From assembly GCF_014237875.1 (NCBI RefSeq), contig NZ_JACJVJ010000002.1:496001-560000 (forward strand): a stretch of 64,000 nucleotides of DNA. Direction: 5' to 3'. The position numbers and the translations under genes were made by a program. The DNA comes from Parasphingopyxis marina. Its GTDB lineage: Bacteria > Pseudomonadota > Alphaproteobacteria > Sphingomonadales > Sphingomonadaceae. This document shows positions 1 to 64,000 of the stretch, in pieces. The notes below the pieces were generated by a model. It searched no databases, was not told where the DNA came from, and saw only the letters and a program-made list of their open reading frames with translations. Position 1 is the stretch's first letter, and each line of letters begins with the position of its first letter.

Positions 1-409
1 CGACGCTATGCCCGGTCAGGTCCTTGTCGATCTCTCCGACAAGCCGCTCCTCCACTTCGCGATGATAATGTCTGCGCAATTCGCCCAAGGTGCGGGGCGG
101 TGCCACGATCAACAGCTTCTCGATCTCGCCGGCATGGGCGCGCTTGTAGAGCAGGTCGGCGGTTTCGGCGGCAAATCGATCCTCTTCCAGTTGGTGGAAA
201 TCGGTTTCCTGCATCTTGCTGCGCCGCGGGCCGGCGCTGGAGAAATTCCGCCCGGCCGAATCCGTCTTGTGTTCCCGGTTGGGGGGATTGTCCTGCGTCC
301 GTTTGGTTTCGAGTTCGAGCTGCAGATAATCGGCATCGCCTTCGTTGCGGAAAAACAGCATCTTCCGGCCATCGGCAACCAATATGCATGTGTCGTTGGG
401 TATTCGCAT
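1..409 (-). CDS. Host-attachment family protein (partial at window edge)
   Basis: About 136 residues are visible and the frame is still open at the window start, so only the last few residues and the stop are missing. It begins MRIPNDTCILVADGRKMLFF, continues with LELETKRTQDNPPNREHKTD, and has a C-terminal part with LYKRAHAGEIEKLLIVAPPR. This is the pattern of the family annotated as 'protein required for attachment to host cells', whose members resemble an archaeal release factor 1-like fold. The start is supported by an AAGGAG-type ribosome site 11 bases upstream. The gene is divergent from serS. The family's biochemical role is not known. The family assignment is from recognition of the sequence pattern. 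Confidence 0.75.
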   Translation of the reverse strand, partial: MRIPNDTCILVADGRKMLFFRNEGDADYLQLELETKRTQDNPPNREHKTDSAGRNFSSAGPRRSKMQETDFHQLEEDRFAAETADLLYKRAHAGEIEKLLIVAPPRTLGELRRHYHREVEERLVGEIDKDLTGHSV

Positions 410-493
410 CGGCTTTTCTCCTTGCTTTACCCTTCAACGCGCCAACCGCTTCAGGGTTGCGCTGGAACGGCCGGAAAGCCATAGCGCGCAGCC

Positions 494-1777
494 ATGCACG
501 ACCTCAGATTAATCCGCGAAAATCCCGACGCCTTCGACGCGGCCATGGCGAGACGCGGGCTCGATCCCGTAGCGGCGGACATCCTTTCCCGCGACGAAGC
601 GAACCGCGCCCTGCTGACCGAGCTGCAACAGGGCCAGGCGCGGCGCAACGAGGCTTCGAAAGCGATCGGCCAGGCCAAGGCGCAGGGCGACGAAGAGACC
701 GCGCAGGCGCTGATGGCAGAAGTGGGCGACCTCAAGAAGCGCCTGCCGGAAATCGAGGACGAGCAGAAGGCGCTCGCCGAGCAGATCGAGGCGATCCTTG
801 CCGCGCTACCCAATATCCCGGCCGAGGCCGTGCCCGATGGTGCCAGCGAAGACGAGAATGTCGAGCTGAAGACGATAGGCGATCTTCCCGCCTTCGATTT
901 CGAGGCGAAGGACCATGCCGATCTCGGCCCGCCGCTCGGCCTCGATTTCGAGACCGGGGTCAAGCTGTCCGGTGCGCGCTTCACCCTGGTGCGCGGCCAG
1001 ATCGCCAAGCTTCACCGCGCGCTCGGCCAGTTCGGGCTCGTTACGCTCTCCGGCGATCATGGCTATGAAGAGGTCTATCCGCCGCTGCTCGTCAACGACG
1101 AATCCATGTATGGCGCGGACAAGCTGCCGAAATTCGCCGAAGACCTGTTCCAGACGACCGATGGCCGCTGGCTGATCCCCACCGCCGAAGTGAGCCTGAC
1201 CAATATCGTGCGCGGCGACATCCTGGCCGAAGACGCGCTACCCCTGCGCTTCGTCGCGCTCACCTCCTGCTTCCGGTCCGAAGCCGGCGCGGCGGGCAAG
1301 GATACGCGCGGCTATATCCGCCAGCACCAGTTCGAAAAGGTCGAGATGGTCTCGATAACGACGCCCGAAGCCTCCGACGCCGAGCATGAGCGGATGACCG
1401 GCTGCGCCGAGGACATTCTCGAAAAACTCGGCCTGCCCTACCGCCGGATCGAGCTGTGCACCGGCGATCTCGGCTTTGGTGCCGCCCGGACCTACGATCT
1501 CGAAGTCTGGCTGCCGGGCCAGGGCGCCTATCGCGAGATTTCCAGCTGCTCGACCTGCCGGGATTTCCAGGCGCGGCGGATGAATGCGCGCTACCGCCCC
1601 GAAGGCGAAACCAAGGGCACGCGCTTCGTCCACACCCTCAACGGATCGGGGCTCGTCGTCGGGCGGATGCTCGTCGCGATTCTTGAAAACGGTCAGCAGG
1701 CCGACGGTTCCGTCATCGTTCCGGACGCATTGCGGCCCTATATGGGCGGAATGGAACTGCTGGAGCCTGCACGCTGA
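494..1777 (+). CDS. serS: Seryl-tRNA synthetase
   Basis: Charges tRNA-Ser (and tRNA-Sec where present) with serine in the cytoplasm. The protein has 427 residues, normal for the family. The first ~110 residues form the long helical coiled-coil arm that contacts the tRNA (the stretch around [19 protein letters not shown]). The class II catalytic core follows: motif 2 is around [19 protein letters not shown] and motif 3 around [17 protein letters not shown]. The start fits the family N-terminus [14 protein letters not shown]. The stop TGA shares one base with the surE start, so the two genes are translationally linked. Confidence 0.98.
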
Positions 1778-2541
1778 TGCGCATCCTTCTGTCCAATGAC
1801 GACGGCATCTACGCACCGGGTTTTGCGGTTCTCGAAAAGATCGCAGCGACGATAAGCGACGATATCTGGGTGGTCGCGCCCGCCGAGGAGCAATCGGGCG
1901 CCGGCCATTCGCTGACCCTGACGCAGCCGCTGCGGCTCCGCCAGCTCGGCGAGAAACGCTACAGCGTCACCGGCACGCCGACCGACGCGGTGATGATGGG
2001 GCTCGGCCTCGTCATGAAGGACAATCCGCCCGACCTCCTTCTTTCCGGCGTCAATCGCGGCGCAAACCTGGCCGAGGACGTGACCTATTCGGGCACGGTC
2101 TCTGCGGCGATGGAAGGGGCGCTCGCCGGCGTTCCCTCGATCGCGCTCAGCCAATGCTACGCGGCCGAGGCGATGGGCAATAATGTGCCTTTCTCCGCCG
2201 CCGAGGCCTGGGGCGGCAAGGTGCTGAAACCCCTGCTCGATTACCGGTTTCCGCCGCGCACGCTGATCAACGTCAATTTTCCGGCGCTGCCCGCCGCGGA
2301 GATCGAGGGCATCCGCACCGTGAGCCAGGGCATGCGCGATTACGGGCGTTTGCGGATCGTGGAAAACAAAGATCCGCGCGGTTTTCCCTATTACTGGTTC
2401 GGGCTGGGCCCGATGGTCGGTACGCACGAACATTCGACGGACCTCGAGGCGATCGCCGACGGCTATATCGCGGTCACGCCGCTGCACCTCGACATGACCC
2501 ATCATGAGTCGCTCGCCGCGCTCGGCACGATTTTCGACTGA
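1777..2541 (+). CDS. surE: 5'/3'-nucleotidase SurE
   Basis: Metal-dependent phosphatase of nucleoside 5'- and 3'-monophosphates and of short polyphosphate, linked to stationary-phase survival. The protein has 254 residues, the usual size. The metal site is seen in the N-terminal LLSNDDGIYAPG (two Asp), with the further family motifs EEQSGAGHS and SGVNRGANLAEDVTYSGTV. It starts inside the serS stop codon (TGATG overlap). In many proteobacteria surE is followed by pcm and then nlpD. Here pcm is absent and the NlpD-like gene follows directly after 76 bases. Confidence 0.97.
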   Translation: MRILLSNDDGIYAPGFAVLEKIAATISDDIWVVAPAEEQSGAGHSLTLTQPLRLRQLGEKRYSVTGTPTDAVMMGLGLVMKDNPPDLLLSGVNRGANLAEDVTYSGTVSAAMEGALAGVPSIALSQCYAAEAMGNNVPFSAAEAWGGKVLKPLLDYRFPPRTLINVNFPALPAAEIEGIRTVSQGMRDYGRLRIVENKDPRGFPYYWFGLGPMVGTHEHSTDLEAIADGYIAVTPLHLDMTHHESLAALGTIFD

Positions 2542-2617
2542 CGCATTGACCGCCGCCATCCCCGGCCGACGCCTCGGCGACGCTGGAAACGCCCGGAAAT
2601 CGTGGTAAGAGCGGCGG

Positions 2618-3661
2618 ATGCGAGGGCGGGCACCATGGATTTTGCCGATGGCATCGGCGCTTTTGCTCAGCGCCTGCATTCCGGCCTCGGCACCGCCCGG
2701 AGTGGCCCCTCCGCCATCGCCGTCCCCGCCCGCCAGCGTGCAACCGACGGCGCAGGAGCCGGTCTGGCGCGCACAATCCGTTTTCGCCAATGCCGACACC
2801 GTCCAGGCGACCCGCTACACGGTGCAGCCCGGCGACACGCTGAGCGGCATAGCGCGGCAGACCGGCGCCGGTGTCGACGCCATCGCCCGCGCGAACGCGC
2901 TTCCGCCGCCCTATCTGATCCGGCCCGGGCAGACGCTCGATATCCCGGGGGGCCGCTATCATGAGGTTCGCCGCGGCGAGACCGGCATCGCCATCGCCCG
3001 CGCTTATGGGGTCGACTGGTCCCGGGTCGTAACGCTGAACCAATTGGACGAACCCTATATCCTGCGCGTGGGCCAGCGTATCCGGCTGCCCAGCGAAGCC
3101 GAAGTCTCGTCGATGACGCGCGAACAGCGGGCGGCCGCTTTCGATCTCGATATCGACGATATCGTGACGGGCGGCGAACCGGCCCTGGCCGAAAACGAAG
3201 CGACGACCCCGCCGGTCCGTACCGCCGAACGGGTGCTACCGCCCGACGCCGCCGTTCGCTCGCCGGCCAATTTCGCGGGACGGTTCGGCTGGCCGATGAC
3301 CGGCCCGATCCTCTCGCGCTTCGGCGTCGGCGGCACCGAGGGGCTGCGCAACAACGGCATCGACATCGCCGCCGCCCGCGGCACGCCGGTCCTCGCCTCG
3401 GCCGAGGGCGTCGTGCTCTATGCCGGCGACGAAATCCAGGTGCATGGCGGGCTGGTGCTGCTGAGCCACGGCGACGGCTGGATCACCGCCTATGCCCATC
3501 TGGAGGATTTGCAGGTCGCCCGCGGCCAGCGCATCGAGCGCGGCCAGATGATCGCCCGCGCCAGCGACACCGGCCAGGTCGATCGTCCGCAGCTCCATTT
3601 CGAAATCCGCCGCAATCGCCAGCCGGTTGACCCGGCGCTCCATCTGCCGGATCTCGGATAG
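2618..3661 (+). CDS. NlpD-like lipoprotein with LysM repeats and degenerate M23 domain
   Basis: Predicted outer-envelope lipoprotein of 347 residues. The signal peptide ends in the lipobox LSAC (Cys20). Two LysM peptidoglycan-binding modules follow at about residues 66-110 (YTVQPGDTLSGIARQ) and 115-160 (HEVRRGETGIAIA), then a linker and an M23/LytM domain from about residue 225. The zinc site is degenerate: the HxxxD motif reads NNGID and the usual HLH reads QLH (in QLHFEIR). That is the pattern of NlpD and EnvC, which activate cell-wall amidases rather than cut peptidoglycan themselves. The place after surE also fits NlpD. Lack of catalysis is inferred. Confidence 0.88.
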   Translation: MRGRAPWILPMASALLLSACIPASAPPGVAPPPSPSPPASVQPTAQEPVWRAQSVFANADTVQATRYTVQPGDTLSGIARQTGAGVDAIARANALPPPYLIRPGQTLDIPGGRYHEVRRGETGIAIARAYGVDWSRVVTLNQLDEPYILRVGQRIRLPSEAEVSSMTREQRAAAFDLDIDDIVTGGEPALAENEATTPPVRTAERVLPPDAAVRSPANFAGRFGWPMTGPILSRFGVGGTEGLRNNGIDIAAARGTPVLASAEGVVLYAGDEIQVHGGLVLLSHGDGWITAYAHLEDLQVARGQRIERGQMIARASDTGQVDRPQLHFEIRRNRQPVDPALHLPDLG

Positions 3662-4704
3662 TGATGATGTTCGATCGCCGCCAACCCCAACAGGAAACGA
3701 CGGGCGAAATCCGCCGCAAGAGCGGGCTATCGCGCTGGATGTCGCTCGTCCTGCGCGCCGCGGTCGTGTTCTTCCTCGTCGGCATCGCGATCGGCGTCCA
3801 CTGGTTCGACCGCGCGGGCTATGTCGATCATTCGGACGGCAATATCAGCTTTCCCGACGTCCTCTATTTCACGATGGTGACGATCACGACCGTCGGCTAT
3901 GGCGATATCGTGCCGGTGTCGGACCGCGCGCGGCTGTTCGAGGCCGTACTCGTCACCCCTATCCGCCTTTTCATCTGGCTGATCTTTCTCGGAACGGCCT
4001 ATGATTTTCTGCTACAAAAGAGCTGGAGCCGCTGGCGCATGAGCATCATCCAGAAAAATCTTCACAACCATATCGTGGTCGCCGGGTTCGGCATTTCGGG
4101 CTCCGAAGCGGTCGACGAACTGCTGGAACGCGGCATCGACCCGACCGAGATCGTCGTCATCGACGGCGATCACGGACGGCTGGAAGCGGCCGAGCGGCGC
4201 GGCTGCAACGTGATGGAGGGCGATGCCTCGCGCGACAAGACCTTGCGCCAGGTGCGCGTCGAGCGCGCCCGGGCGATGATCGTATCGGCCGGCCGCGACG
4301 ATACCTCGATCCTTGTCGTGCTGACGGCGCGCGCGCTGGCGCCCAAGCTTGCGATCAGCGTCCTTGTCCGCGCATCGGACAATGAGCGGCTGGCGCGCCA
4401 GGCCGGCGCTACCAACGTCATCAACCCGGTCAGCTTTGCCGGGCTGCTGCTTGCCGGATCCTGCCACGGCCCGCATATTTCCGACTATATGGCCGATCTC
4501 GCCTCGGCGACGGGCCGCGTGGCCCTGCGCGAACGCATGGCGACCCATATGGAGGAAGGCCTGCCGCTGGGCGCGATCCAGACCGGCCTCGGCGTGCGCA
4601 TCTACCGCAACGGCAAGCCCTTCGGCTTCTGGGAAGAGGAAGCCAAACAGATCCTGGAGGGCGACCTGATCGTCGAGATCGTCGGCAAGCCCGAAGAGAT
4701 TTAG
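3661..4704 (+). CDS. Two-helix potassium channel with RCK (TrkA-N) domain
   Basis: Inner-membrane K+ channel subunit of 347 residues, probably tetrameric. It has a first membrane helix at about residues 28-48, a pore loop with the selectivity filter TTVGYGD (residues 76-82), and a second helix at about 93-113. A cytoplasmic RCK domain follows, with the Rossmann motif VVAGFGISGSEAVDELLERG and a C-terminal TrkA-C-like part. The first codon is a GTG sharing one base with the upstream stop; ATG codons follow at once at 3664 and 3667, so the true start may be a codon or two later. Gating ligand (nucleotide, Ca2+ or other) cannot be read from the sequence. Confidence 0.93.
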   Translation: MMMFDRRQPQQETTGEIRRKSGLSRWMSLVLRAAVVFFLVGIAIGVHWFDRAGYVDHSDGNISFPDVLYFTMVTITTVGYGDIVPVSDRARLFEAVLVTPIRLFIWLIFLGTAYDFLLQKSWSRWRMSIIQKNLHNHIVVAGFGISGSEAVDELLERGIDPTEIVVIDGDHGRLEAAERRGCNVMEGDASRDKTLRQVRVERARAMIVSAGRDDTSILVVLTARALAPKLAISVLVRASDNERLARQAGATNVINPVSFAGLLLAGSCHGPHISDYMADLASATGRVALRERMATHMEEGLPLGAIQTGLGVRIYRNGKPFGFWEEEAKQILEGDLIVEIVGKPEEI

Positions 4705-4711
4705 CCTCCAG

Positions 4712-5128
4712 TCAGGCAAACGCGGCGTGGACGCTGCCCATCACCGTGTAAAAGACCAGCCAATAGCCGGCATCGACCAGGAATAGCGTCCGTTTCGCGC
4801 CCTGGAACAGATAATTGGTCCACAGGGCCGGCACGATGAAGCCGAGTGCAACGCCGAAGGCCGTCATCACCATCACGCCGAACGCCAGATCCGGATAGGT
4901 GGCGAAGACATGGGCCAGCGTCCATGAAGCGAGCAGGCTCAGCAGGAATGTGAAGCCGTAGCGCCGCGCCATGTCCGCGCCGGTCGAGTTTTTCATATCG
5001 TCTTCGGAAATGCCCGCCGCCGACATCCACAGCCTGCCGAATAGCGGCCCGTACCAAAGGCCGCCGACCACGAAACCCGCTGCTGCGGCCAGGATGACGG
5101 CCAGCCAGTTTACCGCAAAGATATCCAT
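4712..5128 (-). CDS. DUF1761 family membrane protein
   Basis: 138 residues with four hydrophobic segments. It begins [19 protein letters not shown], followed by the family's characteristic [14 protein letters not shown] and later helices around [34 protein letters not shown] and [16 protein letters not shown]. This matches the DUF1761 family of unknown function. It is convergent with the potassium channel (8 bases apart) and divergent from rimO. A GGAG site precedes the start. Confidence 0.8.
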
Positions 5129-5250
5129 CGCTCCCCTCCTTCTTGTTATCCGTGCAGCATATCACAAAATCGGCGCGCAAAAATATCGGCGAACGGCCGT
5201 TCTCAAACCAAGTGACAATCCCCGCAAATCGGCCTATGCCGCGCCGCATC

Positions 5251-6603
5251 ATGGCAACCCGAATTCCCTCCCCGCCCAAGGTCGGCATGGTATCGCTCGG
5301 CTGCCCCAAGGCGCTTGTCGATTCCGAACGCATCCTCACCAAGCTGCGCTCCGACGGCTATGGCCTGTCGCCCGATTTCGACGGCGCGGACGTGGTGCTC
5401 GTCAACACCTGCGGCTTTCTCGACAGCGCCAAGGAGGAAAGCCTCGAAGCGATCGGAGAGGCGATCGCCGAGAATGGCCGCGTCATCGTGACGGGCTGCA
5501 TGGGCAAGGAAGCGGACGTCATCCGCGCGCGCTTCCCCGATGTGCTCGCCGTATCCGGGCCGCAGCAATATGAAGAGGTTGTCGGCGCCGTGCACGAAGC
5601 CGCGCCGATGCCGCCTTCGCCCTATGTCGATCTCGTCCCGGAAGCGGGGCTGAAGCTCACGCCGCGCCATTACAGCTATGTGAAGATTTCCGAGGGCTGC
5701 AACCATCGCTGCGCCTTCTGCATCATCCCTTCGATCCGCGGCGATCTTGTCAGCCGCCGGCCGGACGCCGTGCTGCGCGAGGCGGAAAAGCTGGTCGCGG
5801 CCGGGACGAAGGAACTGCTGATCATCAGCCAGGACACCTCGGCTTACGGGCTCGACCTGAAACACGCCTCATGGCCGTGGAAAGACGGAGACGTCCGCGC
5901 GCATATGACCGACCTTGCCCGCGAACTCGGCAAGCTCGGCACGGCCGAAAACCCGGTCTGGGTCCGCCTCCACTATGTCTATCCCTATCCGCATGTCGAT
6001 CAGGTCATTCCGCTGATGGCCGAGGGACTGATCACGCCCTATCTCGATATTCCCTTCCAGCATGCCTCGCCGCGCATCCTGAAAGCCATGAAGCGACCGG
6101 CCAACGAGGCCAAGGTATTGGAGCGGATCGCCAAGTGGCGCGCCATCTGCCCCGATCTCACTATCCGTTCGACCTTCATCGCGGGTTTTCCGGGCGAAAC
6201 CGAGGAGGATTTCCAATATCTGCTCGACTGGCTCGACGAGGCCCAGCTCGACCGCGTCGGCGCCTTCCGCTTCGAACCGGTCGAAGGCGCGCAGGCCAAC
6301 GCCCTGCCCGATGCCGTGCCGGACGAAGTGACCGAGGAGCGTTACGCGCGCCTGATGGAGAAATGTGCCGCGATCTCCGCCGCCAAGCTCCAGGCCAAGA
6401 TCGGCAGTATGCGCAAGGTGATCATCGACGTGGCCGACGGCGAAGGCGGCGCAACCGGCCGTTCGCAGGCCGATGCCCCCGAAATCGACGGTGAAGTCCA
6501 TCTGCGCGACGCCCACGGGCTGGAAGCCGGCGATATGGTCGATGTGAGGATCGAAGACGCCGACGAGCACGATCTGTTCGGCGTGCCGGAAATGCCGGCC
6601 TAG
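5251..6603 (+). CDS. rimO: Ribosomal protein S12 methylthiotransferase RimO
   Basis: Radical-SAM enzyme that adds a methylthio group to the conserved Asp of ribosomal protein S12. 450 residues from the chosen start [18 protein letters not shown]; the E. coli protein is of similar length. The N-terminal UPF0004 domain carries the extra iron-sulfur cluster cysteines ([25 protein letters not shown]). The radical-SAM core has CNHRCAFC (CxxxCxxC). A C-terminal TRAM domain contacts the ribosomal substrate. An ATG at 5236 would add five residues, and the frame is open further up. The stop lies in a CTAG shared with the convergent lipoprotein gene. Confidence 0.96.
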
Positions 6604-7187
6604 CTGATCCCGGCATTTCTCCGTTCGCGAGACTTGCGGTTCGACCGGCGGACCAGGAAGACGACCAGCCAGATCACGATCCCGACGAAAATGAGGAGCC
6701 CGATTCCGGCCACCGTCAGCACGGTGCCCACGGTTTCGAGCGCTTCCATCTCGGCGGGCGGCTCGTCCATGCCCTCGACGCTCCAGGCGGTAACCGTCGG
6801 GCTGCCGCCGCGCTGATAGGTATTGATGCGCGTGACCGTCCAATAGCTGTCGTCGGTCGTCACCAGCGTGAATTCCTTGTTGGTCGGCGCGTTATCGCCA
6901 AGGCTGGTGCTGTTCATGCTGTAGCTGATGATCCGGGTTTCGCCCTCGCCTTCGGGATAGGATGCCGCGGCCTGTTCGAACTCGCCTGCGCTTTCCTTCC
7001 AGATATCGGGGTCGATGACGGCCTCCAGGGCCTCCATGTCGCCCTCGCGCATGTCCGAAACGAATTGCTGGACGAAGGCCTGGTCTTCCTCCCCGACCAT
7101 CCTGTCGATCATGCCTTCCATCGTGCAGGCCGCGAGCATCGCCGCGAACAGCATCATGGCTAGATTCCTGAATAGTGTCGGCCGCAT
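6600..7187 (-). CDS. Lipoprotein with a C-terminal membrane helix, unknown function
   Basis: 195 residues, not recognised as a named family. The N-terminus is a lipoprotein signal ending in the lipobox LAAC (Cys21). The middle (about 35-150) is soluble and resembles small secreted domains with an SnoaL/DUF3887-like layout ([20 protein letters not shown], then alternating strands). Near the C-terminus is a strong membrane helix ([20 protein letters not shown]) followed by a very basic tail ([12 protein letters not shown]). A lipid anchor plus a C-terminal transmembrane helix is uncommon. The topology would place the tail in the cytoplasm if both signals work. It is convergent with rimO and divergent from the aminopeptidase. 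Confidence 0.7.
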
Positions 7188-7257
7188 AACGCCCTCCCCC
7201 CGATGCGCATGTGCGAACGGGCTTGGGTTCGCGCGCGGTTGTGTCTAAATCCGATCT

Positions 7258-8652
7258 ATGACCGATTATGCCGCACTGCTGAAGCCTGACAAGGGCCAAC
7301 AGGCCCACGACCTCCACCTCGTCAACGAGGCCGGGTTCGAAGACTGGCTGAAATCGCGCCCCGAAGGCGAACGCGAAGCGGTTCGCGCGCAGGCATTCGC
7401 CGGCAAGGGCTACGAACTCGCGATCCTGCCGGGCGAGAAGGCAGACCAGTGGTCCGCCGTGCTTGGCGTCGCCGATCCCGAGGCGCTTTCCACCTGGTGC
7501 CTTGCCAAGGCGGCGGCGACGCTGCCGGAGGGCGATTACCGGCTTTCTGAGGGCACGCCCGGCAAGGCGGCGCTCGGCTGGCTGCTCGCCCAATATCGCT
7601 TCGACGACTATAAGCAGGCGCCCGATCCCGAACAGCAGCGCATCCTCCACACCGGCGAGCCCGCGCCGATCGACGAATATGTCGCGATCGCCGAGGCCAC
7701 CGATCTCGTGCGCTCGCTCGTCAATATCCCGGCCGGCGATCTCGGCCCGGCGGAATTGCAGGACGCGGTCGAAAAGGCCGCGCGCGACCATGACGGGAAA
7801 GTCACCACAACCAAGGGCGCGGGTCTTGCCGACGGCTATCCGATGATCGACGCGGTCGGCCGGGCGGCGACGCAGGACCGCGCGCCAAGGCTCATCGAGC
7901 TGGAATGGGGCCACGACAAGCATCCGCGCCTCGCCATCGTCGGCAAGGGCGTGGTCTTCGATTCCGGCGGGCTCGACATCAAGAGCGCGGCCGGCATGCG
8001 CTGGATGAAGAAGGATATGGGCGGGGCGGCCCATGCATTGGCGCTGGCCCTGCTGGTCATGCGCCTCAAACTGCCCGTTCGCCTGCACCTTCTGATCCCG
8101 GCGGTCGAAAATGCCGTCGCCGGCAATGCTTTCCGGCCCGGCGACATCATCAAGAGCCGCAAGGGGCTGAGCGTCGAAATCGGCAACACCGATGCGGAGG
8201 GACGATTGATCCTGGGCGATGCGCTCGCCAAGGCGTGCGAGGACAGTCCGGACCTGATGATCGATTTCGCAACGCTGACGGGCGCGGCGCGCGCGGCGCT
8301 CGGGCCGGACCTGCCCGCCCTGTTCACCGACGATGACGAACTTGCCGCCGCGCTTTCCGGCGCGGGCTCGGCGATCGACGATCCGGTTTGGCGGCTGCCG
8401 ATCTGGAACGGTTATGAGGAATGGATGAAATCCGAGATCGCGGATCTTTCCAACAATTCCTCGGTGCCGATGGCCGGCGCGACGACGGCGGCGATATTCC
8501 TGCGAAAATTCGTCGAACCGGGCACGCTCTGGGCGCATTTCGATACCTTCGCCTGGCGGTCGGCGGCCAAGCCCGGGCGCCCCAAGGGCGGCGAGGCGCT
8601 GGGCCTGCGGGCGAGCTGGGAGATGCTGAAGGCGCGGTACAGGGACGACTAA
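7258..8652 (+). CDS. M17 leucyl aminopeptidase family protein
   Basis: Cytoplasmic two-metal aminopeptidase that removes N-terminal residues from peptides. 464 residues. The C-terminal catalytic domain is well conserved: GKGVVFDSGGLDIKSAAGM carries metal-binding Asp and the catalytic Lys, and the M17 signature NTDAEGRL stands at residues 310-317. The N-terminal domain is divergent, as usual for the family. The gene is monocistronic by spacing, with a divergent lipoprotein upstream and a MarR gene 94 bases downstream. The precise symbol (pepA or pepB) is left open because the N-terminal part does not decide it. Confidence 0.93.
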   Translation: MTDYAALLKPDKGQQAHDLHLVNEAGFEDWLKSRPEGEREAVRAQAFAGKGYELAILPGEKADQWSAVLGVADPEALSTWCLAKAAATLPEGDYRLSEGTPGKAALGWLLAQYRFDDYKQAPDPEQQRILHTGEPAPIDEYVAIAEATDLVRSLVNIPAGDLGPAELQDAVEKAARDHDGKVTTTKGAGLADGYPMIDAVGRAATQDRAPRLIELEWGHDKHPRLAIVGKGVVFDSGGLDIKSAAGMRWMKKDMGGAAHALALALLVMRLKLPVRLHLLIPAVENAVAGNAFRPGDIIKSRKGLSVEIGNTDAEGRLILGDALAKACEDSPDLMIDFATLTGAARAALGPDLPALFTDDDELAAALSGAGSAIDDPVWRLPIWNGYEEWMKSEIADLSNNSSVPMAGATTAAIFLRKFVEPGTLWAHFDTFAWRSAAKPGRPKGGEALGLRASWEMLKARYRDD

Positions 8653-8746
8653 GACAGGGAACGGCTTTGCCGATGAAACAATGCCTCGCTTCGATGGTTG
8701 ATACGGTAGCCCGGGCCCGCGGCCCCAAGCGAAGCAGGAGTGCCTA

Positions 8747-9103
8747 ATGGCTTCGAGCCCCCTCGATACCTGGATGGAAGCGTTGGTCGCCTATATCCGC
8801 TCCGGCCGGCCCGATCTCACCAACCGGCAGATGGCCCTGATGATAATCGTCTACCGCACGCCCGGCCCGCATACCGTGCGTGGCCTGGCCGCGACCTTGA
8901 AGGTATCCAAGCCCGTCATCACGCGCGCCTTGAATACCCTCTCCGCACTCGGCTATCTGCGGCGCCAGCGCGATGAAAACGACCGTCGAAGTGTAATCAT
9001 CGCCCACACACGAAACGGGGCGCGCTTTCTTGAACGATTCGAAAAACTCCTCCAGCCGGCCAAGCCCAAGGCCCGGAAACCCGCAACCGCCAAAAAGGCC
9101 TAG
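8747..9103 (+). CDS. MarR-family transcriptional regulator
   Basis: 118-residue winged-helix DNA-binding protein. The recognition region reads TVRGLAATLKVSKPVITRAL and the wing reads GYLRRQRDENDRRSVIIAHT, the typical MarR D-x-R-S wing. It has a short Lys/Ala-rich tail (KPKARKPATAKKA). The 3' end overlaps the NlpC/P60 frame by 74 bases if that gene uses its TTG start, so the pair may be co-translated. The ligand and regulated genes are not visible. Confidence 0.88.
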   Translation: MASSPLDTWMEALVAYIRSGRPDLTNRQMALMIIVYRTPGPHTVRGLAATLKVSKPVITRALNTLSALGYLRRQRDENDRRSVIIAHTRNGARFLERFEKLLQPAKPKARKPATAKKA

Positions 9104-9938
9104 CGTTTCGCGTCCCAGCTTTTCCCTGGGCCGCACGCCGGCGCTCGATCCACGGATCCACGCCTTTCGGGGCGACCGCGCCGATATCGCGCTCGCCGAC
9201 CGGCTGGCCCTGCCCCATTATATCGCGCCGGCCAAACGCCAGATCGTCGTGCCCGTCGCCGACCTTCGCGCCGACCCGTCCGACGAGGCCGAGCTCGGAT
9301 CGCAGCTTCTCCATGGCGAACGTTTCGCGCTGCTGGCGGACGAGAATGGCTGGGCCTGGGGCTATGGCGCGCATGACGGTTTCGTCGGCTTCCTGCGGCC
9401 CGATGCACTGGGCCCGGTATCCGAACCGAGCCATGTCGTCGCGGTGCCGCAAACGGAGAGCGGGCTGTTCCTCGCAAGCCGCGTCGGCGGCACGATCGAC
9501 GGCGAAATCCTCGATACCGGAACCGGATCGATCCCGCTCGCCGACCTGCTGCCGATCGGCGAAAAGGTCGACGATCCCGTCGCTATCGCTGAAAGCCTGA
9601 TCGGCGCGCCCTATCTGCTCGGCGGACGCAGCGCGCGCGGCATCGATTGCTCGGGGCTTGTCCAGATCGCCTTTGGCATGGCGGGCCTTGCCGTTCCGCG
9701 CGACAGCGACCTGCAGCTGGCGGCAATCGGCACGGACATCGCCGAGGGCGATCCGCTCCGGCGCGGGGATATCGTCTTCTTCCCGGCCCATGTCGGGATG
9801 ATGACCGATGGCGAGACGCTGCTTCATGCCAGCGGCCATGCCGGCGCGGTGACGAGCGAGCCGCTGGCGCAGGCGGTTGCGCGAATCGCCGAAAAGCACA
9901 ATAGGCCCGTGCTCGCGAAACGCAGGGTGAAGCTATGA
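9030..9938 (+). CDS. NlpC/P60 family peptidoglycan hydrolase
   Basis: Predicted cell-wall endopeptidase of the gamma-D-glutamyl-diamino acid type. An SH3-like region at about residues 70-130 (LLHGERFALLADENGWAWG) is followed by the NlpC/P60 domain: catalytic Cys in GIDCSGLVQIAFG, catalytic His in FFPAHVGMMTDG, third polar residue in LLHASGHAG. No signal peptide is visible. The only start upstream of the conserved part is a TTG at 9030 inside the MarR gene, so the true start is uncertain and could be internal. The stop overlaps the argC start (ATGA). Confidence 0.85.
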   Translation: MNDSKNSSSRPSPRPGNPQPPKRPSVSRPSFSLGRTPALDPRIHAFRGDRADIALADRLALPHYIAPAKRQIVVPVADLRADPSDEAELGSQLLHGERFALLADENGWAWGYGAHDGFVGFLRPDALGPVSEPSHVVAVPQTESGLFLASRVGGTIDGEILDTGTGSIPLADLLPIGEKVDDPVAIAESLIGAPYLLGGRSARGIDCSGLVQIAFGMAGLAVPRDSDLQLAAIGTDIAEGDPLRRGDIVFFPAHVGMMTDGETLLHASGHAGAVTSEPLAQAVARIAEKHNRPVLAKRRVKL

Positions 9939-10870
9939 CTATTTCGGTCTTTATCGACGGCGGCCACGGCACGACGGGTCTCGAAATCCGCGATCGGCTC
10001 GCCGCGCGCGAAGAGATCGCGCTGATCGAGCTTGGCGATGCCGAGCGCAAGGACGAAGGCGCGCGGCGCGATGCGCTCCACGCCGCCGATTTCGCCGTGC
10101 TCTGCCTGCCCGACGACGCGGCCCGCGCGGCCGTGGCGCTGGCCGAGGGCGCGAATGTCCGCATCATCGACGCCTCGACCGCGCACCGGACCACGCCCGG
10201 CTGGGTTTACGGCTTCCCCGAACTGGAGGCCGGACGGCGCGAGGAAATCGCGGGCGCGGCGCGCGTCTCCAACCATGGCTGCTATGCGGCGACCTTCCTC
10301 GCCCTGGTCCGCCCGCTGGTGCGTGCCGGCCTGTTGCCTGCCGATTATCCGGTGACGGTCAATGCGACCTCGGGCTATTCGGGCGGCGGCAAGGCGATGA
10401 TCGCGGAATTCGAAAGCGGCGACGCCCCGACCGCCTTTCGCAACTATGCGCTCGCGCTCCAGCACAAGCATATTCCCGAGATGCACGAACATTCCGGCCT
10501 GGACGCCGCACCGCTCTTTTCGCCGTCGGTGGCCAACACCTATCGCGGCATGATCGTGGAGGTGCCGCTGCACCTTTCGGCGATCGCGGCCGACGCGCCC
10601 GCGCTGCGCGGCGCGCTGGCCGAGGCCTATGCCGGCAGCCGGGTCGTTACCGTGCTGGGCGAAGCCGAAACCGCAGCGCTCGACTTCGTGACCCTCGAAC
10701 GCTGCGCCGACACGGACCGGTTGGAAATCATGGTCTTCGCCAATCCCGCGACCGGCCAGGCCCGACTATGCGCGGCGCTCGACAATCTCGGCAAGGGCGC
10801 GGCGGGCAATGCGGTCCAAAGCCTCAATATCATGGCAGGGTTCGAGGAAATCACCGGATTAAGACTATAG
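9935..10870 (+). CDS. argC: N-acetyl-gamma-glutamyl-phosphate reductase (short type)
   Basis: Third step of arginine synthesis: NADPH reduction of N-acetylglutamyl phosphate to the semialdehyde. The 311 residues fit the shorter of the two ArgC types. The N-terminal nucleotide-binding motif is DGGHGTTGLEIRDRL and the active-site Cys lies in SNHGCYAATF. Further conserved parts are NATSGYSGGGK and the His-rich QHKHIPEMHEH. It overlaps the NlpC/P60 stop by four bases, although the two functions are unrelated. Confidence 0.95.
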   Translation: MTISVFIDGGHGTTGLEIRDRLAAREEIALIELGDAERKDEGARRDALHAADFAVLCLPDDAARAAVALAEGANVRIIDASTAHRTTPGWVYGFPELEAGRREEIAGAARVSNHGCYAATFLALVRPLVRAGLLPADYPVTVNATSGYSGGGKAMIAEFESGDAPTAFRNYALALQHKHIPEMHEHSGLDAAPLFSPSVANTYRGMIVEVPLHLSAIAADAPALRGALAEAYAGSRVVTVLGEAETAALDFVTLERCADTDRLEIMVFANPATGQARLCAALDNLGKGAAGNAVQSLNIMAGFEEITGLRL

Positions 10871-10879
10871 TCCCCGTAC

Positions 10880-10899
10880 TTATCCCCAGTTTATTCACA
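10880..10899 (+). promoter_or_regulatory. Two DnaA-box-like 9-mers
   Basis: The segment after argC carries TTATCCCCA (one change from TTATCCACA) and, two bases later, TTATTCACA, which fits the relaxed DnaA box TTATNCACA. Both lie in the same orientation, about 55-70 bases upstream of the GTG start of the next membrane protein. Function is inferred only from the motif; two boxes alone do not make an origin. Confidence 0.35.
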
Positions 10900-10952
10900 T
10901 TTTCCGCCGATTACGGTAGGGAGTAGCTGGGTCTGCACAAAAGGGGGCTGCC

Positions 10953-11396
10953 GTGAACACCGTTCTCAGCGCCAAACCGCCGTCATGGTTTCGAATAACC
11001 GCCGTTATCCTGTTGGTATGGAACGGTTTCGGCGTATTCCAATATCTCATGTTCTCGCTTGCCAGCCCGCAACAGCTGGCGATGCAGGTCGAAGATGAGG
11101 CCATTTACAATTTCATCGCGACCGTACCGTCCTGGGTGACCGGCGCCTTCGCGATCGCCGTCTTTGCTGGCCTGGTCGGCTCGACGGCCCTGATCGCCCG
11201 GAAAATGTGGGCGCGGTCGATGTTCATCCTCTCGCTCGCCGGCGTCCTCGTCCAGCATTTCTGGACGCTCGCGCTGAGCGACTATCTCGCCGTCGCCGGT
11301 CCCATGGCCGCGATCAGCCCGATCATCGTGATCACCGTCGCCGCTTTCGAAATCTGGATGGCCCATAAGGGCATCAAGCGCGGCTGGCTGCGCTAG
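10953..11396 (+). CDS. Small four-helix membrane protein, unknown function
   Basis: 147 residues with about four membrane helices (starting ITAVILLVWNGFGVFQYLMF; then VTGAFAIAVFAGLVGSTALI; SMFILSLAGVLVQHFWTLAL; AAISPIIVITVAAFEIWMA) and a basic C-terminus (KGIKRGWLR). The GTG start is supported by AAGGGGG eight bases upstream. The layout resembles small uncharacterised proteins common in Sphingomonadales. It is convergent with mltG. No catalytic motif is seen. Confidence 0.75.
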   Translation: MNTVLSAKPPSWFRITAVILLVWNGFGVFQYLMFSLASPQQLAMQVEDEAIYNFIATVPSWVTGAFAIAVFAGLVGSTALIARKMWARSMFILSLAGVLVQHFWTLALSDYLAVAGPMAAISPIIVITVAAFEIWMAHKGIKRGWLR

Positions 11397-11413
11397 GCCG
11401 TCAGCCGCCCGGC

Positions 11414-12385
11414 CTACATTTCGCCGCGCTGGCGGCGGATCGCATACCAGCGCTCGACATTGCGCCGATGCTCGGCATGGGTTTCGGCAAAGATATGGCC
11501 GCCCTCGCCATTGGCGACGAAGAACAGCGCGTCGGTTTCGGCGGGATTGAGCACCGCTTCGATCGCCTCACGCCCGACATTGGCGATCGGCCCGCGCGGC
11601 AGCCCGTCCATGGCATAGGTGTTGTAGCCGTTCTCCGCGGCAATTTCCGAGCGCCGGATACGGCGGCCCAGCGGGCGGCCCCGGGTGACCGGGTAGATGA
11701 TCGTCGGATCGGCCTGCAACCGCATCCCGATCCGCAAGCGGTTCGAATAGACGCCGGCGATGATCGGGCGTTCCGCGGCGACGCCGGTCTCCTTTTCGAC
11801 GATCGAGGCGAGGATCACGGCTTCGCGAGGGCTGCGGACCACCGTGTCGGGGCTGCGCGCTTCCCATAGCCGGGCCAGTTCGCGTTCCATCGCCGCCTGC
11901 ATCCGGGCGACGACCGCAGCGCGGCTCTCCCCGCGCTCATAGGCGTAGCTGTCGGCGAGCAGCGATCCTTCGGCGGGAACCGGGATGTCTCCGGTCAGCA
12001 GTTCGTTCGCCATCAACCGGTCGTGCACCAGCACCGAAGGCATGCCTTCGGGAACCGTCACGAAGCGCTGGACGGGTACGGCTTCCTGCAGGATGCGCAG
12101 CACTTCGCTGGGGCTGACTTCGGCCGGCATTTCATATTCGCCGGCGCGGATCGGCGCGTTGCCGCCCAGGAAACGCGCAAACAGCAGGAACCGGTCGGCC
12201 GAAGCGATCACGCCGACATCCTCCAGCCGGTGCGCTGCGCCGGTGAGCGTCGCGCCGTCGTCGATCGTGATCGTCGTCGCTTCTTCCAGCGGGCCGGCGC
12301 CGTGCCAGCCCCCATAGACCGCGACCGCCCCGAACAGCGCCAGGGCCGAAAGGAGCGCCAGCGCGATACGACCGAATTTCCACAT
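11414..12385 (-). CDS. mltG: Endolytic murein transglycosylase MltG
   Basis: Inner-membrane-anchored lytic transglycosylase that cuts nascent glycan strands and so sets their length. 323 residues: one N-terminal membrane helix (ALALLSALALFGAVAVYGGW), a LysM-like subdomain, then the YceG core. The catalytic Glu is in ILASIVEKETGV and the family motif QADPTIIYPVT is present. It is last in the minus-strand fatty acid cluster, ten bases after fabF, an arrangement also common in other bacteria. Confidence 0.95.
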   Translation of the reverse strand: MWKFGRIALALLSALALFGAVAVYGGWHGAGPLEEATTITIDDGATLTGAAHRLEDVGVIASADRFLLFARFLGGNAPIRAGEYEMPAEVSPSEVLRILQEAVPVQRFVTVPEGMPSVLVHDRLMANELLTGDIPVPAEGSLLADSYAYERGESRAAVVARMQAAMERELARLWEARSPDTVVRSPREAVILASIVEKETGVAAERPIIAGVYSNRLRIGMRLQADPTIIYPVTRGRPLGRRIRRSEIAAENGYNTYAMDGLPRGPIANVGREAIEAVLNPAETDALFFVANGEGGHIFAETHAEHRRNVERWYAIRRQRGEM

Positions 12386-12394
12386 TGGCTTGGC

Positions 12395-13660
12395 CTAGAC
12401 GGCTTTCATCACGAGGCTGGCATTGGTGCCGCCGAACCCGAAGCTGTTGTTGAGCACGGCCTTCACTTCGCGTTCGCGCGCCTGGTGCGGAACGAGGTCC
12501 ATGCCTTCGGTGCCTTCTTCGGGATCGTCGAGATTGAGCGTCGGCGGCACGATCTGGTCGCGCAGCGCAAGGATGCAGAAGATCGATTCGACCGCGCCCG
12601 CGCCGCCCAGAAGGTGGCCGATGGCCGATTTGGTCGAGCTCATCGACAGGGAGCCGGCGGCATCGCCGAACAGGCGCTTGACCGAATCCAGCTCGATCAG
12701 GTCGGCCATGGTCGAGGTGCCGTGCGCGTTGATATAATCGATATCCGCGGCATCGATCCCGGCCTTGCGCATCGCCATTTCCATCGAGCGATAAGCGCCG
12801 AGCCCTTCGGGATGGGGCGCGGTGACATGATGGGCGTCGCCCGTCAGGCCATAGCCGACGACTTCGGCGTAGATGTTCGCGCCGCGCGCCTTGGCATGTT
12901 CATATTCTTCCAGCACGACGACACCCGCGCCTTCGCCCATCACGAAACCGCTGCGGCCTTTGTCATAGGGCCGGCTCGCCCCTTCCGGATCGTCGTTGCG
13001 ATCGGTGCAGAGCGCCCTGGCTTGCGCGAAGCCGGCGATGCCGATCGGACAGATCGCGCATTCGGACCCGCCGGCGAGCATGACATCGGCATCGTCGAGC
13101 GCGATCATCCGCGCGGCATCGCCGATCGAATGCGCGCCGGTCGAACAGGCGGTGACCACGGCGTGGTTCGGGCCCATCAGGCCGTATTTGATCGACACCT
13201 GTCCGGAGATGAGGTTGATGAGGCGACCATGGACGAAGTGGGGGCTGACGCGGCCGGGACCTTTTTCGGCCAGCAGCAGCGATTCGCTTTCGATCCCGGG
13301 AAGCCCGCCGATACCCGAACCGATCGAAACGCCGGCGCGGAAACGTTCTTCCTCGGTCATGTCCGTGAGCCCGGCATCCTCGATCGCCTGGCCGGCGGCA
13401 TCGATCCCGAAGATGATGAACGGATCGACCTGGCGCTGAATCTTGTGATCGACCCGCAAGCCCGGATCGAATCCGAATTCATGCTCCGGCGGCTTCACTT
13501 CGCAGGCGATAGTGCATTTCTGATCGACGGGATCGAACCGGGTGATCTGGCCCGCGCCGGACTTGCCGGCGAGCAGGTTTTTCCATGTGGTTTCGACATC
13601 GCCGCCCAAAGGCGTGACGAGACCCAGTCCGGTGACGACTACACGGCGCATTTCAAACAC
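12395..13660 (-). CDS. fabF: Beta-ketoacyl-ACP synthase II
   Basis: Condenses malonyl-ACP with the growing acyl-ACP in type II fatty acid synthesis. 421 residues. The catalytic triad is visible: Cys in TACSTGAHSI, His in NAHGTSTMADL and His in GHLLGGAGAVE. The glycine-rich C-terminal NNSFGFGGTNASL is typical. The gene follows acpP, with an intervening terminator-like hairpin, and precedes mltG. Confidence 0.97.
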   Translation of the reverse strand: MFEMRRVVVTGLGLVTPLGGDVETTWKNLLAGKSGAGQITRFDPVDQKCTIACEVKPPEHEFGFDPGLRVDHKIQRQVDPFIIFGIDAAGQAIEDAGLTDMTEEERFRAGVSIGSGIGGLPGIESESLLLAEKGPGRVSPHFVHGRLINLISGQVSIKYGLMGPNHAVVTACSTGAHSIGDAARMIALDDADVMLAGGSECAICPIGIAGFAQARALCTDRNDDPEGASRPYDKGRSGFVMGEGAGVVVLEEYEHAKARGANIYAEVVGYGLTGDAHHVTAPHPEGLGAYRSMEMAMRKAGIDAADIDYINAHGTSTMADLIELDSVKRLFGDAAGSLSMSSTKSAIGHLLGGAGAVESIFCILALRDQIVPPTLNLDDPEEGTEGMDLVPHQAREREVKAVLNNSFGFGGTNASLVMKAV

Positions 13661-13675
13661 TCCTCAACGCGAAGA

Positions 13676-13714
13676 AAAACGGCTCCCCGATCGTCTAGGC
13701 CGGAGAGCCGTTTT
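13676..13714 (-). terminator. Hairpin with T-run between acpP and fabF
   Basis: On the minus strand AAAACGGCTC pairs perfectly with GAGCCGTTTT (10 bp, 19-base loop), and the 3' arm runs into TTTT. It sits just after acpP and just before fabF, so it probably stops part of the transcription, giving more acpP than fabF mRNA. The partial-termination role is inferred. Confidence 0.7.
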
Positions 13715-13777
13715 GACAAATTTCGGCTCGGTCGCTGACCGGGCTATGATTGCCCCCGTTTACCGGGTTTTCGGCAA

Positions 13778-14014
13778 TCAGGCGTTCTGCTTGTCGATAT
13801 AGGCGATCGCGTCCTTCACGGTCGCGATGTCCTCGGCGGCATCGTCCGGAATTTCGACGCCGAATTCTTCCTCGAACGCCATGACCAGTTCGACGATGTC
13901 GAGGCTGTCTGCACCCAGATCGTCGATGAAGGCGGCATCCTCGGTCACCTTGTCGGCCTCGACGCCGAGATGCTCGGTGACGATCTTTTTCACACGATCG
14001 GCGGTGTCGCTCAT
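13778..14014 (-). CDS. acpP: Acyl carrier protein
   Basis: 78-residue acidic carrier of acyl chains in fatty acid synthesis. The phosphopantetheine attachment serine is in [18 protein letters not shown]. The protein is the standard size and has the standard N-terminus ([16 protein letters not shown]). It lies between fabG and fabF, the classical fab cluster order. Confidence 0.98.
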
Positions 14015-14098
14015 GAATTATCCTTTGCTTTTCTGATTCCCGAATTTCCTAGTAGCCCGCGCTTTCGCGCGCAAGCCCCGTTCATTCCTCTCGAAGGC

Positions 14099-14839
14099 CT
14101 ATAACATCGCCATTCCGCCGTTCACATGCAAGGTTTGTCCCGTCACATAAGCGGCTTCGTCCGACGACAGATAGACGGCGGCGGCGGCGACGTCCGCGCC
14201 TTCGCCCAGCTTTCCCGCTGGAATCCGGCCCAAAAGCGCCTCTTTCTGCGCCTCGGGCAGTTCGTCGGTCATCGGCGAGGTGATGAAACCCGGCGCGATG
14301 CAATTGACGGTGATGCCGCGGCTCGCGACTTCCTGCGCCAGCGCTTTCGACATGCCGACGAGCCCGGCTTTCGAGGCGGCATAATTGGCCTGGCCCGGAT
14401 TGCCGGTCGCGCCGACCACCGAGGTGATCGAAACGATCCGGCCCGTGCGGGCGCGCATCATCGGTTTGATCGCGGCGCGGGCGAGCCGGAACCCGGCCTC
14501 CAGGTTCACCCGGATCACCATGTCCCATTCCTCGTCCTTCATCCGCATCGCGAGATTATCGCGCGTAACCCCGGCATTGTTGACGAGGATATCGAGCTGC
14601 CCCAGCGCCTCGACGGCAGCGGGCACCAGCGCATCCACGGCTTCGGGATCGGAAAGATCGCACCGCAGGATCACGGGATCGCCGCCGATCTCGGCCGCCA
14701 CGGCCTTCAGCGCGTCCTCGCGCGTACCCGACAGCGCGACGCGCGCACCCTGCGCGGCCAGCGCCTTGGCGATGGCGGACCCGATGCCGCCCGAAGCGCC
14801 GGTCACCAGCGCGGTTTTGCCTGAAAGATCGAACATCAT
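14099..14839 (-). CDS. fabG: 3-oxoacyl-ACP reductase
   Basis: NADPH-dependent reduction of 3-oxoacyl-ACP in fatty acid elongation. 246 residues, classical short-chain dehydrogenase. The cofactor site is TGASGGIGSAIA, with the NNAG motif (ILVNNAGVTRDNLAMRMK) and the catalytic Ser-Tyr-Lys set (SITSVVGATGNPGQANYAASK). The C-terminal GQTLHVNGGMAML is typical of FabG. It is seven bases after fabD. Confidence 0.97.
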   Translation of the reverse strand: MMFDLSGKTALVTGASGGIGSAIAKALAAQGARVALSGTREDALKAVAAEIGGDPVILRCDLSDPEAVDALVPAAVEALGQLDILVNNAGVTRDNLAMRMKDEEWDMVIRVNLEAGFRLARAAIKPMMRARTGRIVSITSVVGATGNPGQANYAASKAGLVGMSKALAQEVASRGITVNCIAPGFITSPMTDELPEAQKEALLGRIPAGKLGEGADVAAAAVYLSSDEAAYVTGQTLHVNGGMAML

Positions 14840-14845
14840 TTTTCC

Positions 14846-15781
14846 TTACAGAATTTTCGCCAGCGCCTCGACATCGTCCATCGAAACGACGCTGGTCTGG
14901 TCGGCCTCGGGCGCGATGCGTTTCACCATCGGCGCGACGACCTTGCCGCCGAATTCGATGAAATGGGTGACGCCCTGTTTCGCCATTTCCTCGATGCTCT
15001 CGCGCCAGCGGACCATCGCCGTCACCTGCTCGACGAGCAGCCCGCGGATCGCCTCATGCTCGCCGACCGGCGAGGCGGTGACATTGGCGTAGAGCATCGC
15101 GGCAAGCGGATGGATTTCGACCGTTTCCAGCGCCTCGTTCATCGCGTCGGCGGCCGGCTTCATCAGCGGGCAGTGGAACGGCGCGGAAACGGCAAGCGGC
15201 ATCGCCCGGCGCGCGCCGCGTTCCTTGCCGAGATCGCAGGCGCGTTCGACGGCGGCGGAATGGCCCGAAATCACGATCTGCCCGGGCGCATTGTCGTTGG
15301 CGATCACGCAGACATCGCCTTCGGCCGCTTCTTCGACCACCGCCTCGGCGGCATCGAAATCGAGGCCGAGGAACACCGCCATCGCCCCCTCGCCCACCGG
15401 CACCGCGGCCTGCATCGCCTGGCCGCGGCGCTTCAGCAGCTTCGCCGTCGTCGCGAGATCGAAGCCGCCCGCCGCGCAGAGCGCCGTATATTCGCCAAGG
15501 CTGTGACCGGCGACGAAATCGGCGGTGCCCGCAAGCGCGATCCCGGCTTCCTTTTCCAGCACGCGCAGCACGGCGATGGCATTGGCCATGATCGCGGGCT
15601 GGGCGTTCTCGGTCAGCGTCAGTTCGTCTTCCGGCCCTTCGCGCATCAGCTTGGAGAGATTTTGGCCGAGCGCCTCGTCGACCTCCTCGAACACTTCGCG
15701 GGCCGCCGCGCTGGCGTCGGCCAGATCCCTGCCCATGCCGACGACCTGGCTGCCCTGTCCCGGAAAGATGAATGCGCGCAT
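14846..15781 (-). CDS. fabD: Malonyl-CoA-ACP transacylase
   Basis: Transfers malonyl from CoA to ACP, feeding fatty acid synthesis. 311 residues from the chosen start MRAFIFPGQGSQVVGMG, preceded by an AAGGGG site; the frame is open a further 18 codons upstream. The active-site Ser is in GHSLGEYTAL, with the catalytic His in APFHCPLM. First gene of the minus-strand run fabD-fabG-acpP-fabF-mltG. Confidence 0.97.
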   Translation of the reverse strand: MRAFIFPGQGSQVVGMGRDLADASAAAREVFEEVDEALGQNLSKLMREGPEDELTLTENAQPAIMANAIAVLRVLEKEAGIALAGTADFVAGHSLGEYTALCAAGGFDLATTAKLLKRRGQAMQAAVPVGEGAMAVFLGLDFDAAEAVVEEAAEGDVCVIANDNAPGQIVISGHSAAVERACDLGKERGARRAMPLAVSAPFHCPLMKPAADAMNEALETVEIHPLAAMLYANVTASPVGEHEAIRGLLVEQVTAMVRWRESIEEMAKQGVTHFIEFGGKVVAPMVKRIAPEADQTSVVSMDDVEALAKIL

Positions 15782-15859
15782 TATTGACCCCTTCACGTTT
15801 GCGCTTCGACTAGGCAGCGGCGCGGCGCAAGGCAAGCGTTCGCCGGTCCCGTGCCCTCG

Positions 15860-16291
15860 TCAGAGCAGCACGATGCGAAACGCGGCGCGTGCGCGGGCAA
15901 CGGTTTTCCCGTCGGCCCGGATATCGGCTTCGGCATGGCAATTGCTTCGTCCGGCTTTCGAGAACAGCGTGTCGAACTCCAGCCACTGCCCCTGTTTCGC
16001 GACACCGAGATAGTCGACGGTCATCGAGGTGGTCCACAGATTCTGCACCTTTTGCCCCGCCGCGCGCAGCTTGATGGCGCTCGACATGCCCATCGCCTGA
16101 TCGGCGAGCGCGGCGAACAGCCCGCCATGGACGGTCCCGCGGGAATTGCAGTGCGGCTCCCGCACCGTCAGCGCTATCACCAGCCGGTCCGGCTCCATCC
16201 GGCAAAAGAGCGGGCGCCACGGCTCGAGCAGCGGGCTTTCGCGCGTGAACGGTTCAAAGCCGTCGGGAATTTCTGCGGCAGCATCGACCAT
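15860..16291 (-). CDS. PaaI-type hotdog thioesterase
   Basis: Predicted acyl-CoA thioesterase with a hotdog fold, 143 residues from the chosen start MVDAAAEIPDGFEPF. The active-site region reads SRGTVHGGLFAALADQAMG, the usual PaaI/YbgC-like HGG motif. Longer starts (16330 or 16408) are possible, but the longest would overlap the divergent membrane protein. None of the candidate starts has a clear ribosome site, so the start is uncertain. Substrate unknown. Confidence 0.82.
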   Translation of the reverse strand: MVDAAAEIPDGFEPFTRESPLLEPWRPLFCRMEPDRLVIALTVREPHCNSRGTVHGGLFAALADQAMGMSSAIKLRAAGQKVQNLWTTSMTVDYLGVAKQGQWLEFDTLFSKAGRSNCHAEADIRADGKTVARARAAFRIVLL

Positions 16292-16395
16292 CCATGAATT
16301 GGACGGGCGAATGCCGCGCCTGTCAAGCATGCCGGGCGTAACCTTCCGCCCCGGCGCAGCGAAGCACGACAAAATACGCGCAAGGGGACGAAACC

Positions 16396-17058
16396 ATGGA
16401 CATGACAACCAAAGGCGCCGGCACGATTATCGCCATCGCGCTGATCGTCAGCATCGCGACGCAAATCTTCTACATGGCGACGCTGGGCGGACCGCAACCG
16501 TCCGATCCGGCGGCGGGCGTGACCCATGCCGATGTCGTCGCCTATTTCACCGAACGTTGGGCCGAGATCGCCGCGGTCTGGATGATCGAACTTGCAGCCT
16601 TCGCGCTGATCGCGATCGCCGCGCTGGTCGCGATGACGCGCGGCGCCCCCATGTCCTGGGCATGGGGCGCCCTTGCTCTGGCGGGCGCGTTCAATCTCAT
16701 CCAGCTCGGCATGGGCCTTGCCATGTTCAAACCGGCCGCTACCGGCGGCGCGGAGCTGCAACCGGTGCTGGATATTATCGTCAGCGGCGCCTTCTTCTTC
16801 TATTTTCTCGCCAAGGCGCTGATCGGACTCGCCGGGATCGGCTTCGGCCTCGCCCTTTGGCGCGAGCCATCCGCGATGACGAAGGTCGTCGCCATATCGA
16901 GCATCCTGGTCGGCGCGGCTGCGGCCATCGCCAATATCGCGACCTTGCCGCAGGGCATGGCGCTGATCTTCCCGGCGGGCGCAACCGGGACGGCGGCGGC
17001 ACTGTTTACAGGCCTGGCGGCGATGCTCGTCGCCCGGCAGGCCGGCGCGAAGGAATAG
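16396..17058 (+). CDS. Six-helix membrane protein, unknown function
   Basis: 220 residues with about six hydrophobic segments (first GTIIAIALIVSIATQIFYMA; then VWMIELAAFALIAIAALVAM, WGALALAGAFNLIQLGMGLA, FFFYFLAKALIGLAGIGFGL and two more). A loop with THADVVAYFTERWAEIA recalls uncharacterised alphaproteobacterial membrane proteins. It starts after a CAAGGGGA site. No catalytic residues recognised, and no operon partner. Confidence 0.72.
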   Translation: MDMTTKGAGTIIAIALIVSIATQIFYMATLGGPQPSDPAAGVTHADVVAYFTERWAEIAAVWMIELAAFALIAIAALVAMTRGAPMSWAWGALALAGAFNLIQLGMGLAMFKPAATGGAELQPVLDIIVSGAFFFYFLAKALIGLAGIGFGLALWREPSAMTKVVAISSILVGAAAAIANIATLPQGMALIFPAGATGTAAALFTGLAAMLVARQAGAKE

Positions 17059-17172
17059 CCCGGGGCCGGCGCAAAAAAATGCGTCGGCCGGCACACTTTG
17101 CCTCTTGTCACTGCCGCCATCGCTGCATTATGTTGCAACGCACAATAACGATAAGATGGCGGACGGTAAAAA

Positions 17173-17472
17173 GTGAGCGAGACACGATTGCAGCTTATGG
17201 AGGGGATTGCGCGTCAAAAGGCGGTCCTTGCCCATTATAACGGCAACCAGATGAAACTGGCCCCGCATTTGCTGTTCGAGCGCCATGGCGACCTGTTCGT
17301 CAGCGCGTTGAACATGAGCAAGAACTGGCGGTCGGACGACGAGCGCCGGCTCGGCCATTTCAAGCTCGACGGCCTTGCCCGGACGGAATTGACGGAAGAA
17401 GGTTTCGAGCCCCTGCCCTCGTTCCAGCCCGCCGCACCGAAGCCGGACGACACGCTTCTCCTCGCCATCTAG
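17173..17472 (+). CDS. Free-standing WYL-like small protein
   Basis: 99 residues with a GTG start. Residues about 28-78 (HLLFERHGDLFVSALNMSK, then ERRLGHFKLDGLARTELTEE) have the strand and FKLDGL pattern of the C-terminal half of a WYL domain, which in larger regulators binds ligands or nucleic acid. No helix-turn-helix is present. The assignment to WYL is tentative. It stands alone, 78 bases before the JmjC/cupin gene on the same strand. A complete WYL regulator lies 2 kb downstream. Confidence 0.6.
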   Translation: MSETRLQLMEGIARQKAVLAHYNGNQMKLAPHLLFERHGDLFVSALNMSKNWRSDDERRLGHFKLDGLARTELTEEGFEPLPSFQPAAPKPDDTLLLAI

Positions 17473-17550
17473 GCGCGAATCCGCCGCCTGTTCGCCGCCC
17501 TAGGTTCCGCGCGCGCGCTCATCTATGCTCGCTTCCGAAAGGACGGCGCG

Positions 17551-18720
17551 ATGACGGATTGCCAGTCGCACAGCTATACGCTCGCCGATGCGCTACTGGC
17601 GCCGACGGGCGCTGAAACCTTCCTTGCCGATGCCTATGCGCGCCGCGCGATGCATTTTGCAGCGCCCGATCCTGCACGGTTCACCGATTATGCGGAGGTT
17701 GCGGAAATCGAGGCGCTGATGCGCGCCCCGGGCTTTTTCGACACGCTCACCGTGGCGTTGCGCATAATCGGCCAGGATGCGCCTGCGTTCGCGAGCCGGC
17801 CCGCCGATGTCTACGAAAACCTCTCCAAGGGCGGCGCCGTGCAATTTGTCGGCATAGAGCGCGTGCTGCCCGATACGCATCCGCTCGCCAGCGCGTTTCA
17901 GGCGCTGGGCGCGCTGATCGGCGCAAAGCCGCAGAAGATAGCGGTCTTCCTGTCGCCGCCCGGCCAGGCCATCCCGGTCCACAAGGACCCGTTCGAGGTT
18001 TTCACCCTGCAGATTGCGGGGCGCAAAACCTGGCATCTGTTCGATTTCCATGCGCCGATGACGGCCGACGAGGCGATCGACCCCGGCCAGCCGCCGCGGG
18101 AAAGCGTCACGCTGGAACCCGGCGACATGCTCTACGTGCCGAAGGGACAGGCGCACCGCGTGGATTCAGGCGAAGGTCTCGCGATTTCGGCTTCGCTGGT
18201 GTTCGCGCCGCCCAGCTGGGAAAAACTGGCGGACTATCTGGCCGAAACGATCGGCGACGACCGCGACTTTTGGCAGGCCTTGCCGCCCGATGGCATAGCC
18301 GGGGATTTCGAAGCGATGCGCGGAAAACTCAAGGCCGCGCTGGATGCGCTCGATCCGACGGCTTTTGCGGCGCGGATCGCAGCGGAGCGGGCCGCGTCCC
18401 TTCAGGGTTTGCCCGCCAACCATCTGGAAACCGCGCTCGCCGTGGACATATTCGATGCCGATACGCTGATCCGGCTTCGTCCCGGCCCGGCTCCGCTGGT
18501 CAGCAGCGATGGCGAAAGGGCATTCCTCGTCAGCGCCTATGACGACCCCATAAGCGGCCCGATCGACGCGCTGGCGGCGTTCCGGTTTATCGCCGAAGCG
18601 ACATCGCCGTTCCGGATCGTCGACATATGTTCGGTGCTGAGCCCGTCATCCAAGGTCGCGATCGCGCGCAAACTCGCGCGCCGCGGCGTCGTCCAGATCG
18701 TGTCGGGCCGCGACGGATAG
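17551..18720 (+). CDS. JmjC/cupin-4 type Fe(II)/2-oxoglutarate oxygenase
   Basis: 389 residues, about the size of the bacterial ribosomal oxygenase RoxA/YcfD. The double-stranded beta-helix shows the iron triad: His144 and Asp146 in IPVHKDPFEVFTLQIAGRK and His202 in YVPKGQAHRV. The segment FTLQIAGRKTWHLF is the usual strand after HxD in cupin-4 proteins, and the Lys/Trp there suit 2-oxoglutarate binding. The C-terminal ~150 residues are helical and divergent. AAAGGA precedes the start. The gene faces, tail to tail and 27 bases apart, a small double-glycine-leader peptide, which makes peptide hydroxylation a reasonable guess; the known family alternatives are ribosomal protein or tRNA hydroxylases. 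Confidence 0.82.
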   Translation: MTDCQSHSYTLADALLAPTGAETFLADAYARRAMHFAAPDPARFTDYAEVAEIEALMRAPGFFDTLTVALRIIGQDAPAFASRPADVYENLSKGGAVQFVGIERVLPDTHPLASAFQALGALIGAKPQKIAVFLSPPGQAIPVHKDPFEVFTLQIAGRKTWHLFDFHAPMTADEAIDPGQPPRESVTLEPGDMLYVPKGQAHRVDSGEGLAISASLVFAPPSWEKLADYLAETIGDDRDFWQALPPDGIAGDFEAMRGKLKAALDALDPTAFAARIAAERAASLQGLPANHLETALAVDIFDADTLIRLRPGPAPLVSSDGERAFLVSAYDDPISGPIDALAAFRFIAEATSPFRIVDICSVLSPSSKVAIARKLARRGVVQIVSGRDG

Positions 18721-18727
18721 GCCGCGA

Positions 18728-18743
18728 ACCGGCGGGAGCCGGT
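18728..18743. terminator. Hairpin between convergent JmjC and peptide genes
   Basis: ACCGGC and GCCGGT form a perfect six-base stem with a GGGA loop between the two convergent stops. No T-run follows on either strand, so a termination role is only suggested by position. Confidence 0.35.
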
Positions 18744-18747
18744 CCGG

Positions 18748-18984
18748 TTACCGCTTCTTGATCGGGGTAACCTGCGAAAATTGGCGCGCCGGTGTCACCT
18801 GCGCGACTTCCTTGATCGGAGTCACTTCCGCGGCGGCTTCGAATCCGTTCGCGCTCAGATCGCCGGGCTGCAGGATAATCACCTGCGTGGCGGGGACGGC
18901 GTCGCTGCCGCCGGTAACGGAATCGAGATCGTCCTCGGAAATTTCCGCGGGCGTGCTGGGATCGGACTTCTTCCTGTCGGCCAT
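18748..18984 (-). CDS. Double-glycine-leader peptide with threefold 9-residue repeat (candidate RiPP precursor)
   Basis: 78 residues from ATG 18984, which has GAAAGGA seven bases upstream; longer in-frame starts exist but lack such a site. The N-terminal half is a leader ending in EISEDDLDSVTGG (residues 14-26), which fits the E-L/I-x-x-x-x-L-x-x-V-x-GG pattern cut by C39 peptidase-type exporters. The remaining 52 residues contain VPATQVIILQPGDLSANG and then three copies of a nine-residue unit: EVTPIKEVA, QVTPARQFS and QVTPIKKR. There is no Cys, so it is not a lanthipeptide or thiopeptide type. The gene faces a JmjC-type oxygenase gene. No C39 transporter is in the window. Identity as a modified peptide is inference; it could also be an unmodified exported peptide. 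Confidence 0.72.
   Translation of the reverse strand: MADRKKSDPSTPAEISEDDLDSVTGGSDAVPATQVIILQPGDLSANGFEAAAEVTPIKEVAQVTPARQFSQVTPIKKR
18751..18828 (-). repeat. Three tandem 27-base repeats encoding x-V-T-P-x-(K/R) units
   Basis: Codons 53-78 of the small peptide encode EVTPIKEVA, QVTPARQFS and the final QVTPIKKR, in exact nine-residue register up to the stop. The DNA copies share GTNACNCC and nearby bases but differ at several positions, so the repeat is old or kept at protein level. Confidence 0.85.
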
Positions 18985-19043
18985 GATTTTTCCTTTCTCA
19001 ATACGCTTCCCATGCCTCCCCATAGCATGATCAGGGACGTTTT

Positions 19044-19061
19044 TTGTGAGCCAGGTCACAA
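19044..19061. promoter_or_regulatory. Perfect Crp-type palindrome
   Basis: TTGTGAGCCAGGTCACAA contains TGTGA-N6-TCACA, the exact Crp consensus, with one more paired base on each side. It stands 60 bases upstream of the small-peptide start (minus strand) and about 100 bases upstream of the glyoxalase-fold gene (plus strand). Spacing better suits the peptide gene. Binding by a Crp-family regulator is inferred from the motif alone. Confidence 0.55.
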
Positions 19062-19164
19062 CACGCGCATCGCGATCTCGCGTCGGCCAATCACTCCTGA
19101 CACTATGCTGTCAGTAGGGGTATGCGATTGGAGCATCGGTCCCAACCCGATAAGGAGAATATCG

Positions 19165-19536
19165 ATGACCGAGCGACACCCCAACCGCATCGCCTGGGTG
19201 GAAATTCCCGCCACCGACCTGGATCGCGCCGCCGCCTTTTACAAAACCGTGATCGGCGAGAAGCTGACGCGCGACGATACCGGCCCCAACCCGATGGCGA
19301 TACTGCCCTATCCCGGCGGCAATGGCGCGTCCGGCCATCTTTATCCGGGCACGCCGGCAAAAAACGGCGAAGGCACGACCGTGCATGTCGCCGTCGATGC
19401 CGAACTCGACGACGTGATGGCCCGGGTCGGCGAAGGCGGTGGCGAGATCGCATCCGACGTGATCACCATCCCGTCCGGATCCTTTTTCTACGCCATCGAT
19501 ACCGAGGGCAATTCCGTCGGTTTCTTCAAGGTATAA
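19165..19536 (+). CDS. VOC (glyoxalase-fold) family protein
   Basis: 123 residues, start at ATG 19165 preceded by AAGGAG. Two beta-alpha-beta-beta-beta units are visible: NRIAWVEIPATDLDRAAAFY opens the first and TVHVAVDAELDDVMARVGE the second, ending in AIDTEGNSVGFFKV. Such proteins are small metal-dependent enzymes or binding proteins; the reaction is unknown. The WYL regulator starts four bases after the stop, a pairing often seen for VOC genes, and is probably in the same operon. Confidence 0.85.
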   Translation: MTERHPNRIAWVEIPATDLDRAAAFYKTVIGEKLTRDDTGPNPMAILPYPGGNGASGHLYPGTPAKNGEGTTVHVAVDAELDDVMARVGEGGGEIASDVITIPSGSFFYAIDTEGNSVGFFKV

Positions 19537-19540
19537 CGGG

Positions 19541-20236
19541 GTGCGCCGGGCCGACCGCCTCTTCCAGATCGTCCAATATCTGAGAGGCGGACGGCTCGTC
19601 ACCGCTGCAAAGCTGGCCGAGCGGCTCGAAGTCTCCGAACGCACCATCTATCGCGATATCGCCGACCTCCAGTCGACCGGCGTGCCGATCGATGGCGAAG
19701 CGGGCATCGGCTACATCATGCGCAGCGGCTTCGATCTGCCCCCGCTGATGTTCACCCATGACGAAATCGTCGCGCTCGTCGCCGGCGCCCGCATCGTCCG
19801 CTCCTGGGGCGGGGTCGCGATGGCACGCGCGGCCGAAGAGGCGCTGGTGAAAATCGAGGCCGTGCTGCCCGAAAACGACCGGGACCGCGTCGCCGCTACC
19901 AAGATATTCGCGCCCTATATGGGCATCAGCGACGAAACCCGGCAGGCGATCGACGCCTGCGAGGCCGCGATCGAGGCGCGCAGCATCTTGTCCCTCGCCT
20001 ATCGCGACGAACAGGGCTCCGCGACCGATCGCGACGTCCAGCCGCTCGGCCTGTGGTTCTGGGGCAAGGTGTGGACGCTCGTGGCCTGGTGCGAACTCCG
20101 CGACGATTTCCGCATGTTCCGGCTGGATCGGATCGCGGAAATGAAGGCTGCGGGACGAAGCTACACGCCCGTGGCGGAGCGCTCGCTCGCCGAGTGTTTG
20201 CGGCAGATTGAAGCGGAATACGGCCCGCAGCGATAA
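19541..20236 (+). CDS. YafY-type HTH-WYL transcriptional regulator
   Basis: 231 residues from a GTG start. The N-terminal helix-turn-helix (type 11) reads RLVTAAKLAERLEVSERTIY followed by RDIADLQSTG. The C-terminal WYL domain includes SLAYRDEQGSATDRDVQPLG and DDFRMFRLDRIAEMKAAG. WYL domains sense ligands or nucleic acids. It directly follows the VOC gene and probably regulates that small operon or itself. Confidence 0.92.
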   Translation: MRRADRLFQIVQYLRGGRLVTAAKLAERLEVSERTIYRDIADLQSTGVPIDGEAGIGYIMRSGFDLPPLMFTHDEIVALVAGARIVRSWGGVAMARAAEEALVKIEAVLPENDRDRVAATKIFAPYMGISDETRQAIDACEAAIEARSILSLAYRDEQGSATDRDVQPLGLWFWGKVWTLVAWCELRDDFRMFRLDRIAEMKAAGRSYTPVAERSLAECLRQIEAEYGPQR

Positions 20237-20597
20237 ACCGTCGCCCGCGAAAGGCTTCGTGTTCGCGCGGAGAATTGCGCTGTCCTACAGGCCGACGGCC
20301 ATGATAGGATGCCGGTCGACGCCCGATTTACGGGATCGTCGCCTATAATAATCGAACACCAAGGCGCAATTTCTGGTAACCATTCCCAACGACGGAACGT
20401 GTCTTTCGTGACCTTTGAGGAAGGATCCGCGAATCGCGGAAAGCCGCGCTTCTCCCTTGCCAATCGGGCGCCACTCGCCTAAACGGCCCGCTTCCGGGGC
20501 GGAAGCATCGCTTTTCCGCCCCTGATTTATTGAGAAGAAAGCCGGAGGGGCGTTCGCATGGTGCGGCGTCAGCGATCGGCCAATGAAGGAAAGAAGC
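20237..20597 (+). other. Non-coding leader/promoter region before rpsF
   Basis: 360 bases without a credible gene. It holds a TATAAT hexamer at 20344-20349 without a matching -35 at standard spacing, and a perfect 7-base hairpin GCTTCCG-GGG-CGGAAGC at 20490-20506. The latter could belong to a ribosomal-protein leader, but I cannot fit it to the known S6:S18 leader motif with confidence. Confidence 0.4.
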
Positions 20598-20981
20598 ATG
20601 GCTCTTTACGAGCATGTCTTCCTCGCGCGTCAGGACCTGGCTCAAGCCCAGGTCGACAGCCTCGCCGAGGAAGCGACCAAGATCATCGAGGCGAATGAAG
20701 GCAAGGTGACGCGGACGGAGACCTGGGGTCTCAAGTCGCTCGCCTATCCGATCCAGAAAAACCGCAAGGCGCATTTCGTCTTGCTGCATGTCGATGCGCC
20801 GGGTTCGGTCGTCGAGGAACTGGAACGCCAGACCCGCATCAACGAAGACGTGATCCGCTATATCACGATCAAGGTCGACGAGCATGAAGAAGGCCCGTCG
20901 GTGATGATGCGCAAGAGCGATCGCGACAAGCGCCGCCGCGACGACGATCGCGGCGATCGCGGCGACCGCAAAGACAATTAG
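20598..20981 (+). CDS. rpsF: 30S ribosomal protein S6
   Basis: 127 residues from [15 protein letters not shown] (ATG 20598, with AAGGAAAG upstream; an in-frame ATG five codons earlier is less likely). Binds 16S rRNA together with S18. The family core is seen in [20 protein letters not shown] and [20 protein letters not shown]. The C-terminus is a charged Asp/Arg-rich tail ([20 protein letters not shown]). First gene of the rpsF-rpsR-rplI operon. Confidence 0.97.
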
Positions 20982-21006
20982 ACCGGCGACAGAGGAGATA
21001 TAGATC

Positions 21007-21231
21007 ATGGCACGCCCATTTTTCCGCCGCCGCAAGAGCTGCCCCTTTTCGGGCAAGGATGCGCCGGTCATCGACTATAAGGACGTCAAGCTGCTCCAGG
21101 GGTTCCTCTCCGAGCGCGGCAAGATCGTTCCTTCCCGCATCACCGCCGTTTCGGCGAAAAAGCAGCGCGAGCTGGCCCGTGCGATCAAGCGCGCCCGCCA
21201 TATCGGCCTGCTGCCCTACATCGTGAAATAG
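21007..21231 (+). CDS. rpsR: 30S ribosomal protein S18
   Basis: 74 residues, standard length. Characteristic parts are [20 protein letters not shown] and [20 protein letters not shown]. It forms a heterodimer with S6 on the platform of the small subunit. It has GAGGAGATA upstream and lies in the conserved order after rpsF. Confidence 0.98.
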
Positions 21232-21241
21232 GAGCAGGACC

Positions 21242-21997
21242 ATGGAAATCATTCTGCTCGAGCGCGTCGGCAATCTCGGCAAGATCGGCGACATCGTCAC
21301 CGTGAAGGACGGCTTCGCCCGTAACTTCCTGCTACCGAACAAGAAGGCCCTGCGCGCCAATGACGCGAACAAGGCCGTTTTCGAAGCCAATCGCGAACAG
21401 CTCGAAAAAGACAATGAAGAACGCCGCGCGGCCGCCGAGAAGGAAGGCTCCAAGCTCGAAGGCATGACGATCGAACTGATCCGTCAGGCCTCGAACACCG
21501 GCCAGCTTTACGGTTCGGTTTCGGTCCGCGACATCGTTCTGGCGCTTGGCGAAAAAGGCGAAACCGTCACCAAGCAGCAGGTCGTTCTCGAACGCCCGAT
21601 CAAGGCGATCGGCATGTACGACATCGCGGTGAACCTGCACGCCGAAGTCGATGTGACGGTGAAGGTCAATGTCGCCCGCTCGCCCGAAGAGGCCGAGAAA
21701 CAGGCACAAGGCATCGATATCATCGCCGAGATGTTCGAACAGGCCCAGGCCGACATTGTCGAGGACTTCAACCCCGACGCCGAACCTGGCGAGATCGCCG
21801 CGATCGAAGACGAAGAAGAAGACACGCCCGAGCCGGTTCCGGCTCCCCAGGCTGCGGACGCCGAATCCGAGGATGGAGCCGATGAGGCCCCCGCCGAGGA
21901 CGCCGAAGAAGCGGCTCCGGCCGAAGAGGCTGCTGCCAAAGCTGCGGACGAAACGCCCGCCGAAGACGGCGAAGCAGGCGGCGAAGAGAAGGCCTAG
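21242..21997 (+). CDS. rplI: 50S ribosomal protein L9 with long acidic C-terminal tail
   Basis: 251 residues, against about 150 in E. coli. The N-terminal domain (EIILLERVGNLGKIGDIVTV, then DGFARNFLLPNKKALRA), the connecting helix and the C-terminal domain (ASNTGQLYGSVSVRDIVLAL) are all present to about residue 150. After that comes a further ~100 residues, of which the last ~65 are almost only Ala, Glu, Asp and Pro. Alphaproteobacterial L9 proteins are often extended, but this tail is long. Binds 23S rRNA near the L1 stalk. Confidence 0.96.
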   Translation: MEIILLERVGNLGKIGDIVTVKDGFARNFLLPNKKALRANDANKAVFEANREQLEKDNEERRAAAEKEGSKLEGMTIELIRQASNTGQLYGSVSVRDIVLALGEKGETVTKQQVVLERPIKAIGMYDIAVNLHAEVDVTVKVNVARSPEEAEKQAQGIDIIAEMFEQAQADIVEDFNPDAEPGEIAAIEDEEEDTPEPVPAPQAADAESEDGADEAPAEDAEEAAPAEEAAAKAADETPAEDGEAGGEEKA

Positions 21998-22016
21998 CCC
22001 TCTCGAAGCGATTATG

Positions 22017-22069
22017 GGCGGGCGGCGTGCCATGACTTTCGGGTCTGGCGCTCCGCCCGCCTCTCTTTT
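22017..22069 (+). terminator. Terminator after rplI
   Basis: GGCGGGCGG at 22017-22025 pairs with CCGCCCGCC at 22053-22061, and TCTCTTTT follows. It lies 20 bases after the rplI stop and ends the ribosomal protein operon. Confidence 0.65.
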
Positions 22070-22081
22070 AGGCAGGGCGTC

Positions 22082-23122
22082 ATGACGAGCCCCCTCGCTG
22101 AAGCCTTTGCGCAAGGCCCGACCTGGTTTCCCCAGCAGCTCGACGCGGCAACCGACCGCGTCCTGCTCGTGAAGGTGACCGAGGAGGAATATCGCAAGGC
22201 GAGCTTCCTCGATCAGCGAATGTTCGGCCCCCACAGCCAGCCGCAATGGGCGCCCTGGACGGAGCTCGAGGCGGCGGATCAGGCCAAGCGCCGCGATGCC
22301 GATTTCATCTTCCATATCGGCCATGTCGGATCGACCTTGATCTCCCGCCTGCTCGGCGAGATCGACGGCGTCTTCGCGCTGCGCGAACCCCAGATCCTCC
22401 GCAACCTCGCCGATCTCGATGCCCTGCGCACGAAATCCGGATCGCCCTGGCCGCCCGCCCGGTTCGAGGACCGGTTCGGCACGATCGTCGGCTGGCTCTC
22501 GCGCACCTTCGATCCCGGCGATCGCGCGATGATCAAGGCGACGAGCTTCGTCAGCGAGATCGCGCGCGACCTGATGGGCGCCAACCGCAAGGCGCTGTTC
22601 CTCACTCTTCCCGCCGAACGCTATATCACCGCCATCCTGTCCGGCGAGAATTCGCGGCAGGAGCTGGCGGTTCTGGGAACCACCCGGCTCAACCGCCTGC
22701 ACGCCAGGATGGGCCGCGAGCCCTGGCATCTATGGGCCCTGTCAGAACCCGCGCGCGCGGCGATGAGCTGGCTGTCAGAAATGGCCGCGCTCGGCGCAGC
22801 GGCGGAGACTGGCTCGCAAGACAATATCCTGTGGCTCGATTTCGATATGTTCCTCGCCGATCCGGCGGAGGGGCTTCTCGGCATTGCCCGGCATTTCGGC
22901 CATGCGCTCGACGAAGCCCAGGCCATCGCGCTCGCCAAGAGCCCGATCATGGGCCAATATTCGAAAGCGCCGGAATATGGCTACAATGCGGAGCAGCGCG
23001 AACAATTGCTGGCCGAGACGCGCGACGCCCATGCCGAAGATCTGGCTGAAGCCCGGGCGTGGCTGGACGAAGCGGCGGCGATGGACGATAGGCTCGCACA
23101 CATCATTGCGGCACACAGCTGA
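22082..23122 (+). CDS. Sulfotransferase-like P-loop protein
   Basis: 346 residues. The motif FHIGHVGSTLISRLLGEIDG followed by VFALREPQ matches the 5'-phosphosulfate binding loop and following strand of sulfotransferase-fold proteins (H-x-G-x-x-G-S-T-L). The rest is divergent, including LFLTLPAERYITAILSGEN, so donor and acceptor are unknown. It is followed 11 bases later by a PiuC-type dioxygenase, so the two may act together. It begins shortly after the ribosomal operon terminator. Some uncharacterised proteins of this type occur near TonB receptors and tryptophan halogenase-like proteins in Sphingomonadales and Caulobacterales, but none are here. Confidence 0.65.
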   Translation: MTSPLAEAFAQGPTWFPQQLDAATDRVLLVKVTEEEYRKASFLDQRMFGPHSQPQWAPWTELEAADQAKRRDADFIFHIGHVGSTLISRLLGEIDGVFALREPQILRNLADLDALRTKSGSPWPPARFEDRFGTIVGWLSRTFDPGDRAMIKATSFVSEIARDLMGANRKALFLTLPAERYITAILSGENSRQELAVLGTTRLNRLHARMGREPWHLWALSEPARAAMSWLSEMAALGAAAETGSQDNILWLDFDMFLADPAEGLLGIARHFGHALDEAQAIALAKSPIMGQYSKAPEYGYNAEQREQLLAETRDAHAEDLAEARAWLDEAAAMDDRLAHIIAAHS

Positions 23123-23133
23123 GGCGGGAAGCG

Positions 23134-23796
23134 ATGTTCAAGCATATTTACGGCCTTCTCAACGGGCAGGAACTGGGGGAGCTGCGCGAGATCGCTGCCG
23201 CGGCGACCTTTGTCGACGGCAAGATCTCCAACCCCCATTCGCAGGTGAAGCACAATCTGCACCTGAACGACGAGGACGCCTATAAGCGCTCCTCCGCGAT
23301 CATGGCCGGCGCGCTGATGCGCAACGAGGAGTTCCGCGGATTTGCGATCCCCAAGAAGATCGCGCCGCCGCTGATCACCCGCTACGAGCCCGAGATGCGC
23401 TATGGCCTGCATCCGGACATGGCGTTCATGCGGACGCATGAGGGCCCGATCCGCTCCGACCTCAGCTGCACGATCTTCCTGCAGGATCCGGCCAGCTATG
23501 AAGGCGGCGAGCTCCACATCAAGCTCGGCGATGGCAATCTACGCTTCAAGGGTGAGCTCGGATCGGCAATCGTCTATCCCTCGACCACCCTTCACGAAGT
23601 GGAAAAGGTGACGCGCGGCGAACGGCTTGTCGGCATCACCTTCATCGAGAGCCAGGTGGTGGATCCGGCGAAGCGGGAACTGATCTACGAATTGAACGAG
23701 GTTGCCGCGATCGAGGGCGCCAACATATCGACCGAAAGCTATACCCGGCTCCAGACGGTGCAGCAGAATCTCTTCCGTCGCTGGGGCGACTGCTAG
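23134..23796 (+). CDS. Fe(II)-dependent PKHD-type dioxygenase (PiuC/YbiX family)
   Basis: 220 residues, the usual size. The prolyl-4-hydroxylase-like core has the iron ligands His and Asp in RYGLHPDMAFM, the distal His in YPSTTLHEVEKV, and the 2-oxoglutarate Arg in RGERLVGITFIESQV. In other bacteria such genes accompany TonB siderophore receptors and are controlled by iron. Here the partner is the sulfotransferase-like gene just upstream. No Fur box was identified. Confidence 0.9.
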   Translation: MFKHIYGLLNGQELGELREIAAAATFVDGKISNPHSQVKHNLHLNDEDAYKRSSAIMAGALMRNEEFRGFAIPKKIAPPLITRYEPEMRYGLHPDMAFMRTHEGPIRSDLSCTIFLQDPASYEGGELHIKLGDGNLRFKGELGSAIVYPSTTLHEVEKVTRGERLVGITFIESQVVDPAKRELIYELNEVAAIEGANISTESYTRLQTVQQNLFRRWGDC

Positions 23797-23803
23797 CGCG
23801 TTT

Positions 23804-24319
23804 CTAGGCTCCGCAGTGCCATTCGGCGCGTAGCTCCGCTTCGCCTTCCTGTCCGTCCTCGCGAACCCGTACAGAGGCTTGCTTCACCGTCACCGTGTCG
23901 ATCTGCTCGCCCTCACCGTCTTCGGGAGTCACGACGATGGTGATTGCGCCGGCGGTGAACTCGCCGCCGTCCCACAGCGCATCGAGATCGCCCGCGAACG
24001 CAAAATGACGCAACGTGCCATAAGGCCGTGCGATCGCATCGCCTTCCACCGCGACGAGCAGCGACTTTCCGTCCTGCTCCACGCTGCACCCCGCCCCCGG
24101 TTCCAGTTCCGCTTCGATATCGACGCGCGCGACTGCGGCAAGCGCCGGCGCCTCTATCTCGGGCGGCGCATCGACCGGCGTGAGCGCCTGCACCGCATGG
24201 GAATCGCCCTCCTCGACGGTCGAGGTGACCTGGGTTTCTCCGTCGCCGCTGCTGCATGCAGCCAGCGCCAGCATGCCGCCCGCCAGAAGGATCGCCGATT
24301 TACGCCTCACGATAGTCAT
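23804..24319 (-). CDS. Lipoprotein, unknown function
   Basis: 171 residues from ATG 24319 (GGAAG upstream). The signal ends in the lipobox LAAC, followed by an SSGDGETQ spacer. The mature part has a Cys pair (GCSVEQDGK and the final EWHCGA) and mostly beta-strand character. No named family recognised. It is convergent with the dioxygenase and lies downstream of folE on the same strand, 57 bases apart. Confidence 0.72.
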   Translation of the reverse strand: MTIVRRKSAILLAGGMLALAACSSGDGETQVTSTVEEGDSHAVQALTPVDAPPEIEAPALAAVARVDIEAELEPGAGCSVEQDGKSLLVAVEGDAIARPYGTLRHFAFAGDLDALWDGGEFTAGAITIVVTPEDGEGEQIDTVTVKQASVRVREDGQEGEAELRAEWHCGA

Positions 24320-24375
24320 GGTCTTCCGTTCTTTTCGCGTTTCCGGCCGTATTTCCGGCCCCATTACCGACGGGC

Positions 24376-24993
24376 TCAATAGCCCATCAGCGACAGCACT
24401 TCCTTGCGGCTGCGGTCGTCGTCGAGGAAGCATCCGAGCAGCCGCGACGTCATCATCCTGACCCCCGGCGTGCGTACGCCCCGCGCGGTCATGCAACTAT
24501 GGCTGGCGCATATGACAACCGCTACCCCGCTGGGCTGCAGATGGTCCCAGATGCATTGCGCGATCTCCGCGGTCAGCCGTTCCTGCACCTGCAGGCGCCG
24601 CGCATATCCGTTGAGCACCCGCGCCAGTTTCGAAATCCCGACCACCCGCTCCTTGGGCATATAGGCGATCGAGGCAGTGCCGATAATCGGCGCCATGTGA
24701 TGCTCGCAGTGCGACTGGAAGGGAATGTCCTTCAATAGGACGAGTTCGTCATAGCCGCCTACCTCCTCGAAGGTCCGGGAAAGGTGCGCGGCGGGATCCT
24801 CGTCATAGCCCTGGCAATATTCCTTCCAGGCGCGGCCGACCCGCTTGGGCGTATCGGCGAGCCCTTCGCGCGAGGGGTCGTCGCCCGCCCAGCGGATCAG
24901 GGTGCGGATCGCATCCTGCACGTCATCGGGCACGGCGATCTTGCCGGGCTCCCCTATAAGATCGCCGTCCACGGCATGGTCGTATTCGCTCAT
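24376..24993 (-). CDS. folE: GTP cyclohydrolase I
   Basis: First step of tetrahydrofolate (and queuosine) synthesis: GTP to dihydroneopterin triphosphate. 205 residues from MSEYDHAVDGDLIG. Zinc ligands are the Cys and His of SHCEHHMAPIIG and the Cys in ICASHSCMTARGV. The family motif QVQERLTAEIAQ is present. A GTG or ATG start ten codons earlier is possible but less likely. Confidence 0.97.
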   Translation of the reverse strand: MSEYDHAVDGDLIGEPGKIAVPDDVQDAIRTLIRWAGDDPSREGLADTPKRVGRAWKEYCQGYDEDPAAHLSRTFEEVGGYDELVLLKDIPFQSHCEHHMAPIIGTASIAYMPKERVVGISKLARVLNGYARRLQVQERLTAEIAQCIWDHLQPSGVAVVICASHSCMTARGVRTPGVRMMTSRLLGCFLDDDRSRKEVLSLMGY

Positions 24994-25098
24994 GGGGCGA
25001 CTCTTTCCAGAAATGTGCGGCAAATGCCAGAGGAACCGCGCGTTGCCGGGTCTCCGCGAAAGGCGAAATCGGCAGAAACAGGGATCGATTGCCGGGCG

Positions 25099-25287
25099 CT
25101 AGCGCATGCGGTCGGCGCGCACGAGACGGCCGCGATCGACGCGCAGATCGGGCGCCGAGCGCGGCACCATGAGGCGCGATGCCTTGCGGCCCTTAGCGCC
25201 GGCATAGCGTGCGACCGGATGGCAGCGCGCGGCAAATGGGGAATCGATGCGAACCAGCCCCTGCGGGGCGAAACGAAAGGCGGACAT
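25099..25287 (-). CDS. Small basic protein, unknown function
   Basis: 62 residues, Arg-rich (13 Arg) with two Lys, beginning MSAFRFAPQGLVRIDSPFA. A strong ribosome site (AAGGAG) stands nine bases before the ATG, which supports it as a real gene. No domain recognised; the charge suggests nucleic acid binding. It ends 105 bases before folE on the same strand and could be co-transcribed. Confidence 0.6.
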   Translation of the reverse strand: MSAFRFAPQGLVRIDSPFAARCHPVARYAGAKGRKASRLMVPRSAPDLRVDRGRLVRADRMR

Positions 25288-25524
25288 AATCTACTCTCCT
25301 TGATTCCGTGAATAGCAGATTTGAGGGTTTTGCGCCAACCGACCTGCTGACACCAAGCCCGGATCGACGACCATTCGAAACGGGTTCTGCTCGCGCGGTT
25401 TGCTGGAAGGATCGTCACGAAAAGAGCGATTTCCGCCCGCTCATTGTCCGTTGCAGCGCTGGGCCGCCTGCCGTTTCTGGCCGATGCGGTAGCCGAGTGG
25501 GTCGGCTAACCCAGCATTGCAGGA

Positions 25525-25601
25525 TGGCGCGCCCGACAGGATTCGAACCTGTGGCCCCCAGATTAGGAATCTGATGCTCTATCCGACTGAGCTACGGGCG
25601 C
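25525..25601 (-). tRNA. tRNA-Arg (anticodon CCT)
   Basis: 77 bases including an encoded CCA. The acceptor stem GCGCCCG pairs with CGGGCGC, followed by G-CCA. The D-arm contains AGCTCAGTCGGATAGAGC. The anticodon stem TCAGA/TCTGG holds the loop TTCCTAA with anticodon CCT, and the T-arm contains GGTTCGAATCC. It reads AGG codons, which are rare in such genomes. Confidence 0.97.
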
Positions 25602-25636
25602 TTCGCCGCGCTCGTTACGCGGCGGCCCGGAAAGCG

Positions 25637-26119
25637 TCAATTGTCCGTTTTGGGCGGCCGGACTGGAAGCGGCAGCGGCGAAACCGGAACGCCGTCCTCG
25701 ATCAACGATTTCGCATCCTCGAGCGTCGTTTCACCGTGGATCGGGCGTTCGTCGATCGCGCCATCATGCATGGCGCGGGCCTCGTTCGAGAAATCCTTGC
25801 CGACATAATCCGATTTTTCGAGCGCTTTCGCCTGCGCCTCGGCGAGTTTCGCGAGCATTGCCTTCATCGCGGCGGGATCCGGCTGCCCGCCGCCCTCGCT
25901 CGCATGGGCCATCGGAACGCTTTTGCCGGTCTCGCGGCCGCCCTTGTTTCCCTTGGCGCCCACGGCCGGTGCCATCACGGCCTTGGAAACGTTCTCCGCA
26001 CCGCATACCGGACAGGCAACGAGCCCCCGCTGTTTCTGCTCCTCGAAATCGGAACTCGATCCGAACCAGGCCTCGAACACATGGCCGGCGGGAGCGCATT
26101 GAAGATCGAAGACGATCAC
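25637..26119 (-). CDS. DUF1178 family protein
   Basis: 160 residues. The N-terminal part MIVFDLQCAPAGHVFEAWFG and the zinc-type CPVCGAENVSKAVMAP are the family pattern. The middle is Gly/Lys-rich and low in complexity, and the end has SLIEDGVPVSPLPLPVRPP. Role unknown. It overlaps the nitrilase gene stop by four bases; in alphaproteobacteria this order grxC-nitrilase-DUF1178 is common. Confidence 0.9.
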   Translation of the reverse strand: MIVFDLQCAPAGHVFEAWFGSSSDFEEQKQRGLVACPVCGAENVSKAVMAPAVGAKGNKGGRETGKSVPMAHASEGGGQPDPAAMKAMLAKLAEAQAKALEKSDYVGKDFSNEARAMHDGAIDERPIHGETTLEDAKSLIEDGVPVSPLPLPVRPPKTDN

Positions 26120-26946
26120 CCCGCATTCTCCGGCGCCGCAAAGGCGCGGCGGTGCGACAGGACAGGAATGCGGCGGCGCACATCTTCCAGCCGCGCGGGA
26201 TCGATATCCGTAAAGCCGATGCCGGTCCCCTCGCCCATGTCCAGCAGAACCTCGCCCCAGGGATCGACGACAAGGCTATGGCCGAAGGTTTCGCGGCCGT
26301 CTTCATGCTTGCCGGACTGGGCCGCCGCGACAACGAACGCAGCCGATTCGATCGCCCGCGCGCGCATCAGCACATGCCAGTGCGCCTTGCCGGTCGGCAC
26401 GGTGAAGGCGGCGGGAATAGCGAGCAGGGTCGCCCCGGCATCGCTGAGAGAGCGGTAAAGATCGGCAAAACGCAGGTCGTAGCAAACCGAAAGACCCAGG
26501 ATGCCGAGCGGCGTTTCGGCGATCCGCGCCGCTTCTCCCGCGTCATAGATCGAGGATTCGCGCCAGCTTTCGCCGGTATCGAGATCGACATCGAACAAAT
26601 GGATCTTGTCGTAACGCGCGCGAATTTCGCCCTTGTCGCCGATCACGAAACCGCGATTGACGAGGCGGTCGGGATCGGCGTCCGAACGCAGCGCCAGCGA
26701 GCCGATATGCACCCATATGCCCGCCTCCGCCGCCGCTTCGCGCACCGCCGCAAGAACCTGGTCCTCCGCTTCGGTTTGGAGATGGTCGGCGGCGCGCTTG
26801 CGGTCGCGGTCGAGCATTCCGCTCATTTCGGGCGTGAACAGCATGGCGGCATCCCCGGCCTTCGCCTCGCGCACTGCAGCCGCCAGCGCGGCGGCATTCG
26901 CCGCGGGCTCGATCCCGCTGTTCATCTGGAAAAGAGCGAGGCGCAT
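26116..26946 (-). CDS. Carbon-nitrogen hydrolase (nitrilase superfamily)
   Basis: 276 residues from MRLALFQMNSGI. The Glu-Lys-Cys triad is visible: Glu in LFTPEMSG, Lys in ARYDKIHLFDVD and Cys in LSVCYDLRFADLYR. The sequence is closest in pattern to the Nit1/NitFhit-type amidases that clear deaminated glutathione, which would suit its place two bases after grxC. Specific substrate is inferred. Longer in-frame starts overlap grxC and are less likely. Confidence 0.93.
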   Translation of the reverse strand: MRLALFQMNSGIEPAANAAALAAAVREAKAGDAAMLFTPEMSGMLDRDRKRAADHLQTEAEDQVLAAVREAAAEAGIWVHIGSLALRSDADPDRLVNRGFVIGDKGEIRARYDKIHLFDVDLDTGESWRESSIYDAGEAARIAETPLGILGLSVCYDLRFADLYRSLSDAGATLLAIPAAFTVPTGKAHWHVLMRARAIESAAFVVAAAQSGKHEDGRETFGHSLVVDPWGEVLLDMGEGTGIGFTDIDPARLEDVRRRIPVLSHRRAFAAPENAG

Positions 26947-26948
26947 CG

Positions 26949-27212
26949 TCAGCTTTGCGTATTCAGCCATTCGTCGAGCTGGCCGGTGGCCTCGAGCGCG
27001 ACAAGGTCGTCCGATCCGCCGACATGGCGGCCGTTGATGAAAATCTGCGGGACAGTGATCCGGCCATGGGCACGCTCCAGCATCTCGGCGCGCTTCTCGG
27101 CATCCATCGTGATATCGAATTCCTCGATCTCTACGCCCTTGGACGCGAGCAGGTGCTTGGCGCGGACGCAAAAGCCGCAGAGAAATTTCGTGTAGATTTC
27201 GACCTTTGCCAT
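26949..27212 (-). CDS. grxC: Glutaredoxin 3
   Basis: 87 residues. The redox site is KFLCGFCVRAK (CGFC rather than the commoner CPYC). GSH-binding features are TVPQIFINGRHVGGSDDL. Reduces disulfides with glutathione. Immediately upstream of the nitrilase gene on the same strand. Confidence 0.95.
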   Translation of the reverse strand: MAKVEIYTKFLCGFCVRAKHLLASKGVEIEEFDITMDAEKRAEMLERAHGRITVPQIFINGRHVGGSDDLVALEATGQLDEWLNTQS

Positions 27213-27257
27213 AAATTCGGGTTCCTGCCCTCCATCTGTGCAGCGCAGCAGGTTACG

Positions 27258-28007
27258 TCAATAGGCGGCGTCATCATGGGCCGGAACCCGCGCCCAGCAG
27301 CGGACATGGACTTCGGCCGCTCCGTGGCGCAGCAGCACCCGCGCGCAAGCCTTCGCCGTCGCGCCGCTGGTATAGACATCGTCGATCAACACGAGCCGTC
27401 GGCCCCTGATTTCCGCGCGCCGCGCATCGGGGACAGCAAAGGCGCCGCGCACGGCCTGCTCGCGCGCTTTTGCGCCCATTCCCCGCAAGACCGGCGTGGA
27501 TTTCGCGCGAATCAGCGTTTCGAGTCGCAATTTTTCCGAATCGTCGCCGGCAAGCGCCCGTGCGATCAGCGCCGCCTGATTATAGCCCCGCCCCCATATC
27601 CGCCGGCGATGCAGAGGCACCGGGATCAACAGAGCGTCGTCGAGCCTGGCCATGTGCCGCTGCATGGCGGCCGCGATCGTCCGCGCAAGGCCGATCCGGC
27701 CACTATATTTGAGACGCAACGCGATGCCGCGCGCGATATCGCCATAAGCGACCGCTGCGCGCGCCGTCGCATAGGGTGGAGGATCGGCCAGACAGGCGCC
27801 GCACAGCGAATCGGAATCGGCGAGCATGATCGAGGGTTCGCCGCACCGCGCGCATCCCTGGTCGAGATGATCGAGACCAGTCCAGCAATCGATGCAAAAA
27901 TGCCCATCGCCCTCCACCACCGTTCCGCAGGCAGGACAGCGCGACGGCAAGGCGAAGCCGACAATCGGGCGGGCGGCGGCGCGCAGCGGGGCGGGCATGG
28001 AGATCAT
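27258..28007 (-). CDS. ComF family phosphoribosyltransferase-like protein
   Basis: 249 residues from MISMPAPLRAA (AAGGTG just upstream; an ATG three codons later is an alternative). The N-terminal double zinc ribbon has CPACG, CIDCW, CARCGE and CGACLA. The C-terminal phosphoribosyltransferase fold has LLIPVPLHRRRIWGRGYNQA and the PRPP loop LVLIDDVYTSGATAKA. ComF proteins act in DNA uptake in some naturally competent bacteria; here the role is unknown. It is divergent from the methyltransferase gene. Confidence 0.93.
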   Translation of the reverse strand: MISMPAPLRAAARPIVGFALPSRCPACGTVVEGDGHFCIDCWTGLDHLDQGCARCGEPSIMLADSDSLCGACLADPPPYATARAAVAYGDIARGIALRLKYSGRIGLARTIAAAMQRHMARLDDALLIPVPLHRRRIWGRGYNQAALIARALAGDDSEKLRLETLIRAKSTPVLRGMGAKAREQAVRGAFAVPDARRAEIRGRRLVLIDDVYTSGATAKACARVLLRHGAAEVHVRCWARVPAHDDAAY

Positions 28008-28049
28008 GGCACCTTGTTCCGCACCGCGCCGGCGGGCACAAGCCCGGCC

Positions 28050-28922
28050 ATGAACGCCTCGGCCGACCATAACGAAAACCCCGGCGACAAACCGTTCGAC
28101 CGTAATTTGCGACGGACCCGCCGGGATCGCGCTTTTGCAGGCTGGGCAGAGCACGCTTTTCTCCAGCAGGCGATGGCCGAGGAGCTGGCCGAGCGGCTCG
28201 ATACCGTGCAACGCGATTTCTCGCGCGCCCTGATTCTCGGCCATTCTGGAGATGCCCTGCCCCGCGCGCTCGAATCGCGAACTATCACCCATATCACCGC
28301 CGATCCGGGATTTTCCTTCGCCGAATCGGACGGCGGGATTCAGTGCGACGAAGACCGGCTGCCTTTCGCGGCGGAAAGCTTCGATCTCGTCCTTTCGGCG
28401 GGCCTCCTCGATACCGTCAACGACTTGCCGGGCGCATTACACCTGATTCGACGCGTGTTGCGCCCCGACGGGCTGTTTCTCGGCGCCTGCCTGGGCGCCG
28501 GCAGCCTTCCTGTCCTGCGCAGCGCGATGCATGAGGCCGATATGGTCTCGGGCCGGGCTGCCCCGCGCATTCACCCCCAAATCGATATTCGCGCGGCCGG
28601 AGACCTGCTCGGAAGGGCGGGATTCGCATTGCAGGTTGCCGATTGCGAAGAATTGACGGTGCGTTTTTCAAGTTTCGGACGGCTGATCGGTGATCTGCGC
28701 GGATCGGCCAATTCCAGCCTGCTCGGCGGCCCGCCCTTGTCGAAATCGGCCTATGCAGCCGCCGCCGCGGCGTTCGAGTCGGCCCAGGTCGACGGCAAAA
28801 CCGCCGAAAAATTCGCCATATTATACTTAACGGGCTGGGCGCCTTCCCCCGATCAGCCGAAAGCGGCAGTCCGGGGCAGCGGAACTGCGTCGCTGGCCGA
28901 TGTGCTGAAGCCCAAAAGCTAG
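28050..28922 (+). CDS. SAM-dependent methyltransferase (BioC/NDUFAF5-like)
   Basis: 290 residues from MNASADHNENPGDKPFDRNL. The class I fold is shown by ALILGHSGDALPRAL (cofactor strand), DEDRLPFAAESFDLVLSAGL and LIRRVLRPDGLFLGACLGAG. The N-terminal DRNLRRTRRDRAFAGW matches the alphaproteobacterial proteins related to NDUFAF5, the mitochondrial complex I assembly factor. The frame is open far upstream but that part lies antisense to comF and grxC. The stop lies in a CTAG shared with the convergent Nudix gene. Confidence 0.9.
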   Translation: MNASADHNENPGDKPFDRNLRRTRRDRAFAGWAEHAFLQQAMAEELAERLDTVQRDFSRALILGHSGDALPRALESRTITHITADPGFSFAESDGGIQCDEDRLPFAAESFDLVLSAGLLDTVNDLPGALHLIRRVLRPDGLFLGACLGAGSLPVLRSAMHEADMVSGRAAPRIHPQIDIRAAGDLLGRAGFALQVADCEELTVRFSSFGRLIGDLRGSANSSLLGGPPLSKSAYAAAAAAFESAQVDGKTAEKFAILYLTGWAPSPDQPKAAVRGSGTASLADVLKPKS

Positions 28923-29323
28923 AGCAACGCCTCCAGCAAGCCGATCAGCGGCCGGTCCGCCGGCGGCATTTCGAGCGCATAGAGATCGCGCGGATACACC
29001 CATTTGACGGCCGCGGCATGGAGCGGCTCCACCGTCCCCTGCCATTTCCGACAAATATAAAGAAGCAGCACCAAGTGCTTGTTTCCCAACGCATCGCTGG
29101 CGAAGGTCGCCGGCGCGAGGCAGGATTTGTCGGTCTCGATTCCAAGTTCTTCCTTCAGCTCGCGCACCAACGCGGCTTCCGGCGTTTCGCCCGGTTCCAA
29201 TTTGCCCCCCGGGAACTCCCACAGCCCCGCCATCGAGCTTCCCTCCGGCCGTTTCTGGACAAGAATCCGGCCATCGCGATCAACGAGAGCCGCCGCGACA
29301 ACCGTGAAAATCGTGGCGTTCAT
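28919..29323 (-). CDS. Nudix hydrolase, MutT-like (8-oxo-dGTP diphosphatase)
   Basis: 134 residues. The Nudix box reads GKLEPGETPEAALVRELKE followed by ELG, with the preceding GLWEFPGGK of MutT. The N-terminal VVAAALVDRDGRILVQKRPE is also MutT-like. Removes oxidised guanine nucleotides from the pool. It is convergent with the methyltransferase gene, sharing the CTAG that holds both stops. Confidence 0.9.
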   Translation of the reverse strand: MNATIFTVVAAALVDRDGRILVQKRPEGSSMAGLWEFPGGKLEPGETPEAALVRELKEELGIETDKSCLAPATFASDALGNKHLVLLLYICRKWQGTVEPLHAAAVKWVYPRDLYALEMPPADRPLIGLLEALL

Positions 29324-29400
29324 GCTTTCCTTTATCTCTTTCTTAATCCGGAAATGCGAGGTCCTGAGGTGGGTATGGAATATTTGGGGGTTATAGCGCC

Positions 29401-29574
29401 ATGAGACATTGGCTTGGAAGAATTGCGCGTGATGAACGCGGCGCCACGGCGATCGAATACGGCTTGATCGTTTCGCTGGTCGTCATCGCGATGGTCGGCG
29501 CCCTTGTTGTACTCGCGGATACGACGACCGGCATGTGGAACAATGTGTCGAACACCGTCGAATCCAATAGTTAG
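29401..29574 (+). CDS. Flp-type pilin (first copy)
   Basis: 57 residues, too short for most gene finders. The prepilin site and helix read RDERGATAIEYGLIVSLVV, the Flp/Tad major pilin hallmark (Gly before ATAIEYGLI and a Glu at +5). The tail is TTTGMWNNVSNTVESNS. It is followed 167 bases later by a second Flp pilin. No tad/cpa assembly genes are in the window, so assembly must rely on genes elsewhere. Confidence 0.85.
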   Translation: MRHWLGRIARDERGATAIEYGLIVSLVVIAMVGALVVLADTTTGMWNNVSNTVESNS

Positions 29575-29741
29575 CGGGCCGCCTGACGAGCCACAACCGT
29601 AAGGGCCGCGGGTTAATGGGCCGATAAGGTTTGGTTTTAAACGTTTGGCAAGAACTCGCTCATACAACCCGGAAGGTCGGTTCGAGGGAATTGAATCGGC
29701 AGGGTATTTGGACCTGCAATTGGAACTCAAGGAGACCAGAA

Positions 29742-29906
29742 ATGAAGTTTTTCCGTAAAATGCTGAAAGACAGCAAGGGCGCCACCGCCATTGAATATGG
29801 CCTGATCGCTGCTCTGATTGCTGTTGCTGCCATCACCGCGATGTCGACTCTCGGCAACACGCTTGGCAACACCTTCAACAACGTTTCGAACGAGATGGCT
29901 GGCTAA
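29742..29906 (+). CDS. Flp-type pilin (second copy)
   Basis: 54 residues from ATG 29742, with AAGGAG nine bases upstream. The prepilin region is SKGATAIEYGLIAALIAVAA and the end is GNTLGNTFNNVSNEMAG. This is the canonical Flp major pilin pattern. The strong ribosome site and the perfect terminator suggest high expression. The preceding 167 bases hold its promoter region and no gene. Confidence 0.95.
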   Translation: MKFFRKMLKDSKGATAIEYGLIAALIAVAAITAMSTLGNTLGNTFNNVSNEMAG

Positions 29907-29930
29907 GCCACTCTCGCTATGAGACACCGG

Positions 29931-29967
29931 AACGGGCGGCGAAGCAATTCGCCGCCCGTTTTGTTTT
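29931..29967 (+). terminator. Strong terminator after the second Flp pilin
   Basis: AACGGGCGGCGAA pairs perfectly over 13 bases with TTCGCCGCCCGTT around a GCAA loop, followed by TTGTTTT. A classical intrinsic terminator. Confidence 0.95.
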
Positions 29968-29996
29968 GCCGATCCTGAATTGCCGGTCTTTTTTGG

Positions 29997-30030
29997 AGCG
30001 CCGCCTGCGTCCAGGGCGCTTTTTCTTTTG
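29997..30030 (+). terminator. Second, weaker terminator-like hairpin
   Basis: AGCGCC and GGCGCT form a stem with an internal loop, followed by TTTTTCTTTT. It lies 30 bases after the first terminator and before the convergent metalloprotease gene, so it would back up termination of the pilin transcript. Confidence 0.55.
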
Positions 30031-30043
30031 GCACTTCGCGGTC

Positions 30044-31504
30044 CTAGTTGCCGTAAACGATCAGTTTCACCCGCTGTCCGGCTTCAAGCGTATTGCCCGA
30101 TCCCAACGCGTTCAGCACCCGGAACCGTTCTTCCCGATTATCCTGATAGGCCATGCGCGACGCGAGACTGCTGACGGTATCTCCGCGCCGCACGGTCACG
30201 ACGTCGATCACCCGCGGGCGGATTGCCGCCGCCTCGGAAGCCGAAAGCCGTGACACCGACCCCAGCATCGATCCGAACGGGCCGATCCCCTGCCCCGCGC
30301 GCGTCACCGTGAGGAAATGATATTTGCGGCCATTGCCGAAATCATAGGCGGTTACCGTCACATCGACCTGGCTCGATCCGCTCGTGACGCGCGCCGTCGC
30401 CTGCGCGGTCGGCAGACCGTTGACGCTGCCGCTGCGAACATTGCCATAATCGATCGTCTGGTCGCCGCCGACCGCCCGGAAAACCTCGCCGACATAGGCG
30501 CCAAGGCTGGACGAGCTCTGCCCGCCGCCAAATTGCGCCTGGCCGTTCGATCCGGTTACCACGACCGCGCTCGTCCCGTTCTGCATCGTATAGCCCTGGG
30601 GGATTGAGAATTGCAGGCGCATGTCCGGATGTTTGAAAGTGTTGCCCTCGATCACGCCCTGGTGCGGATCGTCGTCATACAGCATGCCGTCGATCGCATT
30701 GAGAAAGGCGTCGCGGGTGCGCGCCCGTGCGCCCGGCGCTGCGCCGCCTGCCGATGCCTGGGTGCGTGCCCGCGCCACGCGCGCCTCAGGCTCGGGATGC
30801 GTGCTTGCCCATTCGGGAAGCGAGCGGGCATTGCCGCCGGATATCTGCGCATTGAGGCGGGTCTGGGCGGCCAGCGACGCCAGCATGTCCGCCGCCGCAA
30901 AGGGATCGTAATTGGCACCGAACAGATAGGTGATGCCCAACTCGTCGGCCTGATATTCCTGCTGGCGTGAATAGCGCAGCGTGTAGAGCTGCGCCGCCTG
31001 CCCCGCGAGATTGGCGAGATCGCCGCTGCCGGTGAGAATGCCGAGCCCGACGGCCAGAATCTGCCCGATCGTGTTGGTGCTGCTGCGCCGCGCGGCGTGG
31101 CGGGCGGCGACATGGCCGACTTCGTGACCCATCACCGAAGCGAGTTCGTCCTCGCTGTTCATCAGCCCGACGAGGTTACGGGTGATGTAGACGTATCCGC
31201 CGGGGAGCGCGAAGGCGTTGTCGACCGGCGAGTTCAGCAGGCTGACGGTGAAATCATTCTGCGCGTTCGAGAGCCCGGACTGGACCGCGATCCGCTGGCC
31301 CACCCGGACGACATAAGCCGATTGCGGCCCTTCATAGGTGCCGCCGAATTGTTGCAGCAGCTGGGGATGCGCCTGCGCGCCCTGTTGCCGTTCGGATTGG
31401 GAAATCGCGCCACCGGGCTCGCTGCCGGATCCCGGAAGCGGCAGGCCGGCGCAGCTGGTGGCGGCGACGAAAGCGGTAAGCGAATAGGCCAAGCGGAATT
31501 TCAC
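30044..31504 (-). CDS. M48 family metalloprotease with C-terminal LysM
   Basis: 486 residues, exported: the N-terminal signal ends near ATSC, a possible lipobox. The zinc protease motif is GHEVGHVAARHAARR (HExxH) with the third ligand in YQADELG. After the BepA-like protease core comes a less conserved domain, and the C-terminal ~50 residues (VTVRRGDTVSSLASRM) form a LysM module. Likely periplasmic quality control of envelope proteins, as for BepA. It is followed by 92 bases to accA, which lies upstream on the same strand. Confidence 0.92.
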   Translation of the reverse strand: MKFRLAYSLTAFVAATSCAGLPLPGSGSEPGGAISQSERQQGAQAHPQLLQQFGGTYEGPQSAYVVRVGQRIAVQSGLSNAQNDFTVSLLNSPVDNAFALPGGYVYITRNLVGLMNSEDELASVMGHEVGHVAARHAARRSSTNTIGQILAVGLGILTGSGDLANLAGQAAQLYTLRYSRQQEYQADELGITYLFGANYDPFAAADMLASLAAQTRLNAQISGGNARSLPEWASTHPEPEARVARARTQASAGGAAPGARARTRDAFLNAIDGMLYDDDPHQGVIEGNTFKHPDMRLQFSIPQGYTMQNGTSAVVVTGSNGQAQFGGGQSSSSLGAYVGEVFRAVGGDQTIDYGNVRSGSVNGLPTAQATARVTSGSSQVDVTVTAYDFGNGRKYHFLTVTRAGQGIGPFGSMLGSVSRLSASEAAAIRPRVIDVVTVRRGDTVSSLASRMAYQDNREERFRVLNALGSGNTLEAGQRVKLIVYGN

Positions 31505-31596
31505 GGTCTCTCTCCCTCGCGAGTTCGTTTCGCTTCAATAACCATGAACTGCGGCAATTCGTTCCGCATGTCTGCAAAGAACCGCCGAGGCGCCGG

Positions 31597-32541
31597 CTAT
31601 TTCCCCATATCGAGAAACTTGTCGCGGCGCTTCTGGCGCAGCTTGTCTCCGGACATCTGGCTGAGCTTGCCGAGTTCCTCGCGGATCGCTTTGCCCAGCA
31701 TCCCGATCGCGGCGGCGGGGTCGCGATGGGCGCCGCCGACCGGTTCCGGCACAACGCGGTCGATTACCCCAAGCTTTTTGAGATCGCCGGCATTGACCTT
31801 CATCGCCTCGGCGGCGTCGGCGGCCTTGTCGGCCGTGCGCCACAGGATAGACGCGCAGCCTTCGGGGGAAATCACCGAATAGATGGCGTGCTCGAACATC
31901 AGCACCGTGTTCGCGCTCGACAGCGCGATGGCGCCGCCCGATCCGCCTTCGCCGGTGATTGCGGCAATGATCGGCACCTTCACCTGCAGGCATGTTTCGG
32001 TCGAACGGGCGATGGCTTCGGCCTGGGCGCGCTCCTCGGCCTGGATGCCGGGAAAAGCGCCGGGCGTATCGACCAGGGTCACAATCGGCAGTTTGAAACG
32101 GTTCGCCAGGTTCATCAGGCGGATCGCCTTGCGATAGCCTTCGGGCTTGGCCATTCCGAAATTATGCCTGAGACGGCTGGAGGTGTCGTCGCCCTTTTCA
32201 TGGCCGATCACCATCACCTTGCGCCCATCGATCTGGCCGAAGCCACCGATAATGGCAAGATCGTCCGAAAAGGCGCGATCGCCGGCGAGCGGCGTAAAAT
32301 CGTCGACAAAGCCGGCTACGAAGTCCTTGAAGTGCGGGCGATCCGGATGACGGGCGACCTGCGTCTTCTGCCAGGGCGTAAGCCGCTCATAGGTATCGCG
32401 GAGCATTTTCTCCGACTTGGCCTCGAGCCGGCTGACTTCCTTCTCGATATCCATCGACCCGGTATCGGCGGTATCGCGCAGTTCTGCGACACGCGATTGC
32501 AGGTCGGCGATCGGTTTTTCAAAATCCAGAAATTGCTGCAT
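31597..32541 (-). CDS. accA: Acetyl-CoA carboxylase carboxyltransferase subunit alpha
   Basis: 314 residues from MQQFLDFEKPIADLQSRVAE; the frame is open further up into xerD but the family begins here. Characteristic parts are GGFGQIDGRKVMVIGHEKGD, PIVTLVDTPGAFPGIQAEER and AITGEGGSGGAIAL. With AccD it transfers the carboxyl group from biotin to acetyl-CoA, giving malonyl-CoA for the fab pathway encoded 16 kb away. It follows xerD by ten bases. Confidence 0.97.
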   Translation of the reverse strand: MQQFLDFEKPIADLQSRVAELRDTADTGSMDIEKEVSRLEAKSEKMLRDTYERLTPWQKTQVARHPDRPHFKDFVAGFVDDFTPLAGDRAFSDDLAIIGGFGQIDGRKVMVIGHEKGDDTSSRLRHNFGMAKPEGYRKAIRLMNLANRFKLPIVTLVDTPGAFPGIQAEERAQAEAIARSTETCLQVKVPIIAAITGEGGSGGAIALSSANTVLMFEHAIYSVISPEGCASILWRTADKAADAAEAMKVNAGDLKKLGVIDRVVPEPVGGAHRDPAAAIGMLGKAIREELGKLSQMSGDKLRQKRRDKFLDMGK

Positions 32542-32551
32542 ACCCGGGCCG

Positions 32552-33472
32552 TTAAGCTCCCCTGCGGGGCACGTCAACGAGGGGATGTCGGGCGTTAACC
32601 AGCGCGACGAGCCGGGCGCTGTCGACATGCGTGTAAATCTGTGTCGTGGCGATGTCCGCATGGCCGAGCAAGGTCTGCAAAGTGCGCAGATCTGCGCCGC
32701 CCTCCAGCAGGTGCGTCGCGAAGGCGTGACGCAACACATGGGGACTGACCCGCTCCGGCGGAATTCCCGAGCGCGCGGCGAGTTCCTTGACCAGCTGGTA
32801 CAGCCGGACGCGGCTCAGATGCGCCTTGCCCGACGGGAACAGCCAGCGGCTGTCGGCCGGCACATGAGAGCGCCAGCGCTCGACCGCAGCGAGCGCGCGA
32901 TCCGATATCGGCACCAGCCGCTCGCGCCCTCCCTTGCCCCGGAGAATCAGGAAGGGCGAGCCTTGGCGGATGGTCTCTCGCGAAAGGGAAACCAGTTCGC
33001 TCGCTCGCATCCCCGATCCGTAGAGCAGTTCGACCAGCGCGAGCAGGCGGATCGCCAACGGTTTTTCCAAAGCCGCCTCCCGGTCCAGCGTTTCGAACAT
33101 CCGTTCGATATCGGCATGGCTCAACGTTTTCGGGAGCGGGCGCCCTGCGGGCGGGCGCGGCAGTGCCGGCGAAGGATCGTCCGCGCGCAGCCCTTCCTCG
33201 GCGAGGAACCCGAAAAAGCGCCGGAGCGCCGCCGCCTTGCGGGCCACCGTCGTCCGGGCAAGATCGGCCCAGCTTTCGCCTAGACGCTCCAACCCCGCGC
33301 GATCGGCCGACGCCAGCCCACCCTGCAATTCGGCCGAGGCCTTGCGCAAATCGGTCTCATAAGCCGCCAGCGTGTTGCGCGCGGCCCCGGCTTCGGCAGC
33401 CAGCATTTCGAGAAAAAGCGCAATCAGCCGGGCATCCTCGCCTGCGGGCTGATCGACGCGCGAAACGGCCAT
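32552..33472 (-). CDS. xerD: Tyrosine recombinase XerD
   Basis: 306 residues, the usual size. Active-site residues: Arg in YGSGMRASELVSLS, Lys in RGKGGRERLVPI, HxxR in SPHVLRHAFATHLLEGGAD, the second His in LLGHADIATTQ and the Tyr nucleophile in IYTHVDSARL. It resolves chromosome dimers at dif with XerC. Xer-type rather than phage integrase is supported by its setting among housekeeping genes. Confidence 0.93.
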   Translation of the reverse strand: MAVSRVDQPAGEDARLIALFLEMLAAEAGAARNTLAAYETDLRKASAELQGGLASADRAGLERLGESWADLARTTVARKAAALRRFFGFLAEEGLRADDPSPALPRPPAGRPLPKTLSHADIERMFETLDREAALEKPLAIRLLALVELLYGSGMRASELVSLSRETIRQGSPFLILRGKGGRERLVPISDRALAAVERWRSHVPADSRWLFPSGKAHLSRVRLYQLVKELAARSGIPPERVSPHVLRHAFATHLLEGGADLRTLQTLLGHADIATTQIYTHVDSARLVALVNARHPLVDVPRRGA

Positions 33473-33475
33473 CGA

Positions 33476-35284
33476 TCAGGCGCGGGTAACGGCTTCGGCG
33501 GCGATCATCCGGGCTTCGGGTTCACGGCCGGCCAGCCGGAATGCTCGCACGATATGGTAGAGGTGGCGCGGGGGGATTCCGTCCCAGCTCGACGATTGCA
33601 TCCCGATCGCCGCGAGCACGGCGACCATGCCGACGCGGCGCTGCTGGGCGACCCGGTCGAGCTGCCGCGTCCAGACGTTGCGTTCGCCGAGCCGCAGGCC
33701 GAAGGATCGATCTGCTCCGTCGGCATCGATCCGGCCGAGCCCGGCTAGCGCAGCGGCAAGAAGCTCCGCCCGATGGCGACCGGCGGCGCCGGCGTTTTCG
33801 GCATAGTCTTCGACCCGGCCGAGATCGGTATCCACGACCTGTTCGGGCGCGGCCACGGCAAGCAGCGCCCAAGCGTCTGCATTGTCGCTGTCCTCGACCA
33901 CGGCGGCCCAGCGCACGGCCTGCAGATCGAGCCCCGCCGTCAGCATGGAGGCGATCAGTTCGTCGGCGCTATCGGCAAAGCGGTCGCTCGGCTCGATCCG
34001 GGCGGCGGCGCGCGCGGTGAGAATGAGGCCGGCATAACGGGGATCGAGCCCCTCGTCCCCGGCCCAGAGCGTCTGCATCGCGCCGACCCGCTCGCCTTCA
34101 TCGGGCTGGACGTACGCGGTGCGCAACAAATCGGTCGTCGAGCCCGGTATCGCCGCGGGATCGAGATCGGTGAGCAGCGCGCTGTACATCGACACCAGCG
34201 ACTGGCTCGAAAACACGCCGATCACCGCAGCGTCGCGCGCCGGCGCCACCCGATCGGCCAGCGCGATAAAGGGCGCGCGCGCGCGCCATGCGGCAACCTG
34301 GCGGCCCGCCGTCGCGTAGAGTTCGTCGGGAATATCCTCGTCGGTCGCGTTGGCGAGGCCGAAGCGCCAGGCGTTCAACCGCTCGACATTGGTCCAGTCG
34401 ATCTCGACCGGATTTGAGCCGGCATTGGCCGCGCGTTCGGCAAGCAGAATATCGAAACCGTTGGTGATTCCCCGGCGTCGGACCTCGCCCATTTCGGCGG
34501 CGGCGCGGGCGCTTTCGCCGCCCAGCCCGGCGCAGATGCCCTCGGCCATCACCCAGGCCGGCGAATCGGCGCTGCGGCGCGCGCCCGTCACCAGCGGGCA
34601 GAAGGTCGCAAGATCGGCCGAGGCGAGCCCGGTCTGCATCGCCACCGCGTACAGCTTGGGCGTGAATCGGACGCTGTCGACACGCTGGACGAGCATCCGT
34701 GCGCCATCGACCTCGCCCATCCGCAGCAGCAGCCATGCGCGTTCGGCCACCCAATCGGGCGCGACGACACCGCGCGGTGTCGGCACATTGGAAAGAACCG
34801 CCCGCCTTAGGCTGATATGCATCCAGCGCGATGCGACCGGCGCATCGAGCGAACGCATCAGCGCTTCGAGATAGCGGCCATCGGCATCGCCGAACGCCGC
34901 GCGTCCATAACCGCCATTGTTCGGGCCGAGCGGACCGACAAATTCCAGCGAACGCCGCGCCTGGGGCGGCAGTTCATATTCGGGCGGAATGTCCTCGAAT
35001 TCGAGTTCGGCGAGATCGAATTCGTCTATATCCCCTTCCCCGCCAAGCCGATCGGGATCGGATGACGGCGGCGGCAGCGAAGCCGTGGGTCCGGGCCGGG
35101 TCGGCGCCGTGGGAGAAGATGGCGGCGGGGGTGGCGGAGGCGGTGCCGGCGGCACAGGATCGTTGAATCCCGGGGGGAGCAGCGATTCGGGTGAATCCTG
35201 GCCGAATGCGGGCAGCACGAGCGCGCTCACGCTCGCCCCGACACCCAGCGTAATGATCAGGGATTTAGTTTTCCAGCGCTTCAT
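33476..35284 (-). CDS. Large secreted protein with proline-rich N-terminus, unknown function
   Basis: 602 residues. An N-terminal signal peptide (SVSALVLPAFGQ) is followed by a low-complexity proline stretch (about residues 42-75), an acidic patch (GDIDEFDLAELEFEDIPPEY) and a long all-helical, alanine-rich region of repeat-like character, suggestive of TPR/Sel1-type solenoids but without a clear consensus. No enzyme motif. It overlaps the 45-residue microprotein gene upstream by 20 bases and ends four bases before xerD. Confidence 0.75.
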   Translation of the reverse strand: MKRWKTKSLIITLGVGASVSALVLPAFGQDSPESLLPPGFNDPVPPAPPPPPPPPSSPTAPTRPGPTASLPPPSSDPDRLGGEGDIDEFDLAELEFEDIPPEYELPPQARRSLEFVGPLGPNNGGYGRAAFGDADGRYLEALMRSLDAPVASRWMHISLRRAVLSNVPTPRGVVAPDWVAERAWLLLRMGEVDGARMLVQRVDSVRFTPKLYAVAMQTGLASADLATFCPLVTGARRSADSPAWVMAEGICAGLGGESARAAAEMGEVRRRGITNGFDILLAERAANAGSNPVEIDWTNVERLNAWRFGLANATDEDIPDELYATAGRQVAAWRARAPFIALADRVAPARDAAVIGVFSSQSLVSMYSALLTDLDPAAIPGSTTDLLRTAYVQPDEGERVGAMQTLWAGDEGLDPRYAGLILTARAAARIEPSDRFADSADELIASMLTAGLDLQAVRWAAVVEDSDNADAWALLAVAAPEQVVDTDLGRVEDYAENAGAAGRHRAELLAAALAGLGRIDADGADRSFGLRLGERNVWTRQLDRVAQQRRVGMVAVLAAIGMQSSSWDGIPPRHLYHIVRAFRLAGREPEARMIAAEAVTRA

Positions 35285-35402
35285 CCGGGACGGGTTCTTC
35301 GATTGTCTGAGGTTCGACGGCGGTATCTATCGTGGAAAGATAGTAGATGAAAAGCGCCAAACCCACGAGAATGACGAGCCAGAGTACGGACTTACGCGAC
35401 AT
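35265..35402 (-). CDS. 45-residue single-helix membrane microprotein
   Basis: A short gene reading MSRKSVLWLVILVGLALFIY then YLSTIDTAVEP and ending DEALEN. A positively charged start is followed by one membrane helix (residues ~7-22) and an acidic tail. Its last seven codons overlap the start of the 602-residue secreted protein, so translation is probably coupled. GAAGG stands 13 bases before the ATG. Unknown function. Divergent from aroK across a 76-base region. Confidence 0.65.
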   Translation of the reverse strand: MSRKSVLWLVILVGLALFIYYLSTIDTAVEPQTIEEPVPDEALEN

Positions 35403-35478
35403 AAAACGGGAAAACCTTCATTGCACCCTCAATTGGGCTTTTGCTGCGAATGAAAGCCCTGTCTATACACCAATCGCC

Positions 35479-36039
35479 ATGACGCATAGCCCATCCGAAC
35501 ATAGCCCGGCACCTGCCGCCACGCGATCGCATATCGACAAGCCGGTCGTGCTGGTCGGGCTGATGGGTGTCGGCAAATCGACCATCGGGCGGCGGCTCGC
35601 CACCCGATTGGGCCTGCCTTTCATCGATTCCGACGACGAAATCGAAAAGGCATCGGGCATGACGGTCGGCGAACTGTTCGAGAATTACGGCGAAGATTAT
35701 TTCCGCGACGGCGAACGGCGGGTGATCGCGCGACTGATCGACGGCGCGGTAAAGGTGATCGCCACCGGCGGCGGCGCCTTCGTCCAGCAGGAAACCCGCG
35801 AGCTTATCCTCAAAGAGGCGATCGCGGTGTGGCTCGACGCCGATATCGCCGTGCTGACCGAACGGGTGTCCCGCCGCAACACACGGCCGCTGCTCAGGGA
35901 TACCGATCCCCATATGGTGCTCAGCGAACTCGCCGAGAAACGCCGGCCCTTTTACGAACAGGCGCAGATTCATGTCCGCAGCAATGACGGCGCGCATGAG
36001 GAAACCGTCGAACGGATTTTAGAGGCACTCGCGAAATGA
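35479..36039 (+). CDS. aroK: Shikimate kinase
   Basis: Phosphorylates shikimate at the 3-position on the way to chorismate. 186 residues from [20 protein letters not shown]. The P-loop is [20 protein letters not shown], shikimate-binding residues lie in [13 protein letters not shown] and ATGGGAFVQ, and the lid Arg is in RNTRPLL. Overlaps aroB by four bases (ATGA), the standard alphaproteobacterial pair. Confidence 0.97.
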
Positions 36040-37139
36040 CCACCGTTCCCGTCGCGCTCGGCGCGCGCAGTTACGATATCCGGATAGAAGACGGCCTGCT
36101 GGACCGGGCAATGGACGTGCTCGCGCCGTTCCTCCGCGGCGAACGCGTCGCCATCGTCACCGACGAGAATGTTGCGCGCGACCATCTCGAAAGGCTGAAC
36201 GCCGCGCTGCTCACGGGCGGCAAAATGCCGAACCCCATCATATTGCCGCCGGGCGAAGCGACGAAAAGCTGGGAAAAGCTTGAAACACTCACGGACGCGC
36301 TGCTCGGCCTTGGCATCGAACGCGGCGACCATATCGTCGCGCTGGGCGGCGGCGTGATCGGCGATCTCACCGGCTTTGCCGCGGCGATCCTCAAGCGCGG
36401 ATGCGGCTTCGTACAGATCCCGACGACGTTGCTGGCGCAGGTCGATAGCTCGGTGGGCGGCAAGACCGCGATCAACAGCCGGGCGGGGAAAAACCTGATC
36501 GGCGCCTTCCATCAGCCCGCGCTCGTGCTGATCGATCCCTCCGTCCTCGCTACGCTGCCGCCGCGCGAAATGCGCGCGGGCTATGCCGAGGTCGTCAAAT
36601 ATGGGCTGATCGACGATGCCGATTTCTTCGCCTGGTGCGAAGCGAATGGCGCCCTGCTGCTCGGCGGCGACCGCGCGGCCCAGACCGAAGCGATCCGCCG
36701 CAGCGTGGAATCCAAGGCGCGGATCGTGGGCGAGGACGAGACCGAACGCACCGGCCGCCGCGCGCTGCTCAATCTCGGCCACACTTTCGGCCACGCGCTG
36801 GAAGCCGAAACCGGCTTTTCCGACACCCTGCTCCATGGCGAAGCGGTGGCGGCGGGCATGGCGCTTGCCTTCCGCTATTCCGCGCGGCGCGGGCTTTGCA
36901 GCGATACCGATGCCGAGCGCGTCTCCGCCCATATCGAGGCCGCCGGCCTCCCGCACGGTCTTGCCTCGGCAGGCGTTGCCGCGGACGGGGCGACGCTGAC
37001 CCGGCATATGCTCCATGACAAGAAGATGGAGGGCGGCACGCTGCCCTTCCTGCTCGCTCGCGGAATCGGCGAAACCTTCCTGGCCAAGGACGTCGACCTC
37101 GCCGACGTCGCGGCGTTCCTCGATGGGGAAGCGCGCTAG
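36036..37139 (+). CDS. aroB: 3-dehydroquinate synthase
   Basis: NAD- and metal-dependent cyclisation of DAHP, second step of the shikimate pathway. 367 residues. Signature parts: [38 protein letters not shown], the metal His in [14 protein letters not shown] and the basic HDKKMEGG. Its stop lies in a CTAG shared with the convergent KefB-type gene. Confidence 0.98.
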
Positions 37140-38944
37140 TCCATCGGCCGTGACGCCGCTATCCCGAAACTATGCTCGGACCCGGCATGAAGGTCCCCGG
37201 CTTCGTGCTGCGCCTCCAGCCGTCGCGTATCCCGATCGCGAAACTCTTCCTCGACCCGCTCGATAAGCTCGTCTTCCAGCTCCATCGCGAGCATCCCCCG
37301 ATGGGCCATGACGATCGCGGATTCGAAAACCTCGCGCACGATGCCGTCGACCTCGATCCCTTTCAGCGCCAGTTCGTGCCGCCGGTCATAGGCGCGAACG
37401 AAGATGCGCGCATCGGGAAAGGCTTCGACGATCGGTTCGAGCGCGCTCGTATCGAGCGTCGTGCCATCGAGGCAGAAGAACAGCGCCGCCGCCTGATCCG
37501 CCCCGGCAAGCCGCAGCAGATCGAGCCGCGTGCCATCGCCATAATAGACGGTGCGGCCATATTCGCGGCTGACGTCGATCTGGTCCGGGTTGGAATCGAT
37601 CAGGGTCACCGAAAGATTCGCCGCCGCCATGATCTGCGCGACGACCTGGCCGAAACGGCCATGGCCAACGACGATGACATTGGAATCGCTCGCCGCCTCC
37701 GGCCCGTCCAGATCGTCGCGGTCCGCGCTTTGCTGCTGGACGCCGCCGAACCGGCGGCCCAGCGCCATCAGGAACGGGGTCGTCGCCATCGACAGGGTGA
37801 CGACCGCGCCGAACTGGCTCGCCGCCTGCTCGGCGATCAGCAATGCGCGCTGCGCCTCCGCGAACAGGACGAAAGCGAACTCGCCGCCCTGGCTGAGCAG
37901 CAGGCCGAGCACGAAGGCGGCCCGCGTGCTCGTCCCGAAGGCCTTGGCGAGACCGAAGATGATGATGACTTTTACGGCGACGAGCGCGGCGGCCATGGCG
38001 ATGATGAACAGCGGATTGGACAGGATCGCATCGACATCGAGCATCATGCCGACGGCGAGGAAAAACAGGCCGAGCAACAGCGAGCGGAACGGGTCCACAT
38101 CCGCCTCCAGCTCGTGCCGATAGGGTGAATCGGCGAGCATGACCCCCGCTACGAACGCGCCGAGCGCCATGGACAGCCCGAGCGCGTCCATCACCGCGGC
38201 GGCCATGCAGACCGTGAACAGGCCCGCGACGATGAACAGTTCGCGCTCGGCGATACGGCCCACCAGCTTCAGCATCGGGTTGAGAAGATAGCGGCCGGCA
38301 AGAACCAGCCCGACAACCGCCACGACTGCGTAGATCGCAAGCAGCCAGCCCGGCGGCGCCCCGGGATCGGCGGGCGCGCGCGAAAGCGCCGCCACCACCG
38401 TCAACAGCGGCACGATCGACAGGTCCTGGAACAGCAGAATCGAAAAGGCGCGCTCGCCCGCCGGTGTGTTGAGCCGTCCGCGCGACTGGAGCAACGGCAA
38501 CACCTGCGCGGTCGACGAGAGGCCGAGCGGCAGGCCGAGCGCCAGCGCGGCCCCCCAGGAGAAGCCGGTTACGCCGTAAATCAGCGCGGAAATGGCGAGC
38601 CCGCACAGCACTACCTGCAACAGCCCAAATCCGAAAATATCCTTGCGCAGCCGCCACAGTCGGCGCGGCGCGAGCTCCAGCCCGACGAGAAACAGCAGCA
38701 GCACGATGCCGATTTCGGCCACCGCCAGCATCGCCTCCGGGTCCTCGACAAAGCCGAGACCGAACGGGCCCACGGCGATACCGGCGATCAGGTAACCCAG
38801 CACGGCACCGAGCCCGAGCTTGCGGAACAGGAGCACGAACAGCAGCGCCGCGCCCAGGAGCACGAAGCCGTCGAACATCAGAATGCCGGTCGAGCCGTGG
38901 TCCGCAGCCGACTGTGTCGTCGCCTCCACGGCCTGCTCCATCAT
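37136..38944 (-). CDS. KefB-type monovalent cation:proton antiporter
   Basis: 602 residues. About twelve membrane helices of the CPA2 family span residues 20-400 ([20 protein letters not shown], then [20 protein letters not shown]). A cytoplasmic TrkA-N/RCK domain follows ([20 protein letters not shown]) with a charged tail. K+ efflux linked to H+ uptake, perhaps controlled by glutathione adducts as in KefB/C, is a family inference. Its ATG overlaps the stop of the IscU-like gene (ATGA). Confidence 0.93.
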
Positions 38945-39372
38945 GCGGTTTGCCGGGCCATTGCGGCGGCCTCGGCCACAGCCTCGAAGGCAAGACGGAT
39001 CGAAGCATGGCGCGCCTTGTGCGGAATGGCGGGCGCGAAGATTTCGAGCCCCGGCCAATCGCCCGCGTCGTCGCGATCACCGGCGAGAAATTCGGCCAGT
39101 GCATCGCGCGCCACCGCGAGCTCGCCGGCCGTCCGCCCGACGGCGTTGCGGCCCATCAGCGAAGCGGAAGCCTGGCCCAGCGCGCAGGCGCGTACCTCCT
39201 GCCCCAGCGCCGCGATCCGGCCATCCGCGCCCATCGTCACATCGACCGTCACCCGGCTGCCGCAAACCGGCGAACGCTTCTCGACGCTGGCCTGCGGCGC
39301 ATCGAGCCGCGTGCGGTGCGGTATCTCGGTCGCGAGACGAAGTATCTCGGCATTATAGAGTGCGGCGGACAT
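38941..39372 (-). CDS. IscU/NifU-like iron-sulfur scaffold homolog
   Basis: 143 residues of the NifU N-terminal family. Two of the expected ligands are seen: Cys in SPVCGSRVTVDV and Cys in VRACALGQASASLMG. The third Cys of IscU is not found; the aligned place reads HKARHASIRLAFEAV. Cluster assembly with only two Cys is doubtful, so a related or altered role is likely. It overlaps the antiporter gene by four bases. Confidence 0.85.
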   Translation of the reverse strand: MSAALYNAEILRLATEIPHRTRLDAPQASVEKRSPVCGSRVTVDVTMGADGRIAALGQEVRACALGQASASLMGRNAVGRTAGELAVARDALAEFLAGDRDDAGDWPGLEIFAPAIPHKARHASIRLAFEAVAEAAAMARQTA

Positions 39373-39382
39373 GCCGTTCGAT

Positions 39383-39925
39383 TTAGTCGCTTCTTATGTA
39401 AATGCCAGTGAACCAGTTCGTCCATTCGCCGCTCCCGGGATCCTGTTCCCAGAATTCCTGGAGCACCGTGCCGTCCTCCTGCAGCGTCCAGCGCCCGGTA
39501 AAGGCCCGCGGCGCGGGTTGGTTGGTGTAGGTGATGGTCCCGGCCAGGGTCAGCGTACCGGGCTCGGCGATCGGGCCCTCGATGCGGATAATCACGCCGG
39601 GGCTGAGCCAGAGCTGGGTCCAGATCTCGCGGACCGGATCGTAGAAATTATAGGACTGGCCGGCTGGATTACCGCCCTGCGAATAGCGTTCGAGCAGCGC
39701 GCAACCGCCGTTGATCGGCTGGATCGAATTGGTGCCCGCGAGTTGCCCGTCAGGCGTGCGGACCTCCCAATCTCCGATCCAGAAATCGAAAGCGCGATAG
39801 GCCAAACCCTCGCAGCCAGGCTGGGCTGGCGGAGCGGGTGGCTGTTCCGCCTCCTGCGCCGCGGCGGGAAACAGCGAAAGCATGGCGGCGAGCGCGAAAA
39901 TGCAAGGCGTGGAATGTCGGATCAT
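39383..39925 (-). CDS. Secreted DUF1579-like protein
   Basis: 180 residues with a signal peptide (ALAAMLSLFPAAAQA-type) and a proline-rich spacer. The body reads FDFWIGDWEVRTPDG, ALLERYSQGGNP and WTLQEDGTVLQEFWEQDPGS, the pattern of small beta-barrel proteins annotated DUF1579. Possibly binds a small hydrophobic ligand; no reaction known. Confidence 0.75.
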   Translation of the reverse strand: MIRHSTPCIFALAAMLSLFPAAAQEAEQPPAPPAQPGCEGLAYRAFDFWIGDWEVRTPDGQLAGTNSIQPINGGCALLERYSQGGNPAGQSYNFYDPVREIWTQLWLSPGVIIRIEGPIAEPGTLTLAGTITYTNQPAPRAFTGRWTLQEDGTVLQEFWEQDPGSGEWTNWFTGIYIRSD

Positions 39926-40002
39926 GGCAGCCCCCCGTTCGCATGTCAGCCTAGGGGCGGCCGAGGATCAGGCCAGCGCCGTTCGACCAATCAACGCGAG
40001 GA

Positions 40003-40521
40003 TCAGGCCGACGGCTCCTCTTCACCGGTTTCCTTCCGCATCTCTACGAAATCGACAATCGCCCGGCCGCTGGCGTTGAGCAGCGGATAGGTGCGCGATT
40101 CCCGCATCCAGTCGGGCCGGTCAGACCCGCCGCCATAGGCGATATCCATGGCGAGATTGGCGAGCAGGAAGACGAGTGTAATTGCGATCAGGCCCTTGAG
40201 CGCGCCGAACCCGAAACCAAGGATGCGGTCGATCGGCCCGATAAAGGATTCGCGCACGCCGATACCCAGCCGCCGCCCGGCAAACCGGCTCGCGAAAAAG
40301 AAGACGCCGAAGATGATCGCGAAGCTAAGCACCGGCGCGGCGCCCTGCGCGCCGACAAAGCCCCCAATCACGGTGTTAAAGGGTTCGTAGAGAAGCCGCA
40401 GCGCGAGGACGCCTATCACCCAGGCCAGCAGGGTCATCACCTCATAGGTAAAACCCCGCATCGCGCCGAGGATCGCGCCGCCGCCGACCAGAATCAAAAC
40501 TATCGCATCGAGCGCCGTCAT
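40003..40521 (-). CDS. cvpA: CvpA family membrane protein
   Basis: 172 residues. N-terminal TALDAIVLILVGGGAILGAM with four membrane helices and the conserved RGFTYEVMTLLAWVIG, then GFGFGALKGLIAITLVFLLA. CvpA proteins influence envelope stress and, in E. coli, colicin V production. It ends the radA-cvpA pair; only nine bases separate it from radA upstream. Confidence 0.92.
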   Translation of the reverse strand: MTALDAIVLILVGGGAILGAMRGFTYEVMTLLAWVIGVLALRLLYEPFNTVIGGFVGAQGAAPVLSFAIIFGVFFFASRFAGRRLGIGVRESFIGPIDRILGFGFGALKGLIAITLVFLLANLAMDIAYGGGSDRPDWMRESRTYPLLNASGRAIVDFVEMRKETGEEEPSA

Positions 40522-40530
40522 ATTCGCCCG

Positions 40531-41904
40531 CTAGGCGCGGCCCAGCAAATGGTCAACCAATCCGCGCAGCGTGGAAAAGCCGGCGAGCGTGATCCCCGAT
40601 TCCCGCGTGTCGACAGCAGCGGGCAGCAAGGCCTTGGAAAATCCCAGTTTCGTCGCTTCGCGTAGCCGCATCGGCGCATGGGCAACGCTGCGCACTTCGC
40701 CGGAAAGCGAAATTTCACCGAACGCCACGCTATCCGCCGCGATCGGCTGCTCGGCAAGCGCCGAAACGAGCGCCGCCGCCACCGCAAGATCGGCGGCGGG
40801 ATCGGCGACGCGATAACCGCCAGCGACGTTGAGATAGACTTCCGATGTCGAGAAGCTGAGCCCGCAGCGCGCCTCCAGAACGGCAAGGATCATCGCCAGT
40901 CGTCCGGAGTCCCAGCCAACCACCGCGCGGCGCGGCGTCGCGCCGCTCGCAAGCCGCACGACCAGCGCCTGAATCTCCACCAGCACGGGCCGCGTGCCTT
41001 CGAGCGCCGGAAACACGACCGCGCCCGCCACCGATTCCTCGCGCTGGGTCAGGAACAGCATCGAGGGGTTGGAAACCTCTTCCAGCCCGCCTTCGGCCAT
41101 CGAGAAGACGCCGATCTCGTCGGTGCCGCCGAAGCGGTTCTTGATCGCACGCAAAATGCGGTACTGATGGCTGCGCTCGCCCTCGAAGGAGAGCACGGTA
41201 TCGACCATATGTTCGAGCACGCGGGGGCCGGCGATCGAGCCGTCCTTGGTGACATGGCCCACCAGCACCAGCGCCGTGCCGCGTTCCTTGGCGAAGCGGA
41301 TCAGTTCCTGCGCCGAAGCGCGCACTTGGCTCACCGTGCCGGGCGCGCCCTCGATCAGGTCCGAATGCATGGTCTGGATCGAATCGATGACGAGAAGCGC
41401 GGGCGGCGCGCTTTCGCTTAGGGTCGTCAGGATATCGCGGACCGAGGTTGCCGCAGCGAGCTTGATCGGCGCATCGCCCAGCCCCAGCCGCCGCGCGCGC
41501 AGCCGAATCTGGTCGGCCGCCTCCTCACCCGAAATATAGGCGATCTCCCGGCCCGCCGAAGCAAGCCGGGCCGCAGCCTGCAACAACAGCGTCGATTTGC
41601 CGATGCCAGGATCGCCACCGAGCAATGTCGCCGATCCGGTGACGAAGCCGCCGCCGATGGCGCGGTCGAGCTCGGGGATGCCGGTTTCCATGCGATCGGG
41701 CAGCGGCACATCGGCATCGAGGCCGACCAGCGACAGGGTCGCGCCGCCCGATTGCAGGTTATGCTTTTTCTGGAACGGCGTGACGACCGCGCGGGCATCC
41801 TCGACCAGCGTGTTCCACTCGCCGCAATCGCCACACTGGCCCTGCCATTTCGACGCCACCGCACCGCAGGCCTGACAGACATAGCGTTTCTGGGGTTTCG
41901 CCAT
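40531..41904 (-). CDS. radA: DNA repair protein RadA
   Basis: 457 residues. N-terminal zinc finger CQACGAVASKWQGQCGDCGEW begins at residue 10. The RecA-like ATPase has Walker A GGDPGIGKSTLLLQ, the RadA-specific KNRFGGTDEIGVF and a C-terminal Lon-like domain (LNVAGGYRVADPAADLAVAA). Branch-migration helicase in homologous recombination. Same strand as cvpA. Confidence 0.97.
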   Translation of the reverse strand: MAKPQKRYVCQACGAVASKWQGQCGDCGEWNTLVEDARAVVTPFQKKHNLQSGGATLSLVGLDADVPLPDRMETGIPELDRAIGGGFVTGSATLLGGDPGIGKSTLLLQAAARLASAGREIAYISGEEAADQIRLRARRLGLGDAPIKLAAATSVRDILTTLSESAPPALLVIDSIQTMHSDLIEGAPGTVSQVRASAQELIRFAKERGTALVLVGHVTKDGSIAGPRVLEHMVDTVLSFEGERSHQYRILRAIKNRFGGTDEIGVFSMAEGGLEEVSNPSMLFLTQREESVAGAVVFPALEGTRPVLVEIQALVVRLASGATPRRAVVGWDSGRLAMILAVLEARCGLSFSTSEVYLNVAGGYRVADPAADLAVAAALVSALAEQPIAADSVAFGEISLSGEVRSVAHAPMRLREATKLGFSKALLPAAVDTRESGITLAGFSTLRGLVDHLLGRA

Positions 41905-41945
41905 GGCCTTCCCATAACGAGAACAAAAGGGGAATACTAGAGGGT

Positions 41946-43352
41946 TTATCCGCGCGCGACGGCGGCAAGGATGTCGGCGGCAAAGGTGGACAGCGTGTCG
42001 TCCCGCGCGCCCATCACGATGATGCGATCCCCGTCCTGTGCGAGGGCGGCGAGCCGGGCGCCGCAGGCGGCGCGATCGGGGATATGCTCAGCATGTCGGC
42101 CCGCTTTGGCGACATTTTCGACAATCGCATCGCTGCCGACGCTTTTATCCGTCGTTCCACCAAAATAGACGGGATCACAGAGGATTAGACAGTCTTCTTC
42201 AGACATATTCTCGATAAAGCACGCGGCAAGTTCGGCGCCCATTTTCTTGAGCGGACCGTAGCCATGCGGCTGGAAGAAGATCAGCAGCCTGCCGGAAAAA
42301 GCGTGGAGGGTTTTCAAGGTCGCGGCAATCTTGTCCGGGTTATGGCCGAAATCGTCGATCACGGTTGCGCCGCCGGCCGTACCGACAATCTCGAAACGGC
42401 GGCGCAAGCCCAGAAAACGGCCGATTGCCGCGGCCGCTTCGGCCAGCCCGATACCGCAGGCCCGGGCGACGGCAATGGCTGCAAGCGCATTGGAGACATT
42501 GTGCCGTCCGGGAACCGCGAGCTCGACATGGGCGCCATCGCCCGACGCCCGTTCGGCAAGATCGAAAGCGACCGAAAGCGGCGCTTCCACGATATTCGTG
42601 GCCGTCAGGTCCGCCGCGTCATTCTCGATCCCGAAACCGGTTAATTTCTCGTCCGGAATCGCGCTCGCCAGGGCCGCGCTCTCGGCATCGTCGAGATTGA
42701 CGATGGCCCGGCCCGCTTTCGCCAGAAAATCGCCGAACAGCGACCGCAACTCCTCCATCGACTTGTGATCGAGCGAGACATTGTTGAGCACGGCAATATC
42801 GGGCGCATAAAGGGCGATCGATCCGTCGCTCTCGTCGATTTCGGAAACGAACGCATCGCCCTGCCCCACCAGCGCGCTGGCGAAAGGCGTGTCGTCGGCG
42901 ATGAAATTCTTCATCACCGCGCCGTTCATCACCGTCGGATCGCGGCCGCATGCGTGGAGGATCCAGCCGATCATCCCGGTCACCGTCGATTTGCCCGACG
43001 TTCCGGCGACGCCGATGCCGCAGGCTGCGCCGTTGAAAAGTTCGGATAAAAGTTCGGGCCGGGTGAGCCGATCAAGGGCAAGCTTGTGTGACGCCATGAC
43101 GTCAGGGATCGTGTCCTCGACCGCCGCGGACGCCACAAGTATCTGGTTTGTATCGGTTAATCCGCTCCCATCCTGGGGAAAAAGAGCGATGCCCTGGGCA
43201 CGCAGCCAATCGAATTTCGCGCCCGTCCGCCCCTGGTCGAGCGCGCGATCGGAACCCTTCACCGTAAAGCCGCGGCCGCGCAGGATGCTCGCCAGCGGCA
43301 GCATCCCGCTGCCGCCGATCCCGCAGAAGAAATAGGATTTGTCGTTGTCCAT
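41946..43352 (-). CDS. mpl: Mur ligase, Mpl/MurC-like (murein peptide ligase)
   Basis: 468 residues. N-terminal Rossmann motif FCGIGGSGMLPLASIL, ATP site GVAGTSGKSTVTGMIG, and MurC-family features including RRFEIVGTAGGATVIDDFGH. In length and sequence it suits Mpl, which joins recovered tripeptide to UDP-MurNAc, better than the biosynthetic MurC, which usually sits in the dcw cluster. The divergent LD-carboxypeptidase gene, 49 bases away, supports a recycling role. The Mpl versus MurC choice is inferred. Confidence 0.8.
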   Translation of the reverse strand: MDNDKSYFFCGIGGSGMLPLASILRGRGFTVKGSDRALDQGRTGAKFDWLRAQGIALFPQDGSGLTDTNQILVASAAVEDTIPDVMASHKLALDRLTRPELLSELFNGAACGIGVAGTSGKSTVTGMIGWILHACGRDPTVMNGAVMKNFIADDTPFASALVGQGDAFVSEIDESDGSIALYAPDIAVLNNVSLDHKSMEELRSLFGDFLAKAGRAIVNLDDAESAALASAIPDEKLTGFGIENDAADLTATNIVEAPLSVAFDLAERASGDGAHVELAVPGRHNVSNALAAIAVARACGIGLAEAAAAIGRFLGLRRRFEIVGTAGGATVIDDFGHNPDKIAATLKTLHAFSGRLLIFFQPHGYGPLKKMGAELAACFIENMSEEDCLILCDPVYFGGTTDKSVGSDAIVENVAKAGRHAEHIPDRAACGARLAALAQDGDRIIVMGARDDTLSTFAADILAAVARG

Positions 43353-43401
43353 CGCGCCTCGCTATGGGGAGCGGCGCGGTTTTTCAATTCGGAAGGGCGA
43401 T

Positions 43402-44241
43402 ATGGTGGCGGATAAAAGGGCGCGGATCGGCATCGTCGCCACAAGCTCCCCGTTCGAACGGGACACCGCCGAACGCGTCGAGGCGCTGGCGGCCGCGCTC
43501 TATCCGGAAAACCCGCCCGCGCTCGTCGTCCATCCGAACAGCTTCCTGCGCCACAATCATTTCGCCGGCGACGACGCCGCGCGCGCCGAAGCCTTTCTCG
43601 CCATCGCCAACGATCCCGATATCGACGCGCTGTGGTTCGCGCGCGGCGGCTATGGCGCCTGCCGGATCGCCGAGACCGTGCTGGCGAAGCTGGAGCCGGC
43701 GGCGAAGGCCAAACAGTATCTGGGCTATAGCGATGCCGGCGTGCTGCTGGCGGGGCTCTACAAGGCCGGCTGCCGCGTCGCCCATGGCCCGATGTGCCAG
43801 GATATCTGGCGCACGGACGGCGAAGCCGCGATCGAGCGCGCGCTGCGCTGGCTGATCGAGCGCGATCCCGCGACGCTGGAGCCGAGCCTGGCCGATGGCC
43901 GGCCGGCGGCGGCCTTCAACATGATCTCGCTCAGCCAGATCATCGGCACGCCGCTCCAGCCGGACCTCGAAAACCATGTCCTGATGCTCGAGGAGGTCTC
44001 CGAATATATGTATCGGATAGACCGGGCCATGCACCATATCACCGCCAATCCCGATATCCGGAAAATCGCCGGAATCCGGCTCGGCCGGTGCAGCGACATC
44101 CCCGAAAACGAAACCGATTTCGGGATGACTGCGGAAGAGGTCGTCCGCCATTGGTGCGGGGTTTCCGGCATCGCCTGGCTCGGCGAGGCCGATATCGGCC
44201 ATGACGCGGCGAACCGCATCGTGCCGTTCGGTACTTCCTGA
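43402..44241 (+). CDS. S66 family LD-carboxypeptidase
   Basis: 279 residues from MVADKRARIGIVATSS with GGAAGGG upstream. Catalytic Ser in YLGYSDAGVLLAGLY, Glu in MLEEVSEYMYRID, His in ADIGHDAANRIVPFG. Removes the terminal D-Ala from tetrapeptides in the cytoplasm, yielding the tripeptide that Mpl re-uses. Divergent from the Mpl-like gene; the two probably share a regulatory region. Confidence 0.9.
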   Translation: MVADKRARIGIVATSSPFERDTAERVEALAAALYPENPPALVVHPNSFLRHNHFAGDDAARAEAFLAIANDPDIDALWFARGGYGACRIAETVLAKLEPAAKAKQYLGYSDAGVLLAGLYKAGCRVAHGPMCQDIWRTDGEAAIERALRWLIERDPATLEPSLADGRPAAAFNMISLSQIIGTPLQPDLENHVLMLEEVSEYMYRIDRAMHHITANPDIRKIAGIRLGRCSDIPENETDFGMTAEEVVRHWCGVSGIAWLGEADIGHDAANRIVPFGTS

Positions 44242-44355
44242 TCGTTAATTTTCGTGCCAGAATGGTCCGACTTTAACGCTTAATTAGGTACGATTGTCCA
44301 TAAGCGCCGGACACGAGCGAACCGCCGCTGCGGATCGCATTGAAGGCGCGGATAT

Positions 44356-45981
44356 TTGGTCGATTTGAGCTCTGAACGGAATCTTCACAGCCGCGATCCC
44401 GACGGCAGTCCCGTCGCGGGCGATATGGGTTCGCGCGCGATTATATGGTCGCTGGGTCGCGATTTCGAAATGCATGGCGAACAACCGGGCTGGAAGCTGC
44501 TGACCGGCCAGGGCCCCGAAGACTATACCGAACATGGCTGGATCAACGCGATCCACCCGGACGATGCCGAGCCGACGATCGAGGCCTGGCAACTGGCCGA
44601 GGCCGAACGCCGCGTTTTCACCCATTCCCACCGCCTCCGCTCGATCAACAGCGACTGGCAGGAATGGGCGCTGAAAGCCGTGCCCAGTTTCGATTCCGAG
44701 GGCCGCGTCAATCGCTGGTCGGCTATGTCGATCTATTCCGCCCGGCGCGAAAAGACCGAGCGCCAGCTCAAAATCTCGCCCGGCGACACCATTCTCAGCG
44801 AAGCCGAATATGCCACCGTGCTCGACCAGCTCGGCGAAGGCGTGATCGTCACCAATGCGGAAGGCCAGATCACCTTCATCAACGAAGCGGCGGTCCGGCT
44901 CCACGGCATCCGGGAACTGAGCGTCAATCCCGATGCCTATTCCGAAGCCTATAGCCTGTTCACGATCGATGGCGATCCCTACCCACCCCATAAATTGCCC
45001 CTTTCGCGCAGCGTGCTCAGCGGCGAGACCGTGATCGACGAACGCTGGCTGATCCGCCGCCCGGACGGCAGCGAAGTGATCGCGATCGGCACCGCCAAGC
45101 CGATCTACGACAAGAGCGGCAAGCAGATCGGCGGATCGCTCACGATCCGCGACGATACTGCGCGCCATGCCGCCGAGGCCGGCCTTGCGCTGCTGAACGA
45201 AACTCTCGAATCGCGCGTCGAACAGGCGATGGCCGAGCGCCAGGCCGCCGAGGCCGCGCTGCGCCAGGCGCAGAAGATGGAAGCGGTCGGCCAGCTGACC
45301 GGCGGCATCGCGCATGATTTCAACAACCTGCTGACCGTCATCCTCGGCAGCCTTCAGCTTCTCGACCTTCGACTGGGCGATATCGAGGACGAAAAGGTAA
45401 CGCGCCATCTGGGCAGCATCGACGCCGCGGCCAAAAAGGCCGCATCGCTGACCCAGCGGCTGCTGGCCTTTTCACGGCGCCAGCCGCTCGAACCCAAGGC
45501 GCTCGACGTCAACCTGCTGATCGCCGATCTCGCGGATATGATCGAACGGACCATCGGCGAGAATATCGTGTTCCGGGCCGATCCCGGCACGGGTATAGCC
45601 CCGTTGTTCGTCGACGATCATCAGCTTGAAAATGTCCTGCTCAACCTTGCCTTCAACTCGCGCGACGCGATGCCCGATGGCGGCGAATTGTGGATCCGCA
45701 CCGAACCGGTGACGATCGAAGAAGGCGACTCAGCCGAACTCGCGCCGGGCGACTATGCGCTTATTTCAGCCGTCGATACCGGCCATGGTATGGACGAGGA
45801 GGCCAAGGCACGCGCGTTCGAGCCGTTCTTCACGACCAAGACGGTCGGCAAGGGAACCGGGCTCGGCCTGTCGATGATATACGGCTTCGCCAAGCAATCG
45901 GGCGGCGATGTGCAGATCGAATCCGAACCCGGCATCGGCACAACCGTGCGCCTTTATCTTCCGGTTCATCGCGCACTCTGA
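44356..45981 (+). CDS. PAS-domain sensor histidine kinase
   Basis: 541 residues from a TTG start; ATG 44425 is an alternative. Two PAS-like sensor regions (residues ~25-130 and ~150-275), then a coiled coil, a HisKA domain with the phospho-acceptor His320 in [15 protein letters not shown], and an ATPase domain with [24 protein letters not shown] and [10 protein letters not shown]. No membrane segment and no receiver domain, although many relatives carry one at the C-terminus. No cognate regulator gene adjacent. Confidence 0.92.
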
Positions 45982-46030
45982 ACCGCGCTACGCTCGACAA
46001 AATCGCCGCCGCCTGCCATCGCCTCCTGCC

Positions 46031-48334
46031 ATGCGGGAGAAGGAACTGCGCCTCGCCCTTGTCTGTTATGGCGGCATCAGCCTCGCCATCTACATGCACG
46101 GCATCACCAAGGAGATCTGGCGCCTCGCCCGCGCCAGCCGCGCTTTCCATGATGCGCTAACGCCAGCCACCACATCGCAGCGCGTCTATCGCGAGTTGCT
46201 CGCCGCCATCGAGGCGGAAACCGGGGTGAAGCTGCGTGTGCTCGTCGATATCATCGCGGGCGCCAGTGCCGGCGGCATCAACGGCGTTTTCCTGGCGCAG
46301 GCGATAGCGAGCGGGAAATCGCTCGAGCCGCTTACCGATTTGTGGCTCGAACGCGCCGATGTCGATGTGCTGCTTGCGCCCGACAAGCGGCCGGTGTCGC
46401 GCTTCACCAAATTCTGGGCGACGCCGATCGCCTGGGCGGTGGCCCGCCGCACCGGCGGGCCGGTCGAGACCACGGTGGCGCCCGAAGCGCAGCAAGAAGT
46501 CAGCGCCAAATTGTCGCGTTTCGTGCGATCCAAATGGTTCCAGCCGCCCTTTGGCGGCAAGGGCTTTGTCAGGCTGATCCTCGACGCGTTCGAGGCGATG
46601 GACGCGCTGCCCGCCGAAAAGCCGCTCCTGCCCGAGGGCCAGCCGCTCGACCTGTTCGTAACGGTGACGGATTTTCATGGCCACCCGCAAGGGCTGCGCC
46701 TCAACAGCCCGGCAGCGATCGTCGAGACCGAACACCGGCTGACCCTGCCCTTCACCGATCATGGCGCGGAACCGCGCGAACTGGGCGCGACCGCCGAACT
46801 GACCTTCGCCGCGCGCGCGACGGCCAGCTTCCCGGGCGCCTTCCCGCCCTTCACGGTCGGGGAGCTTGACGGGGTTCTCGAAGAACGCGGCATAGCCTGG
46901 CCGGGCCGCGACGCCTTTCTGAAGCGCGTCCTGCCGCGCCACTATGCGGCGGGCACCGCGGAAACGACCGCGCTGATCGACGGATCGGTACTCGCCAACG
47001 CGCCCTTCGGCCCGGCCGTCGATGCGCTACGGGATCGGCCCGCCCATCGCGAGGTCGATCGCCGGTTCGTCTATATCGATCCCAAGCCGGGCGTGCGCAG
47101 CATCCGCATGGGTAGCGAGAATGACGCGGTGCCCGGCTTCTTCCGCACGATCTTCGGCGCGCTTTCCGACATCCCCCGCGAACAGCCGATCCGCGACAAT
47201 CTGGAGGCGATCGAAGCGCGCTCGCGGCGCATCCGGCGGCTGCGGCGGATCGTCGACGCAATCCGCCCGCAGGTGGAAGCCGCGATAGAAAGCGATTTCG
47301 GGCGCACCTTTTTCCTCGACAAGCCGACGCCCCAGCGGCTCGCGGCCTGGCGCAGCAAGGCGCAGAATTTCGCCGCGGCGGAAGCCGGCTATGCCTATGC
47401 GTCATACGGACAGCTCAAGCTTTCCGGCATCGTCGACGAAATTGCGCAGATGCTGACCACGCTCGCGGGGCATAAGGGCGACGACGATATGGCGCTGCGG
47501 CGCGCCCTGTGGGGCGAAGTCCGCGTGCTCGGCCTCAACGATCCCGACGCGCTGTCGGCCACCGGGGCCAGCGATGCGGCGATCGCCTTTTTCCGCGACC
47601 ATGACCTGCTGTTCCGCGTGCGCCGGTTGCGCTTCATGCTGCGCCGGCTTTCCCAGATCGAGGAGCTGGGCGAATGCGATGCCGACAGCCTGAACGCGGC
47701 GCGCGACGCGGTCTATGATACGCTGGGCGACTATCTGGAACGCGAGCGGATCGAATTCTATGCGCCCGAAATCGCGGCGCTCGCCGGGCAGACGATCGCC
47801 GATCCCGCCGCCGCGCTGTCCGCGCTGGCCAAGGCGCGCGACCTCAAATCCGCCGATACCCGTGCCGAACAGCGCCTCGCCGAAGCGCTGGCGGCGCTGC
47901 CCAAACCCGAACGGCGGACGATGCTGTTCGCCTATCTCGGCTTTCCCTTTTACGACATCGCCACCTTGCCGCTGCTGCAGGGCGAAGGGCTCGACGAATT
48001 CGATCCGATCAAGGTGGACCGGATCGCGCCGGAGGACGCGCAGTCGATCCGCGAGGGCGGCGTCGAGGCCACGCTCAAGGGGATCGAGTTCAACAGCTTC
48101 GGCGCCTTTTTCAGCCGGGTCTATCGCGAGAACGACTATCTCTGGGGCCGGTTGCACGGCGCCGAGCGGCTGATCGACATTATCGTTTCGACCATCCCCG
48201 AGGGCAAAAGGCTCGCGCCCGGCAGGGTCGCCGAATTCAAGCGCCGCGCCTTTCGCGCGGTGATCGAGGAAGAACGCGATCGGCTGACCAATATCCCGGA
48301 CCTGTTCGCCGAGCTGGAAGGGGAAATCGGCTAG
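46031..48334 (+). CDS. Patatin-like phospholipase with DUF3376-type C-terminus
   Basis: 767 residues from MREKELRLALVCYGGISLAI. The oxyanion part is CYGGISLAIYMHGITKEIW, the nucleophile elbow is IIAGASAGGINGVFLAQA, and the Asp is in ALIDGSVLANAPFGPAVDA (DGS rather than DGG). The second half is the long helical region of the DUF3376 group. Predicted lipid acyl hydrolase. No signal peptide is visible. Confidence 0.9.
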   Translation: MREKELRLALVCYGGISLAIYMHGITKEIWRLARASRAFHDALTPATTSQRVYRELLAAIEAETGVKLRVLVDIIAGASAGGINGVFLAQAIASGKSLEPLTDLWLERADVDVLLAPDKRPVSRFTKFWATPIAWAVARRTGGPVETTVAPEAQQEVSAKLSRFVRSKWFQPPFGGKGFVRLILDAFEAMDALPAEKPLLPEGQPLDLFVTVTDFHGHPQGLRLNSPAAIVETEHRLTLPFTDHGAEPRELGATAELTFAARATASFPGAFPPFTVGELDGVLEERGIAWPGRDAFLKRVLPRHYAAGTAETTALIDGSVLANAPFGPAVDALRDRPAHREVDRRFVYIDPKPGVRSIRMGSENDAVPGFFRTIFGALSDIPREQPIRDNLEAIEARSRRIRRLRRIVDAIRPQVEAAIESDFGRTFFLDKPTPQRLAAWRSKAQNFAAAEAGYAYASYGQLKLSGIVDEIAQMLTTLAGHKGDDDMALRRALWGEVRVLGLNDPDALSATGASDAAIAFFRDHDLLFRVRRLRFMLRRLSQIEELGECDADSLNAARDAVYDTLGDYLERERIEFYAPEIAALAGQTIADPAAALSALAKARDLKSADTRAEQRLAEALAALPKPERRTMLFAYLGFPFYDIATLPLLQGEGLDEFDPIKVDRIAPEDAQSIREGGVEATLKGIEFNSFGAFFSRVYRENDYLWGRLHGAERLIDIIVSTIPEGKRLAPGRVAEFKRRAFRAVIEEERDRLTNIPDLFAELEGEIG

Positions 48335-48383
48335 CGGCCGATCCGCCCGGCGACCGGAAAACGGCAGGCGTGCCCCGCGCCGC

Positions 48384-49337
48384 TCAGCCCCGCTCTTCGA
48401 CCATGTTGGACCAGAGCTGTTCGGCCATGCGGTGCGCGACCCGAACCGGCGAAACGCTGGCGGGTTCGCCCTCGGTCTTGAGGCACAGGTCGCCGAGATC
48501 CGCGAAATGCGCGGTCGGGGCTTCGTCGCGGCGCTCGGCCAGATAGGCGCACAGCCCATCGAAGCGCCGCTTGGCGATCTTGTTGGCGCGGCGGCCGTCG
48601 CGCGTCGCCAGCTCGAAACTGTGGCTGACGATCGTAAACACCGGATGATCGTTGACGACCGCGAAATCGAGCCCGGCCTTCATCTCGCCCAGGGTCACCG
48701 CGCAAATCTGCATATGGCGGAGCGCGCCGCCCGGCTGGCTCATTTGGGAAACCGGCACCTCGATCACGCCATGCTGCTTGACCGGCGTGACCCATTCGGC
48801 ATCGAGCCCGAGCGCGCTCGGCCAGGGCGCGGCGCAGCCATTATGGCTGCTGTCGTAGCGGATGCCGAGATCGGCCAGAGCGTGCAGCGTATCGGCATTC
48901 ACCGCATAGCTGCCCGAGCGGAAGGCGATCGGCTCCGGGGCGCCGGCTTCGACGAGGATGGTGCGCGCCTGTTCGATCAGCCGCCGCTGGCCCTCGCGGT
49001 CGAAACCCGTCAGTTCGAAATCGGCATCGTCGCCGATCACGCCGTGGCGGGAGGCTTCGTCCCACATCGGATGGATATGGAGCTGCACCTCCTGCCCGGC
49101 CATCAGCACCGTATCGACCATGCGTTTGACCGGCTCGAGCCCGAACAGCACCGCCGGCATCGGATCGACGAAGAACACGCCCTTCAGGCGATGGCGGGCG
49201 AGCTGCTTGAGCTGGTAGCTGAGCCCGACGGCCGCCGGCTCCACGCTGCGCGCATAATTGTCGGCCCAGCCCCGCCCGGCCCAGTGATGGCGCCAGGTGA
49301 GCTCGGTATCGACGGTAATAAGTGCCCGCGTCCCCAT
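48384..49337 (-). CDS. Polysaccharide deacetylase-fold protein
   Basis: 317 residues. Starts MGTRALITVDTELTWRHHWA (the catalytic/metal Asp in TVDTE), with metal His in EVQLHIHPMWDEA and RSGSYAVNADTLHALADLGI typical of NodB-homology enzymes. Removes acetyl from a sugar polymer or lipid-linked sugar; substrate unknown. It lies nine bases after uvrC on the same strand, although the functions are unrelated. Confidence 0.85.
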   Translation of the reverse strand: MGTRALITVDTELTWRHHWAGRGWADNYARSVEPAAVGLSYQLKQLARHRLKGVFFVDPMPAVLFGLEPVKRMVDTVLMAGQEVQLHIHPMWDEASRHGVIGDDADFELTGFDREGQRRLIEQARTILVEAGAPEPIAFRSGSYAVNADTLHALADLGIRYDSSHNGCAAPWPSALGLDAEWVTPVKQHGVIEVPVSQMSQPGGALRHMQICAVTLGEMKAGLDFAVVNDHPVFTIVSHSFELATRDGRRANKIAKRRFDGLCAYLAERRDEAPTAHFADLGDLCLKTEGEPASVSPVRVAHRMAEQLWSNMVEERG

Positions 49338-49346
49338 GCGAAGGCT

Positions 49347-51284
49347 TTACCCACTGGCATGAAAATAATCGTAAATATTCCTTGCCATCGCCCCGGAAAC
49401 CCCCGGAACCCGTTCCAGATCGGCCAATCCCGCGGCTTTTACCGCCTTGGCGGTGCCGAAATGCAGCAGCAGCGCGCGCTTTCGCGCCGGCCCGATCCCC
49501 GGAATATCGTCGAGCGGGCTGGTGCCCATGGCTTTCGCCCGTTTCTGCCGGTGCGCGCCGATCGCAAAGCGGTGCGCCTCGTCGCGCAGCCGCTGGAGAT
49601 AGAACAGCAGCGCGCTGTTATGCGGCAGCATCTGCTCCCGCCCGTCGGGAAAATGGAAATGCTCGCGCCCGGCATTGCGGTCCGGCCCTTTCGAAATGCC
49701 GATCAGCGCGACATCGGCGATGCCCGCTTCCTCCAGCGCCTCGACCGCCGCGCTCACCTGCCCCTTGCCGCCGTCGATCAGCACGAGATCAGGCCATTCG
49801 CCGCGGCTGCGGTCCGGATCTTCTTTCTCCGCGCGGGCGAAGCGGCGCTGGAACACCTCGCGCATCATCGCGAAATCGTCCCCCGGCGCCGTGTCCGGAT
49901 TCTTGATGTTGAATTTGCGATAATTGGATTTGCGGAAACCCTCGGGCCCGGCGACGACCATCGCGCCGACCGCATTGGTACCCTGGACATGGCTGTTGTC
50001 ATAGATCTCGATCCGGTCGGGCAGATCGTCGAGCTCGAACAGCTCCGCCATTTCGCGCAGCACCTTGGCCTGGCTGGAGCTTTCGGCCATCCGCCGGTCC
50101 AGCGCTTCGCTGGCGTTGCGCTTCGCCTGTTCCAGCAATTTGCGCTGGTCGCCGCGCTGCGGGATTTTCAGCGTCACCTTGCGGTCCGCCCGCTCGGCCA
50201 GCGCCTCCTCCAGCAGTTCGGCTTCGGGCAGTTCGCGATCGAGCAGCACGAGCCGGGGCGGCGGCACCTCCTCGTAGAACTGCATGAGGAACGCCTGCAG
50301 CGCCTCCTCCACCGGCACGTCTTTCGTGTGCGCCGGGAAGAAAGCGCGATGCCCCCAATTCTGGCCGCCGCGAATGAAAAAGGCCTGGATGCCGACCGTC
50401 CCGGCCTTCTCGGCCAGCGCAAACACGTCCGCGTCGGACACGCCCTGGGCGGTGATCGCCTGGCTGCCCTGGATGAAGGTCAATGCCTTCAGCCGATCGC
50501 GGTAGACGGCGGCCATCTCGAAATCGAGATCCTCGGCCGCCTTTTCCATCTGCGCGCCCAGCTTCTGTTGGATCTTGATGCTTTTGCCCGACAGGAACGC
50601 TTTCGCGTCTTCGACCAGCTCGTCATAGCCGGCCGCGTCGATCCGCTCGACGCACGGACCCGAACATCGGCGGATCTGGTAGAGCAGGCAAGGCCGCGAG
50701 CGATTGGCGAAAAAGCTGTCCGAGCAGCTTCGCAGCAGGAACATCTTCTGCAGCGCATTGATCGTGCGGTTGACCGATCCGGCGCTGGCAAACGGCCCGT
50801 AATATTGCCCCTTCGCCTTGCGCGCGCCGCGATGCTTCATGATCCGGGGATAGTCATGATCCTCGCGCAGCAGGATGAAGGGGAAGCTTTTGTCGTCGCG
50901 CAGAAGCACGTTGTAAGCGGGCCGGAAACGCTTGATGAGCTGCGCTTCGAGCAGCAACGCCTCGGCCTCGGTCTCGGTCGTGACGATCGTCATCGCGCGG
51001 GTCTGGGCGACCATGCGCTGGAGCCGCCTCGGCAGCTGCTGGACCTGGGTGTAGTTCGGGACGCGGTTCTTCAGGGTCGCCGCCTTGCCGACATACAGAA
51101 CATCGCCGCGCGCATCGAGCATCCGGTAGACGCCGGGCCGCGCGGGCAAGGTCTTCACGGTATCGCGGATCGCAGCGACGCCGGCATCGAGATCGGGCTG
51201 TCCCGTGCCGCGCAGGGCGTAGGTGGCCTTTTCCTCGTTGAAGCGGTTCGCGCCCCTGGGATCGTCTGGTCGGTCGGCTTTCAC
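49347..51284 (-). CDS. uvrC: UvrABC system protein C
   Basis: 645 residues, usual for alphaproteobacteria. N-terminal GIY-YIG nuclease (GVYRMLDARGDVLYVGKA), Cys-rich region (CSDSFFANRSRPCLLYQIRR, then CSGPC), UVR domain, RNase H-like nuclease domain (RIEIYDNSHVQGTNAVGAMV, VLIDGGKGQVSAA) and C-terminal helix-hairpin-helix (DIPGIGPARKRALL). Makes both incisions in nucleotide excision repair. Confidence 0.98.
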   Translation of the reverse strand: MKADRPDDPRGANRFNEEKATYALRGTGQPDLDAGVAAIRDTVKTLPARPGVYRMLDARGDVLYVGKAATLKNRVPNYTQVQQLPRRLQRMVAQTRAMTIVTTETEAEALLLEAQLIKRFRPAYNVLLRDDKSFPFILLREDHDYPRIMKHRGARKAKGQYYGPFASAGSVNRTINALQKMFLLRSCSDSFFANRSRPCLLYQIRRCSGPCVERIDAAGYDELVEDAKAFLSGKSIKIQQKLGAQMEKAAEDLDFEMAAVYRDRLKALTFIQGSQAITAQGVSDADVFALAEKAGTVGIQAFFIRGGQNWGHRAFFPAHTKDVPVEEALQAFLMQFYEEVPPPRLVLLDRELPEAELLEEALAERADRKVTLKIPQRGDQRKLLEQAKRNASEALDRRMAESSSQAKVLREMAELFELDDLPDRIEIYDNSHVQGTNAVGAMVVAGPEGFRKSNYRKFNIKNPDTAPGDDFAMMREVFQRRFARAEKEDPDRSRGEWPDLVLIDGGKGQVSAAVEALEEAGIADVALIGISKGPDRNAGREHFHFPDGREQMLPHNSALLFYLQRLRDEAHRFAIGAHRQKRAKAMGTSPLDDIPGIGPARKRALLLHFGTAKAVKAAGLADLERVPGVSGAMARNIYDYFHASG

Positions 51285-51396
51285 GGGATCGATTTAGGCA
51301 TTCGTGCCGCGCACGGCAAACGGCTGCCGCAGACATTGTCCGGCACAGCTGGCGCCCCTATCAATCCCGTACTTCCCAAGAAAGAGGCGTACCGCG

Positions 51397-51786
51397 ATGA
51401 GAAAAGCCACCTCCCTGCTACTGCTGCCTGCCGCCCTGTCCACAACCGCCCCGCTCGCCGCGCAATCGGACGAAACCCTGCCCAGCGCCTTCGACGCCGG
51501 ATGGAATGGAGAAGATGTGTGCGAGCGGCTTTTCGAGAATGCGGAGATGCGCGTCGCGCGTTGCACCTTTCCGTCCGGCATCGGCCATGAGCGCCATTAT
51601 CACCGGCCGCATTGGGGCTATATCCTGCAGGGCGGAACGATGCGTATCACCGATGCCGACGGCACCGAAGACGTCACCACCGAAAGCGGCGGCAATTGGT
51701 GGAGCGACGGCGTAGAGTGGCACGAGGCCGTCAATGTCGGCAGCGAGACGAGCGTCTATCTGATCGTGGAACCGAAAGGCGAATAG
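51397..51786 (+). CDS. Secreted cupin-domain protein
   Basis: 129 residues with a signal peptide (TSLLLLPAALSTTAPLAAQ). One cupin domain: FPSGIGHERHYHRPHWGYIL carries the metal His residues, and GVEWHEAVNVG the third. Small periplasmic metal-binding cupin of unknown reaction. It is convergent with the ATP synthase genes. Confidence 0.82.
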   Translation: MRKATSLLLLPAALSTTAPLAAQSDETLPSAFDAGWNGEDVCERLFENAEMRVARCTFPSGIGHERHYHRPHWGYILQGGTMRITDADGTEDVTTESGGNWWSDGVEWHEAVNVGSETSVYLIVEPKGE

Positions 51787-51794
51787 GCACGTCC

Positions 51795-51824
51795 CCGCCG
51801 TTCCCGCTTTCGCGGGAATGGCGG
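51795..51824. terminator. Bidirectional terminator-type hairpin
   Basis: CCGCCGTTCCCGC pairs with GCGGGAATGGCGG (13 bp, one G-T pair) around TTTC, between the convergent cupin and atpF genes. The core resembles dispersed palindromes common in G+C-rich alphaproteobacteria, so it may also be a copy of a small repeat. Confidence 0.65.
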
Positions 51825-51842
51825 AGAAAATTCGTACAGAGC

Positions 51843-52415
51843 CTAGTTAAGGCGCGCGTCCAGCCCGGAAATTGTGCTGTCGATCAGGCCCTTGTCGGCG
51901 GCGGCATCGTGCTTCGCCTCGATCAGCGCGGCGGCGGCGGCCGTGGCGGCGCTGGCGGCCTTGGCGCGAACCTCGGCGACGGCGCTGCGTTCGGCAGCGG
52001 CGATCTTGTCCTCGGCCAGCTTGCCGCGGCGTTCGATCAGCGCGTCGGCATCCTTTTCGGCCTGCTCGACGATTTCGGCGGCCTCTTCCTGCGCACGGGC
52101 GAGGATGGCCTTGGCCTCTTCGCCGGCATTGGCGGTCTTGGCCTCATATTCGGCCTTCAGCGCTTCGGCTTCGGCGCGCAGCTTGGCGGCCTCGTCGATT
52201 TCGCCGCGGATCGCCGCGATCCGCTTGTCGAGAGCGCTGCCGATTGCCTGCGGCACCTTCTTCCAGATCATGATCAGGATAACGACGATCATCGCCCAGG
52301 CGACCCAGCCGGTCGTGTCGAAGCCGAGCGCGGTCTGATCGACATGCGCCTCTTCGCCGGCTTCGAGATGCATGTCGGCGTCGAGCTGTTCGACCATCGG
52401 ATTGTGCTCAGCCAT
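51843..52415 (-). CDS. atpF: ATP synthase F0 subunit b
   Basis: 190 residues: an N-terminal extension of ~35 residues, one membrane helix (WVAWAMIVVILIMIWKKV) and a long Ala/Glu/Lys-rich helix that forms the peripheral stalk. Second of two b-type genes, overlapping b' by eight bases. The assignment of b versus b' follows gene order (b' next to atpE). Confidence 0.92.
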   Translation of the reverse strand: MAEHNPMVEQLDADMHLEAGEEAHVDQTALGFDTTGWVAWAMIVVILIMIWKKVPQAIGSALDKRIAAIRGEIDEAAKLRAEAEALKAEYEAKTANAGEEAKAILARAQEEAAEIVEQAEKDADALIERRGKLAEDKIAAAERSAVAEVRAKAASAATAAAAALIEAKHDAAADKGLIDSTISGLDARLN

Positions 52416-52899
52416 TGGCCATCGCCTCCTTCACCGCTGCCTGCGCTTCGGCCGCGGTTACGCTGCCGCTCGAGACACGCTCGACAATCTGCCGGGTCGC
52501 GTCGGCGGCGACGTCCGAGATTTCTGCCAGTGCCGCTTCGCGTTGCTTGTTCAGCTCGGCCTCGGCCTCGGCAAGCCGGGCGTTGAGCCGCTCGTCGGCG
52601 GCGGCCAGACGCTTTTCATTCTCGGCCGCCACGCGGCTCTTGGCGTCGGATGTCAGGGAATTGGCCTCGCCGCGCGCCTCGTTGAGGCTCGTGCGATAGT
52701 CTTCCTCGACTTCGTCGGCGCGAGCGTGCGCCTTGTCCGCGGCATCGAGATCGTCGGCCACCCGCTTTGCGCGAGCGTCGATCGTGCCCTGGACCTTCGG
52801 CAATAGCAGCGCGGCCATCACATAGATGAGCGCGAGCACTGCCAGCAGCGGAATGAGCTGCGACAGAAAGCTGACCGTGATCTGATCTAGCTGTGGCAT
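52408..52899 (-). CDS. ATP synthase F0 subunit b'
   Basis: 163 residues. N-terminal MPQLDQITVSFLSQLIPLLA and a membrane helix up to ALLLPKVQGTID, then a long charged helix. Such duplicated b subunits are typical of alphaproteobacteria and photosynthetic bacteria, where b and b' pair as a heterodimer. 67 bases after atpE. Confidence 0.92.
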   Translation of the reverse strand: MPQLDQITVSFLSQLIPLLAVLALIYVMAALLLPKVQGTIDARAKRVADDLDAADKAHARADEVEEDYRTSLNEARGEANSLTSDAKSRVAAENEKRLAAADERLNARLAEAEAELNKQREAALAEISDVAADATRQIVERVSSGSVTAAEAQAAVKEAMANG

Positions 52900-52966
52900 G
52901 CAGTGTTATCCCTTTTCCGCCCGGCGGCGCAGCCCGGAAGCTACGCCGCAGGCGGCGCTGACGTTT

Positions 52967-53191
52967 TTAGCCGAACAGCAGGATGAAGCCGATAACGGCC
53001 GCGATCAGGCCGAGCAGTTCGGTAACGGCGAAGCCGATATAGAGGCGAGCCTGCTCGCCATTGGCGGCTTCCGGATTGCGGAGCGCGCCCTGAAGGAACG
53101 AACCCCAGATATAGCCGACACCCGCGGCGGCGGCGCCAGCGCCGATGGCGGCAAGGCCGGCACCGATCAGTCGTGCAGCTTCAACTTCCAT
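52967..53191 (-). CDS. atpE: ATP synthase F0 subunit c
   Basis: 74 residues, two membrane helices joined by a polar loop (RNPEA). The first has the glycine motif GAGLAAIGAGAAAAGVGYI; the second carries the ion-binding Glu in IGFAVTELLGLIAAVIGFIL. Forms the rotor ring. The missing Na+ site residues suggest proton use. Confidence 0.97.
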   Translation of the reverse strand: MEVEAARLIGAGLAAIGAGAAAAGVGYIWGSFLQGALRNPEAANGEQARLYIGFAVTELLGLIAAVIGFILLFG

Positions 53192-53241
53192 TGAATTAAC
53201 TCCCTTTGCGTAAATCTAGTTGGTGTTGATGGATCGTGCGA

Positions 53242-54027
53242 TCAATGCAGATTTTCTGCATCGTTGATATAGAGCGCGGACAGCAGCGCGAAGACATAGG
53301 CCTGGATACCGCAGATCAGGATTTCGAGCGCACTGACGAACAGCATCAGCGCGAAGCTCGGCAGGCTGACCATCAGGCCGTATTCCGGCCCGGCGTTGAT
53401 GCCCTGGATGAAGAAGCTCGCGAACACCTTCAGCAGCACATGGCCCGCGGTCATCGCGATGAACAGTCGCAGCGCAAGGCTGAACGGCCGCACCATGAAG
53501 GATACCAGCTCGATGCAGAAGAGCAGCGGCACCATCGGCAGCGGCGTGCCGTGCGGCACGAACAGCGTGAAGAATTTGAGCTTGTGCTTCCAGAAGCCCA
53601 CGACGAGCACGATCAGGAAGCTCATCACCGCCATCACGCCGGTGACGAGGATATGGCTGGTGACGGTAAAGGGATGCAGGCCGAGAACGCCGATCGGCAT
53701 CAGGCCGAGCAGGTTGGCGAACAGGATGAAGATGAAGATCGTGAAGATATATGGGACATATTTGCGCCCCGCGGGCCCGACATTGCGGACCAGAAGATCG
53801 TCGATGAACCCGGTGACGCTCTCGACGGCCATCTGCCAGCGGCCCGGAACGAGCTCGCGGCGCATACCGCCCAGCATGAAGATCCAGACGGCGGCCAGTG
53901 CGAGCAGCATCCACAAGGTGGAGTTGGTGAACGCAATACTGCCGCCAGCAGGATCCCAGGCGCCGTACAACGGCTCGATCTGGAACTGGTGCATCGGATC
54001 GATGCCGCTACCTTCAGCCTCAGCCAC
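53242..54027 (-). CDS. atpB: ATP synthase F0 subunit a
   Basis: 261 residues with five to six membrane helices. The essential Arg is in RPFSLALRLFIAMTAGHVLL; the common Asn after LRLF is Ala here. Other conserved parts are MHQFQIEPLYG at the N-terminus and YVFALLSALYINDA at the C-terminus. Proton channel of F0. Confidence 0.97.
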   Translation of the reverse strand: MAEAEGSGIDPMHQFQIEPLYGAWDPAGGSIAFTNSTLWMLLALAAVWIFMLGGMRRELVPGRWQMAVESVTGFIDDLLVRNVGPAGRKYVPYIFTIFIFILFANLLGLMPIGVLGLHPFTVTSHILVTGVMAVMSFLIVLVVGFWKHKLKFFTLFVPHGTPLPMVPLLFCIELVSFMVRPFSLALRLFIAMTAGHVLLKVFASFFIQGINAGPEYGLMVSLPSFALMLFVSALEILICGIQAYVFALLSALYINDAENLH

Positions 54028-54060
54028 GCGCTCTTCCCGTCTCAGTCCGGCAAAGCCGCC

Positions 54061-54381
54061 CTATTGAGGCGGCTTGCTCGTCATACGATATACATTCACC
54101 ACGGCGACGACGAACCCAAGGAACATCATCCCCATCAAGAACCAGGGGTAGGTACCGAACAGCCAGTCGAATAACCAACCGACCACGGCGCCACCGACAG
54201 GACCTCCGATCAGCTCACTCACAGCCCGGGACGCGACATTCATGCCGTTACCGCTGGACTGTTCGTTCCTGCCCGATCGGACTTCTTCTGCGCGTTGCGC
54301 GGCTTGCAATCGCTTTTCGAGCGACTGAAGCCGCGAATCTTCCGCGACGAAGGAATCCCGCCCAGGTTCGTTCTCCGCCAT
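54061..54381 (-). CDS. atpI: ATP synthase AtpI/AtpZ-type protein
   Basis: 106 residues with two C-terminal membrane helices (GGPVGGAVVGWLFDWLFGTY and FLMGMMFLGFVVAVVNVYRM) and a charged N-terminal half. First gene of the F0 cluster. Proteins of this kind help assemble the c-ring or carry Mg2+; role inferred from position and family. Confidence 0.9.
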   Translation of the reverse strand: MAENEPGRDSFVAEDSRLQSLEKRLQAAQRAEEVRSGRNEQSSGNGMNVASRAVSELIGGPVGGAVVGWLFDWLFGTYPWFLMGMMFLGFVVAVVNVYRMTSKPPQ

Positions 54382-54557
54382 GCTTGCTCCCTAAGCCTGA
54401 ACACCGGACACACGCATGGAGGCGAGCGACCCCGCCAAGGCAGGGCCCGTTTAGTGAGGGGGTGTAGCCAAGTCAACTCCATGCTGCGGCGCAAAATGGG
54501 GGTAAGGAGCGCGGCAAATTCGCTGGTCTTTCCAGCAAGAATTTGTCAGGAAAACCC

Positions 54558-55304
54558 ATGGCTGTGTTCGATCCGTACAAGCTGCTGGCCGCTGCGATCG
54601 CGCTGGGCGCCCTCGCCGCGCCCGCCCCTGCGCAGCCGGACGATTCGCACAATCGAGCCGAAAGCGAACCGAGCTTCGAATATCATCTGCCCGGCGCCGC
54701 CATGGCGCTGCCGGGCCTGGCCGAACAGTTGGGCGCCGAACGCGAACAGGCGCGCATGGCTTTCGAGGAACGCCAAGCCGAGCAGGCGCAGACGGCGATC
54801 GATTTTCCCGATTACCCTGCCCCGCCGCTCATCTATTCCCAGGACTGGGGAATCGCCGGGCTGGCCGGTCGGCTGATGAGCCTCGCCTCGCACATCTATC
54901 GCTATGACGGCGGCGCGCACGGCAACAGCGAATTCGCCGCCCGGCTATGGGATGTGGAGGCGGATCGCGGGACCGATTTTCCCAACCTCTTCACCGATCG
55001 CTACGCAGCCTATGCGATCGTCGACCGCGCTTATTGCCCGCAGTTGCAGGCAATGCAGGCCGAACGCGGCATTGCGGTGGACGAGGATGAATTCTGGGGC
55101 CGTTGCCCGTTGCTGCACGAACAGACGATCTTCCCGGTGGGCGAGGAAGGCGGCGCATTTACGCATATCGCGATCCGGATCGCGCCCTATGTCGCCGGGC
55201 CTTATGTGGCCGGCGAATTCGAGATCGACGTGCCCGTCACCCAGCCGCTAATCGATTTGCTGGCTCCCCGATACCGGGATGCCTTCGCGCTGCCCGAGGG
55301 CTAG
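54558..55304 (+). CDS. Secreted DUF4163/DUF3298-type protein
   Basis: 248 residues from ATG 54558 with AGGA upstream; a signal peptide ends near PAPAQP. The region RYDGGAHGNSEFAARLWDVE is the common motif of DUF3298 proteins (also in PdaC/RsiV), followed by a Cys pair (YCPQL, GRCPLL). RsiV-like proteins bind lysozyme; that role here is only a possibility. Convergent with the ydbL gene, six bases apart. Confidence 0.8.
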   Translation: MAVFDPYKLLAAAIALGALAAPAPAQPDDSHNRAESEPSFEYHLPGAAMALPGLAEQLGAEREQARMAFEERQAEQAQTAIDFPDYPAPPLIYSQDWGIAGLAGRLMSLASHIYRYDGGAHGNSEFAARLWDVEADRGTDFPNLFTDRYAAYAIVDRAYCPQLQAMQAERGIAVDEDEFWGRCPLLHEQTIFPVGEEGGAFTHIAIRIAPYVAGPYVAGEFEIDVPVTQPLIDLLAPRYRDAFALPEG

Positions 55305-55310
55305 CGCCGC

Positions 55311-55694
55311 CTAGCAGTTGGCGGGCGTGGGAATCGGCGCGGCGCCGCGAACCCGCCACACGCCGTCGCTCAGCTGATAGGCTTCGCCCGGATCGATCCG
55401 CGGAATCTGCGCGCAGAAGGTTTCGGCCGCGACCTGCTGGCGCGTCACGCCGCGCTGTTGGGCGAGGTTGGCATAGGCCGAGCGGCGGCTGAGGTTGAGG
55501 GCATCGACCTGCGCGCGCAGTTCCGCCGAAGGCGTCTGCGCGAAGCCGAGATAGCCCGATGCGGTCTCGCCGACGATGCCGGCGGCAATCGCCTGGCTGA
55601 TCTGCGCGTTCTGCGCCGGGGCCATGGTCGCCACGCCGCCGGCCAGCGCGGTCGCTGCGGCAAGGATGGCGATGATTGTGTTACGCTTGGTCAT
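55311..55694 (-). CDS. YdbL/DUF1318 family periplasmic protein
   Basis: 127 residues with a signal peptide (IAILAAATALAGGVATMAPA) and the DUF1318 core (GIVGETASGYLGFAQTPSAE, LRAQVDALNLSRRSAYANLA) with a Cys near FCAQIP and a C-terminal Cys. In E. coli YdbL modulates the YdbH-YnbE lipid-transport bridge. Last gene of ydbH-ynbE-ydbL, overlapping ynbE by four bases. Confidence 0.88.
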   Translation of the reverse strand: MTKRNTIIAILAAATALAGGVATMAPAQNAQISQAIAAGIVGETASGYLGFAQTPSAELRAQVDALNLSRRSAYANLAQQRGVTRQQVAAETFCAQIPRIDPGEAYQLSDGVWRVRGAAPIPTPANC

Positions 55695-55879
55695 TGTGGG
55701 AACAGCTCCGGGTTATTCTCGATCAGATTTTCGACGTCTTCCTGCAAATTCACGTCCACGGTCTGCTGAACATTGATGTTCAGTTCGATCACGATCGGCT
55801 CTTCGGGAGCCGAAACCTGCACGCAACCGCTTGTCAAAGCGGCGACGAGCGCCGCCGCGATGGCTGGGGAGCGGTTCAT
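55691..55879 (-). CDS. YnbE-type outer-membrane lipoprotein
   Basis: 62 residues from MNRSPAIAAALVAALTSGC, lipobox LTSGC, then PIVIELNINVQQTVDV and NLIENNPELF, the YnbE pattern; the size equals the E. coli protein. Another in-frame ATG at 55930 overlaps the ydbH stop, but would give an unusual long signal. Forms the outer-membrane half of the YdbH-YnbE bridge in E. coli. The start is preceded by a six-codon reading frame (see findings). Confidence 0.85.
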   Translation of the reverse strand: MNRSPAIAAALVAALTSGCVQVSAPEEPIVIELNINVQQTVDVNLQEDVENLIENNPELFPQ

Positions 55880-55926
55880 GAGATCGTGGGTCGCATTGCA
55901 CTCCTTCTTCGTCAATATCGCAGTCT

Positions 55927-58900
55927 TCATGGCAGATCGTCGCTTTCCCCGGCCTGAACGTCCCGTTCGGCTCTCATTCGGCTTATCCGCCCCTGGATCG
56001 CGCGATTCACGAGGAAAGCCGGATCGTCGAGCAATCGGAACGAATAGAGCATCTGGTTGAATGGCGCGTGCATCGTGATGTTGAAGCGAATCGGAATCTC
56101 CGCCAGCTCCCGCGTAAAGCCGCCGACGATGAAGCCCTGCCCTTCGCGCGCCAGGTTGGGCGAGACGCCGGTAAATTCGACATTGGTCACCATCTCGCCG
56201 TCGATCGCCCCGTCGAAATTGATTTCCAGCCGGGTGTAGCGGATCAGTTCGAGCGCGTTGAAGGCGAGCGATCCGAAAACGCCGAGATTCACGTCGCTGA
56301 TCTCGCCGGTATAGGAAAAAGTGCCGGTGCCGCGCGATACCAGCTGGCCGCTTTCGATCCTGCCGCCGTCATTGTCGAACACCATCGGCAAGGTGCCGTC
56401 GAATATGCCCGTGGCGATGATATTCTCGAAATCCCGCGCTTCGAGGAATTGGAAGGCATCGACCCCGATGACGCGGAAGGTCAGACGCCGTTCCCGGTCG
56501 ACGCCGAAATCGAGTACGGTCGGCTCGAGAACGAGCTCGCCGCCGGCAAAGGGCCAGCGCGCGCCTTCCACCGCAACCTGGTTGGCCGAGAGCAGCTGGT
56601 AGCGAACGACGCCGTCCTCGACGAGAACGCCCGGATTGATTCCGCGGATCGTGGCCAGCTGGCCGGGTTCCGTATTCATGCCGATCAGGTCGGTAAAGCG
56701 AACCTCGCCATTGAGGCCCACCACCGGCCCGAAGGGCGCGGCGAGATCGATGTCGGTCATCTGGTAGACGCCGTCGCTCGTCACCCCTTCCGGCCCCCAG
56801 CGGACCGTGCCGGTACCGCTCACCAGCCCGTTCACATCGGCGATGATACCGAGCACGAGCGGCGTGAGATCGCTGGGCTGCAGGCGTTGGTCGAACCGCA
56901 CGAGCCCGGTTTCGAGCACAGCCTCGCCCCGCCCGCTACCCAGATCGTGGCGGAGATCGATGGCGGCGAGCTCCGTGCCGTTCTCCGGCGCCTGCAGCGC
57001 GCCCGTCAGCGCGATCCGGTTGTCGCGCATGACCATCGAAAATTGCGGGGCATCGAGCGGATTGAACAGGGGATCGGGGCTATCGCTGCTGACGGTTGCG
57101 CGGCCATCGACCGTCAGCACCCCGCCGGCAAAGCGCCAATCCCCGCCCGCATCGCCCATCCTTACGGGAATACCGCTGAGCGCGCCCGAGGCTCCCGCGA
57201 AACGGCCATCGACGCCGCCCGGCACGAACCCGGCTTCGAGGCTGCCGATATCGGCCCAGGATTCGCTGCCCGTCTCGCCCAGCCGCACGGCAACGGCATC
57301 GGCGGCGAAGCCGGGCCGGGCCAGCGGCAGGCGAAATTCGCGCGCGGCGACGAGCAAGGGAGAATTGCCGAGCCTGGCCCTGATCCGCGGCCGGGCGATC
57401 CGCGCGCCGCCGTCCATCCCGGCCTGCGGCGAATAGCGGAAGAGCGAGCCGCCCGAGATCGGGCATAGCGGCAGTTCGGATGCGCCGATCGAAAGGCTCG
57501 CCACGGTCAGCCTGTCCCAGCGCAGCGGCACGCAGCCTTCGCCAAAGGCCAGCCGCCCGCCCCTGCCGAGATAGCCCGCCACCGGCAGCCGCAACCGTTC
57601 GACGCGCCCATCGGCAAGCGGGCCGGACATCTCGATCGCGGTCACGATCCGGGTCCGCCCGTCCGCGCTCGCCGAAAAACGCACCGGCATCAGGCGAAGC
57701 CGCGCATTGCCGGTATCGATCGGCGCGATCTCGGCCAGCCCGGTGAGCGGCGCCCCGGCACGTTCCTGCGCGAGTTCGATACGGGCTTCGGGAAAGCCGC
57801 CGCCGGCAAGGAGCATGACCCCGTCGAGCCGCACGCCCCGGCGCGGGCTGACGAAATGGATGCCCTCCCCGCTTTCGAAAACCAGCCGCGCGCCGCTCGC
57901 GCTCTCGGCATCGAGCTCGGCGAGCCGCAGCGCCATCGCGCCATCGACATAGGCGGCGCTCAGGGCGAAATGCCCGCCGAAATCGGACGCCGCGGCCTCG
58001 GCGGCGCGGCCGATCGTCCGGCCGACCGGCCCGAGCGGCGTTCCCTCCGCGCCGCGCAGGCCGCTGGTGACGCTGGCAAGGCGGACCGGCGCTACGCGGC
58101 CATTGTCGAGTTCCGCATCGCCATCGAAGCTGATCTCGCCGCCGCGCACCCGGTAGTGACCGCGCACCGCGACCAGGCTCGCGCCAAAATCGGCGCTGCT
58201 GAAATCGACGGCGCGCAATTGCGCCGCGCCCCGCGTTTCACCGCCCGCTTCGCCGTCGAAGGCAACGCCGATCCGGGCCGGGCCGCTCGTCAGGCCCTGC
58301 ATGGCGAAGGCCGGCGTCGCCAGGCCCGCTTCCCCACCCCAGCGATCGAAGCTTTCGGAGAAGATCGCGTGCAGCGCGAGTTCCGGCGCATCGATCGCAA
58401 GCGCCCGTTCCGCGCACTCTATCCGGGACGCGGTCATCGGGCCGTCGATTTCGGGTCGCCGGTCGGTAACCCGCAGGGCCGCGGCGAGGCGCGGCTGCGC
58501 GATCCGGCAGCCCTTGGCGGCAAGCGCAGGGCTCGCCGCCGCCACGAAACCGCGAAAGCCGCCGGTGAGATCGCCCGATCCGCCACCGGCCAGTCCGACA
58601 GGGCCATAGGGCGTCGCCAGCCCGATCCGGGCATCGCGCAAGGTCAACTCCATGTCGGGCAGCGCGAACGGCTCCCCGGTCGGTTCGGGCAATAGCTGGT
58701 CGAGCGCGCCGAAAGTCAGCGCGCCGTCCACCAGCCGCCCCCGCACCCGCACCCCTTCGGCGTCGATCCGGCGGATCGAGGGGTAGCCGAAGCCGAAGCG
58801 CAAATAGATATCGGCGCGGCGGACCGTGAGATCGGGATTGCCCGGATCGCCGATGACGAGATTTTCGACGCGCTGGTGCGCGACATCGAAATCGGTGATC

Positions 58901-59076
58901 GAATAGCTGCTGTCGACGCCGAGCTGCGAAAGCTGGTCGTCGATCACATTTTCGGCAATGCCATAGCGTTGCGACCAGACGATCCCGATCGCAATAAGGG
59001 CAATCGCCAGCAAGGCGCCGAATAGGTAGCGCTTGCGCCATCGCCGGGCCGTGGGTGGCGCGTCGCCGTCGGTCAT
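55927..59076 (-). CDS. YdbH family intermembrane lipid transport protein
   Basis: 1049 residues (E. coli YdbH is shorter, near 880). One N-terminal membrane helix (YLFGALLAIALIAIGIVWSQ) anchors it in the inner membrane; the rest is repetitive beta-strand, AsmA/Tam-like, spanning the periplasm. The C-terminus holds the YdbH/DctA-type domain (GLNGEVRFTDLIGMNT, FDGTLPMVFDNDGGRIESGQ). With YnbE it is thought to form a bridge carrying phospholipid to the outer membrane. First gene of its operon. Confidence 0.9.
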   Translation of the reverse strand: MTDGDAPPTARRWRKRYLFGALLAIALIAIGIVWSQRYGIAENVIDDQLSQLGVDSSYSITDFDVAHQRVENLVIGDPGNPDLTVRRADIYLRFGFGYPSIRRIDAEGVRVRGRLVDGALTFGALDQLLPEPTGEPFALPDMELTLRDARIGLATPYGPVGLAGGGSGDLTGGFRGFVAAASPALAAKGCRIAQPRLAAALRVTDRRPEIDGPMTASRIECAERALAIDAPELALHAIFSESFDRWGGEAGLATPAFAMQGLTSGPARIGVAFDGEAGGETRGAAQLRAVDFSSADFGASLVAVRGHYRVRGGEISFDGDAELDNGRVAPVRLASVTSGLRGAEGTPLGPVGRTIGRAAEAAASDFGGHFALSAAYVDGAMALRLAELDAESASGARLVFESGEGIHFVSPRRGVRLDGVMLLAGGGFPEARIELAQERAGAPLTGLAEIAPIDTGNARLRLMPVRFSASADGRTRIVTAIEMSGPLADGRVERLRLPVAGYLGRGGRLAFGEGCVPLRWDRLTVASLSIGASELPLCPISGGSLFRYSPQAGMDGGARIARPRIRARLGNSPLLVAAREFRLPLARPGFAADAVAVRLGETGSESWADIGSLEAGFVPGGVDGRFAGASGALSGIPVRMGDAGGDWRFAGGVLTVDGRATVSSDSPDPLFNPLDAPQFSMVMRDNRIALTGALQAPENGTELAAIDLRHDLGSGRGEAVLETGLVRFDQRLQPSDLTPLVLGIIADVNGLVSGTGTVRWGPEGVTSDGVYQMTDIDLAAPFGPVVGLNGEVRFTDLIGMNTEPGQLATIRGINPGVLVEDGVVRYQLLSANQVAVEGARWPFAGGELVLEPTVLDFGVDRERRLTFRVIGVDAFQFLEARDFENIIATGIFDGTLPMVFDNDGGRIESGQLVSRGTGTFSYTGEISDVNLGVFGSLAFNALELIRYTRLEINFDGAIDGEMVTNVEFTGVSPNLAREGQGFIVGGFTRELAEIPIRFNITMHAPFNQMLYSFRLLDDPAFLVNRAIQGRISRMRAERDVQAGESDDLP

Positions 59077-59129
59077 GCCGCACGATTAGCGCGATTGCAC
59101 CAAGGCCGCCATCCCGATAGCAGCAGGGC

Positions 59130-59813
59130 ATGGCAGACGCTCCTACCGACGGCACCGGTCACCGTGCGCGGTTGCGCAAGCGGCTGATCGAGGGCGGGCA
59201 CGGCGCGCTGCTCGATCACGAACTGGTCGAATATCTGCTCGCGCTCGCCATTCCCCGCCGCGACACCAAACCGCTGGCGAAAAAACTGCTCAATGATTTT
59301 GGCGGGCTCGGGCCGCTGCTCTCGGCGGAACCCGAGGCGCTGGCCCGGATCGGCGGGCTTTCCGAAGGCGCGGTGGCGGCGCTGATGATCGCCAAGACGA
59401 CCGCGCTGCGCCTGCTCGCCCATCCGATTCGCGACAAACCGGTCTTTTCCAACTGGCAGGCGCTGATCGATTATCTGCGCGCGGATATGGCGCACGAGCC
59501 CATCGAGCGGGTCCGCGCGCTTTATCTCGATTCGAAAAATGTGCTGATCCGCGACGAACTCGTCACCGAGGGTTCCATCGACCAGGCCGCCGTTTACGTC
59601 CGCGAGATCATCCGCAAGGCGATCGACCTTCACGCGAGCGCGCTGATCCTCGTCCATAATCATCCCTCGGGCGATCCGGCGCCGAGCAAGGCCGATATCC
59701 GCCTGACACGCGAACTGATCGAGGCCGCCCGCCCGCTCGACATCGCGGTTCACGATCATCTGATCGTCGGGCTGCGCGGCGAAAGCAGCATGCGCAGCCA
59801 GGGCCTGATCTGA
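59130..59813 (+). CDS. radC: RadC family protein (JAB/MPN domain)
   Basis: 227 residues. N-terminal helix-hairpin-helix region (LIEGGHGALLDHELVEYLLA) and the C-terminal JAB domain with HNHPSGDPAPSKADIRLT (the JAMM zinc motif HxH...D) and AVHDHLIVG. The cellular role of RadC is disputed; DNA repair is doubtful. Confidence 0.95.
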   Translation: MADAPTDGTGHRARLRKRLIEGGHGALLDHELVEYLLALAIPRRDTKPLAKKLLNDFGGLGPLLSAEPEALARIGGLSEGAVAALMIAKTTALRLLAHPIRDKPVFSNWQALIDYLRADMAHEPIERVRALYLDSKNVLIRDELVTEGSIDQAAVYVREIIRKAIDLHASALILVHNHPSGDPAPSKADIRLTRELIEAARPLDIAVHDHLIVGLRGESSMRSQGLI

Positions 59814-59866
59814 AATCCGGTTCGACGGGGGCCCCGATCCGGCCAAGGCAAAACCAAGACAAATAT

Positions 59867-59921
59867 GACAGTTTATTTAATCTATATTTACCATTTCACG
59901 AACGAAATGAAATAGACTGTC
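59867..59921. promoter_or_regulatory. Nested inverted repeats in an A+T-rich promoter region
   Basis: The only clearly A+T-rich tract of the window lies before the MNIO locus. GACAGT (59867) pairs with ACTGTC (59916); inside it CATTTC (59892) pairs with GAAATG (59904), and CTATATTTAC with AAATAG partly extends the stem. A TTGTACAA palindrome follows at 59927-59934. This is suited to an operator or RNA leader for the peptide-MNIO operon; function is inferred from place and symmetry. Confidence 0.45.
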
Positions 59922-60010
59922 GTATTTGTACAATTTTATTGGCGATTCCGTCCAATCAATCTCCAAAAGGCCGGCCTAAACCGCTCCTCCCCAGAATGGA
60001 GGAATAACCA

Positions 60011-60238
60011 ATGCCTAAAGAACTGACCGCTTCCAGGGCGATCGCAGCGACGCCGATCCGCGTCTCCCTGCCCGCCAATGTCGCGTATGATTTCGACAAG
60101 TTCCAGAAGGTTCAGAAGGATATTCTGGGTCGCCTCGGCTGTCTCGCCTGCTGTTCGGGCTGGGATATCCGGTGGGATATCTTCCGCGATTTCCGCGTCG
60201 ACGAGAAGCTGAATGTCGAGCAAGGCCTTTTCCGCTAG
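60011..60238 (+). CDS. Small Cys-containing peptide, candidate MNIO precursor
   Basis: 75 residues with GGAGGA before the ATG. A helical, charged N-terminal half (residues 20-41, around FDKFQKVQKDILGRL) is followed by GCLACCSGWDIRWDIFRDF (residues 43-61), in which Cys44, Cys47 and Cys48 are the only cysteines and WDIR/WDIF repeats. No signal peptide and no double-glycine motif. The end overlaps the MNIO-family gene by 26 bases in another frame, so the two are translated together. MNIO enzymes modify Cys, or C-terminal Asp/Asn, of such peptides. Its role as substrate is inferred. Confidence 0.75.
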   Translation: MPKELTASRAIAATPIRVSLPANVAYDFDKFQKVQKDILGRLGCLACCSGWDIRWDIFRDFRVDEKLNVEQGLFR

Positions 60239-61679
60239 GCCCCTCGGCGTCGGTATGGTGTATCTGCCGGGGCTCGAAGCCCTGGCAGAACGCCTTGCCC
60301 CGGACTGCGACCTGTTCGAGGTCGAGCCGCAGGCCTTTTGGCGCAACCGGCCCGCAGACAGCGGGCGGCCCCATGCCGCCGCCTATGATATCGGCGTCGA
60401 CAAGCTCGCCGCGCTCCAGGCGCTCGGCAAACCCCTGCTCGTCCACAGCGTCGGCTCGCCCGTCGCCGGCTCTAACGGCCTGGAGCCCGGCCAGATAAAC
60501 GGACTGCGCCAGACGATGGCGATGCTGCGGCCGCAATGGTGGAGCGACCATGCGAGCTTTTCCTCGGTCGGCAACGGCAATGCGCGGCGCGGCGTCGGCT
60601 TCCTGATGCCGCCGCTGCAGAGCGCGGACAGCGTCGAGATGATCGTGGGTCACATCAAGCAATTGCAGGATGCGATCGGCCTGCCCTTCGCCTTCGAAAC
60701 CGGCGTCAATTATTTCGCACCCCAGCCCGGCGAACTGCCGGACGGCGAATTCTGGGGCGCCATCGCCGACCGGGCGGACTGCGGCATCCTGCTCGATCTC
60801 CACAATATCTGGACCAATGCCTGTAACGGCCGTTCTTCGGTCCTCTCGGTGCTCAATGCGCTGCCGCTGGAACGGGTGTGGGAAATCCATCTCGCCAACG
60901 GGCAGGAACATAAGGGCTATTGGCTGGACTCGCACAGCGGCCTGCCGCCCGACGCGCTGTTCGAAATCCTCGAAGCCGCGCTGCCCCGGCTGCCCAGCCT
61001 GCGCGCGATCCTGTTCGAAATCATCCCCGAATATATCGACGCCAACGCGATTCCCGAGAACGCGCTGCGCGCCATGTTCGCGCGGGTGAAAGGCCTCTGG
61101 CGCGATTCCGGCGCGCCGGCCGCCCCGCACTGGCCCAGCAGCCGCGGATCGAGCGAGCGGGAAGAGCGCTTCCTCAACGCCGAAGGCTCGCCGGCGGGCT
61201 GGGAAGCGGCGATCTGCCGCGGCATCGAGCGCCATCGCAGCGGCGCCAACCCCGACACCGCCGATCCCGCCTTCGAAATCTATTACGACCTCATCCACAT
61301 GGCGCGACGCGGCAGCATCGTCGACGCGCTGCCGCTGACCGCCCGCTATCTCTGGATGCTCTACGGCGAGGCGGGGATCGAGGCGCTTTTCGGCGAATAT
61401 TTCGCGATCACCGCGCCCCAGCCCTTCATGGCCGACGAGGCGCGCAGCTTCGCGACTTTCGTCGATGCGCAATGCCCCGACGCGCCCTATCTCGCCGATG
61501 TCGCGGCGTTCGAATTCGCCGCCCAGCGCGCGGCCAGCTCGGGCGAATGCCAGACCATCGCCTTTGGCTGCGATCCCGGCCTGCTGCTCGCCGCGATCAA
61601 GAGCGGCGAAACGCCCGGCGCCATCGCGCCGGAAACGGTAGAGCTCGAAGTCCGCCCGCCCGAACCGGTCGCCGCCTGA
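60213..61679 (+). CDS. MNIO (DUF692) enzyme fused to a DUF2063-like partner domain
   Basis: 488 residues. Residues 1-300 are the TIM-barrel of multinuclear non-heme iron oxidative enzymes: Glu36 and Glu38 in FEVEPQ, His78 in LLVHSV, Asp112-His113 in SDHASF, Glu162 in FETGVNYF, Asp195/His197/Asn198 in LLDLHNIW, His226 in EIHLAN, Asp239 and His241 in LDSHSG, Glu269 in LFEI. The family usually is 270-300 residues. Residues ~315-480 (LPLTARYLWMLYGEAGIEAL, CPDAPYLADVAAFEFAAQRA) resemble the DUF2063 or BufC/HvfC-type partner that binds the precursor. Known relatives act on Cys (methanobactin, bufferins, 3-thiaGlu). The start inside the peptide gene is needed to keep GVGMVYLPGLEAL. Confidence 0.88.
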   Translation: MSSKAFSARPLGVGMVYLPGLEALAERLAPDCDLFEVEPQAFWRNRPADSGRPHAAAYDIGVDKLAALQALGKPLLVHSVGSPVAGSNGLEPGQINGLRQTMAMLRPQWWSDHASFSSVGNGNARRGVGFLMPPLQSADSVEMIVGHIKQLQDAIGLPFAFETGVNYFAPQPGELPDGEFWGAIADRADCGILLDLHNIWTNACNGRSSVLSVLNALPLERVWEIHLANGQEHKGYWLDSHSGLPPDALFEILEAALPRLPSLRAILFEIIPEYIDANAIPENALRAMFARVKGLWRDSGAPAAPHWPSSRGSSEREERFLNAEGSPAGWEAAICRGIERHRSGANPDTADPAFEIYYDLIHMARRGSIVDALPLTARYLWMLYGEAGIEALFGEYFAITAPQPFMADEARSFATFVDAQCPDAPYLADVAAFEFAAQRAASSGECQTIAFGCDPGLLLAAIKSGETPGAIAPETVELEVRPPEPVAA

Positions 61680-61776
61680 CCCGCCCGGCGGGCTTCGCCC
61701 ATTTGTCGAAATCGCCCTTCCCTGCTAAGCGCGCGGCTCAATTCCTCACACCCCGTTTCGCAAGGATTCGCCCGCA

Positions 61777-63093
61777 ATGATCCCGCGCTATGCACGCCCG
61801 GAAATGACCGCCATTTGGGAACCGGAAGCCAAGTTCCGCATCTGGTTCGAGATCGAGGCGCATGCGACCGAGGCGCTGGCGAAACTCGGCGTGGTGCCGG
61901 AATCGGCTTCCAAAGCGCTATGGGACTGGTGGGCGACGAACCCGGAAATCGACGTACCCGCGATCGACGCCATCGAGGCGGTGACCAAGCATGACGTAAT
62001 CGCCTTCCTGACCTGGGTCGCGGAAAATGTCGGCGAGGAAGCGCGCTTCATGCATCAGGGCATGACGAGCTCCGACGTGCTCGACACCTGTCTCGCGGTG
62101 CAGCTCGACAAAGCCGCGGCGCTGCTGCTCGCCGATCTCGATGCGCTGCTCGAAGCGCTCAAGCGCCGCGCCTTCGAACACAAGATGACGCCGACCATCG
62201 GCCGCAGCCACGGCATCCATGCCGAACCGGTCACCTTCGGCCTGAAAATGGCCGAAGCCTATGCCGAGTTCGCCCGCTGCAAGGCGCGGCTGGAGGCGGC
62301 GCGCGCGGATATCGCGACCTGCGCGATTTCCGGCGCGGTCGGCACCTTCGCGAATATCGACCCTGCCGTCGAAGCCCATGTCGCCGAGAAGCTCGGCCTG
62401 ACCGTGGAGCCCGTCTCCACCCAGGTGATCCCGCGTGATCGCCACGCGATGTTCTTCGCGACGCTGGGCGTAATCGCCAGCTCGATCGAGCGGCTGTCCA
62501 CCGAAATCCGCCATCTCCAGCGCACCGAATTGCTGGAAGCGGAGGAATATTTCTCGCCGGGCCAGAAAGGCTCCTCGGCGATGCCGCACAAGCGCAACCC
62601 GATCCTCACCGAAAACCTGACCGGCCTCGCCCGCATGGTGCGCAGCTATGCGCTTCCCGCGATGGAAAATGTCGCGCTATGGCACGAACGCGATATCAGC
62701 CACAGCTCGGTCGAACGCTATATCGGGCCCGATGCGACGATTACGCTCGATTTCGCGCTCGCGCGCCTCACCGGCGTGATCGACAAGCTGCTCGTCTATC
62801 CCGAGCGCATGCAGAAGAATTTGGACAAGATGGGCGGGCTGGTCCACTCGCAGCGCGTGCTGCTGGCGCTGACCCAGGCCGGCGTTTCGCGCGAAGACGC
62901 CTATCGCCTCGTCCAGCGCAACGCGATGAAGGTGTGGGAATCGGACGGCGCGCTATCGCTGATGGAATTGCTCAAGGGCGACGAGGAAGTCGCCGCCGCG
63001 CTCAGCGATGCCGAGATCGAGGAACGGTTCGATCTCGGCTATCACCTGAAACATGTCGACACGATCTTCGCGCGCGTCTTCGGGGAAGGCTGA
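61777..63093 (+). CDS. purB: Adenylosuccinate lyase
   Basis: 438 residues. Acts twice in purine synthesis: SAICAR to AICAR and adenylosuccinate to AMP. The fumarase-superfamily signature GQKGSSAMPHKRNP is present, with the catalytic His region TIGRSHGIHAEPVTFGLK and TSSDVLDTCLA. It follows the MNIO gene by 97 bases on the same strand; any link is positional. Confidence 0.97.
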   Translation: MIPRYARPEMTAIWEPEAKFRIWFEIEAHATEALAKLGVVPESASKALWDWWATNPEIDVPAIDAIEAVTKHDVIAFLTWVAENVGEEARFMHQGMTSSDVLDTCLAVQLDKAAALLLADLDALLEALKRRAFEHKMTPTIGRSHGIHAEPVTFGLKMAEAYAEFARCKARLEAARADIATCAISGAVGTFANIDPAVEAHVAEKLGLTVEPVSTQVIPRDRHAMFFATLGVIASSIERLSTEIRHLQRTELLEAEEYFSPGQKGSSAMPHKRNPILTENLTGLARMVRSYALPAMENVALWHERDISHSSVERYIGPDATITLDFALARLTGVIDKLLVYPERMQKNLDKMGGLVHSQRVLLALTQAGVSREDAYRLVQRNAMKVWESDGALSLMELLKGDEEVAAALSDAEIEERFDLGYHLKHVDTIFARVFGEG

Positions 63094-63106
63094 GCCGCCC
63101 TCCCCG

Positions 63107-63124
63107 GTCTAGCCGCGGCTAGAC
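63107..63124. other. 18-base perfect palindrome over the RTX gene stop
   Basis: GTCTAGCCGCGGCTAGAC is fully self-complementary, lies between the convergent purB and RTX stops, and contains the RTX gene's stop codon. It has no T-run, so termination is uncertain. Confidence 0.5.
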
Positions 63125-64000
63125 GATGATGTCGGCGAAGGTCGGCGCGACGACCGCATTGATCGTCACCGCGAAATCCGCCGATGCGTCGCCGTCGAGA
63201 TCGACCGAGAGTTCGAACACGCTGCCGCCGACATGGTCCAGCGTCACTTCGCCCGCCGTGCCGGAAAACACGCCGGTAAAGACCAACGGCCCGCCGCCGG
63301 CCACTTCGTCGGACAGGCCCGAAATGTCGATCCAGTCCGCGCCGTGCTCGAAGTCGCCGATATAGTCCATCGCACCGGTGGCATCGCTGTCGATCGCATT
63401 GTCGTAGATGAAGGCGTCCTTGCCGTCCTCGCCGAACAGATAGTCACCGCCCTCGCCGCCGACCAGCTTGTCATTGCCCTTGCCGGCATAGAGCTTGTCC
63501 TTGCCGGCGCCGCCGAGCAGGTGATCGTCGCCCTCGCCCGCGATCAGCGCGTCGTTGCCCGCGCCGCCATCCAGCGTGTCGTTGCCCTCGCGGCCTTCGA
63601 GATAATCATGGCCGTCGCCGCCGATCAGCACATTGGCGCCGCTATCGCCCGCCAGCGTATCGTTGAAGATCGTGCCGGTGAGATTCTCGAAATTGACGAT
63701 CTTGCCGCTGCGGCCGAAGCCGTCGTCGAAGATCATGTTCGCGGCAAGATCGGCGTGAACGCCCTTGGTCGCGTAGATGAGATCGGCAAGCCCGTCGCCA
63801 TCGCCATCGGGGCCGAGCGTATAGACGCCGAAGCTGAGCGTATCGTTGCCCTTGCCGCCATCGGCATAGCCGGGCGCGCCGCCCACCTGGACATAATCGT
63901 CGCCGCCCAGCGCCTCGATCTTGTCCTGCCAGTCGCCGAGGATGACGTTGCGGGCATCGGTGCCGATGAAGGTGTCCGAAAACTGGGTGCCCTGCCCGAC
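63119..64000 (-). CDS. RTX calcium-binding protein, C-terminal part (cut by window edge)
   Basis: 294 residues visible, open to the window end. At least eight consecutive nonapeptides of the GGxGxDxLx type (GGDGHDYLE, GREGNDTLD, GGAGNDALI, AGEGDDHLL, GGAGKDKLY, AGKGNDKLV and more) form the calcium beta-roll. After them comes a serralysin-like C-terminal domain and the end TFADIIV, as in type I-secreted proteins. Export by an ABC-type I system is expected; its genes and the N-terminal domain are outside the window. Confidence 0.9.
   Translation of the reverse strand, partial: VGQGTQFSDTFIGTDARNVILGDWQDKIEALGGDDYVQVGGAPGYADGGKGNDTLSFGVYTLGPDGDGDGLADLIYATKGVHADLAANMIFDDGFGRSGKIVNFENLTGTIFNDTLAGDSGANVLIGGDGHDYLEGREGNDTLDGGAGNDALIAGEGDDHLLGGAGKDKLYAGKGNDKLVGGEGGDYLFGEDGKDAFIYDNAIDSDATGAMDYIGDFEHGADWIDISGLSDEVAGGGPLVFTGVFSGTAGEVTLDHVGGSVFELSVDLDGDASADFAVTINAVVAPTFADIIV

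Follow-up and report, generated by a model that had tools for sequence, protein, structure and literature searches.

A two-gene locus pairing a CxxC peptide with a single-chain MNIO enzyme that appears to carry a DUF2063-type partner domain

The window analyzed here, a stretch of 64,000 nucleotides from Parasphingopyxis marina, contains a pair of genes located between radC and purB (gene order radC, peptide–enzyme pair, purB). The initial annotation described a small cysteine-containing peptide whose gene overlaps that of a DUF692 (MNIO) enzyme by 26 bases, and both open reading frames are present, with the end of the peptide gene and the start of the enzyme gene sharing 60213–60238. The features of the locus are:

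59858–59930, no strand: upstream palindrome with 20-nt arms (59858–59877 and 59911–59930) and 3 mismatches, a possible operator or RNA hairpin
59918–59934, forward strand: upstream motif TGTCGNNTTTNTACAAT, common to the locus of a congener
60011–60238, forward strand: peptide gene, ORF with ATG start, 75 aa, candidate precursor/substrate
60137–60172, forward strand: core motif of the peptide, G43–R54, GCLACCSGWDIR, from a 14-row alignment plus L113
60213–61679, forward strand: gene of the single-chain MNIO enzyme, ORF with ATG start, 488 aa, overlapping the peptide gene
60213–61112, forward strand: MNIO (DUF692) TIM-barrel domain, about residues 1–300, from PF05114 and Foldseek
61176–61676, forward strand: putative fused DUF2063-like partner domain, residues 322–488 (167 aa), from hhalign and from Pfam in relatives

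The enzyme matches PF05114 (MbnB_TglH_ChrH) over residues 70–269 with an E-value of 2.5e-37 (129 bits against a cut-off of 25), so the DUF692 assignment is upheld by a profile search, and no other PF05114 match was found in its genome. In passages of PMC8888699, the iron ligands of VcMbnB are given as His55, His91, Glu135, Asp165, Asn168, His194, Asp209 and Glu238, together with His211. Mapped by order and spacing, these residues correspond to H78, H113, E162, D195, N198, H226, D239, E269 and H241 of the window enzyme. All nine positions are unchanged throughout the 14 aligned relatives, as expected from the annotated retention of the metal-binding residues, and the ligand motifs are also present in the 15th relative, L113. 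The enzyme scores far below the NCBIfam cut-offs for the bufferin maturase (NF050167; 108.1 bits, cut-off 310), the oxazolin maturase HvfB (NF003818; 82.7 bits, cut-off 360), ApyH (aminopyruvatide; 81.8 bits, cut-off 400) and ChrH (chryseobasin; 46.2 bits, cut-off 600), and below that of the MbnB equivalog TIGR04159 (13.9 bits, cut-off 325). The best PDB match to a model of the full-length enzyme (pLDDT 65, 5 rows) is the TglHI entry 8hci, with a Foldseek E-value of 2.2e-16. Sequence searches of the PDB returned MNIO chains alone and no partner chains, and among 352 plasmid records with a DUF692 match, none spans 80% of the enzyme.

With its 488 residues, the enzyme indeed exceeds a usual MNIO by about 190, and the extension had been likened to the DUF2063/BufC-type partner. 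Searched alone against Pfam and NCBIfam, the window protein gives no DUF2063 match; the evidence for this assignment comes through profiles and relatives. A partner (BufC-type) profile, built from 31 partner-type ORFs of fetched MNIO loci plus a query that is a trimmed copy of one of them, matches the window enzyme with an E-value of 7.1e-5 and the fused enzyme of L034 with 0.0026, these being the two of 11 distinct fused enzymes reported up to E 10. When the C-terminal parts of the 11 fused enzymes were aligned by hhalign to the BufC-type alignment, the score was 52.8 (E 6.5e-7, probability 92, 118 columns), compared with 21.3 for the best of 150 column shuffles, 14.7 for the reversed alignment and 14.2 for the MNIO half of the same proteins. 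Pfam searches of five C-terminal sequences up to E 10 identified DUF2063 as the sole family, in two of the five (best E 0.0027), neither of which is the window row. The extension is predicted to fold as six helices followed by a beta-alpha-beta tail (AF2, pLDDT 74, 5 rows), and Foldseek found no PDB match to this model with an E-value below 4; the fold expected of a DUF2063 partner is that of the N-domain of NGO1945 (3dee). PME-type 1 partners (BufC/HvfC) are proteins of 250–260 aa encoded by their own gene, with an RRE after DUF2063, whereas the extension is fused and 167 aa long, and its hhalign alignment to BufC stops before the C-terminal (RRE) half. It resembles the short PME-type 2 partners described in part of PMC12452194, in which a DUF2063-like domain is followed by a truncated RRE. 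The extension thus appears to be a short, diverged DUF2063-type partner domain fused at the C-terminus; the annotated likeness to BufC holds in sequence profiles, but does not extend to the RRE half or to a structural match in the PDB.

The peptide is 75 residues long and has three cysteines, as first noted. Among its relatives, however, position 48 may be Cys, Thr or His, and C44 and C47 are the only invariant cysteines. The invariant columns of the 14-row alignment are P21, L39, L42, G43, C44, C47, S49, G50 and D52. The highest mean Kyte–Doolittle value over 15 residues is 1.05, and by this hydrophobicity measure, used here in place of a dedicated signal-peptide program, the peptide has no signal-peptide-like segment. 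Bufferin and oxazolin precursors are recognized by a Sec signal peptide and by DUF2282 or EGKCG motifs; the window peptide lacks the EGKCG motif and has no family match in Pfam or NCBIfam. Nine NCBIfam matches and one Pfam match of single peptide relatives were discarded as chance, each occurring in one of 10 members with best E-values of 0.0095–0.24.

Comparison with the congener G1146 gives a dN of 0.121 and a dS of 1.21 for the peptide (NG86), a single genome pair with 71 peptide codons and a peptide dS near saturation. The corresponding dN and dS values are 0.368 and 0.786 for the enzyme, 0.101 and 0.735 for radC, and 0.060 and 0.590 for purB. The constraint on the peptide is like that on the core genes and stronger than that on the enzyme, so the ORF encodes a protein under selection rather than being spurious. 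Across 14 loci, sequence identity between peptides is correlated with that between enzymes (Mantel r 0.61; none of 5000 permutations as high), a relationship that shared descent alone could yield.

To find relatives, genome contigs were first scanned for exact occurrences of six peptide words taken from the window enzyme, a search whose sensitivity is low for that reason. The scan returned four full-length relatives (two from Oleiagrimonas, one from Nitrosospira briensis and one from a Streptosporangiaceae bacterium), each with a 71–78 aa peptide directly upstream that carries the LGC-x-x-C motif. Surveys with a peptide profile in the orders of three of these relatives found members in at least 4 of 299, at least 4 of 250 and at least 2 of 200 genomes. 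For the actinomycete relative's phylum the figure is at least 3 of 198, and for the Oleiagrimonas class at least 2 of 219. These counts are lower bounds because not all first-look candidates were scored, and in each of them the genome at the center of the survey is counted too. In the phylum of P. marina, 4 of 398 genomes matched the peptide profile: its own and three with weak partial matches (G071, G1276 and G1290; E 2.7e-4 to 6.9e-4) that were dropped since the 9–11 kb fetched around each contained no fused enzyme.

Among the matches listed for the order of P. marina, its own genome is the only one of 396 with a full-length enzyme match, and the next-best match reaches 98.6 bits over residues 9–275. 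Horizontal gain into this genome was considered because it is the sole full-length match listed. A congener outside the 396-genome sample carries the pair at the same place, and within the genus the pair lies beside purB in 2 of 10 genomes. The congener, G1146, has the order radC, a zinc-binding-dehydrogenase-type gene (Pfam), the pair and purB. In G122, G316, G1149, G1150 and G1152, radC and purB flank a dehydrogenase-like gene, assigned by eye, but not the pair; G316 and G1150 have a further ORF there, and in G1151 a different gene occupies this interval, again without the pair. The contigs of G1147 and G1148 hold 694 and 923 bases before purB and lack the pair there.

In total, 15 complete loci were assembled from Pseudomonadota and Actinomycetota (the window, L033, L034, L035, L036, L055, L056, L058, L059, L060, L061, L083, L099, L100 and L113), and in every one of them the peptide gene adjoins that of a fused enzyme; G894 was left out of the count since its peptide is cut by the contig end (L057, the one such case). 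Four loci were found via the enzyme, one via purB synteny and nine via the peptide profile. The last group provides an independent test: all nine complete loci found by the peptide alone (L055, L056, L058–L061, L099, L100 and L113) encode the fused enzyme. The genes overlap in 8 of the 15 loci and are separated by 3–23 nt in five, by 32 nt in L113 and by 130 nt in L061, counting L083 from a CTG start and with the enzyme start in L100 uncertain. Pairing of the two genes is beyond chance, and the proposal that the peptide is the substrate gains support from its occurrence in 15 of 15 loci: the peptide is likely the substrate of the adjoining fused enzyme.

We constructed a tree of 45 MNIO rows by a quick method, using the 15 fused enzymes and 30 further MNIOs of the fetched loci, most of which belong to the order of P. 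marina. The fused enzymes all lie on one side of a branch with support of 99, so one fusion event is enough to explain this sample. The best non-fused enzyme match in the order, among the matches listed, is the MNIO of G272 (L003), which is encoded between an 87-aa peptide containing TGCACLSG and a 158-aa third protein, the gene of which overlaps by 4 nt. The L003 peptide scores 29.4 against the family profile, compared with a shuffle maximum of 19.6 (0 of 100 shuffles as good), and the L003 MNIO adjoins the fused group in the quick tree, on a very long branch whose place is unsure. This locus is a three-gene cousin with a family-matching peptide and an MNIO near the fused group, yet its motif is CxC rather than CxxC and its third gene is separate. 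We also considered the third protein as an ancestor of the fused domain and rejected this because its score of 19.2 does not stand out from shuffles, 3 of 100 of which did as well; for the same reason, its possible role as a partner is suggested by position.

Comparison of the neighborhoods (all-against-all, 156 ORFs of at least 90 aa picked by GC-frame score, in 15 stretches of 4–17 kb) revealed no neighbor common to the loci as a whole and no recurring metal gene. Consistent with the annotated absence of a third gene and of a transporter, neither recurs across the 15 loci taken together. Zinc-binding dehydrogenases that are 22–29% identical lie near L083, L099 and L100, and ABC-transporter ATPase genes that are 38% identical lie near two Streptosporangiales loci, L036 and L058. 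Unnamed neighbors of common types are partly shared between L034 and L059, among L056, L060 and L113, between L056 and L059, and between L059 and L061.

The upstream palindrome contains TGTCGTATTTGTACAAT and has an RNA fold z-score of −6.5, with 0 of 200 shuffles as good; Rfam gave no match in the upstream region. Three tandem exact copies of TGTCGNNTTTNTACAAT, at 22-bp spacing, lie upstream of the peptide gene in G1146. Allowing up to one mismatch, the motif has no further site in the P. marina genome, and G1146 has two one-mismatch sites elsewhere besides its three exact copies. The fit of the four sites is by construction, because the pattern was written from them, but its near-absence elsewhere in both genomes is not. 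The motif suggests dedicated regulation of the pair.

MNIO enzymes usually need a separate partner. Here, the enzyme and its partner appear to form one chain, encoded with the peptide by two genes where three are usual. In the bufABC and hvfABC systems, an MNIO of the same Pfam family likewise works with a DUF2063 partner and the gene of a cysteine-containing precursor lies directly upstream of the MNIO gene; however, those precursors have a Sec signal peptide and depend on a stand-alone partner of 250–260 aa that includes an RRE, whereas here the peptide has no such signal, CxxC alone is conserved and the short domain is fused to the enzyme. In pearlin biosynthesis (TglHI), a C-terminal cysteine is added by a tRNA-dependent ligase, while the cysteine pair is internal here.

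The described difference from mbnABC, bufABC and tglHI stands, but single-chain precedents exist. MovX, of the methanobactin-like MovA/MovX system of Vibrio, is reported in passages of PMC12452194 and PMC13419390 as a one-chain MNIO with an extra winged-HTH/RRE domain that works without a separate partner; its domain differs from the DUF2063-like one found here, and its target is a C-terminal Asn rather than an internal CxxC. According to part of PMC13419390, HvfB and HvfC bind weakly and were for that reason engineered into a single chain, which is active and yields more product than co-expression of the two proteins does; the active mixed-valent state requires HvfC, and extra domains also occur in MovX and ChrH. 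The engineered chain has the order seen here, MNIO then partner, but it is artificial, includes HvfC with its RRE and acts on an exported oxazolin. These results make a natural one-chain enzyme plausible. One DUF692–DUF2063 protein among 216 in PF09836 was noted in 2009 (PMC2954202), also with DUF692 at the N-terminus of one chain, in a remark on domain composition that, in the part consulted, mentions neither peptide nor function. We found no description of a natural two-gene unit of a peptide and an MNIO–DUF2063 enzyme in the consulted parts of the MNIO literature, including PMC12452194, PMC8888699, PMC2954202, PMC13419390, PMC13097082, PMC13174530, PMC12710340 and PMC8692599.

Antoine et al. 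2025 may already have published the precursor of this family as their adjamnio-7 group. The chance of this is close to even, and it is a question of naming and not of mechanism. In the passages of PMC12452194 concerned, adjamnio-7 precursors have a CxxC, lack a signal peptide and accompany an MNIO of the small SSN cluster 7, with a representative from Novilysobacter (Lysobacterales). By this description, the CxxC, the lack of a signal peptide and the neighboring MNIO fit the present family, and our family has three members besides Oleiagrimonas in the order of that genus. On the other side, the main-text passages of PMC12452194 on fusions make no mention of an MNIO–partner fusion.

The favored interpretation of these results, which we consider reasonably probable, is that the locus is a minimal, self-contained and non-exported MNIO RiPP-type unit in which the CxxC is oxidized to give a product that may bind metal. 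The enzyme family, ligand conservation, gene pairing, pattern of conservation and profile homology of the extension form its basis, all demonstrated at the level of sequence. The conserved N-terminal half of the peptide (IRVSLPA through LGC) would be recognized by the C-terminal DUF2063-like domain, which would bring the LGC-x-x-C-(C/T/H)-SG-x-D loop up to the iron cluster in the DUF692 barrel of the same chain, a multi-iron site. There, O2 would be used to oxidize C44 and/or C47, most simply to one of the groups found in bufferin, oxazolin and methanobactin, a 5-thiooxazole or an oxazolone/thioamide. For 5-thiooxazoles, PMC13097082 reports absorbance near 305 nm and reactivity with iodoacetamide. 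The modified peptide would stay in the cell and probably bind a transition metal, with copper as a first guess. Conservation of the peptide over nearly its full length argues against this interpretation, since it is unlike that of a leader followed by a variable core.

Across the 14 rows, D52, S49 and G50 show the same invariance as the two cysteines C44 and C47, and ApyH, MovX and PbsC target Asp, Asn and Phe, respectively (passages of PMC12452194), so that the enzyme might instead modify a non-cysteine residue of the motif, such as D52 or the SG, with the cysteines anchoring iron or serving a structural role. We think this unlikely because the invariant block is centered on the CxxC, the modeled fold of the MNIO half comes closest to that of TglH, a cysteine-modifying enzyme, and cysteine is the target in most systems tabulated in that part of PMC12452194.

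Many RiPP precursors lack signal peptides, and the product could be an exported antimicrobial or metallophore with its exporter and protease encoded elsewhere in the genome. The ATPase genes near L036 and L058 are in keeping with export, which nevertheless has a still lower probability in our estimation: the 15 loci taken together share no recurring transporter, and nearly the whole peptide is conserved, under purifying selection like that on purB. Least probable is that the extension is a helical domain unrelated to the MNIO partners and that the enzyme works without one, as the lack of a Foldseek match, the lack of a Pfam match in the window row and the dissimilar third protein of L003 might suggest, since the hhalign score lies far above its shuffled, reversed and MNIO-half controls and DUF2063 is the only family that Pfam identifies in the C-terminal sequences.

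If the non-exported CxxC-oxidizing unit is real, its natural single chain would provide structural and mechanistic studies, as well as peptide engineering, with an enzyme of fixed stoichiometry, and with the partner fused in a two-gene locus, truncation could probe the role of this domain directly. A strongly conserved substrate that is not exported would bring intracellular proteins within the reach of MNIO chemistry. A more speculative and, on balance, doubtful extension is that the modified peptide is a cytosolic protein acting as an intracellular cofactor or metal chaperone: the natural one-chain enzyme would make a metal-binding heterocycle from the CxxC loop of this 75-residue protein, conserved over nearly its full length, by means of two genes, possibly with their own operator, that are spread thinly over Pseudomonadota and Actinomycetota.

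In one of the 15 loci, that of G1855, a bufferin-like set of bufA (by eye), bufB (PF05114) and bufC (DUF2063) ends about 0.3 kb upstream of the pair, and an FTR1–cytochrome c gene (FTR1 permease) lies immediately downstream on the opposite strand, an arrangement that hints at metal homeostasis. G1855 also encodes two tandem peptides, and the peptide of G1583 is of double length.

In the congener (G1146), no ATG, GTG or TTG lies near the conserved start of the enzyme frame at the locus of the pair (L083). From the sequence, translation of the congener enzyme is likely to begin instead at a CTG that overlaps the peptide stop codon as CTGA.

L083 8128-8131, (-): candidate enzyme start codon CTG, overlapping the peptide stop (CTGA)

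Upstream of the pair, the window carries a palindrome together with the motif TGTCGNNTTTNTACAAT, and the congener carries the motif upstream of its own pair.

Window 59858-59934: palindrome and motif upstream of the pair
L083 8477-8537, (-): tandem motif copies upstream of the pair

A motif search of the P. marina genome found one exact copy and no further sites at one mismatch. In the congener the motif is repeated three times in tandem with a spacing of 22 bp, and the same kind of search found two sites at one mismatch elsewhere in that genome.

The loci fetched from other genomes include the following arrangements.

L113 (G1855) 4700-11410: bufferin-like operon, then two tandem CxxC peptides and a fused MNIO
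L100 (G1583) 5658-6647, (-): double-length peptide adjoining a fused MNIO
L003 (G272) 1210-2870: three-gene cousin
L036 8903-10150, (-): ABC-transporter ATPase gene
L058 8080-9807, (+): ABC-transporter ATPase gene

The bufferin-like operon of G1855 comprises bufA (read by eye), bufB and bufC, and an FTR1-cytochrome c gene follows the fused MNIO on the opposite strand. The double-length peptide of G1583 contains one HPACATGCDI copy and one GCAACCSGLDI copy, separated by a stretch containing LNPQPLPP. The three-gene cousin encodes a TGCACLSG peptide, an MNIO and a 158-residue third protein, with an overlap of 4 nt. The ATPases near the two Streptosporangiales loci (L036 and L058) are 38% identical to each other.

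Two other frames were seen. At L095 (G1290), a 259-residue frame opens with KLGCAECSTGCDLDFEF, which matches the peptide profile weakly and is followed by a putative EAL domain. An ORF in the window (63119-63886, minus strand) contains RTX calcium-binding nonapeptide repeats (Pfam HemolysinCabind, E = 1.4e-31) and a serralysin-type C-terminal match (Peptidase_M10_C, E = 4e-14).
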